Positions 1 through 55,038 of a DNA stretch of 55,038 bases are shown piece by piece (the stretch's first letter is position 1; each line of letters begins with the position of its first letter). The stretch comes from Clostridia bacterium (GTDB lineage Bacteria; Bacillota; DSM-521; Neomoorellales; Neomoorellaceae). Below the pieces are notes generated by a model. It was not told where the DNA came from. It saw nothing but the letters and a program-made list of their open reading frames with translations, and ran no database searches. The stretch lies in contig JASUSV010000008.1 of NCBI GenBank assembly GCA_030445865.1, positions 1-55,038 of the forward strand, given 5' to 3'. The position numbers and the translations under genes are program-made.

Positions 1-110
1 TCCAGTTCCATTTGGTCATAGATCCGGGCCCAGTGGTTGTGTTTGGCTACATCGATACCGACAATTATCACATCTCCATGGACCAGTAATTTCTTTTGCA
101 CCTCATTCAT
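1..110 (-). CDS. IS110-family transposase, N-terminal part, cut by window edge
   Basis: Read on the minus strand from an ATG at 110, the first 36 codons give MNEVQKKLLVHG followed by VGIDVAKHNHWA. The G-I-D-V-A-K pattern is the start of the RuvC-like DEDD transposase domain of the IS110 family, with the first catalytic Asp. A good ribosome site (aggaggcg) lies just upstream. The rest of the gene is beyond the window, so completeness cannot be judged. IS110 elements move by a bridge-RNA-guided DEDD recombinase and lack classic inverted repeats. The element abuts the truncated pglZ, so it probably inserted there. The family call rests on one motif region. Confidence 0.75.
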   Translation of the reverse strand, partial: MNEVQKKLLVHGDVIIVGIDVAKHNHWARIYDQMEL

Positions 111-199
111 ACGGTTTCTCGCCTCCTGGTGGGTTTGGTATTTACCTTAATTACTTTTTACCAGGAGGCTTTTTTATTGGCAACACCTACCTCACGTTA
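111..199 (-). mobile_element. IS110 end / 5' untranslated region with inverted repeat
   Basis: The 90 bases between the transposase start and the broken end of pglZ carry a 10-base inverted repeat, gcctcctggt at 121-130 and accaggaggc at 160-169, followed on the plus strand by six T residues. One arm holds the ribosome site of the transposase, so folding could limit its translation, and on the plus strand the structure could stop transcription entering the element. In IS110 elements the noncoding ends hold the bridge RNA. This stretch is short for one and I could not identify its target loops. The exact element boundary near 199 is inferred from where PglZ homology ends. Confidence 0.4.
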
Positions 200-1892
200 T
201 TACAGGAATGCTTTTAGAAGTAGATCTAGCAAGGTGGAAAGAATACCCGTTTTGGCCCACTGCCGTACCTGGTTGTGCATCCCAGCGGTGCCGAGTTTCA
301 TGCCGTGCATGACCTCATCGATCTTACGTACCACCAATCCAACAACGCTAACCTTGGGGTAAGAGATGCTTTCGGCTACTTTATCCAGATCACCGTTTCC
401 CACTATATTGATGTAAGCTACTTCTTCTTTTCCCAGGCCCTGATCAGACCAGAAACGGGCCCATAACAGCGGCTCCCTGTCTGTAGCGTTAAGATTACCC
501 GGGAAAAACAGCGGCGGTTTTCCTGCAAATATTGCCTGGCGGGAAACCGGGGTCAGCGTGGGAATCCAGGCGAAAACCGCGTGCTCGTGGAACAGGAACT
601 GCGGCCACCGCTCGTAAAATACCTTCTGCATAACCAGCCACTGGTCAAAGGCAAGCCCGTCTATCACAATAAGGGCGATTTTCTTATGCGCTTCTTTCTC
701 CCGAAGGTGCACAAGATAACGGGGAATGTGGTGAAGCATCACGGGAGGTACGGCCGGCTGGCTATGGAGAGCGCCGTACCGCTGGTGCACCCACTTTAAA
801 AAGGTGTTATCCACCCGGTGACAAACGGCTTCGTATTTCTCCCTGACCTCGCCCGGGATCTCCGCAGCACTCTCCTCGAAACGCAATATAACAAGTTCCG
901 CCCAGCGGCGAGCAAAGGCCAGCCACTCCTGATACCGCGCGTTGTCTTGCGGCAGGCTGTTCTCCATTAGGGTCACGAGATTATCGAACCGGTTCCGCCA
1001 ATCCGCCACCGGGTCTTTCTTAAGACCAACCGCGACCCACCGGTTGCTAAGCCGATATGCCTCGGGGTGGGAAATAGGAGCGAGGTGGCCCTCAACAAAA
1101 AGAGTATCAACGTAAGGTCTCACGTCGTGGGTCGAAAGGTATGTATAAAGGCCCGGCATACCGGAGCCCGTAGGCTACCTCAGGCTCGCCAATACGGTCA
1201 TCACCATCAGCGCGCGCAAGGCGGTCGAGGAAAATCCGCCACCTCTCCTGCAAAAAGCCGAAAAAGGCCTCGCGGCGAGGAACGATTTCCTCCAGCGGCC
1301 AGTCATTAAATCGCCCTTCACTTCGCAACACCTGGATAAACCGCTCGTCGAGAATCCGCGGCACGCGCTGTCCTCGGTAATGCCGCCGTAGAAGAACACG
1401 TAAAAGATCTTCCGGCTCTCTAATTAATTCCGGTGCAATCCCAAATACGTGGCGCAGGATAAAGTCTTTCGTGGCGCCCACGCCCAGGCTCTCCGAGCAA
1501 TACTTCCCGCAGGCGTCGTATAAAACGTCAAGCTCTCCGCGGTCCAGCTCCGCCACTACCGGATAGCTTAAGTGGGGAAAGATATCGGCCAGGCTGAAGG
1601 AAAGTTTTCTTCCCGCTTGCCACAGGTCGTAGGGGAGGCGGCGGAGGTCCGGCGCCTGGACAACTACCACCAGCCCCGTAAGTTCTCCCCACTCCCACCG
1701 GGCCTTGTACTTGGACTCGTATAAAAAACGGAAGGATACCGGATCATCGAAAGGGAGAACCTCGAAACACCGTTCGCTCAAGACTTGAAGAATTCCTTCT
1801 TCCATCAGCAATCCGTCCGGGTCGGCAACCAGGGTTAACCGAGCCTCGCCCGGTGTGAACTCCTTTAAGATCATATCGCGCCAACCGCCCAC
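200..1892 (-). pseudogene. pglZ: BREX type 3 phosphatase-like protein PglZ, frameshifted and truncated
   Basis: Two overlapping minus-strand frames form one broken gene. The first (1892 to 1107, 261 aa) begins MGGWRDMILKEF and has the N-terminal PglZ region seen in BREX-3 systems. The second (1159 to 200) continues with the alkaline-phosphatase-like core, including the segment ALIVIDGLAFDQW, whose Asp is expected at the metal site. The frames meet near 1130-1145 around a proline-aspartate-histidine segment, where the sequence FDP in one frame continues as HDVRPYVDTLF in the other, consistent with loss of one base. The protein then ends abruptly after LLDLLLKAFL, where the family normally continues into the second half of the metal site. 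The break faces an IS110 end. PglZ is an essential BREX core component of unclear biochemical role; this copy should be inactive. Confidence 0.8.
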
Positions 1893-4386
1893 TACCTCGA
1901 CCCTCCCCTGACGCGAACCACAAGGAGGGGCACTAATTCCGGCATTACTTCGGCTTTCTTTTCAAGTTGCTCGCGCCACTCATTTTCCTCTTCTTCCAAT
2001 TTGGCCAGCCGGTAAGCCCGCACTGCAGGCAACCCAAGCCACATTATCGCCTTTCGCCTGACCTCAAAGGCATACGTGCCCTTCTCCCTTTCACGGTTCA
2101 AGAATTCCCGGTGTACCCTGACCAACTCTTCGTAAACCGCCCGTCCCTGCCTTTCTATGGCCTCACGGAGGCGTTCGTACGCGCCAATAGCCTCGGAACC
2201 TTTGAGGTAGCCCCGCAGCTCACCCCCCGTCCCGGAAAGCAGCTGATCCCAGATGTACCGCGCCGTGGGCAAAAGGCACCGCCCGTCATCGTGCAGGAAA
2301 AGTGGTATCACCCGCTGCCGGTTCCATGACCGGTCGGTGGTGTAAATAGCTATTTTCCAGAGGGACCAGAAGCCCCGCACCTCTTCCGGCAGATCCGGAA
2401 GCCAAAGTATCGGTGTCGGCTGCCCGGGAAGAAAAGGCGGCAGCTGCGTCATAAGGCGCCTGATGCGGAAATCCTTTAAGCCCAGGTACTTTGCGGGTGG
2501 CACGGCCGCAGCATCCCTGGGGGTAAACATAACGTTTTCTTGGTTCTCCCCGTCGGGCCAGACGAGCTTCCAGGCCCGCCCGTTCCGCTCGGCCCGGCCG
2601 CCGTGCGCCCTTACGTGAGCCGTGGTCATAACTTCCATCCAGTATTCAACCCGGCGGTCTACCAGTTGCCGGACCTGGGTAGGATCAAAGGCCTGGCCCT
2701 CGCCAAGGAGCGAGATATTTTCCCGTGCCGCCCTGGCCTATTCCCGAACTAAATTTAGGAGAGAAGTTACTTTATTCTCGAGTTCTCCGGGCGAAAGTAG
2801 AGCTTCAAGATACAGCTTATCAAAAATTTCTTCTGCCTCTGCCGAATCGAGAACGTCAGCCGTTTTATCTACGCCGAATTCCCTTAAGATTACCCCAACT
2901 CCTCTTCCAGGACCTCCTGCACGCGGTGTTCCACCGTACCTTCCAGGACAAAGTTCACCGCGCGGATCACCTTTTTCTGCCCTATGCGGTCTACGCGGCC
3001 AATGCGCTGCTCAAGCCGCATCGGGTTCCAGGGAATATCGTAATTTGCCACTACGTGGCAGAACTGGAGGTTCATACCTTCGCCGCCGGCATCGGTGGAA
3101 ATGAGGATCTGCGCATCTTGAGCAAAGGCTTCTTGCACCTTCTGGCGTTCCTCCAGGTCCATAGAACCGTTAAGACAAACAACGGAAAAGCCTCGCTCCC
3201 GCGGGAAATCCCGCAGCATCTCCTGGGTCGGCACAAATTCCGTAAAGATGAGGACCTTAAGCTCCGGATCGACCTCCTCCTGCTGCAACCGGTAGATCAA
3301 CCTGAGCAGGGCTTCGGCTTTGGCATCGGGACCAGCCGCTTCAGTTCGCTTCGCCGCTTCCAGGAGTGTTTTCACTTCTGCCCGCTCGTTCTTTAGGGCC
3401 TGCTGGCGCGAGGGGAGCAACAAATCCATTTGCTCTTCGCCATCGAGGTCAGCCCACTCCTCCGCCGAGGTTTCCGGAAAAAGGGGGAGGTACTCCGCCG
3501 GAGCGCTTAACACTTCCAGCCGCCGCTCAAGTGCGGTGCGGATGGCCCTGGTGCTGGAGGTTACCAGACGCTGCATCAAAATCATTAAAAAACCCAGGTA
3601 GTTTTTCTTCTCCCTTACCGCTTGATTATAGCCCTGCCGGACGTATTCCGTTATCGCTTCGTAAAGCAGGCGCTGTTCCCGGTGACGCTCCTCCCAGGAC
3701 ACCGGCAAGAGCCGGGTCTGCCTGGGCTTAAAAAGCGGTTTCCCTTCCAGATCAACGGCCCGGCGCTTTTCCGTCCGGATCACATACCTGCTAACACGCT
3801 CCCGCGTTATACTCTCCTGATCCGGGAAGGCTTCCGGGTCCAAGAGGCTCAGCAGGCGGTGAAAGGCATCGGTTTTCCCCTGGTGCGGCGTTGCCGAAAG
3901 GAGAAGAAGGTAAGGCGCTGCCGCCGCCAGGCCCTGGCCCAGCTTGAAGCGGGCCACCTCGTCCGTGCTTCCTCCCAGGCGGTGGGCCTCCTTAATTACA
4001 CCGTTCCAGGCAGCAACCACCGTACGGTGGCGGGAGAGTTGCTGTAGCAGCCGCAGCGGGTCCTGCTTAAGCGAAATGTCAAAAAGCAGTTCCAGATTAT
4101 CCAACAGGATACATGAACCGCCCGCCTTTGCGACGATCTCTTCGATAAGGCGGGATGCATGCAGGCACCGCTGCACTTGCGTAAGTTCAAGCATGGCGCG
4201 GCTCAGTTCCAGGTTCACGTTGACGTAGGGGTGACCCCGCCGTCCGGTCACCTCCTGCAAAGCAGCCGTCTTACCAGCACCGGAAGGCGCCACGACCAGC
4301 ACCAACTGGTGATATGACGCGGCAACCTGGTCAATAGCCTTAAGTATTCGGGCAACCATCTTCTCAATCCCTGTAATATCTCCCAC
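1892..4386 (-). pseudogene. BrxF N-terminus fused to BREX-3 helicase C-terminus, then frameshifted and stopped
   Basis: The frame from a GTG at 4386 first encodes about 130 residues like the BREX-3 P-loop protein BrxF, with Walker A APSGAGKT (33-40) and Walker B CILLDN (92-97). At about residue 130 (near 4000) it jumps in frame to EAHRLGG, which is motif II of an SNF2-like DEAH helicase whose leading Asp is replaced by Lys. The helicase goes on with LLLLSATPHQGKT, then STDAGGEGMN and QRIGRVDRIGQ (motifs V and VI), and stops at 2890. The protein resumes in another frame (GVILREFGVDK), meets an in-frame TAG at 2738-2740, and reads on to 1892 in the frame opening at 2638. BREX-3 order is normally brxF, brxC, pglX, brxHII, pglZ, so a deletion appears to have removed brxC, pglX and the helicase N-terminus. 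A partial ATPase could still be made. Confidence 0.75.
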
Positions 4387-4703
4387 CGCCCCAAACCTTA
4401 CAACCTGCCCCGAAGTTAAACTCCCAAACCAGACCTCTTAAAATAGATAAATGAGAGTATCTTTTTGAAACGCCTTAAAACGCCGACACTGCATCTTAAA
4501 ATTAAAGAGTCGTTCGCCATTTTTTGTTAAATTTCCTGCCTCGTCCCGAAAAACTGTACGCCTCATGAGGTATCCCCGCCCTAAGCCAAGTAGCCGATTC
4601 CTCATCTTTGAAAAGCTTTATTGTCCTAAATACAGGAAAAGGACTCCAGTAAGGAGCCCTTTTTTCCTTTAGCTTTTATACCGACTGCATACGTATTATA
4701 TTT
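4387..4703. other. Intergenic stretch with one terminator-like hairpin
   Basis: No coding frame is credible here. At 4641-4665 a plus-strand hairpin (ggactcc, loop agtaa, ggagccc, with one mismatch) is followed by six T residues, like a rho-independent terminator, but no complete plus-strand gene lies upstream, so its client is unknown. The left part, upstream of the brxF fusion start, should hold its promoter, but I see no convincing one. Confidence 0.4.
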
Positions 4704-4958
4704 TTAAGAGCTGCCAGAAAAATGAGGTTTGGCACCCCGCGGTTTTTCTAAAGCTCTTTTCGGCACACTGTTGTGATAAGTAACTTCTCTACTGTTCATA
4801 AAGCACTTTCCCTTATGCTTGTTTATATCTTCCAGGCTGGCAACTATAATATCTTTAGGAACTTTAAACTCCTGAAGTTCCTTCCTGATAGCTGCCTACA
4901 TCTCCCGCTTTTGCTCGCGACGACATGCAGCATTTTCCGGTTCTATATTGCTAGCCAT
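4704..4958 (-). pseudogene. MNT-type nucleotidyltransferase fragment
   Basis: From an ATG at 4958 the frame reads MASNIEPENAACRR, meets a TAG at 4896-4898, then continues with AIRKELQEFKVPKDIIVASLEDINKHK before running into unrelated residues and a stop at 4704. The segment VPKDIIVASLEDI matches the region after the active site of MNT-type minimal nucleotidyltransferases (typically VPVDIVVVTPED). The GS-x-DxD active-site half is missing, so this is a remnant, not a gene. It lies directly downstream of a HEPN gene with its own intact MNT partner and so represents a second, decayed copy. Confidence 0.5.
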
Positions 4959-4982
4959 TTTGGCCGCCCCAAAAATCGATAC

Positions 4983-5381
4983 TCAGTCTCTTGACTTAAT
5001 GAAGTCCCGTATTTGTTTAGCAATATCAAAGGCTTTCTTGGCATCGACTTCATTGGGCAATCCTTCAGGTAAACTCCCAACCGGAGCATTTGGATACCTG
5101 GTAGGAATATAATACATATCAAGCATTAAGGCATCTTGCTTGAGCTCTTCAAGTTCCCCTACTACTTGTTGGCACAAGCTTAACAGTGTGGGCAGCTTGT
5201 GAATCCTGGGAGGGTTTATTCTATGCTTGACGAGAAAGGCTTTTAGATACTTCTCGGCAGCCTGATGGGAGTGAAAGCAGGCTAAATTGTATAACTCTGC
5301 CTTGATAAGTTCCTCTGCAGCTTTGAGATCGTCATCGGCATACTTAAGCCAAGCTTCGTATTCTTGCTGCCGCGCTGTCAT
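4983..5381 (-). CDS. HEPN domain protein
   Basis: The 132-residue product has the HEPN four-helix pattern, YADDDLKAAEELI near the start and then ACFHSHQAAEKYLKAFL (about 34-50), where helices 2 and 3 of the DUF86/DUF4110-like HEPN group lie. HEPN proteins paired with MNT nucleotidyltransferases form toxin-antitoxin-like or nucleotide-modifying modules. In characterised HepT/MntA pairs the HEPN protein is an RNase carrying an R-x4-6-H motif. I do not see a clear R-x4-6-H here, so ribonuclease activity is uncertain. The gene overlaps the upstream MNT gene by 38 bases, a strong sign of a two-gene unit. Confidence 0.75.
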   Translation of the reverse strand: MTARQQEYEAWLKYADDDLKAAEELIKAELYNLACFHSHQAAEKYLKAFLVKHRINPPRIHKLPTLLSLCQQVVGELEELKQDALMLDMYYIPTRYPNAPVGSLPEGLPNEVDAKKAFDIAKQIRDFIKSRD

Positions 5382-5709
5382 AAACCACGACCCCTTTTTT
5401 TACTACCTCTTCCTTCAAAAATAGGTTATCGTCTTCCAGCATCTGCCTGAATTCCTCCGGTGTATATACGAGAAAATCTACTCCTACCCGTGGATTAGTG
5501 AGTTTCGCTAGGAACAATAACCTCTCCACAAATCTCATATCTGTGTTCATAACAACTACCAGATCAAGGTCGCTATATTCGTTCACCTTACCTCCTGCCA
5601 GGGAGCCGAAAAGAATAATCTTTTCCGGCCGGCAGTTTTCAATTATAATCCTGCTTATGCGGCCCAACTCTTCTCTGAGATATTGGCTATCAGCAACACC
5701 TCCGTCCAT
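5344..5709 (-). CDS. MNT-type minimal nucleotidyltransferase
   Basis: The product contains ILFGSLAGG followed by YSDLDLVVVM, the G-S-x9-D-x-D catalytic pattern of pol-beta-fold nucleotidyltransferases. In MntA-like antitoxins this activity adds AMP to the HEPN partner and silences it. The frame opens at 5817 but the first residues look like leader. The ATG at 5709 (MDGGVADSQYL) or a TTG two codons earlier at 5715, which sits 6 bases after ggaggg, are better starts. The 3' end overlaps the HEPN start. The module lies within a region rich in broken defence genes. Confidence 0.75.
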   Translation of the reverse strand: MDGGVADSQYLREELGRISRIIIENCRPEKIILFGSLAGGKVNEYSDLDLVVVMNTDMRFVERLLFLAKLTNPRVGVDFLVYTPEEFRQMLEDDNLFLKEEVVKKGVVVYDSAAARIRSLA

Positions 5710-5861
5710 ACCCAAAGAAATCCCTCCTTCCTCTTCGTTTCTAGCCCGGACAGTCGATACAATATTTCCAGTCTCAAGGGTGCATTGGGAGAAATTACAG
5801 CTTTTCCCACCTTTCAAAAGTTATAGTACCATACGGCACCTATAATAGCAATCTATACAGC

Positions 5862-6008
5862 CTAAAATCGCCTTTCAGAAGGTAAACCTATCTTTATGTA
5901 CATCCTCTGAACACAATTATCATAAGGCCACGCCAGCATATATACCCGGCAACCTACCTCCTGGAGCCTTGCTGCCTCCAAGGGATCGTACAGGTTAGCC
6001 TTAAACAT
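5862..6008 (-). CDS. Possible 48-residue small protein
   Basis: An ATG at 6008 opens a 48-codon frame (MFKANLYDPLEAARLQEVGC and on) ending at 5862. It is preceded by gaaggga about 5 bases upstream, a usable ribosome site. The composition looks protein-like, with a mixed N-terminus and aromatic residues, but I do not recognise a family. It could be a gene fragment, like several others nearby. The rest of 5710-6235 holds no other credible gene. Confidence 0.3.
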   Translation of the reverse strand: MFKANLYDPLEAARLQEVGCRVYMLAWPYDNCVQRMYIKIGLPSERRF

Positions 6009-6029
6009 CTTCCCTTCGCCACCTTTTGG

Positions 6030-6150
6030 CCTTTTGGCCTTAGCCGCAAAACACAGCCGCCCGTTCGGGCGGCAAGGGCGGCCCGCAGGGCCGGGCGGAG
6101 AAATAAATGGAGGGGATTCGCCCGCCAGGGCGGGGCGGAGGCCGTTTATA
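6030..6150. repeat. GC-rich cluster of short inverted repeats
   Basis: About 110 bases packed with palindromes lie close to the broken end of sigK. They include a perfect 8-bp stem gccgcccg/cgggcggc at 6056-6073 with a TT loop, a ggcccgcagggcc palindrome near 6080, and cgcccgccagggcggggcg near 6120. The GC content is well above the neighbours. It could be a recombination or attachment-site flank, a transcription stop, or a small repeat element. No T-run follows any stem. Confidence 0.45.
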
Positions 6151-6235
6151 CCAGGTCTTTACCCTTACCAACCCACGGCCCGGCTGGCAGTAAAATGAAG
6201 AGGCAGCTTCATCCTTGCTTGCTACCCTTTGTAAT

Positions 6236-6589
6236 TCAGATTTCATTTTCAATACAGCGGGCAGCATAAGTTGCCAGCTTCGTTCCCTTCTGCGAGCTGA
6301 AAGTGTTAACGGCTTTGATCAGCCCTATGGTACCAATAGAAATCAGGTCGTCGGTATCCTCGCCGCATCCTTCGAACTTCTTTACAATATGGGCCACCAG
6401 GCGCAAATTATGCTCGATAAGTTTGTTGCGCGCCTCCCGGTCGCCTTTTTTCATGCGCTCCAGGCATTCCATTTCTTCTTGTTCGCTTAAAGGTTGGGGG
6501 AAAGCGTTGTTGGTAATGTAGGAGAGAAGCAGGGTTAGACCCTTGAAGAGGGACAAGGCCACAAGGACAAAAATGCTGGCTTCCACCAA
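6236..6589 (-). pseudogene. sigK: Sporulation sigma factor SigK, N-terminal half, interrupted
   Basis: The 117-residue product has a hydrophobic pro-sequence (about 1-25), then [26 protein letters not shown] and [13 protein letters not shown], which are SigK regions 1.2 to 2.2. Reading stops right after [12 protein letters not shown] with TGA. SigK normally continues for about 120 residues (regions 3 and 4), so alone this cannot bind -35 elements. In Bacillus subtilis and Clostridioides difficile a prophage-like skin element splits sigK at about this codon and is excised in the mother cell. The pentamer AATGA, reported as the B. subtilis crossover core, lies at the last codons (6243-6247). 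The 3' half is not in this window. The start is TTG at 6589 or GTG at 6586, 5 and 8 bases after aggagg. It may be a reversible gene half rather than a dead gene. Confidence 0.85.
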
Positions 6590-6621
6590 AAGTACCTCCT
6601 GTTATCAGGCGTTACCTTAAA

Positions 6622-6629
6622 ATTATATG
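6622..6629 (-). promoter_or_regulatory. SigE/SigK-type -10 element upstream of sigK
   Basis: Read on the minus strand, CATATAAT lies about 35 bases upstream of the sigK start. Mother-cell sigma factors E and K recognise -10 elements close to CATACAAT and CATAnnnTA, and the sequence fits both. The -35 side (around TTACAGG) is less clear. Expression in the mother cell is what a sigK half-gene would need. The call rests on similarity to consensus only. Confidence 0.4.
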
Positions 6630-6705
6630 GTTTTGCCCTGTAAGTGGTGCCTGTCCCTTTAGGTATCGCAGCGAGGCATCAAATAAAAAAATAATTTTCA
6701 ACTTT

Positions 6706-7119
6706 ATGATCGACGAGTACAACAACATGGTTCGCGCCATTAGCCAGCAGGGCCGGGGAGAAGCAATCCCCTACCGCAAACCTCGCAACATGTCGCCGAC
6801 TTATGGCCTGCGCAATCCCGGCACCCAGTCGCCGAACCTTTCGGCCGACGAAATGGACGACCGGGATGTGGCCAGCGGGATGTTGGGGTGCCACAAAGCC
6901 GGGGCTTCCCTGAAAATGACGGCGGCACTGGAGTGCGCCGATCCGCAAATTCGCCGGATGATCCTGCAGGGGGCGACCAACGCCGCAGAGCAGGCCTACG
7001 AGGTTTGGCAGTATATGCACCGCAAGGGGTATTATCAGGTACCCACCATGAAAGAGATGACTACCAACACGATATTGGGCACCTACCGGCCGGCTCAAAC
7101 CGGTTACCAGTTCAGTTAA
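6706..7119 (+). CDS. CotF-family spore coat protein
   Basis: Residues from about 45 onward (LSADEMDDRDVASGMLGCHK, then QAYEVWQYMHRKGYYQVP near the end) match the coat protein F family, a ferritin-like helical bundle ending in the K-G-Y-Y-Q-V segment. The gene lies divergently beside sigK, in keeping with late mother-cell expression. The ATG at 6706 has no visible ribosome site, and the frame stays open upstream without a better start codon, so the real N-terminus may lie at a non-ATG codon upstream or the first helix may have been lost. The 137 aa from the ATG are about 40 short of many two-helix-bundle relatives. Confidence 0.7.
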   Translation: MIDEYNNMVRAISQQGRGEAIPYRKPRNMSPTYGLRNPGTQSPNLSADEMDDRDVASGMLGCHKAGASLKMTAALECADPQIRRMILQGATNAAEQAYEVWQYMHRKGYYQVPTMKEMTTNTILGTYRPAQTGYQFS

Positions 7120-7135
7120 TGGAGGCTACCTTTTT

Positions 7136-7164
7136 GCGGCCCCGGACTTCTTAACCGGGGCCGC
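7136..7164. terminator. Perfect 10-bp GC hairpin between convergent genes
   Basis: The arms gcggccccgg (7136-7145) and ccggggccgc (7155-7164) are perfectly complementary around a 9-base loop. They lie between the ends of the coat gene and dinB, which converge. There are five T residues before but no T-run after on either strand, so it may act as a bidirectional pause, terminator or mRNA 3' stabiliser. Confidence 0.5.
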
Positions 7165-7186
7165 GTGATTAACTGCCGCGGAGGGA

Positions 7187-8347
7187 TTATTTAACATTTC
7201 TTGTCTGCCGCTTTAAAACCACGGCGCGGTGCACCACCCCTTTCCCGTATTTACGGCGCAGGCCGTCTACCGCCCTTAAGAGCTTCTCTTCTTTTTCCCG
7301 CCCGGCATCCCCCAGCAAGGAGAGTTGCCGGAAATCCGCCGGCAAAAGACCGCTCACCTGTACCCCCACCAGCCTCCAAGGTGGAGCTATCTTGCTTTGC
7401 TCGAAAAGCTCTTTAGCTACGCGGTAAATATCCCCGTCAGAATCCGTTGCTTCCCGGATGGTGCGCGAGCGGGTGAAAGTTGAAAAGTCTTCCCGCCTGA
7501 TTTTGAGCGTTACGCTCTGGCACTTTAATCTTTTGCTCCGCAGCCTGTAACCCACCTCTTCGGAAAGAAAAGCCAGCACGGCAAGTATTTCCTGGGGGTC
7601 TGTTTTGTCCCGGTCGAAGGTAATCTCCCGGCCTATGCTTTTGACTTCGTGGATTAACTCCAGGGGGCGATCGTCTATGCCGTTGGCCAAAAGGTACAGT
7701 TCCTTCCCGTAAGAGCCGAGTTTGGTTGTCATTTCCCTTTCGGTCCTGTTGGCTAAATGGCCGATGGTAAATATGCCTATTTTCTTTAAGAGTTCTTCCG
7801 TCTTGGGACCTACCCCGGGTAGTTTATTTACCGGTAAAGGCCAGATTATTTCCGGAACGTCCTGGGGCCAAACCGCCTTCAGACCGTCCGGCTTGGCCAG
7901 CTCGCAGGCCATCTTGGCCAGGAGCTTGTTGGCGGAAACGCCGACGCTTAAGGGCAGGTCTAGCTCTTCCCTTACGGCGCGACGGATTTCCCGGGCCGTT
8001 TCCATACCCCGGCCGCCGGGGACCGCCAGGTAGGCCTCGTCTATGGATACCTGTTCGATTTCCGGGGTAAAACGCTCGAATACGGCAAATACCTTCCTCG
8101 AAACCTGCTTGTAGCGAGGCATATCTACAGGCAGGACTACGGCCTGGGGGCAGAGCCTCAGGGCCTTCTTCATGGGCATGGCGGAGCGGACGCCGTATCT
8201 CCTGGCCTCGTAGGAGCAGGCGGACACCACCCCGCGGGCCTCGGGATTTCCGCCTACTATAACGGGTCTCCCGCGGTATTCCGGGTGATCGCGCTGCTCC
8301 ACGGAAGCGAAGAAGGCGTCCAGGTCGCAGAGGAGAATGTCTTTCAT
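7187..8347 (-). CDS. dinB: DNA polymerase IV, Y-family translesion polymerase
   Basis: The protein starts MKDILLCDLDAFFASVEQ, with the first catalytic Asp pair of Y-family polymerases, and has VSIDEAYL near residue 100 with the second acidic pair. KLPGVGPKTEELLKKIGIFTIGHLA is the helix-hairpin-helix, and the little-finger domain follows. Its 386 residues are normal for DinB. It copies past damaged bases with low fidelity. The start codon overlaps the sir2 stop region (TGAATG), so it is translated with sir2 in one operon. I see no LexA box directly upstream. Confidence 0.93.
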   Translation of the reverse strand: MKDILLCDLDAFFASVEQRDHPEYRGRPVIVGGNPEARGVVSACSYEARRYGVRSAMPMKKALRLCPQAVVLPVDMPRYKQVSRKVFAVFERFTPEIEQVSIDEAYLAVPGGRGMETAREIRRAVREELDLPLSVGVSANKLLAKMACELAKPDGLKAVWPQDVPEIIWPLPVNKLPGVGPKTEELLKKIGIFTIGHLANRTEREMTTKLGSYGKELYLLANGIDDRPLELIHEVKSIGREITFDRDKTDPQEILAVLAFLSEEVGYRLRSKRLKCQSVTLKIRREDFSTFTRSRTIREATDSDGDIYRVAKELFEQSKIAPPWRLVGVQVSGLLPADFRQLSLLGDAGREKEEKLLRAVDGLRRKYGKGVVHRAVVLKRQTRNVK

Positions 8348-9130
8348 TCAGGTATTTCGTACCCCCATTCTTCTCTTCACTTCTTCTACAATCCTCGGCA
8401 GCGCTTCGCCGGTTTTAGAATAAATTACTACGTCCGCGAGATGGTCGAGGGCAGTCGGAGTCAGGTTAATGATAACCAGCCGGGCACCTGCCTGGCGGGC
8501 GTATTGAGGCAGGCAGGCCGCCGGGTAGACTACCAGAGAGGAACCCAGGGTAAGCATTAGATCGCAGGATTTCGCCCGGAACTCGGCTTCGGCCATTTCC
8601 TTTTCCGGCATAGGTTGCCCGAAGGAAATAGTCGCCTCTTTTAAAAGCCCGTTACATTCCCGGCAGCGCGGCACCTCTATTTCGTCCTTTTCTTCTAAGA
8701 TGGCCTGGATTTCATCGCGGGGATAAGTCTTGCGGCAGCTTAAACAAACCACGTAAGCGTTGGTGCCGTGGATTTCTATAATCTTCTCGGGGGAATTGCC
8801 GGCTTTATGGTGCAGGCGGTCTATGTTCTGCGTAATGATACAATCCAGCTTACCCATTTTCTCCAGTTCGGCCAGGGCCAGGTGGGTAGGATTGGGCTTA
8901 GCATCCCTGATTACCGGGTAGGTAGCCCTGCTCCGCAGCCAGTGCTTTTTACGGGCTTCTTCACAGGTCAAAAAATCCTGGAAATAAACGGGCTCGTATT
9001 TCTCCCAGATGCCCCCGGGGCTGCGGAAATCGGGGATCCCGGATTCGGTGCTTACCCCTGCGCCTGTAAAGGCGACCACCTTGCGGGCATCGTATATTAA
9101 TCCGGCAGCGCGAGCAATTAGATCTTCCAT
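8348..9130 (-). CDS. cobB: NAD-dependent protein deacylase, sirtuin
   Basis: The sequence has AFTGAGVSTESGIPDFR (NAD-binding GAG and the substrate loop), ITQNIDRLHHKAG (about 105) and EIHGT with the catalytic His. Two zinc-binding CxxC pairs follow (CLSC and CREC), then GSSLVVYPA. It removes acyl groups from lysine, using NAD. In acetogenic and syntrophic anaerobes it often regulates acetyl-CoA synthetase, but no such substrate gene is nearby. I chose the ATG at 9130 (MEDLIARA), 8 bases after ggaggcgg, rather than the upstream GTG. It overlaps the preceding gene's 3' end by 13 bases and adjoins dinB. Confidence 0.93.
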   Translation of the reverse strand: MEDLIARAAGLIYDARKVVAFTGAGVSTESGIPDFRSPGGIWEKYEPVYFQDFLTCEEARKKHWLRSRATYPVIRDAKPNPTHLALAELEKMGKLDCIITQNIDRLHHKAGNSPEKIIEIHGTNAYVVCLSCRKTYPRDEIQAILEEKDEIEVPRCRECNGLLKEATISFGQPMPEKEMAEAEFRAKSCDLMLTLGSSLVVYPAACLPQYARQAGARLVIINLTPTALDHLADVVIYSKTGEALPRIVEEVKRRMGVRNT

Positions 9131-10383
9131 GAAAATCCGCCTCCGTCCCATGGGGTTATCAAATTGCCGTCCGGCCCGAAGTTTAGAGGCAAGGTTTTGG
9201 TTTCGGAGTAGCCGGCCTCCCGGCAGGCTTTAACCAGATCGGCCGACACCAAAATCTCACCCAGGTGCAGGGTGTTTCGGATCCATCCCAAACTGCAATC
9301 TTCCAGCCGTTTCTTGAGGCTTTGGGCCGCCGCCTCCAGGGCCTCCCGGTCGGTGGCAAAAATCAAAGGGAGCATGGCCCTCCTGATAAAACCGGTAGTT
9401 AAAGCATTTAAATAAGTCGCCCTACGATCGATGGCCCGGGCCAGCCTTTCGGTAATGAAATCCGCCAGCCCTACGCCGTTGGCATTTCCCTCCGTTTCCC
9501 GCGACAGGTCCCGCACAAAAATCCGTTTGGCCGGCTGCTCCTCTGCATCCTCCAACCCCTCTACCGCGTAGCGGCCGATAATGTTGGTATCCATGCCGGT
9601 GCCGCTGAAGTTTTTACCCATCTCATCGATAATTAAAATGTCGGCCCCGGTAAAAGGCAGGCGGGGCATTAATTCCCTAGCCTGCTTTAACAGTTCGGGT
9701 TCTTTTTTCAATATCTCATTGCGGGATAGACCTTCCACCAGAGCAAGTTCCTTTTCCGCGTTTTCAATCAGCGCCAGGCCGCCGATAACGGGCAGGCGTT
9801 CCAGCAACAGGCTCCCCATCTGTTCCAGGGTCCGGGCAAGCCGAGATGGGGGTTGAGTATGGAAGGCATCAGCGCCCTGTACTTTGCCCAGGCCCACAAC
9901 CAGCATCTTTACCAGCCCGCTTTCGAGATGGCCGTGAAAGGCAGTATGGGGCTTTACCCGGTTAAGCAGGATGATGCCGTCGGCAGCCGCGGCCCTGCCG
10001 TCGGTATAAACAGGGATTCCCGCCACCCGGCCAACTTCGACTACATCTTCCCCATCTTCTATGGGAGCGCCGATGCCGTCAGCCGTTATGCCCAACCGGG
10101 CCAGGATGTTGAGCCTTCCCTCCGCCGTGCCGCCGCCGTGGCTTCCCATAGCCGGGACTAAGAAAGGTTTGCCGCCGCGCTCTTTTACCCAGGCAACCAC
10201 CGTACGCAAGATCTCCGGATAACGGGCCAGCCCCCGGCTGCCGGCGGTAACGGCTATTTTACTTCCCGGCCTGATTTTTTCTGCCGCGCCCATCCGGGCC
10301 AGTTCCCGCCCTATAGCTTCGGAGAGATTCTCTACTAGAGGGCTCTTTAAAGGCGCCCTTTGCATGAGGTGAAGTTCCATCAT
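9118..10383 (-). CDS. LarA/DUF2088-like protein, nickel-pincer racemase superfamily
   Basis: The product resembles the lactate racemase N-terminal domain superfamily (DUF2088): KIAVTAGSRGLARYPEIL, then VPAMGSHGGGTAEGRLNILARLG, VKPHTAFHGHLESGLVKMLVVGLGK and a Rossmann-like DILIIDEMGKNFSGTGMD. LarA homologues bind a nickel-pincer cofactor made by LarBCE. No larBCE genes are present here, so substrate and metal use are unknown. The frame stays open to 10587, but the ATG pair at 10383/10380 follows agagg at good spacing and starts MMELHLMQ; the upstream translation looks non-coding. It is first of a tight three-gene unit with sir2 and dinB. The 421 residues are close to the family length. Confidence 0.75.
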   Translation of the reverse strand: MMELHLMQRAPLKSPLVENLSEAIGRELARMGAAEKIRPGSKIAVTAGSRGLARYPEILRTVVAWVKERGGKPFLVPAMGSHGGGTAEGRLNILARLGITADGIGAPIEDGEDVVEVGRVAGIPVYTDGRAAAADGIILLNRVKPHTAFHGHLESGLVKMLVVGLGKVQGADAFHTQPPSRLARTLEQMGSLLLERLPVIGGLALIENAEKELALVEGLSRNEILKKEPELLKQARELMPRLPFTGADILIIDEMGKNFSGTGMDTNIIGRYAVEGLEDAEEQPAKRIFVRDLSRETEGNANGVGLADFITERLARAIDRRATYLNALTTGFIRRAMLPLIFATDREALEAAAQSLKKRLEDCSLGWIRNTLHLGEILVSADLVKACREAGYSETKTLPLNFGPDGNLITPWDGGGFSWKI

Positions 10384-10837
10384 AAGGATTAGCCTCTTTC
10401 CAATATTAAGGTTCACTAATATTATAACCAGAGGCCGGCATCCCCTGCCTCCCCGAAAAGGGGCCGGTTCCTGCCGGCCTTCTTTGCCTCTGTTCCTACA
10501 GGCGACCGGTTTAGGCCAGCCTGCTCCTTTCCCGACCTTCGCCAAAATCCGTAGGACACGCCCTGCAGACAAGCAAGGCTTTCGCATTCAAGCTACAGCC
10601 GGTATTCGACGGCCGGTCGGTTAAATCCTGCCGGGTTGAAAACTTTTCCTGTTACTAGCCTGGCCTGGGGTTTTAATTTCATCGTAAAAGGGATAATAAT
10701 TTTAGAATGCGACTCTTTCCCCTTGGAATTTGCCGGGAAGTCCGCCTTAAGCTTTAAGGCCGAGCAAAAGTCCTGCCCGCGAGGAGAATCCTTTGCGAGC
10801 GTAAGCCAAAACAGGCTGAAAAGTGGGGATACGCTTG
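10384..10837. other. Divergent intergenic region
   Basis: This stretch separates the minus-strand DUF2088 unit from the plus-strand norC and should hold promoters for both. On the minus strand a TATAAT occurs at 10421-10426 but lacks a clear -35. Several GGCC-rich inverted repeats (around 10430-10490) could fold in the DUF2088 leader. I recognise no riboswitch and no credible gene. Confidence 0.4.
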
Positions 10838-11272
10838 ATGACTATGGACTCCAAGGTTTTGTGGTCATACCTTATAATAGTTTTTTTAAGCCTGGGCCTC
10901 TTCTTATGGTTACTGGGCATCTCCCTCGCGCCTCCTTATAAGCAAGGGCTAACCGCAACAGCGCTGGAAGGCAAAAAAGTATGGCAGCAAAAAAACTGCG
11001 TAGAATGCCATGCCTTGCTGGGAAACGGCGGGTACAACGCCGTAGATCTGACCGATGTTACGACCCGCCACAGCTATGAGTACCTCGTAAATTACCTCAA
11101 AGATCCCCCGGCGTTACCGCAGGCCCGGAAGCAAAAACATCCTTCTCTCAGCGCAGGCCAGGCCGAGGCGGTTATAAATTATTTAAGCTCCGTCAAGAAC
11201 ATACCGACGAAAGACTGGCCCCCTAAACCTATAAAATCAGGCCTCAAAGCACAGGGGGGTGACAAAAAATAA
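10838..11272 (+). CDS. norC: Membrane-anchored monohaem cytochrome c, NorC-like subunit
   Basis: The start MTMDSKVLWSYL leads into one transmembrane helix (about 7-30), then a soluble cytochrome domain with KNCVECHALLGNGG (CxxCH haem motif) and a distal Met candidate after the helix. The LGNGGYNAVDLTDV segment is typical of NorC. It passes electrons to the NorB catalytic subunit encoded next. I chose the ATG at 10838, about 8 bases after gtgggga, over an upstream GTG at 10823. Haem attachment would need the CcsBA system at 37.5-39.4 kb. Confidence 0.85.
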   Translation: MTMDSKVLWSYLIIVFLSLGLFLWLLGISLAPPYKQGLTATALEGKKVWQQKNCVECHALLGNGGYNAVDLTDVTTRHSYEYLVNYLKDPPALPQARKQKHPSLSAGQAEAVINYLSSVKNIPTKDWPPKPIKSGLKAQGGDKK

Positions 11273-12666
11273 ATCTGTTCGCCCGGCTTTTTGGCCGCCG
11301 CCCCTTTAAACAAAACCCCCGGGCAGGCGACAAGCCTTCCCAGAGCGTAGCCTATCCTTACGCCCTGGCCACCTTCTTTTTTTTAGGCCTGCAAGGCTTT
11401 ATCGCCACCCTGGGCTCCCTGCACCTGGTCTACCCCGACCTGCCTTCGCCCGTTCCTTTTCAGGCTGGGCGGGCCATCCACTTGAACTTAAGCCTCCTCT
11501 GGCCGTTGCTTGGAACTATGGGAGCCGCTTTTTACTTTCTGGTAGAGGCTACCGGAGTCGAACTCTGGGAGCCGAAACTGGCCCGGTTTATCTTCTGGTT
11601 TTTCCTGGCCGTATCCGGGGGTATCTTGATCTCCCTGGCCCTGGGTTTCAGCGAAGGCCGCGAGTACCTGGAAGCCCTCCGCCCTTTTGACATCCTCCTG
11701 CTGGCCGGCCTGCTTCTTTTTCTCGTGAACATTCTGGGCAGCGCTGTTAAAACCGGCCTAACCCGGACCCCGGTTATACCCATCCTCCTTACGGGGGCGC
11801 TGCTCTCCCCAGCGCTCTACCTACCCACAATGTTCTTTATGGCCGCGCCCACCGTCGACGAAGCGTTAAAATTTTTGGTGGTTCACCTTTGGGAGGAAGG
11901 CAGCCTGGAAATACTGGCCACCGTCATTCTGGCTGGAATTTTGATCGCCGCCGGGCTTCCAAGGCGGCGGCTGAAAAATCTCCTCTTACTGGAAGCCGGG
12001 CTGGTGATAGGTACCGGCTTCCTGGCCATCGGCCACCATTATTACTGGATAGGAACGCCGGGCTTCTGGCGTTTTCTTGGAGGCGTGGCCAGCGGCCTGC
12101 AGGTCATCCCCATTTTCCTGATGGCAAAATTGTCCTGGCAGCACTTCAAACAAAAAAAGAAGCTGCGCCTCCCTCCTTCGCACAGCCTCAGCCTCAACTT
12201 TATCTATGCCTCCGCTTTCTGGAACCTGGCCGGCGCCGGCCTCTTCGGCCTGCTGCTGGCCATCCCTGCTTTTAACCGCTATGCCCACGGCACCTACTTA
12301 ACCTCTGCCCACGCCCACATGGCCCTCTTCGGTTTTTTCGGCCAGCTCGTCCTGGGCGCCAGCTATTTCATCCTCTTCCGCCACCGACAAATTTCCCGCC
12401 GGCACCGCCGGCGGGTAACTTTAAGCTGGCAGCTTCTTAACGCCGGCCTGGCGGTGATGGCTGCCGGTCTCATCGCAGCCGGGCTGCTCCAGACCTACCT
12501 CTGGCGGGTCGCCGGCCTGGACTTTACCCGGGTCACCCTCTTGTTAAAACCCTACCTCCTGGCACGGGCAATAGGGGGGACCTGTTTTGCCGCAGGCGCC
12601 GCCCTCCTGGCCTGGGAAACCGCCAAGTTGAGCTGGGTTTATACCAGGTGGGCAAAGCGGGCTTGA
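11269..12666 (+). CDS. norB: Nitric oxide reductase large subunit, NorB-like
   Basis: This is a multi-helix haem-copper oxidase superfamily protein. Key sites are HLWEEGSLE (haem/Fe-B His and Glu of NorB), GTGFLAIGHHYYWIG (paired His) and TSAHAHMALFG (haem ligands). NorB takes electrons from NorC and reduces NO to N2O. Translation from the first standard start, 11482, would cut off a clear first helix (YALATFFFLGLQGF) and the HLVYPDL loop. The frame opens at 11263 and offers only ATA at 11269 or CTG at 11275. A strong ribosome site (aggggggtga) sits 6 bases before the ATA, giving (M)NLFARLFG, so an unusual start is likely. The gene overlaps the norC stop by 4 bases and converges with porB over 28 bases. 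Confidence 0.8.
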   Translation: MNLFARLFGRRPFKQNPRAGDKPSQSVAYPYALATFFFLGLQGFIATLGSLHLVYPDLPSPVPFQAGRAIHLNLSLLWPLLGTMGAAFYFLVEATGVELWEPKLARFIFWFFLAVSGGILISLALGFSEGREYLEALRPFDILLLAGLLLFLVNILGSAVKTGLTRTPVIPILLTGALLSPALYLPTMFFMAAPTVDEALKFLVVHLWEEGSLEILATVILAGILIAAGLPRRRLKNLLLLEAGLVIGTGFLAIGHHYYWIGTPGFWRFLGGVASGLQVIPIFLMAKLSWQHFKQKKKLRLPPSHSLSLNFIYASAFWNLAGAGLFGLLLAIPAFNRYAHGTYLTSAHAHMALFGFFGQLVLGASYFILFRHRQISRRHRRRVTLSWQLLNAGLAVMAAGLIAAGLLQTYLWRVAGLDFTRVTLLLKPYLLARAIGGTCFAAGAALLAWETAKLSWVYTRWAKRA

Positions 12667-13448
12667 AGCGCATAGTAAGCCGATAAAGGCTTTTCTCGAC
12701 CGACTTTTTGTATCTTAAATTCGCCCCCTTCATACTCGGCCAGCTGCCAGGCGCCTGTCTGAACCGCCAAACGGGCCAGTTCTACGGTAAGTTCGCTGGC
12801 ATAGCCCCAGCCGGGCGGACAGGGTGATAAAACGTGCAGGTAAGCCGCGCCTCTGGCCTGCATGGCTTTGGCGACTTTGCGCAGGTAATCGGCGGGATAG
12901 CCGATGCTGGCAGTAGCGGCATAGGCAATGTCGTGGGCGGCCACGATGCGCAGCATATCTTTTTTGGGCCGGTCCTCGCCGCGGGAGTTCTTTCCCACCG
13001 GCGTAGTGGTGGTATTGGCCCCCAGGGGCGTGGCCCCGCTGCGCTGCACGCCCGTATTCATGTAGGCTTCGTTGTCGTAGCAGATAAAAATGAAATTATC
13101 GCCCCGTTCCAGCGCGCCCGAAAGGGCCTGCAGCCCGATATCCACCGTGCCGCCGTCGCCGGCGATGCCCACAACTTTTATACCTTCTCGGCCCCTCTTC
13201 TTCAACCCCGCCACTACGCCGGAGATGGCCGCCGCCGTGCTGGGGAAAGTGATGTTCACGCAGGGCACTTTAAAAGCTAGTTGGGGGTAAAAAGTAGTCA
13301 CGCCGAGCAAGCAGCCGGGGGTGGTAACGATAACGGTATTTTTACCTAAAACCTTCAAAGCCAAACGCACGGCCAGAATGCCGCCGCAGCCCGCGCAGGC
13401 GTAAGAACCCGTAACCAGCTCTTCCTGGGGCAAATCTTTAATTTTCAT
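12639..13448 (-). CDS. porB: Pyruvate:ferredoxin oxidoreductase beta subunit
   Basis: The thiamine pyrophosphate subunit shows CAGCGG near residue 16 (Fe-S cysteines), GDGGTVDIGLQALSGA with the TPP-binding G-D-G motif, and YDNEAYMNTGVQRSG. The SPCPPGWG segment near the C-terminus supports the pyruvate-type PorB subgroup. Together with PorA, C and D it interconverts pyruvate and CoA with acetyl-CoA, CO2 and reduced ferredoxin. The ATG at 13448 overlaps the porA end by 11 bases. It is last in the porC-D-A-B operon and converges with norB, the two 3' ends overlapping. Confidence 0.92.
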   Translation of the reverse strand: MKIKDLPQEELVTGSYACAGCGGILAVRLALKVLGKNTVIVTTPGCLLGVTTFYPQLAFKVPCVNITFPSTAAAISGVVAGLKKRGREGIKVVGIAGDGGTVDIGLQALSGALERGDNFIFICYDNEAYMNTGVQRSGATPLGANTTTTPVGKNSRGEDRPKKDMLRIVAAHDIAYAATASIGYPADYLRKVAKAMQARGAAYLHVLSPCPPGWGYASELTVELARLAVQTGAWQLAEYEGGEFKIQKVGREKPLSAYYALQARFAHLV

Positions 13449-14625
13449 CCCTTGCACCTGCCACATCTAAAAAATGGTCCGTCCCGTATCCTGGTTGTAC
13501 GCCTTCCAGGCAGTAACGGTATATCGCTGTTATTTGCTCCCGGGTGATATCATGGCCGCCCAGCCCGCCTATAAAACCGTAAACTTTCGGAGGGCCGTCC
13601 AGGCCCAGCAGGGCCGCCTTAACTTCGGTGCAAAGAGCGCCTTCGTAGCCATAGGAGCAATCGCGCTCCAGAATGGCGACGGCCCCCGCCCGGCTTAAAA
13701 TATCCCGTATCTCCTGGGCCGGGAAAGGACGGAAGGATTTTATTTTCAGCAGGCCCACCTTCTGGTCGCAGGCCCGCAACCCGTCCACCACTTCGCGGGC
13801 CGTACCCGTTACCGCCCCCATGGTTACCAGGATTACCGCAGCATCTTCGCACTGATACGGTTCTACTGTGCCGCCGTAACTGCGGCCAAACCTGGCCGCG
13901 AATTCCGCATCCGCTTCTTTAAGCTTGAGTAAGGCCGCGTACATGGCCTGCTGCTGCTGGTATTTAAATTCGGTATAAAGCTCCGGACCGGCGCCGGCGC
14001 AAAAGACGACTGGGTTTTCCACGTCCAACGCTACCGGCAGCCTTAAAGGAGGCAAAAAAGCGTCTACTTCCTCCTTTTCCGGGACTTCTACCGGTTCTTC
14101 GGTATGGGAAAGGGTATAACCGTCAAGGCAGATCATCACCGGAAGCAAAACCTGCGGGTCCTCCCCCACTTTATAGGCCTGGAGGCAGGTGTCCAGGGCT
14201 TCCTGGGCATTTTCCACATACAGTTGCACCCAGCCGGTATCCCGGCAGGAAACAGAATCCTGGTGATCGGCCCAAATGGTCCAGGGAGCGGCCATACCCC
14301 GGTTGGCGACGGCCATGACCACGGGCATCCTGCTGCCGCTGACATAGTGCAGCATTTCAAACATATAGGCCAGGCCCTGGGAGGAGGTGGCCGTGAAAAC
14401 CCTGGTGCCCGTAACCGCAGCCCCATAACAGGCCGCCAGGGCGGCGTGTTCGGATTCTACCCGTATGTATTCGGATTCCATTTCCCCCTTAGAGATAAAT
14501 TCGGCGATTTTTTCTACCACCGGGGACTGGGGGGTAATGGGATAGGCGGCCACCACTTCCACCCCGGCGAGTTTAACCGCTTCGGCCAGGGCTTCGTTAC
14601 CGTTTAAAAAACGGCGCAACGCCAT
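13438..14625 (-). CDS. porA: Pyruvate:ferredoxin oxidoreductase alpha subunit
   Basis: The N-terminal pyrimidine-binding domain reads GNEALAEAVKLAGVEVVAAYPITPQSP, with YPITPQSP typical of PorA. The ATSSQGLAYMFEMLHYVSG and NRGMAAPWTIWADHQDS segments follow, then the transketolase C-terminal-like domain with RDCSYGYEGALCTEVKAAL. The 395 residues are the normal PorA length of four-subunit enzymes. It lies 3 bases after porD and overlaps porB, so the three are translated together. Reduced ferredoxin from this enzyme could feed sulfite reduction or carbon fixation. Confidence 0.93.
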   Translation of the reverse strand: MALRRFLNGNEALAEAVKLAGVEVVAAYPITPQSPVVEKIAEFISKGEMESEYIRVESEHAALAACYGAAVTGTRVFTATSSQGLAYMFEMLHYVSGSRMPVVMAVANRGMAAPWTIWADHQDSVSCRDTGWVQLYVENAQEALDTCLQAYKVGEDPQVLLPVMICLDGYTLSHTEEPVEVPEKEEVDAFLPPLRLPVALDVENPVVFCAGAGPELYTEFKYQQQQAMYAALLKLKEADAEFAARFGRSYGGTVEPYQCEDAAVILVTMGAVTGTAREVVDGLRACDQKVGLLKIKSFRPFPAQEIRDILSRAGAVAILERDCSYGYEGALCTEVKAALLGLDGPPKVYGFIGGLGGHDITREQITAIYRYCLEGVQPGYGTDHFLDVAGARDEN

Positions 14626-14628
14626 TCC

Positions 14629-14922
14629 TTAAGCCTCCTCAAGCATATTTATGGCGCGGCGCGGGCACTCATGGGCACAAATGCCGCAGCCCTTACAAAA
14701 ATCGAGGTTGACCTTTAACTTTTCACCGCGCTCAATACACCCTTCCGGGCAATAAAGCCAGCAAAGCAGGCAATGGTTGCAAAGGGAAGCGTCGATAACC
14801 GGCCGGTGTGTCCGCCAGGAGCCGGTAGTGGCGCCGAAACAAGGCGTAGGCAGGTGGGGGCCTGCCGGTAATTTAGTTGTTGCCGACGGCAAGGTGAACT
14901 TCCCTCCTTCCGGCTCCGGCAA
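14629..14922 (-). CDS. porD: Pyruvate:ferredoxin oxidoreductase delta subunit, 2[4Fe-4S] ferredoxin
   Basis: The C-terminal part carries two 4Fe-4S motifs, CNHCLLCWLYCPEGC and CKGCGICAHECPRRA. The N-terminal 45 residues include FGATTGSWRTHRPVID, typical of PorD. It wires the TPP site to external ferredoxin. The 5' end overlaps the end of porC by 50 bases; a later start is possible, but the PorD signature begins upstream of any better-spaced start that I can see. Confidence 0.9.
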   Translation of the reverse strand: MPEPEGGKFTLPSATTKLPAGPHLPTPCFGATTGSWRTHRPVIDASLCNHCLLCWLYCPEGCIERGEKLKVNLDFCKGCGICAHECPRRAINMLEEA

Positions 14923-15451
14923 CCTGCTCGTAGGCCCGGATTACGAGGTAAAGGTTTTTCTCCGCTACCTTTTCCGGTAAAACGTCAATTACCGCCCGCT
15001 TGAGGGCCTCCAATCCGACGAGAGAGGTGGCGCCGGCCAGGGCGCCGGCCATGATGGTATTTACAATAGGCGAACCCAAAACCTCCAGGGCCAGGGGAGT
15101 GGCATGGAAAAGTACCAGGTGGCTCCCCGGCGGTATAATAAAGCCGGCCGGCAGGACCGGGGCATTTAAAACAATCGTCCCCCCGGATCTTAAACCGGCC
15201 AGCACATCTACCACCCGTAATAAACTGGGGTCCAGAATAACTATATAGTCGGGATTATAAACCTGGCTTCTATCCCTGATGGGCCTGTCGGCAATGCGGG
15301 TAAAGGCCTGCACCGGGGCGCCGCGCCGCTCGGTACCGAAAGCCGGAAAGGACTGGGCGTATTTGCCTTCGTAAACGGCGGCCATGCCTAAAATTTTGGC
15401 TGCCGTCACCGCTCCCTGGCCCCCCCGCCCGTGCCAGCGAACCTGTTGCAT
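14873..15451 (-). CDS. porC: Pyruvate:ferredoxin oxidoreductase gamma subunit
   Basis: The sequence begins MQQVRWHGRGGQGAVTAAKI, the signature of the gamma domain of 2-oxoacid oxidoreductases, and continues with SFPAFGTERRGAPVQAFTRI. The 192 residues fit PorC. It is the first gene of the four-gene por unit on this strand. The upstream 250 bases are shared with the divergent fmdB-like gene and should contain the por promoter, which I could not pin down. Confidence 0.92.
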   Translation of the reverse strand: MQQVRWHGRGGQGAVTAAKILGMAAVYEGKYAQSFPAFGTERRGAPVQAFTRIADRPIRDRSQVYNPDYIVILDPSLLRVVDVLAGLRSGGTIVLNAPVLPAGFIIPPGSHLVLFHATPLALEVLGSPIVNTIMAGALAGATSLVGLEALKRAVIDVLPEKVAEKNLYLVIRAYEQVAGAGRREVHLAVGNN

Positions 15452-15612
15452 AGCTTCACCTTCCCTACCTTTAACTGGAACCTCTTAATATTTTATCCCA
15501 CCCAGCTATATCTGAGCAAGTTAAAATTCTCCTGGGGCATACCCAGTTTTCGGATGCTCTGGACGGCTGGGTGTATAGGCCCCGGGCTCCGTAGGCTTGG
15601 ATTTTGGTCTGT

Positions 15613-15641
15613 TTGACATACGGCCACCATACTGCTATAGT
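15613..15641 (+). promoter_or_regulatory. SigA-type promoter for the FmdB-like gene
   Basis: TTGACA at 15613-15618 and TATAGT at 15636-15641 are separated by exactly 17 bases, a near-consensus housekeeping promoter. It points toward the zinc ribbon gene that starts about 65 bases downstream behind a good ribosome site. Confidence 0.7.
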
Positions 15642-15706
15642 AATGAAGGTACGGCGGGAGCGATGCTGATCTCATGAAGCTAATTTTATTTACCGGAGGG
15701 AGAGCA

Positions 15707-15952
15707 ATGCCCATCTTTGAATTCAGATGCTCGGAATGCGGCAACCTTTTTGAAAAACTTTTTCTCAGCCCCAATGAAAAGGCGGAACTGGAATGCCCTA
15801 AATGCCATTCCCGAACCTTAGAGCGGGTGGTCAGCAGAACTAATTATATCATCGGCGCCGGAAAAGGCGGCAATAAACCCAGCCTCACCACCAAATCCTG
15901 CAGCCCGGGGAGCAGTTGCATGACCCTGGACCTCCCGGGGCCGGACGAATAA
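15707..15952 (+). CDS. FmdB-family zinc ribbon protein
   Basis: The 81-residue product begins MPIFEFRCSECGNLFEKL and has a second pair, CPKCHS, forming the four-Cys zinc ribbon of the FmdB regulatory family. A glycine/serine-rich tail follows with two extra Cys residues. FmdB-like proteins are suspected regulators or assembly factors, but the actual function is unknown. The ATG at 15707 follows ggagggagag; the upstream in-frame ATG at 15674 has no ribosome site. A strong promoter lies ahead. The HEAT-repeat gene follows 39 bases downstream and may be co-transcribed. Confidence 0.8.
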   Translation: MPIFEFRCSECGNLFEKLFLSPNEKAELECPKCHSRTLERVVSRTNYIIGAGKGGNKPSLTTKSCSPGSSCMTLDLPGPDE

Positions 15953-15991
15953 TTTTAAAAGCTGCTTTACGAGAAGAAGTGATCTGGTAAA

Positions 15992-17083
15992 ATGAAGCCC
16001 TTGGGAAGAGAGCTTGCACAAAAACCCACCTGCCCCTTTTGCGGGTTACCCATCGACAGGCCGCAAGAGTTAGAAATACGAAGGCCGGGGGAGATGCCCG
16101 TCGGCACCTGCTCCTGCGGTGCCGTATATGCCTACGATGCAACCGGGCATAACCTGGGGGCCGCTTTCATAGAAGCCCTGGTATTTAGTTGTAACATGTA
16201 CTGGGAACTGGCATGGGATCTAATACCGGAGAAAGACTACCTCGAAAAGCTGGTTGAACACTACGATTATGATACTCATCTCATTGTGCCAGGCGGGTTT
16301 TACCAGGGCAGGAGAATTTCCGGGGCTCTTTATTTTATTAAACTCCACCAGGGCATCCGGGAGGCAACCTGTCGGGAAGCTCCAAAAAAATTAGACGGCG
16401 CTCCATCTCTTCCCCCTGCCCCATCTTCCGGCTATAGTGGGAAAAAAGTATTCACTAAAGGAGAAGTTGAAAAACTGGTAAGAGAATACCAGGTAGAACC
16501 CCTTCTTAATATAGCCAGGGGCGATAGAAGAATTCTTAGGGATTTGCAGCGCCTTCTCTATACCGGCGATGAGTTGCTCCGCCTAAAAACAGCAGACATT
16601 CTGGGCAGGGCATCTGCCGTCGTCGCCTCCCAAGATCCGGGAAGCATTTCCAAGCTTTTGCAGAATTTATTGGCTTCAGTCTCCGAACCCGGCGCCTCCA
16701 ACTGGGGAGCTCTGGATGCCATAGGAGAAATCATAAGAAATATGCCGGAAATTTTTGCCGGCTACATCCCGGTGCTATGTCAATTCCTGGAAAATAAAAC
16801 CCTGCGCTTAGGGAGCTTAAGGGCCATCGGCAGGATCGCCGGGGTAAGGCCGGATCTCGTCCGGAAATGGACTTTTCGCTTTTTATCCTTACTCCACGAT
16901 CCCGAACCCCAAATCCGAGGTTACGCAGCCTGGGTCCTCGCCAACCTAGGCGTAGCAGCAGTACAGGACGAGTTAAGACGCCTCCAGGGCGAGAACCAGG
17001 AGGTCGCCATCTACGAAGGGGGTAAAATCGAGAAAAAGACGATAGGTCAACTGGCGTCGGAAGCGTTGGAACGCGAACGATAG
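15992..17083 (+). CDS. HEAT-repeat protein with N-terminal zinc ribbon, DVU0298-like
   Basis: The N-terminus has a CPFC pair (14-17) and a CSC set (40-42) that could bind zinc. A middle domain (about 50-125) reads FIEALVFSCNMYWELAWDLI. From about residue 165 helical HEAT-type repeats follow (DELLRLKTADILGRA, NWGALDAIGEIIRNM, TLRLGSLRAIGRIAG, IRGYAAWVLANLG). I recall relatives (DVU0298 family) in sulfate- and sulfite-reducing bacteria near dsr genes, and the dsrABD unit is 0.7 kb away here. Its role is unknown; scaffold or assembly work is plausible. The 3' end overlaps the convergent TPR gene by 37 bases. Confidence 0.7.
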   Translation: MKPLGRELAQKPTCPFCGLPIDRPQELEIRRPGEMPVGTCSCGAVYAYDATGHNLGAAFIEALVFSCNMYWELAWDLIPEKDYLEKLVEHYDYDTHLIVPGGFYQGRRISGALYFIKLHQGIREATCREAPKKLDGAPSLPPAPSSGYSGKKVFTKGEVEKLVREYQVEPLLNIARGDRRILRDLQRLLYTGDELLRLKTADILGRASAVVASQDPGSISKLLQNLLASVSEPGASNWGALDAIGEIIRNMPEIFAGYIPVLCQFLENKTLRLGSLRAIGRIAGVRPDLVRKWTFRFLSLLHDPEPQIRGYAAWVLANLGVAAVQDELRRLQGENQEVAIYEGGKIEKKTIGQLASEALERER

Positions 17084-17697
17084 GGCTCCAAGTTCTTAAG
17101 AAATTCGGGGTTGACTTCAAAACCCAGTTCTATAGCCTTGTCAAGATGTTTAACCGCCCTGCTAAAGTCACCCTTCAAATAATAGGCATAGGCCAGGTTG
17201 TTGTGCCCCAGGGCAAAATCAGGGGCCAGCTCCAGCATTTTTTGCCCTGTCTCAACGGCTTTTTCCAGGTCTCCCTTCTGGATATAAGCATTGGTCAAAT
17301 TATTCCATGCCTGAACTATGGCCGGGTTTAACTCGATGGCCTTCTCAAGAGCCTCAATGGCCTCGTCGGTCCTGGCCATTTGCAAGTAAGCGAACCCGAT
17401 GTTGGCGTAACCGCGGGCGTACCGGGGCTCTATGGCTACGGCCTTTTTATTAGCCTCCACTACCTTTTCCAGTTCCCCACGTTTAAAGTAGATGTAACCC
17501 AAATTTACATAAGCCTCAAACATCCGGCTGCTATTGGCAATTGCCTCCTGGAAAGCCTCAATTGCTTCTTCAAATCTCCCCTGTTGCATGTAGGAAACAC
17601 CCAAATTATACTGGGCGCTGGCGCATTCAGGGTTCTCCTGGAGCATTCTCTTTTGCTCAGCAATAAATGCTTCCGAATCCTGGGGAACTCTTTTCAC
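17047..17697 (-). CDS. Tetratricopeptide repeat protein
   Basis: The 216-residue protein consists almost wholly of TPR units of 34 residues, such as AQYNLGVSYMQQGRFEEAIE, AYVNLGYIYFKRGELEKVVE and ARGYANIGFAYLQMARTDEA, five to six in all. There is no signal peptide. TPR proteins mediate protein contacts and the partner is unknown. It lies downstream of dsrD across a strong hairpin, so it may be transcribed only by readthrough or from its own promoter. Confidence 0.85.
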   Translation of the reverse strand: MKRVPQDSEAFIAEQKRMLQENPECASAQYNLGVSYMQQGRFEEAIEAFQEAIANSSRMFEAYVNLGYIYFKRGELEKVVEANKKAVAIEPRYARGYANIGFAYLQMARTDEAIEALEKAIELNPAIVQAWNNLTNAYIQKGDLEKAVETGQKMLELAPDFALGHNNLAYAYYLKGDFSRAVKHLDKAIELGFEVNPEFLKNLEPYRSRSNASDAS

Positions 17698-17728
17698 CCA
17701 TCATTCCTCCCGCATCCAAAGGGATTAA

Positions 17729-17772
17729 GATAAAGAGAGGTTGCTTTTTTAGTTTAGCAACCTCTCTTTATC
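17729..17772 (-). terminator. Perfect 16-bp hairpin after dsrD
   Basis: Arms at 17729-17744 and 17757-17772 are perfectly complementary, with a 12-base loop rich in T (plus strand). The hairpin lies between dsrD and the TPR gene on the minus strand. The T-run after the stem is weak (ttatcttaatcc), so it may protect the dsrABD mRNA 3' end, or stop only part of transcription. Confidence 0.65.
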
Positions 17773-17789
17773 TCATACCTTTTTTAGGA

Positions 17790-18020
17790 TTACTGGTCCT
17801 CGGTTATACCTCTGCCCTTTAAGCCGTACATGGTGGTGCTTCCGGTGGAGAAATAAATTAATTTTCCTTCGTTAACCAGTTCGGTAGCGGCTTTCTTAAT
17901 TTCCCGGGATTTGGCATCCGGCATCTTCGCCTGTACAGCCTTCTCCAAGTCCTTAAAGTAGAACTTGGTCTTTTTGCTCGTCTCCGCAAACTCCAGGATT
18001 ATTTTTTTCAGTTCTTCCAT
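17790..18020 (-). CDS. dsrD: DsrD, allosteric activator of dissimilatory sulfite reductase
   Basis: The 76-residue protein (MEELKKIILEFAETSKKTKF at the start) is a winged-helix protein of the DsrD family, with KFYFKDLEKAVQAKMPDAKSR in the recognition region. DsrD is found with reductive-type DsrAB and has been reported to stimulate DsrAB activity in sulfate reducers. Its presence marks this dsrAB as the reducing, not sulfur-oxidising, type. It follows dsrB by 50 bases with the usual order A-B-D. Confidence 0.95.
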   Translation of the reverse strand: MEELKKIILEFAETSKKTKFYFKDLEKAVQAKMPDAKSREIKKAATELVNEGKLIYFSTGSTTMYGLKGRGITEDQ

Positions 18021-18070
18021 TTAAAACATCCCCTTTTATATTTAAGCGATGCCTCCGAAACAGTACCGGC

Positions 18071-19258
18071 TTACTTAATGCCTCCTGCCGCTCTTGAGAC
18101 TTCCCAGGCCGCCTCGGTGAACTTGAACTGGGTGCTGGTGCGATAGGTATCGTAGGCCAGGCGGTAATCGTCGATGAGGTGTTCGGTGAAGGGCAGGTCG
18201 CATTTCTCAAAGAATTTCTCCCAGCCGATCCGCTCCGCCCAGTCGCCGATGCGCTCGTATTTCCTGGCATCAGAAGCATAGGCGTTGAGGATCTTCTTGA
18301 CAACCTCCACCACTTCGGGGAAGCGCGGGAAGTTGTTCGGCAGCCAGGGCACGACCACTTTCGAGAATTTGGGTTCGCTGATCCGGTTGGATATCTTGCC
18401 TCCGGCAAGGACGGCCACTCCGTCGCCTAACTTGTCGGAAAGCGGCAGCGCCGGGCACATAGTGTAGCAGTTGCCGCAGAACATACAACGGTCTTCTTTA
18501 ATTTTAACGGTCTTCTTGCCCTCCGGCGTCTTATCAGGAGAAATGGCGCCTACGGGGCAGGCAGCGATGGCGAGGGGGATCTCGCAAACAGAGTCGATGA
18601 CCTCGTGGTCAATAATAGGAGGTTTGCGGTGAATACCCAGAAGGGCGATGTCCGAGCAGTGCACGGCACCGCACATATTCAGGCAGCAAGCTATGGAGAT
18701 CCGGACATGGGCCGGCAGGGTCATACCGGTAAAATGATCCATGAGCTCATCCATGATTGCCTTAACCATGGAAGAAGCATCGGTAGCCGGAGTATGGCAG
18801 TGGATATATCCCTGGGTGTGGACGATATTGGTGACGCCTGCGCCCGTCCCGCCGATAGGGAACTTGTAACTTCCGGAGACGTACTTGCGGCTCAGGAGGT
18901 CTTTTTTCAGGGCCTCCACCTTTTCGTAATCGGTAACCATAAATTCGATGTTATTGCGGGTGGTGAAACGGACATAGCCGTCACAATATTTATCGGCGAT
19001 ATCGCAGATCTCCCGGATATACTCGGCGGTCATAAACCTGGGGCCGCCGCATCTCACGGTATAAACCTTGTCTCCGGTTTCGGAAACATGCACCAGAACA
19101 CCCGGCTCTAAAATATCATGGTAAAGCCATTTCCCGTAATTCTTCTGGATGACCGGTGGGAAAAAGTCCCAGAAGTGCCGCGGACCGATATCGGTAATCC
19201 TGTTTTCGGTCGGTTTTTCCGGATTGTATTTCCCTAATCTTTCCTGAGATAATGCCAT
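18071..19258 (-). CDS. dsrB: Dissimilatory sulfite reductase beta subunit
   Basis: The 395-residue protein carries the catalytic sirohaem/4Fe-4S site: [10 protein letters not shown] (Cys 154) and [14 protein letters not shown] (Cys 191, 192, 196). A ferredoxin domain follows, with CPVGAISP and [12 protein letters not shown]. DsrB binds the active sirohaem and reduces sulfite, with DsrC accepting the partly reduced sulfur as a trisulfide. It lies 11 bases after dsrA. Length and motifs fit complete DsrB proteins. Confidence 0.97.
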
Positions 19259-19269
19259 GATGATACCTC

Positions 19270-20688
19270 CTATCTCTTATGCCGCATCCGGTAATCTTTG
19301 ATGTCTCTCTTCCAGCCGCCCGGGACATCCTCTTCCTTCCAGAAGATGTAGGGGTTGGTACGAGGCATCTTGACCATTTGCGGAGCAGCCGGAACGCCGA
19401 TAACCTCCAGGAACCGCGGCAAGCCTTTGCGCTGGATGAGCTCTCCTAGGCGCTCGCGGTTCTTGCCTTCTTCCATCCACCATTCCCATATCTTCTCAAG
19501 CAGCTCTTTGATGTTGTCGTAAGGCGGCTCTGCTTTCATAAAGGGAACGGCGAGGGTAGCCAGTTGCGCGCCCTCCAGGATGGGCGCCTTAGCGCCAACC
19601 AGGATGCTGACACCGGTATCAGTTCCCGGCCTTAAAGCCCTGGGCATGACGTTGATGCAGTGCATGCACCGGTTGCACTCTGCATTATTGATCTTGAGCT
19701 CGCCATCCTCCATGGCCATACAGCCGGTAGGACAAAGATCGATAACTTCCTTCTGGATGTCGAATTTGCCCCAGTCCCTGCCGCTATGGGCGCCGGCGTT
19801 GGGCTTGATTTCGCCTGCGATATAAGCTTTAACCGCTTCCTGGTCGATGCGGATATTGTCTCTCCAGGTGCCGATTAAGGAAAAGTCGGAACGGGCAATA
19901 GAAGCCACACAGCCGTTGGGACAACCATCGACCTTAATCTTGAACTTGTAGGGGAAAGCCGGGCGATGTAATTCATCTTGATAATGCATAGTCAATTCAT
20001 AGCACAAGTCCTGAGTGTCAATGCAGGCGAATTCGCAGCGGGCTTTGCCGATGCAGCAGGAAGGTGTACGAAGGTTGGAACCCGAACCCCCGAGGTCCTG
20101 GTCCAGTTCGTGGGTTAGATCGTAGAAGATGGGCTCTAGCTGTTCGGTAGTGGTCCCCAGGAGAATGATGTCGCCGGTAGAGCCGTGCATATTAAATACG
20201 CCGCTGCCGCGGTATTCCCAGAGATCGCAAAGCGCCCTAAGGAAGCCTGTCTTATAAAATTTGCTGGCGGGTTGATTTACGCGCAAGGTGTGAAAATGCG
20301 CGACGGAAGGAAATTTTTCAGGCACGTCAGAATATCTCCCGATGACGCCGCCCCCGTAGCCAAAAACCCCGACGATGCCGCCATGCTTCCAGTGGGTCTC
20401 GCCGTCATTAAAAGATAACTCCAGCTGGCCCAACAGGTCATCGACTACATCCTTATCGACCATCGTCCGCCCTTCAGCCAGTTTTTTCCTGTGAAGGGCT
20501 TCTCGTTTAGCGTCGGCCACAAAGCTGGGCCAGGGTCCTTTTTCCAGATCCTCTAAAGCGGGAATATCATGTTTGATTTTAAAATTTTTAAGCTCTTCCT
20601 CGGTATAGTTATGCAGCTCTTCCTCGGTGTAGATACGTACTTCTTCGTAATTTATCTCTTTCTGTGGCCGCTTCGGTGCGAAAGCCAT
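19270..20688 (-). CDS. dsrA: Dissimilatory sulfite reductase alpha subunit
   Basis: The 472-residue protein has the cofactor cysteines CCIGKARC (211-218) and CPNGC (256-260), and a ferredoxin domain with CPTGC (319-) and CNRCMHC (338-344). The N-terminus contains a duplicated YTEEEL segment (20-25 and 28-33) not needed for catalysis. Together with DsrB it forms the alpha2beta2 enzyme that takes sulfite toward sulfide using reduced ferredoxin-level electrons and DsrC. It leads the dsrABD unit behind a long leader and a SigA-type promoter. Confidence 0.97.
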
Positions 20689-20955
20689 TTAAAATATTAC
20701 CCCCTCATCTGATGAGTTAATAATTTAAAAGTAATACAAGAATCCCGTTCTTGTAATAATAGTCACTTTCACCTCCCTCGGAAGAATAATTCAGGTAAAT
20801 ATATTGCCGGCCCTGGAAAGCGGAATAAAAGGAAAAGCAATAAAAGTTCAAAGCTTGTCCTGAAAGAGTTGGAAATAATGCGGCCAGAACAACTTTGTGA
20901 AAGCTTTTTTTAGGTCGCCCTGGCTAAATGTATCACATATACCTTGAAGTGTCAA
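20689..20955 (-). promoter_or_regulatory. dsrABD promoter and ~230-nt leader
   Basis: On the minus strand TTGACA (20955-20950) and TACATT (20932-20927) are spaced by 17 bases, with TGTGA just before the -10. Transcription from there would give a leader of about 230 nt before the dsrA start. Near the 3' end of the leader a hairpin with arms acaagaa and ttcttgt encloses cggga, about 30 bases ahead of dsrA. The spacer and -10 also contain the inverted pair GTAT-ATAC, a possible regulator site. No known riboswitch was recognised. The rest of 20956-21094, upstream of the patatin gene, shows nothing clear. Confidence 0.6.
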
Positions 20956-21094
20956 GGCATTTTTTATAGCAACCGAAAGAAAATACATAAATTACGAATG
21001 AAAAGGGGACAATAAAAAGTTATGGCACTCATTCCCTCCTCTGCATAAGATACCTAAGTAAAGGTATTTCCTTTGGAGGGAGGCTTTTTATTTT

Positions 21095-21913
21095 ATGAAA
21101 TTTGGTCTTGCCCTTGGAGGTGGAGGGCTTAAGGGGGCGGCCCACCTCGGCATTCTGCGGGTTCTCAATGAAAAGGGTCTAAAACCCGACATCATTGTCG
21201 GTACCAGCGCAGGGTCGCTTGCCGCCGCCCTCTATGTTGCCGGCTTTTTGCCCTCAGCCGGGCTGGTCGCCCACCTGCCCCTTAATTTTTTGGAGCTGGA
21301 AAGCAACCGCCTCAAGTGGCCTTCTATGGGCCTCCTGGATGGAGGGCCGCTGGAGGCTGCCCTGCAAAAAATCCTGGGCAAACGCACCTTTAACGAGCTG
21401 GATACCAACATGGCCATGGTGGCCACCGACCTGTCAACAGGTGAAACGGTGGTATTCGCCAAGGACCAGCCCTCATTCTTGCAGCTACCGGGCGTAGTCT
21501 ACGGCGGCGACGTACCCGTCTGGGAGGCGGTAAGGGCCAGCATCTCCATCCCGGGTCTCCTGGTGCCCTATAAAATCGGCCCCCGCCTGCTGGTAGACGG
21601 GGGCCTTACCGATAACGTACCCGCAGATATTGCCCGCGCCCTAGGGGCCGATCTGGTGGTTGCCGTCGATCTCGGGGCAAGCGCATCATCGAGGCCCTTG
21701 AACAATTTGGTTGAGGTTCTCCTGCAGAGCCTGGAGATCATGGCCCACCGCTCAACCGAACTCATCCTGAATCAAAATGCCAACCTGGTATTACGCCCCA
21801 TCAAGAGGCCGGTAGGAGCCTGGGAGATCGGCGCCATTCCTGAATTAATCCATGCCGGAGCCGAAGAAATGAAGAAAAACTGGCCTCAGCTCCAAAGGCT
21901 CCTGCGCGGGTGA
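21095..21913 (+). CDS. Patatin-like phospholipase, RssA type
   Basis: The protein has the patatin anion-hole LGGGGLKGAAHLG near the start, the nucleophile elbow IVGTSAGSLAA (Ser in G-T-S-A-G) and the catalytic Asp in LLVDGGLTDNVPAD. Hence the Ser-Asp dyad is intact. It would hydrolyse acyl esters of membrane lipids; the physiological substrate is unknown. It is 272 residues, without a signal peptide. The gene stands alone on the plus strand between two minus-strand blocks and converges with the DUF134 gene. A ggagggagg site lies upstream. Confidence 0.9.
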   Translation: MKFGLALGGGGLKGAAHLGILRVLNEKGLKPDIIVGTSAGSLAAALYVAGFLPSAGLVAHLPLNFLELESNRLKWPSMGLLDGGPLEAALQKILGKRTFNELDTNMAMVATDLSTGETVVFAKDQPSFLQLPGVVYGGDVPVWEAVRASISIPGLLVPYKIGPRLLVDGGLTDNVPADIARALGADLVVAVDLGASASSRPLNNLVEVLLQSLEIMAHRSTELILNQNANLVLRPIKRPVGAWEIGAIPELIHAGAEEMKKNWPQLQRLLRG

Positions 21914-21925
21914 ACTTCCGCCTCC

Positions 21926-22387
21926 TTACATCCCGCCATCCTCATTTTCGTTTGGCATTTCCCGGCGGGGTTCGCCGTTGTGGCGGCCCCGCCATCCCAT
22001 ACCTCTGGGACCCCACCTGTGCCGCCGGCAACGGGGGCAGTAATCTCCGGCCTGCCCTTCCCACTCCTGGCCGCAGACCGGGCAGGTCCCGCTGTTAGCC
22101 AGCACATAATCTCCCCCCCCGATGCGGATGGCCTTACCTTCTACCAGGGCCTCGGCAATCTTATTGCGCGCCGCCACCAGGATGCGTTGAAAAGTAGGGC
22201 GTGAAATCTGCATCCTTTCCGCACACTCTTCTTGCTCCAACCCTTCCAGATCTTTAAGCCGTATGGCTTCCAGCTCTTCTAGAGCTAGGTTCACTTCTTC
22301 CAATTCCCGCAAGGGCCGCCCGACCGGTTTAAAAAAATCCAGAGCAGGAGTAAACGCGATGCGGCGGCATTTGCGCGGACGCGGCAT
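21926..22387 (-). CDS. DUF134 family DNA-binding protein with C-terminal zinc ribbon
   Basis: It starts MPRPRKCRRI, as DUF134 proteins do, and contains a sigma-70 region-4-like helix-turn-helix (QEECAERMQISRPTFQRILVAARNKIAEAL). A C-terminal extension follows with CPVCGQ and CPRCRR, a likely zinc ribbon. DUF134 genes often lie beside NifX/NifB-type Fe-S or molybdenum cofactor genes, but none is near. It is probably a transcription regulator of unknown target. It stands alone between the patatin gene and selD. Confidence 0.8.
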   Translation of the reverse strand: MPRPRKCRRIAFTPALDFFKPVGRPLRELEEVNLALEELEAIRLKDLEGLEQEECAERMQISRPTFQRILVAARNKIAEALVEGKAIRIGGGDYVLANSGTCPVCGQEWEGQAGDYCPRCRRHRWGPRGMGWRGRHNGEPRREMPNENEDGGM

Positions 22388-22443
22388 GGCTTCACCTTCT
22401 TTAAATATTTTTCATAAGCATTATACCATAATTTTGCGGGATA

Positions 22444-22482
22444 TAATTAAAAAAGCACCCTTGCCCAAGTAAAGGGTGCTTT
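22444..22482 (-). terminator. Rho-independent terminator downstream of selD
   Basis: On the minus strand a perfect 11-bp stem (aaagcaccctt with aagggtgcttt, arms 22472-22482 and 22452-22462) with a 9-base loop is followed by a T-rich tail (tttttt, then aattat). It closes the long minus-strand unit ending in selD and precedes DUF134. Confidence 0.85.
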
Positions 22483-22575
22483 ATCTTTTGGCCTTTGTTC
22501 TCCCGACCTACATGGCCGTTCTGACGTAAGCTATACTGTCCAGGCGAATATGATAATTAAAGTTGGTGGATATAA

Positions 22576-23616
22576 CTAGGTGACTATTAATTTAACCTCT
22601 CCCGGCTCCAGGACTTCCCCCACTACAACCGCCTTTACGCCGCGCGCTTCGCACTCCCTCAAGAGCCTGTCGGCCTTATCGGGAGCCACCGCTATCAGAA
22701 GGCCGCCGGAGGTCTGAGGGTCGAAGAATACATCGCGCAAAACCTCCGGGACGCCTTTGGCAAAACTTACCCTGTCGCCCACAAATTTACGGTTGCGGTA
22801 AGCTCCCCCGGGAATAAGCCCCATAGCCGCAAATTCTTTCGCCGCCGGAAGGACGGGAACCTCTGACGCCGCAAACTTTAAAGAAACCCGGCTGCCGTTG
22901 GCCATCTCCAAAGCGTGGCCCAAAAGGCCGAAGCCGGTGATGTCGGTGCAGGCGTGAACCCCGACGCCTACCATAGCCTCGGCGGCCATGCGGTTTAAAG
23001 CGGCCATTAATCCCGCCGCTTGGGCTTCAACCTCTTTGTCCGCCAGGCCGGCTTTGATGGCCGTGGCGATGATGCCGGTACCCAGGGGCTTGGTCAGGAC
23101 GAGCCGATCGCCCGGCCTGGCGCCGCAGTTGGTTACCACTTTATCGGGGTGCACGATTCCCGTCACTGCCAGCCCGTACTTCGGTTCATCATCTTCAATG
23201 GTATGGCCTCCCACCAGTAAGGCGCCGGCCTCCAGGATTTTATCCGCCCCACCTTTTAAAATTTCGCCCAGGACGGCCAGATCAAGTTTACTCGCCGGAA
23301 AAGCGACTACGTTCATGGCCGTCAAAGGCCGGCCGCCCATGGCATAAACATCGCTTAAGGCGTTGGCGGCGGCGATCTGGCCGAAGAGGTAAGGGTCGTC
23401 TACAATGGGGGTAAAAAAATCTATGGTCTGAATAAGGGCCAGTTCGTCGTTCAAACGGTAGACGCCGGCATCATCGACGCTCTCCATTCCTACCAGCAGG
23501 TTCGGATCCTGCATTACCGGCAGGTAGTGCAAAACCTGGTCCAGGGCCCCCGGACCTAATTTGGCCGCTCAGCCGGAACTACAGGATAGTTGCGTAAGCC
23601 TAAGCACTGGTTCCAC
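22576..23616 (-). CDS. selD: Selenide, water dikinase with selenocysteine in the active site
   Basis: SelD makes selenophosphate from selenide and ATP. The C-terminal 319 residues match AIR-synthase-like SelD (GVHACTDITGFGLLGHA, FDPQTSGGLLIA). Upstream of the first ATG the same frame continues through a TGA at 23571-23569: LRLTQLSCSSG-U-AAKLGPG, exactly where SelD has its catalytic Cys or Sec, so the TGA is read as Sec (residue 16). The GTG at 23616 follows aaggtgg and gives 346 residues, the usual length. A 19-base hairpin starts 12 bases after the UGA. The organism must therefore have SelA, SelB and tRNA-Sec elsewhere. It is the last gene of the dsr accessory block, beside a TusA-like gene, a frequent pairing. 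Confidence 0.95.
23538..23556 (-). promoter_or_regulatory. SECIS-like hairpin in selD
   Basis: On the mRNA a stem of 8 pairs (GGUCCGGG with its partner, including one G-U) starts 12 bases after the in-frame UGA. Its small G-rich loop lies about 20 bases from the UGA, matching the spacing of bacterial SECIS elements recognised by SelB. Confidence 0.7.
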
Positions 23617-23849
23617 TACCGGTACCACCTTAAGAGAGATTATCTTGTTTATCCTTATTTTAGCACGAAAGCGTAATCATAATTATAACAGTTTGGCATA
23701 CTTGACCAGGCACTCAAATAGATATTTTATCATCCACTGCCTAATCAAGAGGAGTTCACAGTTTGCAGACGAAGAGTTTTAAATCCAGCGTAAGTTCGCG
23801 GAGCTTTGCTCCTACCTTATAAGATGTTTAAGGCGCCGGGGGCCGGGGG
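23617..23849 (-). other. Gap between the TusA-like gene and selD
   Basis: These 230 bases contain no gene. On the minus strand a TATAAT lies about 70 bases before the selD start, which could give selD its own promoter, but the -35 is poor. An inverted repeat near 23810 (gcggagctttgctcc on plus) could fold after the TusA-like gene. Confidence 0.35.
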
Positions 23850-24080
23850 TCATTGGCCTTTTTTACGAATTAAGTAGACATTGTAATCCTCGCGGTGTTC
23901 CACTGTTAAACCGTGTCCGGCCTTTCGGCACCAGGCCGGCAGGTCGAACTCAGCCGCCAGGTCGTCGGCCCATACTTCCAATAAGTCCCCCGGTTTCAGC
24001 TCCCGCATTTTTTTCACGGCCTCCGTAACCGGGCCGGGGCAGGGCAGGTTACGGCAATCGAGAAGAAATTTAGCAGGCAT
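23850..24080 (-). CDS. TusA/YedF-like sulfur carrier protein
   Basis: The 76-residue protein has LDCRNLPCPGPVTEAVKKM with the conserved C-P-x-P, where the Cys carries persulfide sulfur. The middle, ELKPGDLLEVWADD, is typical of the TusA fold. TusA-like proteins relay sulfane sulfur; YedF types often adjoin selD and may deliver selenium or sulfur. Here both contexts meet, as it lies between the dsr accessory genes and selD. The ATG at 24080 overlaps the regulator gene's end by 11 bases; an upstream TTG at 24089 is an alternative. Confidence 0.85.
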   Translation of the reverse strand: MPAKFLLDCRNLPCPGPVTEAVKKMRELKPGDLLEVWADDLAAEFDLPAWCRKAGHGLTVEHREDYNVYLIRKKGQ

Positions 24081-25011
24081 TGCTTCCAACCTCGCTGCTC
24101 TTCTGGCGTAAAACCCGGATTAACTCTAAGATAATTTCCTTTTCCTGGGGGCTGGCCTGATTTAAAAAAGATGCGATTTCCTGGGGCAAGTCGTCCGGGG
24201 TTAGGCTTACGGGCCGGCGGTAATTGTTTAAGATTCTGATGAAATCTGCCAACCCCCGTATTTCGGCATCGTCCCAGTTTGCCAAATGGTTGAGAAGGGC
24301 CTGCACTACCGGCCGGCAAACTAACCGGCGCACTTCAAGCGGCAAGGAGGCTCCTCCATATATATCCTGCTCATCCTCCATAAGAAAGTAGCAGGTCGAG
24401 ACGCCCAGGGCCTCGGCAATACTGGATAAAGTGGAGATCGAGGGCTGGATTCTCCCGGTCTCGATTTGCCCGATCAGGCTATGGGAAATGCCAACCTGTT
24501 CCGCCAGCTCTTTCTGCGTAAGGCCGATCTTCTCGCGCAGGCGCCTCAGTTTACTGCCCAAAGGGTCTTCGTTTACCGATCGCAGAAGGGAACTGGTAGT
24601 TACCCCCAGCACCGACGCCAGCTTATCCAGGGTCTTGAGGGAAGCCGTGGAACGGCCCCGCTCTATTTCGCTTATATGGGCCAGCGAAACCCCCGAGCGC
24701 CGGCTGAGTTCGCTTAAAGTGATGCCCTTTTGCTCGCGCAGGCGGCGCAATCTTTCGCCTACAGAACTGCGCCCGCCCTTTTTATCTTCGTCTTGCTTTT
24801 CCCCGCCGCCGACCCCGAAATAGGAAGGATCGACACCCAGAATCCCGGCCACTTCCGTTAAAGTGGCCGCCGAAAGCCGGCGCTTACCCTGCTCAACTTC
24901 CACCATACATTCAGGGGCTATGTCTAGCATATCGGCGAGGGTTTCCAGGGCCATACCTCTCTCCTCGCGTAACTGCCTTAACTTTTCACCTATTGATGCC
25001 ATTTTGCCCAC
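24070..25011 (-). CDS. Transcription regulator with three tandem Xre-type HTH domains
   Basis: Three Cro/C1-type helix-turn-helix domains follow one another: residues 9-66 (LRQLREERGMALETLADMLD), 85-144 (RLREQKGITLSELSRRSG) and 153-212 (LREKIGLTQKELAEQVG). A helical tail of about 100 residues follows, without a recognised ligand domain. A linker rich in Gly, Lys and Asp separates the first two. Usual family members have one HTH and dimerise; three in a chain could bind an extended or repeated operator alone. It lies in the second dsr operon between dsrN and the TusA-like gene, so it may regulate sulfur or selenium genes. Confidence 0.85.
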   Translation of the reverse strand: MGKMASIGEKLRQLREERGMALETLADMLDIAPECMVEVEQGKRRLSAATLTEVAGILGVDPSYFGVGGGEKQDEDKKGGRSSVGERLRRLREQKGITLSELSRRSGVSLAHISEIERGRSTASLKTLDKLASVLGVTTSSLLRSVNEDPLGSKLRRLREKIGLTQKELAEQVGISHSLIGQIETGRIQPSISTLSSIAEALGVSTCYFLMEDEQDIYGGASLPLEVRRLVCRPVVQALLNHLANWDDAEIRGLADFIRILNNYRRPVSLTPDDLPQEIASFLNQASPQEKEIILELIRVLRQKSSEVGSNAC

Positions 25012-25021
25012 CTCCGCTGCC

Positions 25022-26419
25022 CTACATTCCCAAGGCCACGCTTATTTGCCGACGGCCTGCCCGGTATTCCGATGCCCGGTTAACAAAATTAGTTGCCCAC
25101 TGGGGGACAGCCCCAGCATAAAGGTGGTTATAGCTGGCAAATATATTACGGTAAACCACGCCGTCCCTTGCGCCGTCCACGCCATACCCTCGCAGGACGC
25201 GGTAGGCAAAGCTAACCGCCTGCCGGTCGAGGTTAACTACTCGCGAGTGGTGAAATTCATGGCCACGCACTTCCAGGCCCGCAGGAAGAAAGGGATTTAC
25301 GCCCTCGACCTGCAGTAAAGTATAGCCGTGACCCTGGGGCTTCTTTTCGACCACCACTTCCAGTGGCAAGGCGCCTACCATATCATATTTTTTACCCTGG
25401 TAAAACAGGCTGCGGGCCAGATACATCAGTCCTCCGCATTCGGCGTAAACAGGGAGCCCCCGGGCAGCAGCATTTTTAATCTGCTGGCGCAGCACCCCGT
25501 TGGCTTCCAGCCCCCGGCCGAAAACCTCGGGGAAACCGCCGCCGATATAAAGCCCATGGATATCCGGCAGCCTGGTGTCGCGCAAACTATCTATATTTAC
25601 AATTTCCGCCCCCGCCTGCTCCAGGGCCTCTATATTTTCCGGGTAATAAAAACTAAAAGCCCGGTCGCGGATTAAACCTATCTGCACCTTTTTGCTGCCG
25701 GCGTCCCGCAGCTTTTCCGAGGGCAGCGCCAAATCGGGGGCAGCAGCCGCCACCTCCAGCAGAGCGGCCAAGTCAACATGCTGCTCTACGGCCTGTCCGG
25801 TGGCGGCGATGGCGCGGTGCAATTCTGCATTTTCCCCTGCCGGGATAAGCCCTAAATGCCGGTCGGGAATGACATAACTATCGCTTTTCGGCATGGCCCC
25901 CAGAACGGGTACCCCACAATATTCGGAGATGGCACGGCGCAAAAGGTCCTCGTGCCGGGGGCGGGCGACGCGGTTTAAGATCACGCCGGCAATATGCACG
26001 CGCCGATCGAAGTTCACAAAGCCCTGGATAAGGGCCGCGGCGCTCCGCGTCATACGGGTGGTGTCCAGGACCAGAACTACCGGAGCCCGGAGGGTTACGG
26101 CAATTTCAGCCGTGCTGCCGCTGCCAGCCAGGTCGAGGCCGTCGTAAAGCCCCATCGCTCCCTCAATCAGGGCCAGGTCTGCTCCCCGGCAGCCGGAACT
26201 AAAAGTTGCCACCAGCTCTTCCGGCTTGAGAAAATAAAGATCGAGGTTGCGACAGGATCTGCCGGCAACCAGGCTGAGCCAGCTGGGATCGATAAAATCG
26301 GGGCCTTTTTTAAAAGGCTGGACTTTAAAACCCCGCTTAACCAGGGCTGCCAGCAGGCCGATGGTGACGGTCGTTTTTCCCGAACGTCCATGGGGAGCGG
26401 CAATGACCAGGCGCGGCAT
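25022..26419 (-). CDS. dsrN: DsrN, cobyrinic acid a,c-diamide synthase family glutamine amidotransferase
   Basis: The protein has a P-loop (APHGRSGKTTV), the dethiobiotin-synthetase-like N-terminal domain, and a C-terminal class-I amidotransferase domain with YIGGGFPEVFG, YAECGGLMYL (nucleophile Cys) and GHEFHHSRV. The CbiA family amidates cobyrinic acid; in dsr clusters the member called DsrN is thought to amidate sirohaem for DsrAB. The neighbour is dsrB2 and there are no other cobalamin genes, which favours DsrN. The ATG at 26419 (MPRLVIAAPHG) is my choice; a GTG at 26449 is in frame, and the frame open to 26509 would overlap dsrB2. Confidence 0.85.
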   Translation of the reverse strand: MPRLVIAAPHGRSGKTTVTIGLLAALVKRGFKVQPFKKGPDFIDPSWLSLVAGRSCRNLDLYFLKPEELVATFSSGCRGADLALIEGAMGLYDGLDLAGSGSTAEIAVTLRAPVVLVLDTTRMTRSAAALIQGFVNFDRRVHIAGVILNRVARPRHEDLLRRAISEYCGVPVLGAMPKSDSYVIPDRHLGLIPAGENAELHRAIAATGQAVEQHVDLAALLEVAAAAPDLALPSEKLRDAGSKKVQIGLIRDRAFSFYYPENIEALEQAGAEIVNIDSLRDTRLPDIHGLYIGGGFPEVFGRGLEANGVLRQQIKNAAARGLPVYAECGGLMYLARSLFYQGKKYDMVGALPLEVVVEKKPQGHGYTLLQVEGVNPFLPAGLEVRGHEFHHSRVVNLDRQAVSFAYRVLRGYGVDGARDGVVYRNIFASYNHLYAGAVPQWATNFVNRASEYRAGRRQISVALGM

Positions 26420-26456
26420 CCGAGATTTGCTTTCCGGCAATTTCTGCACCCCCTTG

Positions 26457-27527
26457 TTAAAATTTAAAATGCAGGTTCCGGCGTACCGTTCTGGCCGGGT
26501 AATAGTCATCGATCAAGCTCTCTATATCTTCAACGCCGACGCCGGCCAAAAATCTCCCCCAGCCCAGCCTCTTGGCCAGGGAACCTATTTTTTCACCGGG
26601 TCGCGCCTCATGAAGCCAGTAAGCGATGATACTGTGCACCCGCTCCTTAAGAAGGGCATAATCCGGGGGTTCGGCCGGTAAAAAAGGGAAAATAACGGCG
26701 CCCATCTGCGGGCCGCCCCGGCTGTTCCCTCCCTGGCCGCCGACGGACAGCGCCGCCCCGCGCTCCCGGCCCATACTGACTCCGCCCGGCGCCACCTGGG
26801 CGCAGGAACTGCAACGTACGCAACGGGCCGGGTTGATCTCGACAGCCATACCTTCAGGCAAAGGTTTGGGCCGGATGGCTGCCGTCGGGCACCAGGAAAT
26901 TAGAAGGCCTATATCCTCGTTCGCGGCCAGCAGCTTTTCCTCATCCACCTGCGGCGGATCGCGAAATACCCCGGTGATCCCGATGTCGGCGTCGGTGCCT
27001 CCTCCACACTGGTTGGGACAACCCCCCACCGAAATCTTAAGGGGGGCAGGGAATTTTTGTTCCTCCAGGGCCAAAAGCATATCGCTCAATACCTTAGCGA
27101 TGCTCGGCGCGTCAATGGCGGCGTTCTGGCAATGAACAAAAGAGGTGCAGCACTTAATCTGGTGCCAGGTTGCACCAGTACCTCCTACCACCAGGCCTGA
27201 CGCCTTGACTTCGGCGATTAATTCCTCAATCTTGTCCGGAGCGACTCCTACTAGTTCAAAGCTCTGGCGGCAGGTGCGCCTGCCGGTTAAAGCGTACTTG
27301 CGAATCCACCCGGCGAGCCGGCGCACGGTAGCAGCCGAGAGCAAACCGTTGGGCGGCAGCAAAATGCGGACGGTATAGCAGGTTTGCCCGTCATCAGCCC
27401 AGTGTTTTAAGACTCCCGGCCTGACCTCGGCGTGACCGATCCATCGCCCGGCGTAGTCCTTTAAAAATTTTGGCAACTGCTGCCTATAATCGGGCATTAT
27501 CCCGGCCGGCAATTCAATTTCCGCCAT
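26457..27527 (-). CDS. Second, divergent sulfite reductase beta-type subunit
   Basis: The 356-residue protein resembles DsrB but is far from the main copy. The cofactor cysteines are kept in altered form: CCTSFVHCQNAAID and GGCPNQCGGG (the main DsrB has [12 protein letters not shown]). A ferredoxin segment has CPTAAIRPK and CVRCSSC, so four Cys for one cluster remain. RTCRQSFELVG and TGATWHQIKC replace the usual loops. The ATG at 27527 lies inside the dsrA2 3' end (14-base overlap); GTG at 27536 is possible. It pairs with dsrA2. Divergent second DsrAB copies are known from Moorella relatives, but their substrate is unproven. The sirohaem pocket seems complete. Confidence 0.85.
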   Translation of the reverse strand: MAEIELPAGIMPDYRQQLPKFLKDYAGRWIGHAEVRPGVLKHWADDGQTCYTVRILLPPNGLLSAATVRRLAGWIRKYALTGRRTCRQSFELVGVAPDKIEELIAEVKASGLVVGGTGATWHQIKCCTSFVHCQNAAIDAPSIAKVLSDMLLALEEQKFPAPLKISVGGCPNQCGGGTDADIGITGVFRDPPQVDEEKLLAANEDIGLLISWCPTAAIRPKPLPEGMAVEINPARCVRCSSCAQVAPGGVSMGRERGAALSVGGQGGNSRGGPQMGAVIFPFLPAEPPDYALLKERVHSIIAYWLHEARPGEKIGSLAKRLGWGRFLAGVGVEDIESLIDDYYPARTVRRNLHFKF

Positions 27528-28686
27528 TTCCTTCACCGCCCCGCCGCCCTTGTTTATTAGCAAAGGCATTATTTTTCGGCCATAATAATATCTGGGGTTC
27601 GGCTTTAAGACCCAGGGCCCGCAGTATCCGGCGGGGCCCGAAACGGGCGACAAAGTCGCCGATCCTTTCCTTGCGACGCCCGTGCTCCGACCAGAGTTCT
27701 AGAAAGGCTGCAAAAATGTCGCCCAGGTAAACAAACCCCTCTTCCCCGGTTAAAGGGATAAAGGGTACAAGCACATATCCGACCATGGGCCCCTGGGGGC
27801 CGCGGTGGCCGTACTTGCCGCCCACCACCCAGGCCACTCCGCGCTCCCGGCCGGGCCGGATGGCGGGGCAGTTATTTATACAAAACATGCAGCGCACGCA
27901 GGTATCGCCGTCTAAGAAAAGCTCATGACCGTCCCATTTTAAAGCCTTTTCCGGGCACCCGTTTACCAGCCTTTCCGGATCGCCGCCCTCCGCGAGCCAG
28001 CTTTTAAATTCTTCGTTATTTATCACCGGTAAGTCGCGGAACACTCCTATAAAGGAATGGTCTTTTTGCATCATGGCCCGGATGCAGTCGTTCGGGCAGC
28101 CGGCAACCGCGCTTTTGCATTTCTGGGGAAATCCGGGGTATTGCTGATCGTCAATAAAACGCTGGCCGAGATAAGTTGCCAGCGCCGGCGCATCCACCAG
28201 GGCCAGGTCGCATCGTGCCGGACCGCAGCAAGAAGTAAGGCAGCGGAGGTCGTCCCCCGTGGAGCCTACATCCAGGCCAAAACTGTTTAACTCGCGCACC
28301 AGGGGCACCAATTTCTCCCTTGCGGCATAAAGCTCAATGGTCCCGCCGTTGGCCAGGTGTATGAGCCCGTTGCCGTACTTTTCGGCGCAATCTGCCAGGC
28401 GCTCCAGGGTATCGGCGCTAAGCCAGCCGCCGGCAGGACCCAGCACGCGCAGGTAGGGGGATTCGGGCAAAATATCCGGCCGCCTGCTGGTGCGGACCCC
28501 GGCGCCTGACGGGATCTCAGGGATGCTAATATAGCCGCCGTAGTCATAGGCCGAAACGCCTTTTTTTAAACCTTCTTCATACATCTGCAAAGGATAACGG
28601 GTCTGACTTAGCTCGGCCACATGGCTGGGGTAGAGTCCTTGCATCAACTGGCGGCAAAGCGGTAGTTCCTGCCACTCAGCCTTCAC
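27514..28686 (-). CDS. Second, divergent sulfite reductase alpha-type subunit
   Basis: The 390-residue protein is about 80 shorter than the main DsrA, mostly at the N-terminus and in loops. It keeps CCGPARC (153-159) and GCPNDC (196-201) for sirohaem/4Fe-4S, and ferredoxin Cys CPEKALKW and CVRCMFCINNCP. RSRLR-like basic contacts are altered. It is translationally coupled to dsrB2 and follows a second dsrC by 7 bases. The tight order dsrC-dsrC2-dsrA2-dsrB2-dsrN suggests a working enzyme rather than a relic. It could reduce sulfite under different conditions or another sulfur compound. Confidence 0.85.
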   Translation of the reverse strand: MKAEWQELPLCRQLMQGLYPSHVAELSQTRYPLQMYEEGLKKGVSAYDYGGYISIPEIPSGAGVRTSRRPDILPESPYLRVLGPAGGWLSADTLERLADCAEKYGNGLIHLANGGTIELYAAREKLVPLVRELNSFGLDVGSTGDDLRCLTSCCGPARCDLALVDAPALATYLGQRFIDDQQYPGFPQKCKSAVAGCPNDCIRAMMQKDHSFIGVFRDLPVINNEEFKSWLAEGGDPERLVNGCPEKALKWDGHELFLDGDTCVRCMFCINNCPAIRPGRERGVAWVVGGKYGHRGPQGPMVGYVLVPFIPLTGEEGFVYLGDIFAAFLELWSEHGRRKERIGDFVARFGPRRILRALGLKAEPQILLWPKNNAFANKQGRRGGEGNGGN

Positions 28687-28693
28687 TTTTTCT

Positions 28694-28987
28694 TTAACAC
28701 TCCTTGGGCATAGGCAACCCCGTGAGCCTGCTGATCTCGCCGATAGGGTTACCGGGGAAAAGCCGGTATATTTGCTTTTTTTCCAAGCCGCTCAGCTTGA
28801 TAAGCATACGAAGAGTGCAAATAGTACGGTGACGGGTATAATAATTATAGCTTATTTCCAACAGGTGCCAGTGGTCGGGAGTCAGCACCAATCCCTGTTC
28901 CTTGGCCTTGGCTAAAATTTTCTGCCGCGCTTCCGGCGTCATGCCTTTCACCCCGAGTTGGCCGGTAAAATTTAAGGCTAGCGCCAC
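28694..28987 (-). CDS. DsrC/TusE-family protein with only the terminal cysteine
   Basis: The 97-residue protein shares LTPDHWHLLEISYNYYTRHR and KKQIYRLFPGNP with DsrC. The C-terminal arm ends GLPMPKEC, so the penultimate redox Cys (CysA) is kept, here as the very last residue, but the second Cys, at the place of ACKIAG in true DsrC, is replaced (GEISRL). Without it, it cannot form the internal disulfide/trisulfide cycle of DsrC. It may act as a sulfur carrier or a regulator like TusE. It lies 7 bases ahead of dsrA2, so probably serves that enzyme. The N-terminus is shorter than in DsrC. Confidence 0.85.
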   Translation of the reverse strand: MALALNFTGQLGVKGMTPEARQKILAKAKEQGLVLTPDHWHLLEISYNYYTRHRTICTLRMLIKLSGLEKKQIYRLFPGNPIGEISRLTGLPMPKEC

Positions 28988-28991
28988 GCAC

Positions 28992-29061
28992 TAGCCCCGC
29001 TTAAATCTTAAGTTAAGGCAAAAGTACGGGGCTGGTCTCTTTAAATAACATCCAGCCCCGC
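28992..29061 (-). promoter_or_regulatory. Competing hairpins between the two dsrC genes
   Basis: Three related segments lie in 70 bases: agccccgc (28993-29000), cggggctgg (29027-29035) and ccagccccg (29052-29060). The middle one can pair perfectly with either neighbour, so on the minus-strand RNA a 9-bp stem or a 7-8-bp alternative forms. The promoter-distal stem is followed by a short cttttg stretch. This could be partial termination or RNA processing that sets dsrC above dsrC2. Confidence 0.5.
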
Positions 29062-29083
29062 TAAAATCGTACTACGCCCTTTC

Positions 29084-29401
29084 TTACACGCAGCCGGTAG
29101 GCTTGGGCAAGCCGGCGATTTTGCAGGCGCCCTTAGCCGGGCCGGAAGGGAAGAGATCGTAGATCTGCTTAAGGCTGAAGCCGGTCTCCTTGCAGAGCTT
29201 GCGGATCATGGGGGCGATGCCAAATTCCAGGTAATACTGGCGTAAATAGTTTATTACCTTCCAGTGATCCGGCGTAAGATCTTCGATCCCTTCTGTCTGG
29301 GCAAGCGCCTTGGCTACGGCTTCATTCCACTTATCAGGATCTTGAATGAAACCGTCCTCATCTACTTCGATTTCAATGCCACCTAAATTCACTAAGGCCA
29401 T
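29084..29401 (-). CDS. dsrC: DsrC, sulfur-carrier substrate of sulfite reductase
   Basis: The 105-residue protein has the full DsrC arm: GACKIAGLPKPTGCV, with both redox cysteines (the first in ACKIAG and the penultimate in TGCV). The body has LTPDHWKVINYLRQYYLEFG. It takes sulfite sulfur from DsrAB as a trisulfide, which DsrMKJOP then reduces. The gene lies just after the CoA-disulfide reductase gene and ahead of the second dsrC. Complete length; start supported by gaggtgttt upstream. Confidence 0.96.
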   Translation of the reverse strand: MALVNLGGIEIEVDEDGFIQDPDKWNEAVAKALAQTEGIEDLTPDHWKVINYLRQYYLEFGIAPMIRKLCKETGFSLKQIYDLFPSGPAKGACKIAGLPKPTGCV

Positions 29402-29430
29402 GAAACCAAAACACCTCCATACAGTTTTTA

Positions 29431-31128
29431 TTATACTATGGCCAAGTCAAAAGGCCAAGCTTCTAAACCGCCATCGAGAATTGTTACCTTTTGGATCCCC
29501 TCCCCTTGCAGGATAATTGCCGCCTCATAGGCGCGCACGCCTAGCTCACAAATGGTAACTATTTCCCTATCCCTGGGAATTTCCCCGATTCTCTGCCTCA
29601 AATTCCCAAGGGGTATATGGAGCACTCTGGGATCGTCAAACCGGCGGGCAGCAAATTCGCCGGGGCTGCGCACATCGAGCAAAGTTAAAGCTTCACCCGC
29701 CGCCATCCTGGCTCTCAGTTCTCCGGCTGCTATGCCCTTAACCAAACCGTCGCGCTTGTTGCGCAAAACGTTGACGGCGTGCAGGGAAACGTCAAGGGGG
29801 GTAGCGAAAACCGGCGCATATCCCAGATCGAGATAACCCATATCATCTATTTTGCCGCCCAAGCCCAGGGCCGTAGCCAACACGTCTATGCGCTTTACTA
29901 CTTCACCGCTCCCAACAGCCTGGGCGCCCAGCAGCTTGCCGCTCCTGGCGTCGGCAACTACTTTCAGGACTACCGCGCCGTGCAAGGGGTGATAATGGGC
30001 GGCATCGGTGGATGGCACCACTGCCGTCACCACATCGTAGCCCAGTTCGCGGGCTTCCCTCTCGGTAAGACCGGTGCGGCCGATATTGACCTCGAAGGCC
30101 TGGAGGACAGTGGTGCCGAGAACCCCAGGGAACTTCTCCTTTCCTCCGGTTATGTTTGTCCCGATGACCCGGCCGTGTTTGTTGGCCGTAGAGGCCATAG
30201 GCGCATAAACCTGCTTTCCGGATACCAGGTGGTAATTTTCCACGCAGTCCCCGCCGGCATAAATTTCCGGGTCGCTCGTCTGCAGGTAAGCATTTACCGC
30301 TATGGCACCGGTGCGACCTATTTCCAGGCCGGCCTCTTCAGCCAGCTTTACATTGGGCCTTACGCCTGCGGCTACTACGGCGACCCTGGCCGGCACCTCG
30401 CCCTCGGCGGTAAGGACCTTCTCCAGTTCTCCGCCACCGCCGGCCTGAAAAGCCTGCACTTTGGCGGATAACCGCACTTCCACGCGGCGCTGCCGTAGCC
30501 GTTTAAGCAGGAGCTCCGCCATTTCCTTGTCTAAAAGGGACGGGAGCACCTGGTCCTCTTTTTCGATTAAAACGACTTTGCGCCTAGGACTGGCTAGGGC
30601 ATCAGCAACCTCCAGGCCGATAAGGCCGGCGCCTATTATGGCCACCTGGTCCACCTTTTTTTCTTCAAGCCAGGCCTTTAAAGCTATGGCTTCCTCCGGG
30701 TGATGCAAGTTATATACGCCCGGCAGGTCATTCCCGGGTACGGGAAGTTTCACCGGTTCGGCGCCGGTAGCCAGGACCAGGCGGTCATACGGCAGTTTAA
30801 ACTGGCGGCCGGTGGCCAATTCCCTTACTTCAACTTCTTTTTTATCGCGGTCAATACGGCAGGCTTCCGTGCCTGTGAGGACGTTGACATTCTTAACGGC
30901 CTTAAAAAATTCCTCGTCGCGCAGAACGCCCGAGGGAGTCCGCCGGAGTTCGTCAATGCCTCCCAGCGTGCCGCTTAAGAATAAAGGCAAACCGCAGCTA
31001 CCGTAAGAGATGAGTCTGCCGCGTTCAATAACGGTGATCTCGGCATCCGGACAGCAACGGCGGGCGCGGGCCGCGGCCTTAGGCCCGGTAGCCACGCCGC
31101 CGACGATAACAATTTTGGGCTGCCGCAC
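29431..31128 (-). CDS. CoA-disulfide / persulfide reductase with C-terminal rhodanese domain
   Basis: The 565-residue protein has an FAD-binding start (KIVIVGGVATGPKAAARARR), the active Cys in SYGSCGLPLFLSG (about 44), an NAD-binding IIGAGLIGLEVADAL and an FAD motif EIYAGGDCVEN. A rhodanese domain (about 465-560) has LLDVRSPGEFAARR and TICELGVRAYEA, whose Cys is the persulfide-bearing residue. Such fused enzymes (CoADR-RHD, Npsr) reduce CoA-disulfide, CoA persulfide or polysulfide with NAD(P)H. Between dsrM and dsrC it may link NADH to persulfide turnover. Fusion order and both cysteines look intact. Confidence 0.9.
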   Translation of the reverse strand: MRQPKIVIVGGVATGPKAAARARRCCPDAEITVIERGRLISYGSCGLPLFLSGTLGGIDELRRTPSGVLRDEEFFKAVKNVNVLTGTEACRIDRDKKEVEVRELATGRQFKLPYDRLVLATGAEPVKLPVPGNDLPGVYNLHHPEEAIALKAWLEEKKVDQVAIIGAGLIGLEVADALASPRRKVVLIEKEDQVLPSLLDKEMAELLLKRLRQRRVEVRLSAKVQAFQAGGGGELEKVLTAEGEVPARVAVVAAGVRPNVKLAEEAGLEIGRTGAIAVNAYLQTSDPEIYAGGDCVENYHLVSGKQVYAPMASTANKHGRVIGTNITGGKEKFPGVLGTTVLQAFEVNIGRTGLTEREARELGYDVVTAVVPSTDAAHYHPLHGAVVLKVVADARSGKLLGAQAVGSGEVVKRIDVLATALGLGGKIDDMGYLDLGYAPVFATPLDVSLHAVNVLRNKRDGLVKGIAAGELRARMAAGEALTLLDVRSPGEFAARRFDDPRVLHIPLGNLRQRIGEIPRDREIVTICELGVRAYEAAIILQGEGIQKVTILDGGLEAWPFDLAIV

Positions 31129-31151
31129 AACTCTACACCCCTTTTACACCT

Positions 31152-31412
31152 GTAGATGCTTCCGAAGCATTCTCCGTGCCGGGGGCGCTGGCGCCGGCTC
31201 CTGATGGGCTCGCCAGCGATCCGTATGGCTCCCCCTCGCCCTTCGGCGGGGTTCCCGGCCAATTCGACATCCTGTCTCAGTGGCCGGCCTCGGGCCTCCA
31301 TGCCCTCGGCCCTGCCTCCAGGCTCGGTTTCGCCAACGGCTCGCAAGGCTCGCCCAAAGTCGCCTTACGCCAGCGTCCCCGGCATTTTCATACTTCTTTC
31401 GGATGCACCTAC
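31152..31412. mobile_element. MITE-like GC-rich insert with imperfect terminal inverted repeats
   Basis: The 260-base stretch between dsrM and the CoA-disulfide reductase gene starts gtagatgcttccgaag and ends, read on the other strand, gtaggtgcatccgaaag; both ends continue to a gccgggg block about 30 bases inside. The interior is GC-rich and holds no convincing gene (frames across it look random). Such a noncoding element with related inverted ends fits a miniature transposable element or a conserved RNA hairpin. I see no second copy in the window and no clear target duplication. Confidence 0.5.
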
Positions 31413-31427
31413 CTTTAACCCGCCTGC

Positions 31428-32423
31428 CTACTCCTTTTCCACCGGTAACCCAACTTTCTTCATTTTTTCCCGGAATTCCTCTTCATACTCTTCGTAGCTG
31501 TGTACTTTTACAGGATAATTCCAGGGGTTTATATGCCTGAAGGCCCGGCTATTATTGGGCAGGTTTCGCGTCGGGGTAAGGAAAATTCCCCCCATATGCA
31601 CCAGCTTGCTAAAGGGGAAATAGGCCCCTAAAACACTCACCAGGAATAAATGGGTGTAAAATAGAACGCCTATTCCTTCCTCGGGCACCTTCGGGCTGAA
31701 GGTAACCAGCCCCATGGCTAACTCCTTGACGGCAGTAACGTCTACCCTGAAGAAATAACGCATAAGAACCCCGGAAAGGACTATCCCCAGGATCAGGAAA
31801 AGCGGGAAATAATCAGCCGGGAGGGAAATGTAGCGTACCTGGGGAATAATAACCCTCCTGATAAATAGATAGGTTGCCGCAGCAACTATAAGAATATCGG
31901 TTATAAATAGGCCCTGTAATCCTACCCTCAAAAACCCATCTATACCCTCGAGCAGGGACACAAAGTAAGGCACGGGGTCGGTGAAAAGGCGCAGGTGCCG
32001 GAGCAAGATAATCAAAAAGGACCAGTGAAACATCAGGGCCGCCAGCCAGAGCCATTTTTCCCAGTAGTAGGCGAGTTTAGGTCCTTCCCTTAGCTCTACC
32101 CTCGTGTTCCTGAAGAGCGAGCGGAAAAGGAGGACTTCCAGCGCTATCCTGCCTATCACACCAGCAGTAGTGTAGGGGTTGTCAAATCTCGCCGCCGTGA
32201 TCCAGGGCAGAGATTTCTGCTGTCCACCCGTTGTAGGTATCCGGAAGGGGACAGGCGCGCTCGCCCACTTCATAACGCGGTAGATTATCCCTGCAAAGAA
32301 GGTGACCATGGCTACATAGGGCACGATGACTCCGAAAACAAACTGTAAATTGGCCACTCCTACTCCCAAATAAACAATTAAGATAAGCACAATGACTGCC
32401 AGTAAAGATACCAGGATGCCCAT
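31428..32423 (-). CDS. dsrM: DsrM, membrane cytochrome b subunit
   Basis: The 331-residue protein has two N-terminal helices, then a NarI-like region of four or five helices with haem-ligand candidates (LMFHWSFLIILLRHLRLF, FYTHLFLVS, KLVHMGG). It is the menaquinol-facing subunit of DsrMKJOP and partners DsrK. It is the last gene in this cluster, separated from dsrK by J, O and P, unlike the usual M-K-J-O-P order. The next gene is beyond a MITE-like insert. Confidence 0.93.
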   Translation of the reverse strand: MGILVSLLAVIVLILIVYLGVGVANLQFVFGVIVPYVAMVTFFAGIIYRVMKWASAPVPFRIPTTGGQQKSLPWITAARFDNPYTTAGVIGRIALEVLLFRSLFRNTRVELREGPKLAYYWEKWLWLAALMFHWSFLIILLRHLRLFTDPVPYFVSLLEGIDGFLRVGLQGLFITDILIVAAATYLFIRRVIIPQVRYISLPADYFPLFLILGIVLSGVLMRYFFRVDVTAVKELAMGLVTFSPKVPEEGIGVLFYTHLFLVSVLGAYFPFSKLVHMGGIFLTPTRNLPNNSRAFRHINPWNYPVKVHSYEEYEEEFREKMKKVGLPVEKE

Positions 32424-32461
32424 TGTATATTAATCCCTCGTTTCAGGCTGGTATTTAAGGA

Positions 32462-33619
32462 TTAAGCTGTTTCTTCCTTTACGGAAACAGCGATCTTGTA
32501 GAGAATGGTAAGCAGCAAAAAGCCGACTGCCCAGACCCCAAGGGTAATCAGGACTTCCGGGACCGTTGGGGCATATTCGGTCACTCTTTCGAAAGGATTG
32601 GGAATGAATCCGCCTACGACCAGGCCCAATCCCTTCTCGATCCATAGGGAAACAAATGTGGCCACACAGGCTATCTTTAAACCGCTGTCATTTGACCGCG
32701 TTTTGGGATTAATTAAAAGGATCAGAGCCACTACAGCCAGCACGGCAAACAGCCACATTAAGGGAACGAGTTTACTATAGCCATCGAGGCCGGCAAAAAG
32801 ATACTGGAGGGTATACATACCGTGCTCCGGCGCCCGGCTGTAGAAGGCGGTGAAGAATTCGAGGCCCACAAAAAATACGCTGACAATCATGGCATAAGTG
32901 ACAATCGCCGCCAGCTTTTGTATAGCCTCTTTGCCGGGATCAAATTTGCTAAACCGCCTGACGATGTAGGACAAAAGGATTAAAAGCGCAGGCCCGGAAG
33001 CAAAAGCTGAAGCCAGGAACCGGGCCGCCATAATAGCGGTTAGCCAGTAATGCCTGCCCGGGAGGCCAGCGTAGAGGAAGGCCGTAACCGTATGGATGCT
33101 GACGGCCCAGGGTATGGAAATGTAGGTCAATATTTTTGTCCAATGCGGCGGGGTTACCGACTGGTGCTCACACTCTAAAACTTTCCAGCCGATAACGATG
33201 TTAAGCAACAGGTATCCCGACAACACCACCATATCCCAAAACATGATGGAGTTAGGCGTAGGGTAAAGTATCATATTTAAAATCCGCATGGGTTTTCCGA
33301 GGTCTACAAAAATAAAGAGCATGCACATTATTATGGCGGAAACGGCTAGGAACTCTCCCAGGACGGTGATCTTGCCGAATACTTTCACGTTATGCAAATA
33401 GTACGGCAAGACTACCATAACTGCCGAGGCCGCCACGCCAACCAAAAAGGTAAACTGGCCTATATAAAGGCCCCAAGATACGTCCCGGCTCATGCCGGTG
33501 ATGGTAAGGCCTTTATTCAACTGCCAGAGGTAGCAGGCAAAGCCCAATCCTATTAAAATCAGTAAAAAGACAACCCAACTCCAGTATCCTTTACTCCCGC
33601 TCAGAGCCTTGTTAAGCAT
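32462..33619 (-). CDS. dsrP: DsrP, NrfD-type integral membrane subunit
   Basis: The 385-residue protein has about ten transmembrane helices (for example [19 protein letters not shown] at the start) and the NrfD/PsrC family pattern [20 protein letters not shown]. It exchanges electrons with the quinone pool together with DsrO and DsrJ on the outer face. It follows dsrO by 52 bases, in the expected O-P order. Confidence 0.93.
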
Positions 33620-33671
33620 AACTACCTGAATCCCTCACCCTATAAAATTTTTCCTGTGCGTTGATAAAGCC

Positions 33672-34448
33672 CTAGACAATAATGTAGTAAACATTGGGAC
33701 GGGTGCCAAGTTCGGGTTTCCGCTGAATGGTATAATGGGAACGCAATATTTTGCTCACGTCGGAGCCGGGCTCTTCCAGATCTCCGAAAAAGAGGGCTTT
33801 ATGCGGGCAGGCTTCCACGCAGGCCGGCATTAACCCGGCATCAAGCCTCTCGACGCAGAAATTGCATTTTTCTACTACGCCTTTTTCGCGCGTCGGATAC
33901 TCTTTGTTTTCCTCCTTGATAAAGGGCCGGGGATCTTTAAAGTTAAAGCTCCTGGCCCCATAGGGGCAGGCGGCCATGCAGAACCTGCAGCCAATGCAGC
34001 GATGATAGTCCATCATCACGATCCCGTCTTCCCTCTTAAAGGTAGCCTTCGTAGGGCACACCCTTACGCAAGGAGGGTCGGTGCAATGATTGCAAAGCAC
34101 TATAAAAGGCTTTTCTTTTATTTCGGCCGCAATATATTCATGCCCTTGACCCGGAAAAGCGTTCTCATAGGGCTCCGCCCAGATCCACTTGATCTCTTCC
34201 TTTTTATCATCTATCGCAGGAACGTTGTGAGTGCGATGGCAGGACAAGATGCACTCCCTGCAGCCTTCGCTATACTTGCACTTGGTAGCATCGAAGACCA
34301 GGCCCCATTTTTTCCCTGTCAAAGCCTTCGGGTCCCGCGACGCTTTAGACACATCGCTTTGGGCGAAAGCTTTAACTAACGGTTGGGCAACTAGGCCTAA
34401 AACGCATATCCCGCCGATTTTTAAAAAATGCCTTCTGCTTATTTCCAT
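33672..34448 (-). CDS. dsrO: DsrO, periplasmic-side iron-sulfur subunit with Tat signal
   Basis: The N-terminus MEISRRHFLKIGG with a hydrophobic stretch is a twin-arginine signal, so the folded Fe-S protein is exported. Four clusters of cysteines follow: CKYSEGCREC, CNHCTDPPCVRVCP, CIGCRFCMAACPYG and CNFCVERLDAGLMPACVEACP, as in the HybA/DsrO family with up to four Fe-S centres. It conveys electrons between DsrJ and DsrP. The start overlaps the dsrJ stop (ATG at 34448). Confidence 0.95.
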   Translation of the reverse strand: MEISRRHFLKIGGICVLGLVAQPLVKAFAQSDVSKASRDPKALTGKKWGLVFDATKCKYSEGCRECILSCHRTHNVPAIDDKKEEIKWIWAEPYENAFPGQGHEYIAAEIKEKPFIVLCNHCTDPPCVRVCPTKATFKREDGIVMMDYHRCIGCRFCMAACPYGARSFNFKDPRPFIKEENKEYPTREKGVVEKCNFCVERLDAGLMPACVEACPHKALFFGDLEEPGSDVSKILRSHYTIQRKPELGTRPNVYYIIV

Positions 34449-34855
34449 TATTTATTCTCCTCCGGCTCAATATGGCAAGTCCAGCAATCAGGCGCTACGC
34501 CCACGTAGTTATGGCACTGGTCGCAAAATTGCGCTTTGTTGGAATGACATTGCAGGCAGGAATTCTGCAGGCTTATTTCGTACTTCTTACCATTTTCGGC
34601 CACGTAGATTCTATCCCCATCACGGACGACCCAGTTTCTCCAGTCGTTTAACAATTGCATATGAGACTTTCTCATATACGACCTGGCTTCTACGCACTGT
34701 TTTTGCGACAACTGGCGGATGGCCGGAGTATCGAGGCTCGGCTCCGGTGCCGCGGAAGCCTTCCCAACATTATACCAGAAGGGGAAGGCCAGTAAACCGA
34801 GAAAAATAACAAGTCCCAGAATGATATAAGGCTTATCACGCATTCTTATCATCAT
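34448..34855 (-). CDS. dsrJ: DsrJ, trihaem cytochrome c
   Basis: An uncleaved anchor helix (about 9-27) precedes a domain with exactly three CxxCH sites: CLQCH, CDQCH and CWTCH. DsrJ sits on the outer face and is an unusual trihaem cytochrome with one Cys-ligated haem in known members. A Cys at QKQCVEARSYM (about residue 55) is a candidate for that ligand. It overlaps dsrK by 20 bases. Needs cytochrome c maturation, here CcsB and CcsA. Confidence 0.94.
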   Translation of the reverse strand: MMIRMRDKPYIILGLVIFLGLLAFPFWYNVGKASAAPEPSLDTPAIRQLSQKQCVEARSYMRKSHMQLLNDWRNWVVRDGDRIYVAENGKKYEISLQNSCLQCHSNKAQFCDQCHNYVGVAPDCWTCHIEPEENK

Positions 34856-36452
34856 CCATTCCTAATAGAGGATTGCCGCGCAAATCGGTGGTCCTCTCCT
34901 GTTCCCCTTCCATCACCAGGGCGTTTCCCACTAATTCGTGCACGCCGGTGACTCTGACCCCGGGAACCCAGTACTCCATGAGGGGCGGCAGCACGGCCCG
35001 GTCAATGGCGCAAATGCAGGCCAGCATATTTACACCGTATTTCTCGTGAACGTATTTAACGGCGTTGGCCCTGGGGAAACCTCCCCGCAACCTCATTTCC
35101 ATATTTTCATCGGCGTTGAGCCCGCCCCCGCTCCCGCAACAGAAGGTCTGCTCCCTGATGGTGTTCTCCGGCATCTCATAGAAATGATTGCACACATTTT
35201 TAATGATGTACCGCGGCTCTTCCAGCAGCCCCATGGCCCGGGATGGATTGCAGGAGTCGTGGAAGGTAACCTTCAGATGGTCATTACGCCTCGGATCCAA
35301 TTTTAATTTACCGTGCTTAATAAGATCGGCCGTAAACTCGCAGATATGCACCATCTTGGTGGATTTGGCGTTTTCGAACTTGGTTCCGGTTATGGGAGAA
35401 ACCGGTTCCTCGAGGAAATCGGCCGGCCCGTTCATGGTGTCCATATACTGGTGGATGACGCGCCACATATGGCCGCACTCACCCCCGAGAATCCATTTTA
35501 CCCCCAGCCTCTTGGCTTCGGCGTACATCTTGGCGTTAAGTCTTTTCATCATCTCATGGGAGGTAAAGGAGCCAAAATTGCCGCCCTCAGAGGCATAGGT
35601 GCTCAGGGTATAGTCAAGGCCGATCTCGTGGAAGAGGATAAGGTAGCCCATCATGGTATAAATACCGGGATCGGCGAAGACATCGCCGGAAGGGGTGATG
35701 AACAGGATTTCGGCGCCTTTCCGGTTAAAGGTGGGCTCGACCCTGATGCCGGTCACATTCTCAATCTCGTCAACGCAAAATTCTACCATGTCCCTGTAAG
35801 CATGCGGTTCAAGACCGAGGTGGTTCCCCGTCCGGTAACAATTCGCTACCGGCCCCATAACCCAATCGACGTTGCACCCTACGAGGTTAAGGAGTTCCCT
35901 GGTTAGCAAAGTAATTTCCGCCGTATCGATGCCGAAGGGGCAGAAAAGCGAGCAGCGGCGGCACTGGGTGCACTGGTAGAAGTAGTAGAACCATTCTTTA
36001 AGCACGTCTACCGTCAGATCCCTTGCGCCGACGAGCTTCCCCATAATCTTTCCCGCGGCAGTGAAATCCCTGCGGTATACCGACCGGAGGAGCTCGGCCC
36101 TTAAGACCGGCATGTTCTTGGGATCTCCGGAACCGATGAAAAAGTGGCACTTGTCGGCACAGGCGCCGCAGCGCACGCAGGTGTCCATGAAGAGCTGTAA
36201 GGAACGGAACCTGCCCAGCCGTTCCCTCAACCCTTCCAGGATTATTTCTTTCCAGTTGGGAGGTAGTTTCCAGTCTTCGTCTTCGGGCGACCATTCTCTA
36301 GGGTTGGGGAAACCTATGGCTTCAAGGTATTTGGGTTTCGCGGCGTACAGCCAGGTGCCCCGCCGGAATTTAACCGGGGTGTCCATCCACCCTGTCTTTG
36401 GGGGTTTATGATCTATTTTCGCCAGTTCATCTGGTTTAGGGACAGAAGCCAT
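34836..36452 (-). CDS. dsrK: DsrK, HdrD-like cytoplasmic iron-sulfur subunit
   Basis: The 538-residue protein has two 4Fe-4S motifs, CVRCGACADKCH (about 92-) and CTQCRRCSLFCPFG (about 160-), followed by two CCG-type domains with CGHM, FHDSCNPSRAMG and TFCCGSGGGLNAD. It resembles HdrD, the heterodisulfide-reducing subunit, and is thought to reduce the DsrC trisulfide using electrons from DsrM. In this array it comes first (K-J-O-P-M). The length fits. Confidence 0.96.
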   Translation of the reverse strand: MASVPKPDELAKIDHKPPKTGWMDTPVKFRRGTWLYAAKPKYLEAIGFPNPREWSPEDEDWKLPPNWKEIILEGLRERLGRFRSLQLFMDTCVRCGACADKCHFFIGSGDPKNMPVLRAELLRSVYRRDFTAAGKIMGKLVGARDLTVDVLKEWFYYFYQCTQCRRCSLFCPFGIDTAEITLLTRELLNLVGCNVDWVMGPVANCYRTGNHLGLEPHAYRDMVEFCVDEIENVTGIRVEPTFNRKGAEILFITPSGDVFADPGIYTMMGYLILFHEIGLDYTLSTYASEGGNFGSFTSHEMMKRLNAKMYAEAKRLGVKWILGGECGHMWRVIHQYMDTMNGPADFLEEPVSPITGTKFENAKSTKMVHICEFTADLIKHGKLKLDPRRNDHLKVTFHDSCNPSRAMGLLEEPRYIIKNVCNHFYEMPENTIREQTFCCGSGGGLNADENMEMRLRGGFPRANAVKYVHEKYGVNMLACICAIDRAVLPPLMEYWVPGVRVTGVHELVGNALVMEGEQERTTDLRGNPLLGMDDDKNA

Positions 36453-36471
36453 TCAACCACCCTCTATGTTT

Positions 36472-36984
36472 TTAAGGAAGATTTAAGACCAAATTGGCTC
36501 TCTCCAGTAGCTTGGCCGTTCTGTTCTTTACCTCGTTTACCCTGATCTCATAAATTTTCTCGCGGCATTTCATGTATATATCAAAGGAATGAAGGGCCAG
36601 TTCGTCTATCCTGGACTCAAATGTTAATAACTCCTTTATAGGTACCCGGTTTTCCCGTAATTCAGCGGCCAGCTCCTCCCGGATAGCTCTCTTTAACAGG
36701 AAAATATAGGCATTGGCCTGGGAGGGAAGAAAATCCTGCACGGCCCGGATCCGGACGATTTTATCGATAAAGGGAGAAATTTTTTCAGGCTCTAGGCCCT
36801 GAAGGAGTCCTTCATACAAGCCTTCTATTCCCTGATAAAAGGCGTGCCCCACCGGGTTGGCAAATTGGTTTTTCTCTTCTTTCAAAAACCGCGAAGTTTC
36901 GGCAGGATAAGTGTCCAGCAACAATTGGAACCACTTTTCTAAAATGGCGGCCTTCTTCTGTCGCAAGACATCCTCCACTTTCAT
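36472..36984 (-). CDS. RsbRD N-terminal domain protein of the dsr cluster
   Basis: The 170-residue helical protein (MKVEDVLRQKKAAILEKWFQ at the start, then LLDTYPAETSRFLKEEKNQFANPVG) matches the RsbRD N-terminal domain, a globin-like fold found in stressosome sensors, here without the STAS domain. Such genes commonly precede dsrMK in sulfite reducers. It may act as a sensor or small assembly factor. No haem His is obvious. It is co-directional with dsrK, 19 bases ahead. Confidence 0.8.
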   Translation of the reverse strand: MKVEDVLRQKKAAILEKWFQLLLDTYPAETSRFLKEEKNQFANPVGHAFYQGIEGLYEGLLQGLEPEKISPFIDKIVRIRAVQDFLPSQANAYIFLLKRAIREELAAELRENRVPIKELLTFESRIDELALHSFDIYMKCREKIYEIRVNEVKNRTAKLLERANLVLNLP

Positions 36985-37070
36985 AATCCATCCACCCGCT
37001 ATAAAAATCCAGACCGCGAGCAGGGGCTTTTATAGCCCCCAGCCCCGCAATCCGGCTTTCCAGGTATTAT

Positions 37071-37262
37071 TTAACATTCCTGCACTTTGGCAGCTCCCGA
37101 CGGGCATACGGATACGCAACTCTCGCAACCCATGCAGTCGGTAGGCTCACCGCTTACTTCCGCCTTGCCCTGGCCGTTGAGGGAAAGCAAGTCTGCCGGA
37201 CAGGTCTTGGTGCATTCTCCACAGCCAGTGCATTGATCCTGGTCTATGGAAACAACATACAT
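37071..37262 (-). CDS. Small 2[4Fe-4S] ferredoxin
   Basis: The 63-residue protein has CTGCGECTKTCP (10-) and CMGCESCVSVCP, eight cysteines in two clusters plus one more at the C-terminus. It is first in the dsrK-J-O-P-M unit and is a likely electron donor to DsrAB or partner of Por. The spacing CxxCxxCxxxCP fits low-potential dicluster ferredoxins. Confidence 0.93.
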   Translation of the reverse strand: MYVVSIDQDQCTGCGECTKTCPADLLSLNGQGKAEVSGEPTDCMGCESCVSVCPSGAAKVQEC

Positions 37263-37475
37263 TATTCCCGCCTCCTTTCACTATGGGTAAACCTGCTTTT
37301 TTGTTCCCAAAAGAACTACTTTTACTATTTATGAACTTAGTTCGCTATTTCTCTTAGAATTCCTGCTACCAGCGAAAAATTTTTTAGCGGCAATAAAAAA
37401 GAAACCCCCGGTGAACCTAAGGGTTATCATAAAACCATCATTAAGTTTATGTCAAGAAAAACTTTAAGCCTGCAT

Positions 37476-37505
37476 TTGACTGTTATATTTAAAATAGTGT
37501 ATACT
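37476..37505 (+). promoter_or_regulatory. SigA-type promoter for ccsB-ccsA
   Basis: TTGACT (37476-37481) and TATACT (37500-37505), 18 bases apart, lie about 35 bases before the ccsB start. The remainder of the gap between the divergent ferredoxin and ccsB (37263-37475) is AT-rich and includes an 11-base palindrome, gaacttagttc, at 37333-37343. Confidence 0.7.
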
Positions 37506-37540
37506 CCTGCCTGAACGAGTCTTGCTAACAGGTGATAACT

Positions 37541-38560
37541 TTGACTAAAAATAACCGCGGCTTGAGCTTGTCTTCTATGAAATTGGGCCTTTTTCTTTTG
37601 CTTATTCTGGGAGTTTCGGCTTCCCTCGGAAGCCTTATCCCCCAGGGGCAGAGCGGGGCTTTCTATAAAATGTATTATGGCCGGCTACTGGGAAGCTTGA
37701 TAGTTTTCCTGTCGTTAGATAATTTATTCAGGTCGTGGTGGTTTATTGCCCTGGGGATAATTCTGGCCGCCAGTATATTAAGCTGCTCGGTGCAGCGCAT
37801 CCGGAAATTGCCGGGCCGGAAGGGATGGGGATCAATCCTTTTGCATCTAAGTATATTGGTAGTCCTGGCCGGAGCCGTAGTATCCGGGGTATTTGGCCGA
37901 AGTGCGTATGTAGAGGTCGGGGTTGGCGACAGCATAGATCTTACTGGTAAAGGTTTTCCGGGCCAGGTTTTAACGTTAAAGGACTTCAACATCGCCTACT
38001 ACCCTAACCTCGAACCCAAGCAATATTACAGTAAGGTGGCCCTAAAAACAAATGATGGCCGGGAAATTGAGCGCGAGATAAGCGTGAACCACCCCTTAAA
38101 GTTCAAGGGGTTAAAAATTTACCAAACGAGCTATGGCTGGATGACCCGGGGACGTGTTATTGCCGATGGGGAAGCAATTCCCTTTGACCTGGAAAGCGGG
38201 GGAGAACTGGCTATCGATCAAAATAGCAACTTGCGGCTGAAGCTCATTTTCGTCCCGGATTTCGACGAGAAGACCGGCACTTTACGATCGAAGTCACCCT
38301 TGCCCCGGAACCCCAGGCTGGCCTGCGCCCTGATCCAAGGCCATAATCTAATCGAGGGGAAAATTCTGAGAGAAGGAGAAACAGGGGAGATTAAAGGCTA
38401 CCGCATTACCTTCTCAGGTTATCGTTATTACACCGGATTAACGGTCAAGAAGGACCCCGGTGTAACCATAGTTTACCTTGGCTTTGCCTTAATATTGCTA
38501 GGCCTGGCCGTAAGGTACCTGGCACCGGATAAAAAACGCCTGCGGGATGAGGTGAACTGA
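37541..38560 (+). CDS. resB: Cytochrome c biogenesis protein ResB/CcsB
   Basis: The protein has three N-terminal membrane helices (MKLGLFLLLILGVSASLGSL near the start, LGSLIVFLSL and ILLHLSILVVLAG), a large outer domain (about 140-310) and one C-terminal helix. This is the CcsB/ResB pattern of system II cytochrome c maturation, which exports and attaches haem. The TTG at 37541 lies 5 bases after aggtga, better than the GTG at 37532 that overlaps that site. It overlaps ccsA and probably serves DsrJ and NorC. Confidence 0.9.
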   Translation: MTKNNRGLSLSSMKLGLFLLLILGVSASLGSLIPQGQSGAFYKMYYGRLLGSLIVFLSLDNLFRSWWFIALGIILAASILSCSVQRIRKLPGRKGWGSILLHLSILVVLAGAVVSGVFGRSAYVEVGVGDSIDLTGKGFPGQVLTLKDFNIAYYPNLEPKQYYSKVALKTNDGREIEREISVNHPLKFKGLKIYQTSYGWMTRGRVIADGEAIPFDLESGGELAIDQNSNLRLKLIFVPDFDEKTGTLRSKSPLPRNPRLACALIQGHNLIEGKILREGETGEIKGYRITFSGYRYYTGLTVKKDPGVTIVYLGFALILLGLAVRYLAPDKKRLRDEVN

Positions 38561-39366
38561 TGGAAGCCACTTTTAATTCCCTAGCCTATATTTTATTATT
38601 TATTACCCTAAGCCTGAGTTTGATATCCCTCTGGAAACCCCATAAAGTTATCGAGCAAATATCGCTTTGGTCCACATTTTTGGCCTTTGCCTCTCTCTCA
38701 CTGGCCCTGATATGGCGCGGTATTTATACCGGTAGGGTGCCCTTCGCCACCCTGTATGAATTTACCCTGCTTTTTGCCTGGGGCATACTCCTGCTTTTCT
38801 TCATAATAACCCTCAGAAATATAAAACCCACCCTGCTGGTCGCGCTGGTGGCGTTCCTGGAGATAGTTATTCTCTCCTACGGGGGCACCCTATCCTCTGA
38901 AGCCAGGCCCCTCATGCCTGCCCTCCAGAGCGTCTGGCTGGAACTTCATGTCCTTACTGCCATTATAGCTTACGGCGCCTTTGGTCTGTCCTTCTGTCTG
39001 GGGGTTCTGTACCTCATCAAAGAAAGGGCCGGGGACGGTGGGCCGGGCAAATCCCTGCCCTCCCTTGGGAAGCTCGATAACCTCCTTCACTGGTCGGTGG
39101 TGGTAGGCTTCCCCTTTTTGACCCTAGTTATAATTACAGGAGCGATCTGGGCCGAAGAAGTATGGGGGCGCTGGTGGGGCTGGGACCCGAAGGAAACCTG
39201 GGCCTTAATTACCTGGCTAATTTACGCCGGTTACCTGCACGCCCGGAAAACTTACGGCTGGCAGGGGAAAAAAGCAGCTATAATGGCCATTGCAGGCTTT
39301 CTGGCCGTACTTTTTACCCTGTTTGGCGTATCTTTGCTGCTCCCGGGTATTCACAGCTATGTGTAG
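38560..39366 (+). CDS. ccsA: Cytochrome c biogenesis protein CcsA/ResC
   Basis: The 268-residue protein has about eight helices and the haem-handling WWD signature WGRWWGWDPKETWA. It forms the cytochrome c synthetase with CcsB. Its ATG shares bases with the ResB stop (TGATG), a sign of coupled translation. The 3' end lies 23 bases from the convergent rex gene. Confidence 0.93.
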   Translation: MEATFNSLAYILLFITLSLSLISLWKPHKVIEQISLWSTFLAFASLSLALIWRGIYTGRVPFATLYEFTLLFAWGILLLFFIITLRNIKPTLLVALVAFLEIVILSYGGTLSSEARPLMPALQSVWLELHVLTAIIAYGAFGLSFCLGVLYLIKERAGDGGPGKSLPSLGKLDNLLHWSVVVGFPFLTLVIITGAIWAEEVWGRWWGWDPKETWALITWLIYAGYLHARKTYGWQGKKAAIMAIAGFLAVLFTLFGVSLLLPGIHSYV

Positions 39367-39389
39367 ACCCGCCAACCCTGGCCGGCGGC

Positions 39390-40049
39390 TCAACCTACGC
39401 CGCCATCGAAACGATTATCTATAAAGTAGGCCATGCGCTGCAAATCGAGATGGTAATCAGAATTATAAACTAAAACATCCTCCGGTACGCTTAAAGAAAT
39501 AGGCGCAAAACTTAAAATTCCCTTTATGCCGGCCTTAACTAAAACATGGGCCACAGCCTGGGCTTCTTTGGCCGGCACGGCAATCATAGCCATCTTAACA
39601 TTGTGCTCTTTCACTACTCCTGGCAGATCCTCCATAGGCCGCACCGTTAATCCCCCAACCTGGCGGCCGTGCTTTGCCGGATCCCGGTCAAATATGCCTA
39701 CCAGCTGAAAGTGCTTAACGTACTTTTGGTTATGGTCGGCCAGGGCCGACCCTAACTTCCCGGCGCCGACGAGTATAATGGGCCAGTCTTTATTCAACCC
39801 CAGGGCTTCGGCAATAGCCTGCCTTAAATAAGGTACGTTGTAACCCACGCCGCGCTTACCCAACTCGCCAAACCAGGCCAGATCCTTTCTGATTACTGAA
39901 GGGTCAACGCCAACCCTAAGGCCCAAAACCTGAGAAGACGTTTCGGTAATCCCGTTTTCTTCCATAATACTTAAGCAACGGTGATATAACGGCATGCGGT
40001 CAATAGTAGACTTGGGAATTTTAATCTTATACTGCAAGGGCAAACTCAT
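39390..40049 (-). CDS. rex: Redox-sensing transcriptional repressor Rex
   Basis: The N-terminal winged helix (YHRCLSIMEENGITETSSQVLGLRVGVDPSVIRKDLAWFG) precedes a Rossmann domain with LVGAGKLGSALADH. KRGVGYNV is the conserved linker. Rex binds operators near TTGTGAAnnnnTTCACAA at low NADH and derepresses fermentation and respiration genes when NADH rises. The dsr, nor and por genes nearby are plausible targets, but I did not find a full Rex operator in the window. Gene length (219 aa) and agggag site fit. Confidence 0.93.
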   Translation of the reverse strand: MSLPLQYKIKIPKSTIDRMPLYHRCLSIMEENGITETSSQVLGLRVGVDPSVIRKDLAWFGELGKRGVGYNVPYLRQAIAEALGLNKDWPIILVGAGKLGSALADHNQKYVKHFQLVGIFDRDPAKHGRQVGGLTVRPMEDLPGVVKEHNVKMAMIAVPAKEAQAVAHVLVKAGIKGILSFAPISLSVPEDVLVYNSDYHLDLQRMAYFIDNRFDGGVG

Positions 40050-40136
40050 CTCCCTGATTTCAATATAGCTAAAATTAAGTACTATGTATTTCGCTATAAT
40101 TATACATGAATCCTGCTGCCTTGAAAAATAAAATTT

Positions 40137-41183
40137 TTAGTCTTTTTGATACTTCATTATCGCCCGGTTGTGCTCATCCAGAGTACGGCTGAAGGCATGG
40201 GTACCGTCGGGTTTGGCTACAAAGTAGAGGTAATCTGTTGGCGAGGGGTTTAAAACGGCCCTTAACGACGCCCGCCCGGGAGAAGCGATGGGGCCGGGCG
40301 GCAGTCCTTCTACTATGTAGGTATTATAAGGAGAGGGGATCTCGAGATCGGCCCGGGAAAGCACCGGCTTGGGTTCATCTAAAAGATATTCTACCGTAGC
40401 ACAGGATTCCAGGCGCATGCCCCGGCGGAGCCGGTTGAGAAAAACGCCGGCTATAAGGGGGCGCTCGCCGTCTTTCTTAGCTTCCCGTTCGACAATGGAG
40501 GCTAGAGTAACAATTTCTAAGGTGCTGAGACCGTCAACCTGAGCGTTGTCAATCTCCTCCTCATAAACCTCCTGGAATCGTTTAAGCAAAAGCGAAATAA
40601 TTTCCTGCGCCGTCGCCCCCGGAGTTACCCGGTAAGTATCAGGGAAAAGAAAGCCTTCCAGTCGCTGGGGGCCCGGCGGCAGGCCGGCCAAAAAATAAAA
40701 GGGGTAATCTAAACTTGCCGCCCGCCAGAACTCTTCTTCAGTTACCAGGCCTTTTGCCGCTAAAAGCCGGGCAATCTGTTTCAGCGTATAACCTTCGGGT
40801 ATGGTAAACTGGATAAACTCCGGTTGCCCTTTTTTGAGTTCTGCTACAATCTCGTTTATATTCATGCTCGGCGAGAGAAAATATTTACCGGGCTTCAAAT
40901 CCCTGTCCTCATTATGCCAGCCGACATACAGGCGGAAAAACCAGGGATGGCGAACCAGGCCTTTTGCCGTTAAAATATCCGCTATTTCTGCTGCCGTCGC
41001 GCCGGCGGGAATTTCTACTTTTATTTTATTCCAGGCGCCGGGCTGGACGGGTGCGGCCAGAGCTTCCAGGTAAAGCCAACCCAGAAGGCACAAACCAGCC
41101 AACATCCCTGCCGACCAGACCAGGAATCTCCTCCCGCGGGAAATCCCTCTTTCCCTCCACAGCGCCTCCTCCGGCTTGCCCAC
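40137..41183 (-). CDS. mltG: Endolytic murein transglycosylase MltG
   Basis: A single N-terminal anchor helix (FLVWSAGMLAGLCLLGWLYL) is followed by a LysM-like domain (about 55-140) and the YceG domain with ASIVEREAKKDGERPLIAGVFLNRL, whose Glu is catalytic, and SPYNTYIVEGLPPGPI. It cleaves nascent peptidoglycan strands. I prefer the GTG at 41183 (VGKPEEAL), since the frame to 41246 would be read through sequence that fits a neighbouring remnant. Its usual neighbours (ruvX, alaS) are absent, so the locus has been rearranged. Confidence 0.88.
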   Translation of the reverse strand: MGKPEEALWRERGISRGRRFLVWSAGMLAGLCLLGWLYLEALAAPVQPGAWNKIKVEIPAGATAAEIADILTAKGLVRHPWFFRLYVGWHNEDRDLKPGKYFLSPSMNINEIVAELKKGQPEFIQFTIPEGYTLKQIARLLAAKGLVTEEEFWRAASLDYPFYFLAGLPPGPQRLEGFLFPDTYRVTPGATAQEIISLLLKRFQEVYEEEIDNAQVDGLSTLEIVTLASIVEREAKKDGERPLIAGVFLNRLRRGMRLESCATVEYLLDEPKPVLSRADLEIPSPYNTYIVEGLPPGPIASPGRASLRAVLNPSPTDYLYFVAKPDGTHAFSRTLDEHNRAIMKYQKD

Positions 41184-41220
41184 CTCTCGCCGCTCCCTTT
41201 TTGACTTTTTTATTATTATA

Positions 41221-41370
41221 TCAACGAGTTGGGGGGCGAGCAACACGTTCTCCCAGGAAGGATGCTAGGAACTTGACAACGAATACCTGCACGGTAATAA
41301 TTATAAGGATAGCCATATAATGAACCTCTCCTGAATGAAGTCATAGGCTTCAGCCAGGTTATCCCCGGTT
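41221..41370 (-). pseudogene. C-terminal remnant of a membrane protein upstream of mltG
   Basis: One minus frame reads DNLAEAYDFIQERFIIW to a stop at about 41309, and the neighbouring frame then gives MAILIIITVQVFVVKFLAS, a hydrophobic helix, to a TGA at 41221-41223. Joined by a frameshift they would make a helical tail with one transmembrane segment, like the end of RMND1/YccA-like or other small membrane proteins. The upstream part runs into the structured region. The family is not certain. Confidence 0.35.
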
Positions 41371-41389
41371 ACGCCCCGGAGGGCTCCCG

Positions 41390-41760
41390 GGCTTGCGCGC
41401 CTGCCCCGAATACGCGGGCGAGACAATCCCCGGGCCGTGGGCCCGGCCGTCAGCCACCCGTAAAAAACTGGGTGCAAGCACCAGCGGGTCCGTGCTTGTC
41501 GCACATGGCGCCGTGTAGGTCCCGCGGTTACCCTTCCGTCGGCGAAGGGTCGTAAGAGGCGTAAACGCAGGTGGTGAGTAGGGAAACCTACTGCGAAGGC
41601 GTGCACAGGCCGTGGGTAGAGCGCCGAAAATCACGGGATCTAGCCTTGTTTGCACCTAGACGGGCTGGTCCCCTTTGAGATTACTAGGCCGTGGCGGAAC
41701 CGGGACGCTGCGCGGGCGGCCAGTTTGGTCCCCGAGCGGTTAAGGCCTTTTTGGAAGTGC
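41390..41760 (+). ncRNA. Candidate structured RNA of unknown class
   Basis: About 370 bases, GC-rich and without codon structure, are full of paired segments: gggtgcaagcacc, ccttccg-gcgaagg, aggcgtaaacgc, gtagggaaacctac (a GAAA tetraloop), gcgtgcac and others, with unpaired A-rich joints (cgtaag, cgaaaa). Such a layout fits a large structured RNA such as a HEARO/omega-RNA-like element or a group II intron fragment. No IscB-type or reverse transcriptase gene accompanies it. On the other strand the pairing is the same, so the strand is uncertain. At 41688-41777 a short frame (AVAEPGRCAGGQFGPRAV) may be a protein fragment. Confidence 0.4.
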
Positions 41761-41873
41761 GGATTACGGTGAAATGAAGAGTGAAATATACCCTGTCCTT
41801 TCTCACCGGCTATACGATGAGGAAGGTTTTTTTATTTTTGTTTTTTGGGTGGTGACCGAAAATTTTGCTTGGC

Positions 41874-43970
41874 ATGCGTTCTCGGTTTCTGATGTTGGCG
41901 GCGGCAGGGGCCCTGGCCATCAGTCTTCTCACTCCCCTGTTTTCCATCCGGCAGGCCCGTGTGGAAGCCCGCCAGCACGCCCACGTCGCGGCTTACCACG
42001 CACTGAGTGATACCCGGATGGCTCTGGAGGAGGCGGCTTTCAACCTGCTGGAACACCTGTGGTGGCTGTACGACGCGGGCCTGACCCTTCTCGAAGGCGA
42101 ACAGCTACGGCCCTACCACCGCTGGACGCTGGAAAGAACCCGCACCGCTGTTTTCAGACATCAGCTTTGCTTCGCGCTGGTCACCGACCCGGACGGCCGC
42201 ACGCTGTTTAGCCAGCCTCCTGACGTTTGCCCGCCAGAACTTCTGGACCTGGCCAGGTCGGTCTACCAGCTGGCCCCGCCAGCCGGATCGTCGCAGGGCG
42301 TTCTGCGGCTCAGCTTCGGTCAACAAGGACCCGTCTACTGCCTGGTGCGGGCCGAGCAGGTCCTTGCCGGGGATCAACCGGTGGGGGCCGTACTGGTCGG
42401 GCGTGCTCTCGACAAGGCCTTTCTCGAAGCCCTGTCCAGACGCCTGGAACCCCCCACCGCTACAGGGGTTTCTTCTACGGGAGTACTGCTACTGAATTTA
42501 GACGGGCGGGTGGTGGCTGCAGGAGGCGGGCGGCCTGCCGTGGTGGCCGGATTGCCAAACCCGGGAAAAGTGGCGGCCCTGGATATCTGGGAAGGCGAAA
42601 TTTACCTGGACGGCGCTAGACACCAAACGGTAGCGTTGCCGCTGCGTGACCCCCATGGTCGTCCCGTTGGCGTCCTGATGACCGCGGTGCCGGAGAAACC
42701 TTTTATTATTAACTTCGCGGCACGCGTGTGGAAGGTTACGGGACTTACCATACCGCTTGCGCTGGCGGGCACCCTGGTGGTGGTCTGGCTTGCCCTTCGC
42801 CTTTTCCTGGACAGGCCACTAGCCCGCCTAAAGGCATTGCTGGAGGCCACAGTCGAAAGCCTTAAGAACGGCGTCCCGCTTCCCGAAACTATACCGGACC
42901 TGCCGGCCGAACTGGCCCCCCTGGCCAACGGCATAGGCACCCTTGGAGGGGAGTTTCAACACCGGAAGGCCCGTCAAGAGGAACTGGCGACCCTGACCTC
43001 CCGTCTGGCGCGGGCCATGAGCGCCCAGGAGGGCCTGGCGGTGCTGGCCCACCACCTGCGCCGCATCCGCTCCGGCGGGGAAGGTGTGGACGCCATGACG
43101 TTTCACCTCCTTGCTGGTGGCGGAGAGGGCGGCATCGAGACCTTTGTGGAAAAGCCGGAGGAGATTCCGGGGTGCACCCGGTTTCCTGAAACACCAGGTG
43201 TCTGTCCGGCTTACGCTGCGGGCAGCTTCGCGGTGCAGGATGCGGCCGCCGAACTTCCATGCCCCCACTTTGGGCCCGGCAACGGTAGCTACCACTGCCG
43301 CACTCTCAGCCTCGGTGGGCGGGTTTTAGGAGTTCTCCACCTGTACAGCAACGGAAAAAATTTTTTCCAAGGCGAGATAAACGCTTGGATCGAGGAACTC
43401 ACCGAGTACTCCCTGCCCATTGTCGCCAATCTCTTCCTGCTGGAAGAGACCGCCCGCTTGTCGGCGACCGACGCCCTTACAGGGGTTTACAACCGGCGCT
43501 TCCTGGAAGCGTTCCTGGAACAGCAGTTGGCCCTTTTTGCCCGCACTGGCCAGTCCTTCGCGGTGCTGATGCTGGACCTGGACCACTTCAAGAGCTTTAA
43601 CGATACCTTCGGCCACCGTGCGGGCGACGCGGCCCTGCGGGCGGTGGCGCAAGCCCTGCACAAGAACCTGCGGGCGGCGGACGTAGTGGCGCGCTACGGT
43701 GGCGAGGAGTTCGTGGTGGTGCTTCCGGGGACCGATGCGGGGGCTGCCTTTGAGATTGCGGAGCGTCTCAGGCAAGTGGTGGCTGAGACCAGCCTACCCG
43801 ACCCACAGTGCCCTGGCGAATTTTTACCCCCTCTGACGGTGAGCGTAGGCGTGGCTGCCTGCCCGGCTCACGCCACTGCCTTGGGTGCGTTGCTCCACGC
43901 GGCCGACGCGGCCATGTACACGGCCAAGCGGGCGGGGCGCAATCGCACGGTGGTGGCGCGAGCGGAATGA
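41874..43970 (+). CDS. Membrane diguanylate cyclase with extracellular sensor, HAMP and GAF regions
   Basis: The order is N-terminal helix (about 5-25), a 230-residue outer sensor region, a second helix (GLTIPLALAGTLVVVWLALRL, about 290), a HAMP-like linker, a GAF-like region (about 390-510, Cys-rich: CTRFP, CPAYA, CPHFG) and a C-terminal GGDEF domain (about 535-695) with ATDALTGVYNRRFLE and RYGGEEFVVVLPG. The active GGEEF motif predicts c-di-GMP synthesis. The Cys-rich GAF segment might hold a metal or redox centre. ATG at 41874 is preferred to the TTG at 41865. GC-rich codon use unlike its neighbours suggests transfer. Confidence 0.88.
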   Translation: MRSRFLMLAAAGALAISLLTPLFSIRQARVEARQHAHVAAYHALSDTRMALEEAAFNLLEHLWWLYDAGLTLLEGEQLRPYHRWTLERTRTAVFRHQLCFALVTDPDGRTLFSQPPDVCPPELLDLARSVYQLAPPAGSSQGVLRLSFGQQGPVYCLVRAEQVLAGDQPVGAVLVGRALDKAFLEALSRRLEPPTATGVSSTGVLLLNLDGRVVAAGGGRPAVVAGLPNPGKVAALDIWEGEIYLDGARHQTVALPLRDPHGRPVGVLMTAVPEKPFIINFAARVWKVTGLTIPLALAGTLVVVWLALRLFLDRPLARLKALLEATVESLKNGVPLPETIPDLPAELAPLANGIGTLGGEFQHRKARQEELATLTSRLARAMSAQEGLAVLAHHLRRIRSGGEGVDAMTFHLLAGGGEGGIETFVEKPEEIPGCTRFPETPGVCPAYAAGSFAVQDAAAELPCPHFGPGNGSYHCRTLSLGGRVLGVLHLYSNGKNFFQGEINAWIEELTEYSLPIVANLFLLEETARLSATDALTGVYNRRFLEAFLEQQLALFARTGQSFAVLMLDLDHFKSFNDTFGHRAGDAALRAVAQALHKNLRAADVVARYGGEEFVVVLPGTDAGAAFEIAERLRQVVAETSLPDPQCPGEFLPPLTVSVGVAACPAHATALGALLHAADAAMYTAKRAGRNRTVVARAE

Positions 43971-44190
43971 GCCCTGCAGAGTGCAACACCGTGGGTCCGG
44001 ACACTGAGGTTCGCCTAGGGCGTAAAATAGCTCCCGGGTGGTAAAGTTCCGCCAGCAGGCCCACAGTGCCGATGCTCATGAGGAGGTAGGCAATATTTAG
44101 GTTCGCTTACAGCAAAAAGCAAGCGTTGAATAGGGCTCATAAAGGCCGCCCGGGTGCTATTCCTTGAAATGTCTCGCGTTATATGGCTTC
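43971..44190. other. Short gap without recognised features
   Basis: I see no gene or terminator with confidence. The stretch converges from the GGDEF gene and the GH13 remnant. Confidence 0.5.
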
Positions 44191-44815
44191 TTAACTCCGA
44201 TATAATACGGCACCGTAATTGGCCTCCAGGGATACAACAATCTGGCCATTTCGCACTTCAAAAGCCCTATTACTCAAACCGTCTTCCCAGGCTTCTCCTT
44301 CTGCCAGTTCCAGCTCCTCTGCCGCCAGAGTAACAGTTTGGGGAAAATCGCTGGCGTTTAAAACCACAATAACCCTGTCACCTCCCAGGCGCCGGGCGTA
44401 AACGCAGACTTCAGCCTTGTCGTCCACAAAAAGGGGCTGGAAAAATCCGCGCCGCAGTGGTAGGAGACGGTGTCTTAGGGCTATTAAGCGGCGGTAGAAG
44501 GCGAGGAGATCCTGCTCCCACTCCCGGGGTTCCCAGGGCATGGTCCGGCGGCATTCGGGATCAGGTCTTCCGATAAGCCCCACTTCGTCGCCGTAATAAA
44601 TTAGGGGAATGCCGGGATAGGTGAATTGTAAGATTAAAGCCGGTCGTAAGTGCATTACCGCCTCGGCGTAGGTGCCGGAATGCCCAGGTTGGCCGGCCAG
44701 GCCTTCCTGAAAAGCAGTAATTACCCTGGCAGTATCGTGGCTCCCCAGGAGGTTTAGCAGGGCAAAATTAGCTACTTCGGGATAACGCAAGCGGATAAGC
44801 CGGCCGGCAATCGGG
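44191..44815 (-). pseudogene. GH13 alpha-amylase-family protein, C-terminal third
   Basis: The translation RLIRLRYPEVANFALLN is followed by LLGSHDTARV (the conserved NHD/SHD region IV), GIPLIYYGDEVGLIGRPDPECRR (region VII-like) and the C-terminal beta domain. It matches neopullulanase/cyclomaltodextrinase-type GH13 enzymes from region IV on. The N-terminal barrel, with the nucleophile Asp and acid Glu, is missing; homology starts about 44812 and the frame upstream hits a stop at 44848. The remnant could not be catalytic. Confidence 0.8.
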
Positions 44816-44945
44816 GTCGGACCAGAAAGGCATGGGCAGGACGCATCTTATCCTCTCCTAACGTGTCTTAAGTACTTCATCGCCCGGCATCTGGTGCAGG
44901 GGGTAGACCTGTGGCTGACCAACCCGCGCCGCCCCCTGAAAGTGT
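44816..44945. pseudogene. Fragments resembling alpha-glucan phosphorylase
   Basis: On the minus strand ATG at 44846, 6-8 bases after ggagagg, opens MRPAHAFLVRPRLP, like the start of glucan phosphorylases. On the plus strand, about 44870-44942 encodes IARHLVQGVDLWLTNPRRPL, the conserved VQGVDVWLNTPRRP segment of the same enzyme family. The two shards lie back to back in opposite directions, each only 15-25 residues long, joined to a GH13 remnant on one side and a CBS protein on the other. This suggests serial recombination through glycogen genes. Confidence 0.5.
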
Positions 44946-45207
44946 ACCAGTATGCGATGAAAGCGGTAAAATTATAGGTATGGTGAGCGAAGCCGATCTT
45001 ATCGCTTTAAAAAATGGCAGCCGGGTTAAAGATATTATGAACCCGGAAGTAATCACTGTTAGTGCTGATACTCCTGTAGAAAAAGTAGCTGCTATTATGC
45101 ATGCGAAAAAAGTCAAGCGGGTACCTGTTTAGGATAAGGGCCAGTTGGTGGGTATTATCAGCCAGGCTGACATTGTGGCGGCCATGGCCCAAAAGCATGG
45201 GGAGTAA
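44911..45207 (+). pseudogene. CBS-domain protein, 5'-truncated and with an internal stop
   Basis: From about 44945 the frame encodes VPVCDESGKIIGMVSEADLIA, VKDIMNPEVITVSADTPVEKVAAIMHAKKVKRVPV, then a TAG at 45130-45132, then DKGQLVGIISQADIVAAMAQ to TAA at 45205. This is a CBS pair, normally about 150 residues with both halves; the first CBS half is missing its beginning, and the stop splits the second. The first part of the apparent open frame (44911-44944) is out-of-frame phosphorylase sequence. Confidence 0.8.
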
Positions 45208-45229
45208 TTTATTGGATTGCTTTGCCGGA

Positions 45230-45283
45230 GCAAGAAAGGCGCCCTTAACTAACAGGACGCGCTTTTCTTGCCTTTGTCTTTTT
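45230..45283 (+). terminator. Long-stem terminator after the CBS remnant
   Basis: Arms 45230-45242 and 45259-45271 form 13 pairs with one G-U, loop of 16, then ctttgtcttttt. It lies 23 bases after the CBS stop and should end plus-strand transcription. Confidence 0.8.
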
Positions 45284-45560
45284 ATGGTGGCGCCCTGGCT
45301 AGCTAGCCCATCTTCCGCACTTTGGGGTTAAGAAGCTATACATCATACAAAGGGGAAATCATGGGTGTTTGCGGGCATTTTTCAGGCGCACATGTTTCAC
45401 GATTTTCCATGTGCTTTGCAAGTTTTATGCCCTGCTTGATAAAAACTGTCTGGATGGAGTTTGTGGTAATTTAACCCGCCGGCCATTAATCCATTAAGAA
45501 TATTTGGCATCATGAGGCATCGGCGGGATTTATAAAAATAAGCTGGGAGGTGTTTTCTAC
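45284..45560. other. Gap without recognised gene
   Basis: AT-rich with a few short repeats. Around 45515-45540 the motif ggcgggattt-ataaaaataa resembles ggcaggatttttaaaaac at 47510-47527, possibly a shared regulatory box, but two copies are too few to judge. Confidence 0.35.
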
Positions 45561-46394
45561 TTACAGCGAAAATTTGGTGCCCACAGGGAGGCGGAAAAAT
45601 CGCTTGCCGAAGACCTGGTAGAAGGCAAAGCTGGCCGGAAAGCCAGTGCAGTGGCTCACACCGATCTTATCAAGCCCGAAATCTCTCAGCGCTTCCAGGG
45701 TACGCGCGATTCGCTCTTCCCCTGCGCCCCTAAGATGGGTGCCGCCAAGCACGGCGCAGATCTTTTTCTCCCCCGTGATGGACTGCACGTAACGCAGGGT
45801 GTTGATGAGCCCGGCGTGGGCGCAACCGAGAAGAACAACGAGGCCCGCTTGGCTATGGATTACCAGGGCCTGGTCGTCGGGAATGATGTCCCTCTCAAAG
45901 CCATCTCCAGAACGTATTTGAAAGGCGTTCGAAACCGTCTCGTATTCTGTCAGGCGGGGGATAAAGCCGGTTAATGACACCCCTTCGGCTAGATTTACCG
46001 GTGTTTCTTGTAGGTGAAAATGGGCTCCCCAGGCGGCAAGCTCTTCCTTTCCCCAGGGGATACCGATGTACCGAGGCTCTTTACCGGTTTCTACCCGGTA
46101 GCGCTCGCGGAAAACATCCGGATGGGCGTAAATATCTACAGGATTATGTACTTCTAGGAAGGCCTTTAAACCGCCGGTGTGGTCATAGTGGCCGTGGCTC
46201 AGGACAACTACATCCACAGATTTAAGATCTACCCCCAGCGCCTCCGCATTAGGAAGAAGCGCCCTCCCGGCTCCGGTATCAAAAAGGATTTTTTTGCCGC
46301 CGGCCTCTACCAGCACCGCGAAACCGTGCTCGGCCAGGAGCCCGCGCTGTTCGGTCGTATTCTCCACGAGTACCGTAAGTAAAACCTCCTGCAA
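45561..46394 (-). CDS. Metallo-beta-lactamase-fold hydrolase
   Basis: The 277-residue protein has GFAVLVEAGGKKILFDTGAG, then VVVLSHGHYDHTGGLKAFL (the H-x-H-x-D-H metal site), and later GCAHAGLINTLRYVQ and IGVSHCTGF. This fits the MBL subgroup annotated as dihydropteroate-related phosphate synthase-like (MptE/B4-type) proteins, widespread in anaerobes. The exact substrate is unknown. It is a stand-alone gene. Confidence 0.85.
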   Translation of the reverse strand: MQEVLLTVLVENTTEQRGLLAEHGFAVLVEAGGKKILFDTGAGRALLPNAEALGVDLKSVDVVVLSHGHYDHTGGLKAFLEVHNPVDIYAHPDVFRERYRVETGKEPRYIGIPWGKEELAAWGAHFHLQETPVNLAEGVSLTGFIPRLTEYETVSNAFQIRSGDGFERDIIPDDQALVIHSQAGLVVLLGCAHAGLINTLRYVQSITGEKKICAVLGGTHLRGAGEERIARTLEALRDFGLDKIGVSHCTGFPASFAFYQVFGKRFFRLPVGTKFSL

Positions 46395-46533
46395 CCTTCT
46401 TGCCCCCTAAACACATGCCCTAGCCTGCCCCCTGTTTATCACCCCGGCCGAGTCGAGCGGGGAGCTAGAGATGGAGTGCCTGCAAAAGATATGTTGCCTG
46501 ATGAGGCGCTCTGGATCCTTTCTCTCTCGGATC

Positions 46534-47028
46534 TTACTCGAGCTTTTCAGCCAGGTGAATAAGGAAAGCCTTAAAGATAGCGAGTTCGCGGGTAACTCGA
46601 CTAGCAACGCCATCCAGCTCTCTTACTAAATGCTCCATGCGCTCCCATTCAAGAAGATGGCCATATACATTGCGGAATATGTGACGAAAGCGCAGGTATT
46701 CGTCCAATTTTTTTTCTAAATCTCGAGAAATAACGGCAGGACGAAGTTTGGGTATATCAAGGGTCATATTTTGCAAAAGACGTTTATGCCAATTAGGTTC
46801 TTTCGGTAGCCCACCATTAAGTGTAACGGCAATGTTTTCAAAAACATTTTCAATACAGGAGTAAAAATCGTGTAGGATGCTTCCCATAGCCCTCAAGCTA
46901 AAAGTATCCGGGTTTCGGTCTTTATTAATTTTTTGCCAGGTTCTTGCTTCTTGTACAATGTTTAATAAATCGGACAGGCGGTTATCAATTTCCGCCGCCA
47001 AGGTTAGCAGTTGGCCCCTGTCTCTCAT
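46534..47028 (-). CDS. HepT-like HEPN ribonuclease toxin candidate
   Basis: The 164-residue helical protein has FYSCIENVFENIAVTLNGGLP and a later RHIFRNVYGHLLEWERM, which includes R-N-V-Y-G-H, the R-x4-H catalytic motif of HepT-like RNases (with the Tyr inside). It overlaps the upstream MNT gene (46985-47028), as in HepT/MntA pairs. The MNT partner probably AMPylates the Tyr to block the RNase. Function is by family analogy. Confidence 0.85.
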   Translation of the reverse strand: MRDRGQLLTLAAEIDNRLSDLLNIVQEARTWQKINKDRNPDTFSLRAMGSILHDFYSCIENVFENIAVTLNGGLPKEPNWHKRLLQNMTLDIPKLRPAVISRDLEKKLDEYLRFRHIFRNVYGHLLEWERMEHLVRELDGVASRVTRELAIFKAFLIHLAEKLE

Positions 47029-47416
47029 AAAGCAGTATCCCCTTTTCCAGGATGACCCCTTTTAAAGATGATGGACAGTGGTTTATATCTATCAAGTCAA
47101 CGGGCCGGTCACTTAAATTATTAAGGGAGGAGAGTACGGGAAAATAATCTGAGGGCGATAGGCCTTCGACAGCTAAGTCGAGATCGGACTGGGGTAAATA
47201 ATTTTTTTGCCCCCGTAAATACCAGGCTAGCGAACCAAAAAGCCACACTCTCGTTACCGTTGGTATCGTAGATAAATACATGGCTAAGTTCTTGGCTGTA
47301 AATAAAGCAACTTGGGCATCTTGCCGCATTTTTTGCCTTTCTTCCCGGATCATCTCCTGCCATCCCACAACATAATCGTTAAATTGTTCTGGAATAACCG
47401 GAGGCATAAAGTTCAC
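46985..47416 (-). CDS. MntA-like nucleotidyltransferase antitoxin candidate
   Basis: The product has VWLFGSLAW with SDLDLAVEGL further on, the G-S-x-n-D-x-D catalytic pattern. The insert of about 10 residues between GS and DLD (YLRGQKNYLPQ) is long. A start at ATG 47416 gives MNFMPPVIPEQF; an ATG at 47407 (MPPV) also fits. It is paired and overlapping with the HepT-like gene. It differs enough from the pair at 5 kb to be a separate module. Confidence 0.85.
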   Translation of the reverse strand: MNFMPPVIPEQFNDYVVGWQEMIREERQKMRQDAQVALFTAKNLAMYLSTIPTVTRVWLFGSLAWYLRGQKNYLPQSDLDLAVEGLSPSDYFPVLSSLNNLSDRPVDLIDINHCPSSLKGVILEKGILLYERQGPTANLGGGN

Positions 47417-47627
47417 ATTCCTTTAATGCTTTTTAAGCTCATTGTATAATACTAGGAATTATATTACAAGGCGCCTAACTAATTGAGGGGCAATTATTCG
47501 CGAGACACCGGCAGGATTTTTAAAAACAACAGCGAATATATAAAAATAAAAAGCAGTTGCCAGCGGAGGCAGCTAAGCAGTTATCAAACTCTAAACCATC
47601 AAAAACCTAAAACTGCGGAGTAGACCC

Positions 47628-47671
47628 AAGGAGGTCTGGCTTATAGGAATAAGCCGGCCTCCTTAATTTTT
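47628..47671 (+). terminator. Strong hairpin with T-run ahead of a hypothetical gene
   Basis: A stem of about 16 pairs (aaggaggtctggcttat against ataagccggcctcctt, one bulge) with a 4-base loop is followed by aattttt. It ends 16 bases before the next start, so it could be a leader attenuator rather than the end of an upstream gene, since the preceding gene points the other way. Confidence 0.6.
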
Positions 47672-47686
47672 GGGGGTGTTTTAAGG

Positions 47687-48048
47687 ATGGTAATAAATTC
47701 CGTAAAGTACCGAGATACTACCCATTTGGTGTTACAAGGTCATGAGGGATGGATTGAGGTTGCCAGGACACATTACCACGTTGGTGTCCCTGTGCCGGAG
47801 ACATCATAAAACTCCAGGTTCTTTACCTGGAAAACCCCGTAGCCGGAGCCACGGTCAACCTTATATCCGGTGATCTACTTGAAACTAGTGAACCTTTAAT
47901 GAAAGAAACTGGAAAAGAGGGGACACTTTATCAATTCCGAAGTGGAGCAAACATTCCTTACTGTTTAAGAGCAAGCGATGTATGTAAAAATAGGCCTGAA
48001 TTAAAGGAAGTAGAAAAAGGCCATTTTGCGGCCTGCTGGCAGGTTTAA
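47687..48048 (+). pseudogene. Hypothetical protein, disrupted by a frameshift
   Basis: Frame A starts at ATG 47687 behind ttaagg and reads MVINSVKYRDTTHLVLQG to a stop at 47807-47809. Frame B, without a start, continues immediately: IKLQVLYLENPVAGATVNL, then IPYCLRASDVC and KGHFAACWQV, to TAA at 48046. Joining them with one missing base near 47806 gives a protein of about 120 residues with a carboxypeptidase-regulatory-like beta pattern (VAGATVNLISGD). The function is unknown. It may be a true mutation, a sequencing error, or programmed. Confidence 0.55.
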
Positions 48049-48156
48049 GAAGGTTTTACGGGAAAACCACCAGGCATAATTTACATTACTTAGCAGGAGA
48101 AAAAGCTTTTCTGTCGAATTGTTTTTTTAAAAAAATCCATTAGCTGAGGTACGGGG

Positions 48157-48627
48157 ATGGTTAAAGAAACCTTTCCGGGTATTTTTTATGCTTTACTACT
48201 ACAGGATTTTCCCGAAAGCCTGGTAGAAACCATGGCGGTGTTTAGTATTCTAAACCTGCGCCTGCGGGATAAAAAAGTTCTTTTTATTGCCTTATTACAG
48301 ACTCTCACCAACCTGGTGCGCCTTTTGCCCATAGCCTTCGGGATGCATACGGTAATTTTAAGCCTTTCTTTGGCCATCTATACCCGGCTCATCACCAAGG
48401 CCCAGCTAAGCAAGATCTTCTTGGCCATTCTAATCACTTTTGTCATTATAGGAGTGGTAGAATTAATTTATTCTGAGCCACTTTTAAAAGTTACCGGACT
48501 AAAGTATGAAACAGTTTTTGCCGACCCCGTTTTGCGGGCGGCCTTTGCGCTACCTTATGAAATAGTTTTACTGGTTGTGGCCTTAAGCAAGAATTACTAC
48601 AACCAAAGAAAAGGATTAATTTGCTAA
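48157..48627 (+). CDS. AgrC-like membrane sensor domain without kinase
   Basis: The 156-residue protein has five or six transmembrane segments (FPGIFYALLLQDFPESLVETM, VLFIALLQTLTNLVRLLPIAFG, HTVILSLSLAIYTRLI, IFLAILITFVIIGVVEL and VLRAAFALPYEIVLLVVAL). The pattern LLPIAFGMHT resembles the N-terminal sensing part of Spo0B/AgrC-like GHKL histidine kinases of clostridia. It has no kinase domain. A short peptide gene of the AgrD type follows 110 bases later, so it probably recognises or handles that peptide. No AgrB-type processing protease was found in the window. Confidence 0.55.
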   Translation: MVKETFPGIFYALLLQDFPESLVETMAVFSILNLRLRDKKVLFIALLQTLTNLVRLLPIAFGMHTVILSLSLAIYTRLITKAQLSKIFLAILITFVIIGVVELIYSEPLLKVTGLKYETVFADPVLRAAFALPYEIVLLVVALSKNYYNQRKGLIC

Positions 48628-48737
48628 GGCTTGGAAATTTATTCTGGTCTATGGTGGTAGGCCTCTAGCTTAACCTTGGGCGGGGCGCCGGTCTGCCACT
48701 TTAAATAGACAAAATTAATTTAAGGAGGTAAAAGGGG

Positions 48738-48869
48738 ATGAAGCGCATCTTCTATAAACTTTTACCTGCCGCCTGCAGCTTTCTGGTTCTGGCTGCCGCC
48801 ATGGGCGTAAAGCCGACTTGTACGCTCTTCTGGTACCAACCCGAAGTCCCTGAAGCCCTCAGGAAATAA
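48738..48869 (+). CDS. AgrD-like cyclic lactone autoinducer peptide precursor
   Basis: The 43-residue precursor has an amphipathic/hydrophobic leader (MKRIFYKLLPAACSFLVLAA), then GVKPTCTLFWYQPEVPEALRK. The T-C-T-L-F-W-Y core, with the Cys that would close the thiolactone ring, followed by Q-P-E-V-P-E acidic tail, is the AgrD-family pattern in clostridia. The start follows aaggaggtaaaagggg. It lies between the AgrC-like gene and a c-di-GMP gene. It is too short for automatic calls and has not been assumed from any database. Confidence 0.85.
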   Translation: MKRIFYKLLPAACSFLVLAAAMGVKPTCTLFWYQPEVPEALRK

Positions 48870-48979
48870 GCAACTCTCCTGGCCGGGTAGCCCGCCCTTC
48901 CCGGCCGGGAGCGCCACTTCTGGTAGAAAAAGGGGGAATGAAAGGGTAAGGCTTAATTCATCGACGGGAGAATTTACTG

Positions 48980-50649
48980 ATGCGCAAGTGGGAAGAAAAA
49001 AGGTCGGCAGAAATATCCGAATACATCCTGGTTACCCATATTGTGTGCCTCTTGATCTTTCTTATGATTGTGTTTAGTTTTTATAACTTGCCGCTGGGGC
49101 TCAACTTACCCCTGCATTTAGGTCTTTTATTCTCTCTCTTTTCCGCAGGAATTATAGTATATGCTTCCAGGAAACTCTTCGTTAAGATACCGTCCCTTGG
49201 CCAGTCTAAAGCAGATGAAATATTGCTCCTCCTGATCATTTCTCCTCTCACTCTTACCTTCTTGTGGTACAGCAAAAATTTTTTTGGGGCCAAAGTTCTG
49301 CTTATAATCCCCTCAATAATTGCCGCTACCGCCTTCGGCAAGCCGGCGGGGACTATCGGAGCGATTCTGGCCAGCGCCCTCCTCTTTTTTATGGACTATA
49401 AGCTCTTTCACCGCTTGCCCCCCGAAGTCTTCCAATCCAATGCCATTATGGCCAGCGTAACCATACTTTTAGCCTGGCTGGTAGGCGGGTTGATGGAGGT
49501 AGAAAGAAAAACCCAGCAAGAATTAATTCAACTCGCCGATTACGACCAATTAACCGGTTTATATAACCACCGCTACCTGCAGGAAAAACTTGCCCTGTCT
49601 TTACAGAAAGCGGCTACAGAAAACAGCCCCCTTACCGTTGTTTTATTAGATATAGACCAATTTAAATACTACAATACGGTTTACGGCTACCAAAAAGGGG
49701 ATGAAATTTTAAGCGCCATCGGCCAACTACTCCAGGAAGAAGTTAAAACTCCTTTTTATGCCGCCCGCTACGGCAGCGACGAGTTTGCACTAATCTTTCC
49801 GGGGAAAGAAAAAAGCGAAGCCTGGGAGCTGGCTGCCCATATAAGAGAAAAAATGGCCGGCCGGGCTACAATCTGCTTGCTGGAAAATAAAATGGCGCCT
49901 CCTTTTAAGCCGTTTAGCATATCTGCAGGTTCCGCCAGCTACCCTGCTGACGGTGAGGCGGCATTGCCCCTTATCAGAGCGGCGGAAAACGACTTATTTA
50001 GAACCAAATACAGCCAGGACAAAACTTATCTTTACTACTCTATAATAAGCGAAATAAGTACCTTAAAGGCCAAAGAGGCCTTTCCTACTCTGAGATCCTT
50101 AGTGGCGTTAATTAATATCAAGGATCGTTATACCTTTGGCCATTCGGAAAGAGTCCTATCCTATGCCCTCGCCTTAGCGGAAAAATTAGCCCTTTCCGAG
50201 CAGGATAGAGATACCCTGCGCTACGGCGCCTATTTGCACGACCTCGGCAAAATTGAAATCGAGGCCGCCGTTTTAAATAAATGCGGTCCATTAAATGAAC
50301 GAGAATGGGAAGTCATGAAAAACCATACCATATGGGGCAGCGAAATATAGTTAAGCCTTTACTATTTTTACAAGAAATAGCACCAATTATTCGCTTTCAT
50401 CATGAAAACTATGATGGTTCGGGTTACCCTGAAGGCTTAAAAGGGCAAGAAATACCCTTGCTTGCCCGCATTGTGCGCCTGGCCGACAGTTTCGACGCCA
50501 TGACTACCGACCGCCCCTATAGAAAAGCCCTGGAATTGTCCGAAGCCAGCCGGGAGCTGCAAAAGCACGCCGGGACATATTACGACCCCTCCTTAGTAGA
50601 CCCCTTTCTGGCAGTAGTAAAAGAAGTATATGAACGAGAAAACTGTTAG
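48980..50649 (+). pseudogene. Membrane GGDEF plus HD-GYP protein, frameshifted
   Basis: Six N-terminal helices (about 15-165) are followed by GGDEF (about 190-345) with DYDQLTGLYNHRYLQ and RYGSDEFALIFPG (Gly-Ser rather than Gly-Gly), then HD-GYP with GHSERVLSYALALAEKLAL and YLHDLGKIEIEA. The frame breaks at 50348-50350 (WGSEI, stop) and goes on, from the other frame, as VKPLLFLQEIAPIIRFHHENYDGSGYPEGLKG to 50649. Deleting the dinucleotide ta in atata would restore one 555-residue protein. It would make and hydrolyse c-di-GMP. The peptide genes just ahead suggest that it is the output of a peptide signal. Confidence 0.75.
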
Positions 50650-50740
50650 TAAATTTATTCCCCTCAAAGCATTGCCCTGCAGCCCCATATGGACCGGCTT
50701 TGCCGGCAGCCGGAACCCAAAAAATTTTATTCATCGGAAA

Positions 50741-50763
50741 GGCAGGCAGCTTCGCTGCCTGCC
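50741..50763 (-). terminator. 10-bp hairpin after the subtilase gene
   Basis: Arms ggcaggcagc and gctgcctgcc with a TTC loop are followed on the minus strand by a short tttc and then AT-rich sequence. It lies 14 bases after the protease stop and likely ends that transcript. Confidence 0.65.
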
Positions 50764-50776
50764 CGCAGCTTAGCGC

Positions 50777-51988
50777 TTATTTCTGTTGCAAGGCTTTATA
50801 AGCGTTGGCCCGCCCTATAGGTGGATCAAATCCTATCGCAGGATCCACTCCCTCCTCGATTTTCTTTCTCACCTTCGAATTATCTAACTGGGGATATTTG
50901 GCCCAGACCAGGGCTGCTATCCCGGCTACGTGCGGACTGGCCATAGAAGTACCCGATAGGTAGTCATAGTTAAAAGCTATGCCGTAATTATGGATGTAAT
51001 TATCGTGATTAGGAGTGGTAGAGAAGACGTTCTGACCGGGCGCGGCAATATCCACCCAGGGGCCGTAATTGGAAAAAGAAGCGCGGCTGTCGTTCTCGTC
51101 GGTAGCCCCTACCGCAATGCAATTAGAATAAAAGGCCGGGTAAAAGGGGGCCGAGCTGCCATCGTTGCCCGCCGCCGCTACCAGTACCACCCCTCGATTC
51201 CAGGCATAATTAATGGCTTTTTCTAAAACTTTGGACGGCTTGCTGCCCCCCATACTCATGTTGATTACCCGAGCGCCGTTTATAGTAGCCCAAATGATGC
51301 CTTTGGCCACCCAGCTATAATAGCCGCTTCCGTCGTCACCTAGAACCTTTACGTTCATCAGCGAGCTCTGGTAACCCGTTCCAGTTACCCCTTTCCCATT
51401 GTCGGTTGCGGCAGCAGCAATCCCCGCCACGTGGGTACCGTGACCGAATTTATCATCTACCGTCCTGCTGGGTGTGAAATCTGCGTTGGCCACAATTTTG
51501 ACCGCCAGATCTTCGTGGTCCTGGTCGATGCCCGTATCAAGGATGGCGATTTTTACTTCCTTTGTCCCCGTCGTTACATCCCAGGCTTCCGGCGCTTGAA
51601 TTTTGGTCATACCCCATTGTTTTTCAAAGTAAACATCACTAGGAATAAAAACCGCATGGGCTATGTAGTCAGGTTCGGCAAACTCCACGCCGGGATGGCG
51701 GCTGTAATCCGCCGCCTTTTCCAGGGCCTTACCTTTTACTTTAACCACCTGAACGTCGATTTCAGGAATAACATCAATTACCTGCCCGTTATTTTGAAAA
51801 TGTACCTTACCCTTTTCGCTTTGGGACACATCCGGTTTAAACTTGACGAGAATTCGATCTGCGGCGGGGACCTCGCCCTTTTTGGAGATTACCGTAACAT
51901 TCGGAGCCGCAAAAACGCCAACAGAAGCAAATAAAAGAACCAGAGCTATACTCAGAGATAAAAGTAGACGCGTAAATAATCTTTTCAA
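50777..51988 (-). CDS. Secreted subtilisin-like serine protease
   Basis: A signal peptide (LLLSLSIALVLLFASVGVFA, about 8-27) is followed by an I9-type propeptide (RILVKFKPDVSQSEKGKV), and the S8 catalytic domain: Asp in AILDTGIDQDH, His in HGTHVAGIAAA, Ser in GTSMASPHVAGIAAL. All three catalytic residues are present. The 403-residue protein is secreted, probably thermostable. There is no cell-wall anchor. It stands alone, followed by a terminator. Confidence 0.95.
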   Translation of the reverse strand: MKRLFTRLLLSLSIALVLLFASVGVFAAPNVTVISKKGEVPAADRILVKFKPDVSQSEKGKVHFQNNGQVIDVIPEIDVQVVKVKGKALEKAADYSRHPGVEFAEPDYIAHAVFIPSDVYFEKQWGMTKIQAPEAWDVTTGTKEVKIAILDTGIDQDHEDLAVKIVANADFTPSRTVDDKFGHGTHVAGIAAAATDNGKGVTGTGYQSSLMNVKVLGDDGSGYYSWVAKGIIWATINGARVINMSMGGSKPSKVLEKAINYAWNRGVVLVAAAGNDGSSAPFYPAFYSNCIAVGATDENDSRASFSNYGPWVDIAAPGQNVFSTTPNHDNYIHNYGIAFNYDYLSGTSMASPHVAGIAALVWAKYPQLDNSKVRKKIEEGVDPAIGFDPPIGRANAYKALQQK

Positions 51989-52021
51989 TTCCTTGAACCT
52001 CCTATGTGTTGTTTATGCTTT

Positions 52022-52156
52022 TTAAACTTGTAGCCAGCTTACCACCCATTCCGGTGCCAGGGCCCGCCCAGCCTCACGCAGGGGTCCGCGAAAAGCCGTA
52101 TACCCCCGCAGTCTTCCGTAGATAGGAGCGAAAATAAAATAACACCGCCGAGTCAT
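52022..52156 (-). CDS. Small basic protein of unknown function
   Basis: The ATG at 52156 follows a very strong ribosome site, aaggaggaggggg, directly upstream. It opens 44 codons (MTRRCYFIFAPIYGRLRG and on), rich in Arg and aromatic residues. I know no family. It lies about 30 bases ahead of the subtilase gene on the same strand, so they may be co-transcribed. The strand and the ribosome site are the main evidence. Upstream, 52157-52337 holds nothing recognised. Confidence 0.4.
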   Translation of the reverse strand: MTRRCYFIFAPIYGRLRGYTAFRGPLREAGRALAPEWVVSWLQV

Positions 52157-52337
52157 CCCCCTCCTCCTTAAGCAGTAAAATACACTTCGGCAATATCTTC
52201 TAAATTCCTTCCGGCTTCGGTAGAAACATCCATGAAGCAATAGAGCAAACTTGACCGCCAGGAAAGTAAAGTCCCTGGCGCGGCAAACTGATTTGGCAAT
52301 TTGACGGCCAAAAACTTATGTGGAATCTACAATGCCG

Positions 52338-54815
52338 CTACATCACTAACGTAATTTCCATTTCTGACATCTTCGGTCTAGCAACCTCCGGGCGACCTGT
52401 AAGCACAACGCGCACTGGCATATCTGAGGCTTTCATGATGTTAAGAGGCCTAGTGCCGCCCAGGCGGAGAAGTTCGACCAATCGTACACGAACACAAGGT
52501 ATCAGAATATCGCCCACGTAGACGAGCAGATATAAATCAGAATCCAATGCCGGAGGTTCGGACCCGCCTTTGGGGAAACGCACTTCCAGCCGGGATATTA
52601 CGGCAGTTTCAGGAAGCCGGACGCGGTCTGCGTCCCGGCAGGAATCAAACAGCACGGCTTCACCGTTTTCAAACTGCGGCACTCCTGAGAATATGCGGAT
52701 AACACGGCCTCCCGAACAAGGCTGATGGTCGAAAATCCGACATTGAAGCACAGCATCGCAAGCGGGCGACAGCATGAAAGATACATCGAAATCAGGCTGC
52801 CCGACGGCAAGGACAAAATCCTCATCCCAACCATGCGGAAGAGCGTTCGCGACCGGTACGACCTCCTCGACCTCGGCACCCGCTTCGCGACGCACCGCCA
52901 CGAAGGCCGTTTCGGAACATGCCAGGCCGTAACGCAAGGACTCCTTCACCAACAGATGTCTGATTGCCTCTTCATGCTGACGTCGCACATTCTCCGGGTA
53001 AACCCTCCTGTCCCCGTCAAGGGCTAGGAGCTCTTTATCCGGCTCATACCCAAGCTCTTCCAGGTGCTTCTCGAGTTCAGTGTCCTCGTACATGCCGTGC
53101 ACCAGTTGCTCGAGCGCCAGTATTCGCTCTGCTCCGAAGAAAGCCTTCAGCGCCTGACGGCACCAGGTTTCCTCAACCTCACCGAATCTTACAGTCATGG
53201 CAAAAGACCGGGAACTTTCTGTCAAGCAAAAATTCAGCTCCCCATGCACCGGCCCGGGAATATACCCTATTACCCAGCGGGTTCGCCCACACGGCAGGTC
53301 ACCCAGGTCGCCGAGCGTTTCCTTGCCACTTTCACTCGTATGCGACCTGCAGCCGGCTATCTGAACACACGGACGGTCAACGCTCAGGGTCATGCCGGTG
53401 AGGACAGGCTCGGTCCAATCCTTCAAGATCTCCTCCAGAGCCGTCGCGATATCTCCCTCTTCGGGGGAACTCGTCAAGAACCGGGCCACCCCACCGCCCT
53501 CTTTGACTATGCGGCTTACCAGATAAGAATTGGGCGCCGCATCTATGCAGAGCACGCTGACGCGCCGCCTATCCTCGCGTACCCTCTCCTTCTCAACAAG
53601 ACGCAGGATCCGGCCGGTGTCGCTCACCTGCGCGTCCGTAATGACAAGGACGTGGCGGGCCATATCTCCCCCTGCTCGCTTCTGGCACAGGGCCTGCTCC
53701 AAGGCGACACCCAACTCGGTGCCCCCGCTGTCCCGGTTAGCAAGCAGGAACCTTATTGCCCTTTCTACAGTAGCAGTATCCGCCCTTAGGGGCTCCTTCG
53801 CAAACCACTTGGTGCGGTCGTGAAACACCCCCAGGTTGAAGGAGTCGTGCTCCGTAAGTCCGACCAGGAATTTCTTTACCGCCCAGTCGGCCGCTTCCCA
53901 CTTCGGGCCGCTCATGGACCCCGAATGATCAACCAGAATAATGATCTCCCTCGGTGCTATCCTACCTGGCATTTGCGAGGGAGGCGCCACCAGGGCCAAA
54001 AAGTAGACGTCGCGGGTCTCGCAGTCCAGGTGCATGTCTATGCCCAATAGCGGCAGTTCCTCCGACCGCAGGGGCCACCACTCCAAGACAAAGTCGCGGT
54101 CCGGAATCACTTCGCCCTGTTCGAGCTGGAGCCGAATATTGCCCCCCTCGGCCACCTCCGTCAGCCGGTGGGTCGCGCTTACTGCCCGCGACGCTCCCCT
54201 GACCAGCACATCCAGAGAGAACCTGTGTTCCGGGTCCCGCATCAGCATCAAGGGCTGGCCCGAAGCGTGACGTGACGAACGCTCGTCGCCGCGGACGTAG
54301 CGAGGCGGGGTAGTCAAGGGTACCCTCAACCACCAGCCGGTCCCCACTGGCTGCGCCAACTGGACGTACAAAGTCTCCACCCTAACTTCCTCGTCCGGCC
54401 GGATTCCGGTCACCCAAAGGGTGAATACGTCGGGCGACTCGCGGCTCACCAACACTGCCTGCCGCCCTTCCTTCCTGGCCCGGGCGTAAAGCTCTTCTGC
54501 CTCCGCCCGGGGCCTCAACTCCGTATGGATCGAAACCCTGCCGAACTGCACCGTCACCCCGGTTATCGCGGCATCCCCGGGCAGGGGAAACCTATATACA
54601 GCCTCTAAGACCTTCGTGTACTGTTCTCTGGTATAACCATATACATGAGTAAGACACATGGACGCCAACGGGCCGGAGATTTCTCCATATAGTTTCGTGT
54701 ACCTCAGGGGCACAAAAAGACGTCTGTTGTTCTCCCTGGCGAGTTCCTGGTCGAGCACTTCCAACAGAGCTACGCCGCCGGCCCGGGAGTTAAAAAACGC
54801 GCTCTTATTAAACAC
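52338..54815 (-). CDS. VIT and von Willebrand factor A domain protein
   Basis: Residues about 20-145 form a VIT domain (LASMCLTHVYGYTREQYTKVLEAVYRFPLP, ITGVTVQFG). The vWA domain (about 290-460) has the MIDAS pattern EIIILVDHSGSMSG and GGTELGVALEQAL. The C-terminal 360 residues are less conserved. The 825-residue protein has no signal peptide or anchor visible, so it is probably cytoplasmic. Inter-alpha-trypsin inhibitor-like VIT-vWA proteins bind metal-dependent partners; bacterial roles are unknown. It is not adjacent to a MoxR-type ATPase here. Confidence 0.88.
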   Translation of the reverse strand: MFNKSAFFNSRAGGVALLEVLDQELARENNRRLFVPLRYTKLYGEISGPLASMCLTHVYGYTREQYTKVLEAVYRFPLPGDAAITGVTVQFGRVSIHTELRPRAEAEELYARARKEGRQAVLVSRESPDVFTLWVTGIRPDEEVRVETLYVQLAQPVGTGWWLRVPLTTPPRYVRGDERSSRHASGQPLMLMRDPEHRFSLDVLVRGASRAVSATHRLTEVAEGGNIRLQLEQGEVIPDRDFVLEWWPLRSEELPLLGIDMHLDCETRDVYFLALVAPPSQMPGRIAPREIIILVDHSGSMSGPKWEAADWAVKKFLVGLTEHDSFNLGVFHDRTKWFAKEPLRADTATVERAIRFLLANRDSGGTELGVALEQALCQKRAGGDMARHVLVITDAQVSDTGRILRLVEKERVREDRRRVSVLCIDAAPNSYLVSRIVKEGGGVARFLTSSPEEGDIATALEEILKDWTEPVLTGMTLSVDRPCVQIAGCRSHTSESGKETLGDLGDLPCGRTRWVIGYIPGPVHGELNFCLTESSRSFAMTVRFGEVEETWCRQALKAFFGAERILALEQLVHGMYEDTELEKHLEELGYEPDKELLALDGDRRVYPENVRRQHEEAIRHLLVKESLRYGLACSETAFVAVRREAGAEVEEVVPVANALPHGWDEDFVLAVGQPDFDVSFMLSPACDAVLQCRIFDHQPCSGGRVIRIFSGVPQFENGEAVLFDSCRDADRVRLPETAVISRLEVRFPKGGSEPPALDSDLYLLVYVGDILIPCVRVRLVELLRLGGTRPLNIMKASDMPVRVVLTGRPEVARPKMSEMEITLVM

Positions 54816-54913
54816 GGTTCTCCCCTCGCCCTCCCTTTCCAGGAATGATCGTTCGAGCCGGTAGTTGTCTAGGATTTCGTTCTGTTACACCGCCTCTTTC
54901 TCAACTCCCCCCG

Positions 54914-55038
54914 TTAAATAGCGACGGCCCACTTTTTATCATTACCGAGCAAAATGTTTACAAGGATGGGCCTCTGTGTCCCGTAAAAGGGGACGGCGTA
55001 GGCGTATTCCCCCTTACCCAGGATTTCTTCCTTTCTGA
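54914..55038 (-). CDS. C-terminal end of an unknown protein, cut by window edge
   Basis: An open minus-strand frame from the edge encodes KEEILGKGEYAYAVPFYGTQ and continues to LGNDKKWAVAI, stopping at 54914-54916. It looks coding (mixed residues, no stops), but 40 residues are too few for a family call. It points the same way as the VIT-vWA gene, about 100 bases upstream of it, so they could form one unit. Confidence 0.5.
   Translation of the reverse strand, partial: RKEEILGKGEYAYAVPFYGTQRPILVNILLGNDKKWAVAI

Follow-up and report, generated by a model that had tools for sequence, protein, structure and literature searches.

The agr systems of Staphylococcus, Listeria and clostridia comprise AgrB, AgrD, AgrC and AgrA. 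Where quorum sensing is linked to c-di-GMP, the connection is more often known to run through transcription. In C. difficile, agr affects c-di-GMP genes via AgrA-dependent transcript levels of separate enzymes (PMC3754575), and Clostridium thermocellum makes an AgrD-type cyclic pentapeptide whose AgrD gene is not located in any apparent agr operon (PMC5322536). Among the open-access papers searched, we found no description of an agr operon that includes a GGDEF/HD-GYP gene. Here, we analysed a locus of the window, i.e. the whole 55,038-nucleotide stretch of contig JASUSV010000008.1 from a Clostridia bacterium (assembly GCA_030445865.1). This locus likely derives from a four-gene agr variant, MEM-AgrB-AgrD-ADAPT-GGDEF-HD-GYP, and is now in decay; the intact variant would have a peptide-controlled c-di-GMP output. 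The operon family to which it belongs is widespread and plausibly represents a new agr variant with c-di-GMP as its direct output.

MEM and ADAPT are used as labels for two membrane families lacking a convincing Pfam match. As an earlier note on this DNA had described, genes for MEM, AgrD and a GGDEF/HD-GYP protein are all present and consecutive on the forward strand (Table 1), and the locus contains neither a kinase nor an AgrB gene, the sole AgrB of the genome being encoded on another contig. Of the AgrC receptor histidine kinase that characterizes agr systems, the locus has the sensing half and no kinase; beside the peptide gene, where relatives carry agrB, it keeps a remnant. No AgrA candidate with a LytTR domain was seen among the adjoining ORFs, as read from the ORF list. 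The c-di-GMP enzyme gene spans 48980-50350, with a tail at 50350-50649, and its product combines a GGDEF domain with the G[GS][DE]EF motif of diguanylate cyclases, the GSDEF form being found in other family members as well. Elsewhere in the window, small-gene pairs resembling HEPN/nucleotidyltransferase pairs were noticed by eye at 46534-47416 and 4983-5817.

Table 1. Positions of the features of the locus within the window
Feature	Position	Strand	Description or basis
MEM	48157..48627	+	Membrane protein of 156 aa with five helices; AgrC-type sensing domain as a separate protein
agrB 5' remnant	48621..48632	+	TTG start overlapping MEM stop codon, then CTAAGGCTT
agrB 3' remnant	48646..48719	+	Small insertions; CAG changed to the stop TAG; 58/74 identical to agrB of L035-L037
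Shine-Dalgarno-like AAGGAGG before agrD	48722..48728	+	Direct reading of sequence
AgrD precursor, 43 aa	48738..48869	+	TIGR04223, 41.3 bits (cut-off 19)
Predicted thiolactone ring CTLFW, AgrD residues 28-32	48819..48833	+	Alignment with 97 AgrDs
ADAPT, N-terminal six-helix membrane domain of c-di-GMP enzyme	48980..49525	+	Profile A2
GGDEF domain, motif RYGSDEF	49535..50014	+	PF00990, 114.9 bits; motif alignment
HD-GYP first half (HDLGK)	50099..50350	+	PF13487/PF01966; early TAG at 50348-50350
HD-GYP second half (HHENYDGSGYP), other frame	50350..50649	+	PF13487, 95.9 bits

Conservation of the neighbours, on which the earlier note had made its reading depend, is evident: in nearly every close relative, MEM orthologues (54-76% identical to the window MEM) are followed by agrB, agrD and a GGDEF/HD-GYP gene. 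The exact order MEM-AgrB-AgrD-ADAPT-GGDEF-HD-GYP was observed at 44 of about 80 loci tallied, most of the others differing in the number of MEM calls (additional or absent), lying at contig edges or having a kinase instead of GGDEF; recurrence of the same order in dozens of genomes is more than chance. The four-gene operon is present in Moorella mulderi DSM 14980, M. stamsii, Thermanaeromonas, Romboutsia, Desulfofundulus thermosubterraneus, D. australicus, Desulfotomaculum copahuensis and Desulfovirgula thermocuniculi, and in Syntrophaceticus schinkii a MEM match, missed by the ORF-based call, precedes AgrB-AgrD-GGDEF-HD-GYP. ADAPT profile A2 has matches in 98 of 398 Bacillota genomes. Strong ADAPT places number 80 in this set; at 61 of them, in 49 genomes, MEM is encoded on the same strand no more than 3 kb away, at a median MEM-ADAPT spacing of 1358 nt that leaves room for agrB and agrD.

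The likeness of the membrane protein to the sensing half of AgrC, seen in the earlier note, was supported: as a separate protein, MEM shows homology to the N-terminal half of fused AgrC-type kinases adjoining AgrBD. In kinases of 448-460 aa, the part matched by MEM profiles is the N-terminal half, and profiles of enzyme-linked and kinase-linked MEMs align with each other at 99.9% probability. At one locus (L073), the neighbours of the fused MEM kinase are AgrB, AgrD and a response regulator of the LytTR type, i.e. the canonical agr layout, and such a regulator is also found in a further sister system (L074). The structure model of MEM (pLDDT 89.8) shows five long membrane helices. Pfam and NCBIfam hold no family for MEM, neither MEM nor ADAPT matched a solved structure by sequence, a Foldseek search of the PDB with MEM gave no match, and no AgrC sensing-domain structure was found among solved structures. 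Searches of phages and plasmids returned no MEM relatives by sequence. By fold, two phage proteins gave weak matches (prob 1.00, TM about 0.65, E 0.07-0.09); these are uncharacterised proteins of about 160 aa (BFVD A0A8S5PKY4 and A0A8S5S981).

Six helices are predicted for ADAPT, the last of them long and leading into GGDEF. The same domain carries either GGDEF-HD-GYP or, in sister operons, a histidine kinase. At two loci (L174, L175), MEM lies beside ADAPT without AgrB or AgrD, and such pairs, together with the kinases on ADAPT, would fit a modular receptor unit. The best structural match, a weak one, was ImcA (PDB 8wcn; prob 0.87, E 0.33, i.e. not significant by E-value), which we take to be a membrane diguanylate cyclase with a six-helix MASE-type domain.

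Alignment of 97 AgrDs showed that the precursor has a ring position conserved in its homologues, as the earlier note had required. A conserved C or S is followed by four hypervariable residues and then by [YHF][QE]P, the tail reading [YHF][QE]PxxP. The ring-opening residue is C in 75 AgrDs and S in 22, and 87 distinct rings were counted among the 97; these AgrDs were selected by the C/S and tail pattern, to which part of the tail conservation is due, ring variability playing no part in the selection. All of the 106 AgrBs carry the HxxxxxxC catalytic pair. As a side observation, ring chemistry tracks the type of output: the ring residue is Cys in 58/60 enzyme-linked AgrDs and Ser in 20/26 of those linked to a plain kinase.

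A unit designed to work without AgrB was not supported, as intact relatives carry agrB between MEM and agrD and the window keeps a remnant at this place. The 110 nt ahead of agrD contain an agrB start codon and 74 nt that align to the 3' end of agrB in relatives (L035-L037), with a score reached by 0/1000 dinucleotide-preserving shuffles. The 5' remnant bases are identical to the intact agrB start in L040, and the overlap of the TTG with the MEM stop is arranged as in relatives. About 500 nt have been lost, small insertions shift the frame and one Gln codon now reads TAG. Using the remnant indels as a clock for long retention of the neighbouring genes was considered and dropped, as a single complex event may have caused the deletion.

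The second lesion affects the c-di-GMP enzyme. Relative to orthologues, an extra 'TA' after GSEI breaks the frame and creates the early stop; the HD-GYP tail (VKPLLFL...HHENYDGSGYP) runs on in a different frame and aligns without gaps to what follows GSEI in orthologues. An HD domain and the HHExxDGxGYP motif in one frame, the signature of HD-GYP phosphodiesterases, occur in 66/67 family proteins, the window protein being the sole exception. With agrB lost and HD-GYP severed, the window copy is either non-functional or yields only a truncated GGDEF protein. The reading frames of MEM, AgrD and GGDEF are nevertheless unbroken, and the window proteins do not have longer branches than those of relatives, so that the copy may not be dead; dN is well below dS, a ratio of limited use as dS is near saturation.

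Other damaged genes were encountered in the window and in relatives. A few kb upstream of the locus (44191-45331), an amylase-like ORF is truncated and a CBS-like ORF is broken (both named by eye), which suggests that decay may extend beyond the agr genes. Besides the window copy, one more example of the operon is in decay (L172, 4419-6560, genome G008): it has an 89-aa agrB fragment with a TAG and a short AgrD; its ADAPT-GGDEF-HD-GYP is intact and its MEM is absent. In two same-genus relatives, the kinase genes of kinase-type agr loci are split by an inserted opposite-strand ORF of 564 aa (L058, 5370-8179, G011) or 294 aa (L062, 5507-7829, G006), pointing to recurrent agr decay in this family. 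One family member (L044, 3383-5302) has a degenerate GGDEF motif (GGARF), suggestive of a phosphodiesterase-only variant.

Several other readings of the window copy were weighed against decay. The frameshift in HD-GYP could be an assembly error, and an artefact might even account for the whole picture, the real genome having an intact agrB and frame: the assembly is a draft of 90 contigs, and both the TA insertion and the small insertions of the remnant lie in A/T-rich or simple stretches. We regard this as improbable, since the agrB remnant shows substitutions, a stop and the loss of about 500 nt rather than indels alone, and ORFs of at least 100 aa cover 85% of the window, which makes general sequence error unlikely. 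Processing of the peptide by another protease in a system free of AgrB is more improbable still. The nearby subtilase, which the earlier note had put forward, has a hydrophobic N-terminus and lies directly downstream of the locus; it is however convergent, absent beside most other copies examined and seen in this position solely in Moorella and one further genome of the same family (L040), all of which also have agrB, and the remnant testifies to a former AgrB in the window itself. Processing by an AgrB located elsewhere, the other option of that note, would leave a three-gene unit still at work, MEM and the GGDEF part responding to an AgrD matured in trans. On contig C24 the genome does encode an AgrB, its only one, which carries the catalytic pair and belongs to a second system of the order MEM-kinase-AgrB-AgrD; both AgrDs of the genome, two in all, end in WYQPEVPxxLRK, and the intact frames, the Shine-Dalgarno-like site and the low dN would agree with activity. 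Another MEM-AgrD-ADAPT locus without agrB exists (L179, G318), with three AgrBs elsewhere in the same genome. We nonetheless find a working unit doubtful, because the C24 AgrB is part of a kinase-type system with a Ser ring in its AgrD, a single AgrB is found in this genome alone among 13 of its family, and the HD-GYP of the window is broken.

At the level of the family, MEM might instead aid export by AgrB or protect the membrane, ADAPT sensing something else. In favour of this, most close relatives have MEM overlapping or almost touching agrB, and tandem MEM copies occur at some loci. However, fused AgrC kinases have MEM as their sensing half, and MEM also adjoins ADAPT proteins where AgrB is missing; we consider this role unlikely. 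At one locus (L182, 2737-5720), several tandem MEM genes surround AgrB/AgrD ahead of an ADAPT-kinase, and are possibly several receptors for one peptide.

The route from a cyclic peptide to c-di-GMP suggested by the earlier note is supported for the family, through gene order and homology, and we lean towards a widespread Bacillota agr variant that sets c-di-GMP directly, a split AgrC sensor acting via ADAPT bearing GGDEF/HD-GYP or a kinase. In the four-gene operon, AgrB would cut AgrD and cyclise it to a five-residue (thio)lactone that exits the cell. Within the membrane, the peptide would be bound by MEM, a separate AgrC-type sensing domain, which would associate with the six helices of ADAPT, both together forming the receptor. 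This would then shift the balance of diguanylate cyclase and phosphodiesterase within the same protein, presumably with a rise or fall in c-di-GMP, so that the state of population or diffusion would set c-di-GMP directly, without phosphotransfer. If true, this would be a direct enzymatic route from Gram-positive peptide quorum sensing to c-di-GMP, hosted by acetogens, sulfate reducers, syntrophs and Romboutsia. The family also offers AgrB/AgrD pairs that are unstudied and whose peptides can be predicted, such as a cyclic CSVCF in M. mulderi, and it delineates the membrane families MEM and ADAPT.

When compared with known systems, ADAPT enzymes resemble MASE-type six-helix diguanylate cyclases such as ImcA in that a membrane domain precedes GGDEF, but the latter have no known AgrBD or MEM partner. 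In C. difficile, agr and c-di-GMP are linked too, but no enzyme lies within the operon (PMC3754575). The C. thermocellum peptide likewise comes from a thermophile and has a five-residue ring, indicating that such peptides are made; there, the ring is a lactone, and AgrB, receptor and output enzyme were not identified (PMC5322536). With agr of Staphylococcus, Listeria and clostridia, the new family shares the H/C pair of AgrB, an AgrD with a variable five-residue ring and conserved tail, and an AgrC-type sensing domain. It differs in that this domain is a separate protein and the output is a membrane GGDEF/HD-GYP enzyme rather than a kinase with a LytTR regulator, and the window copy further differs in having no agrB.
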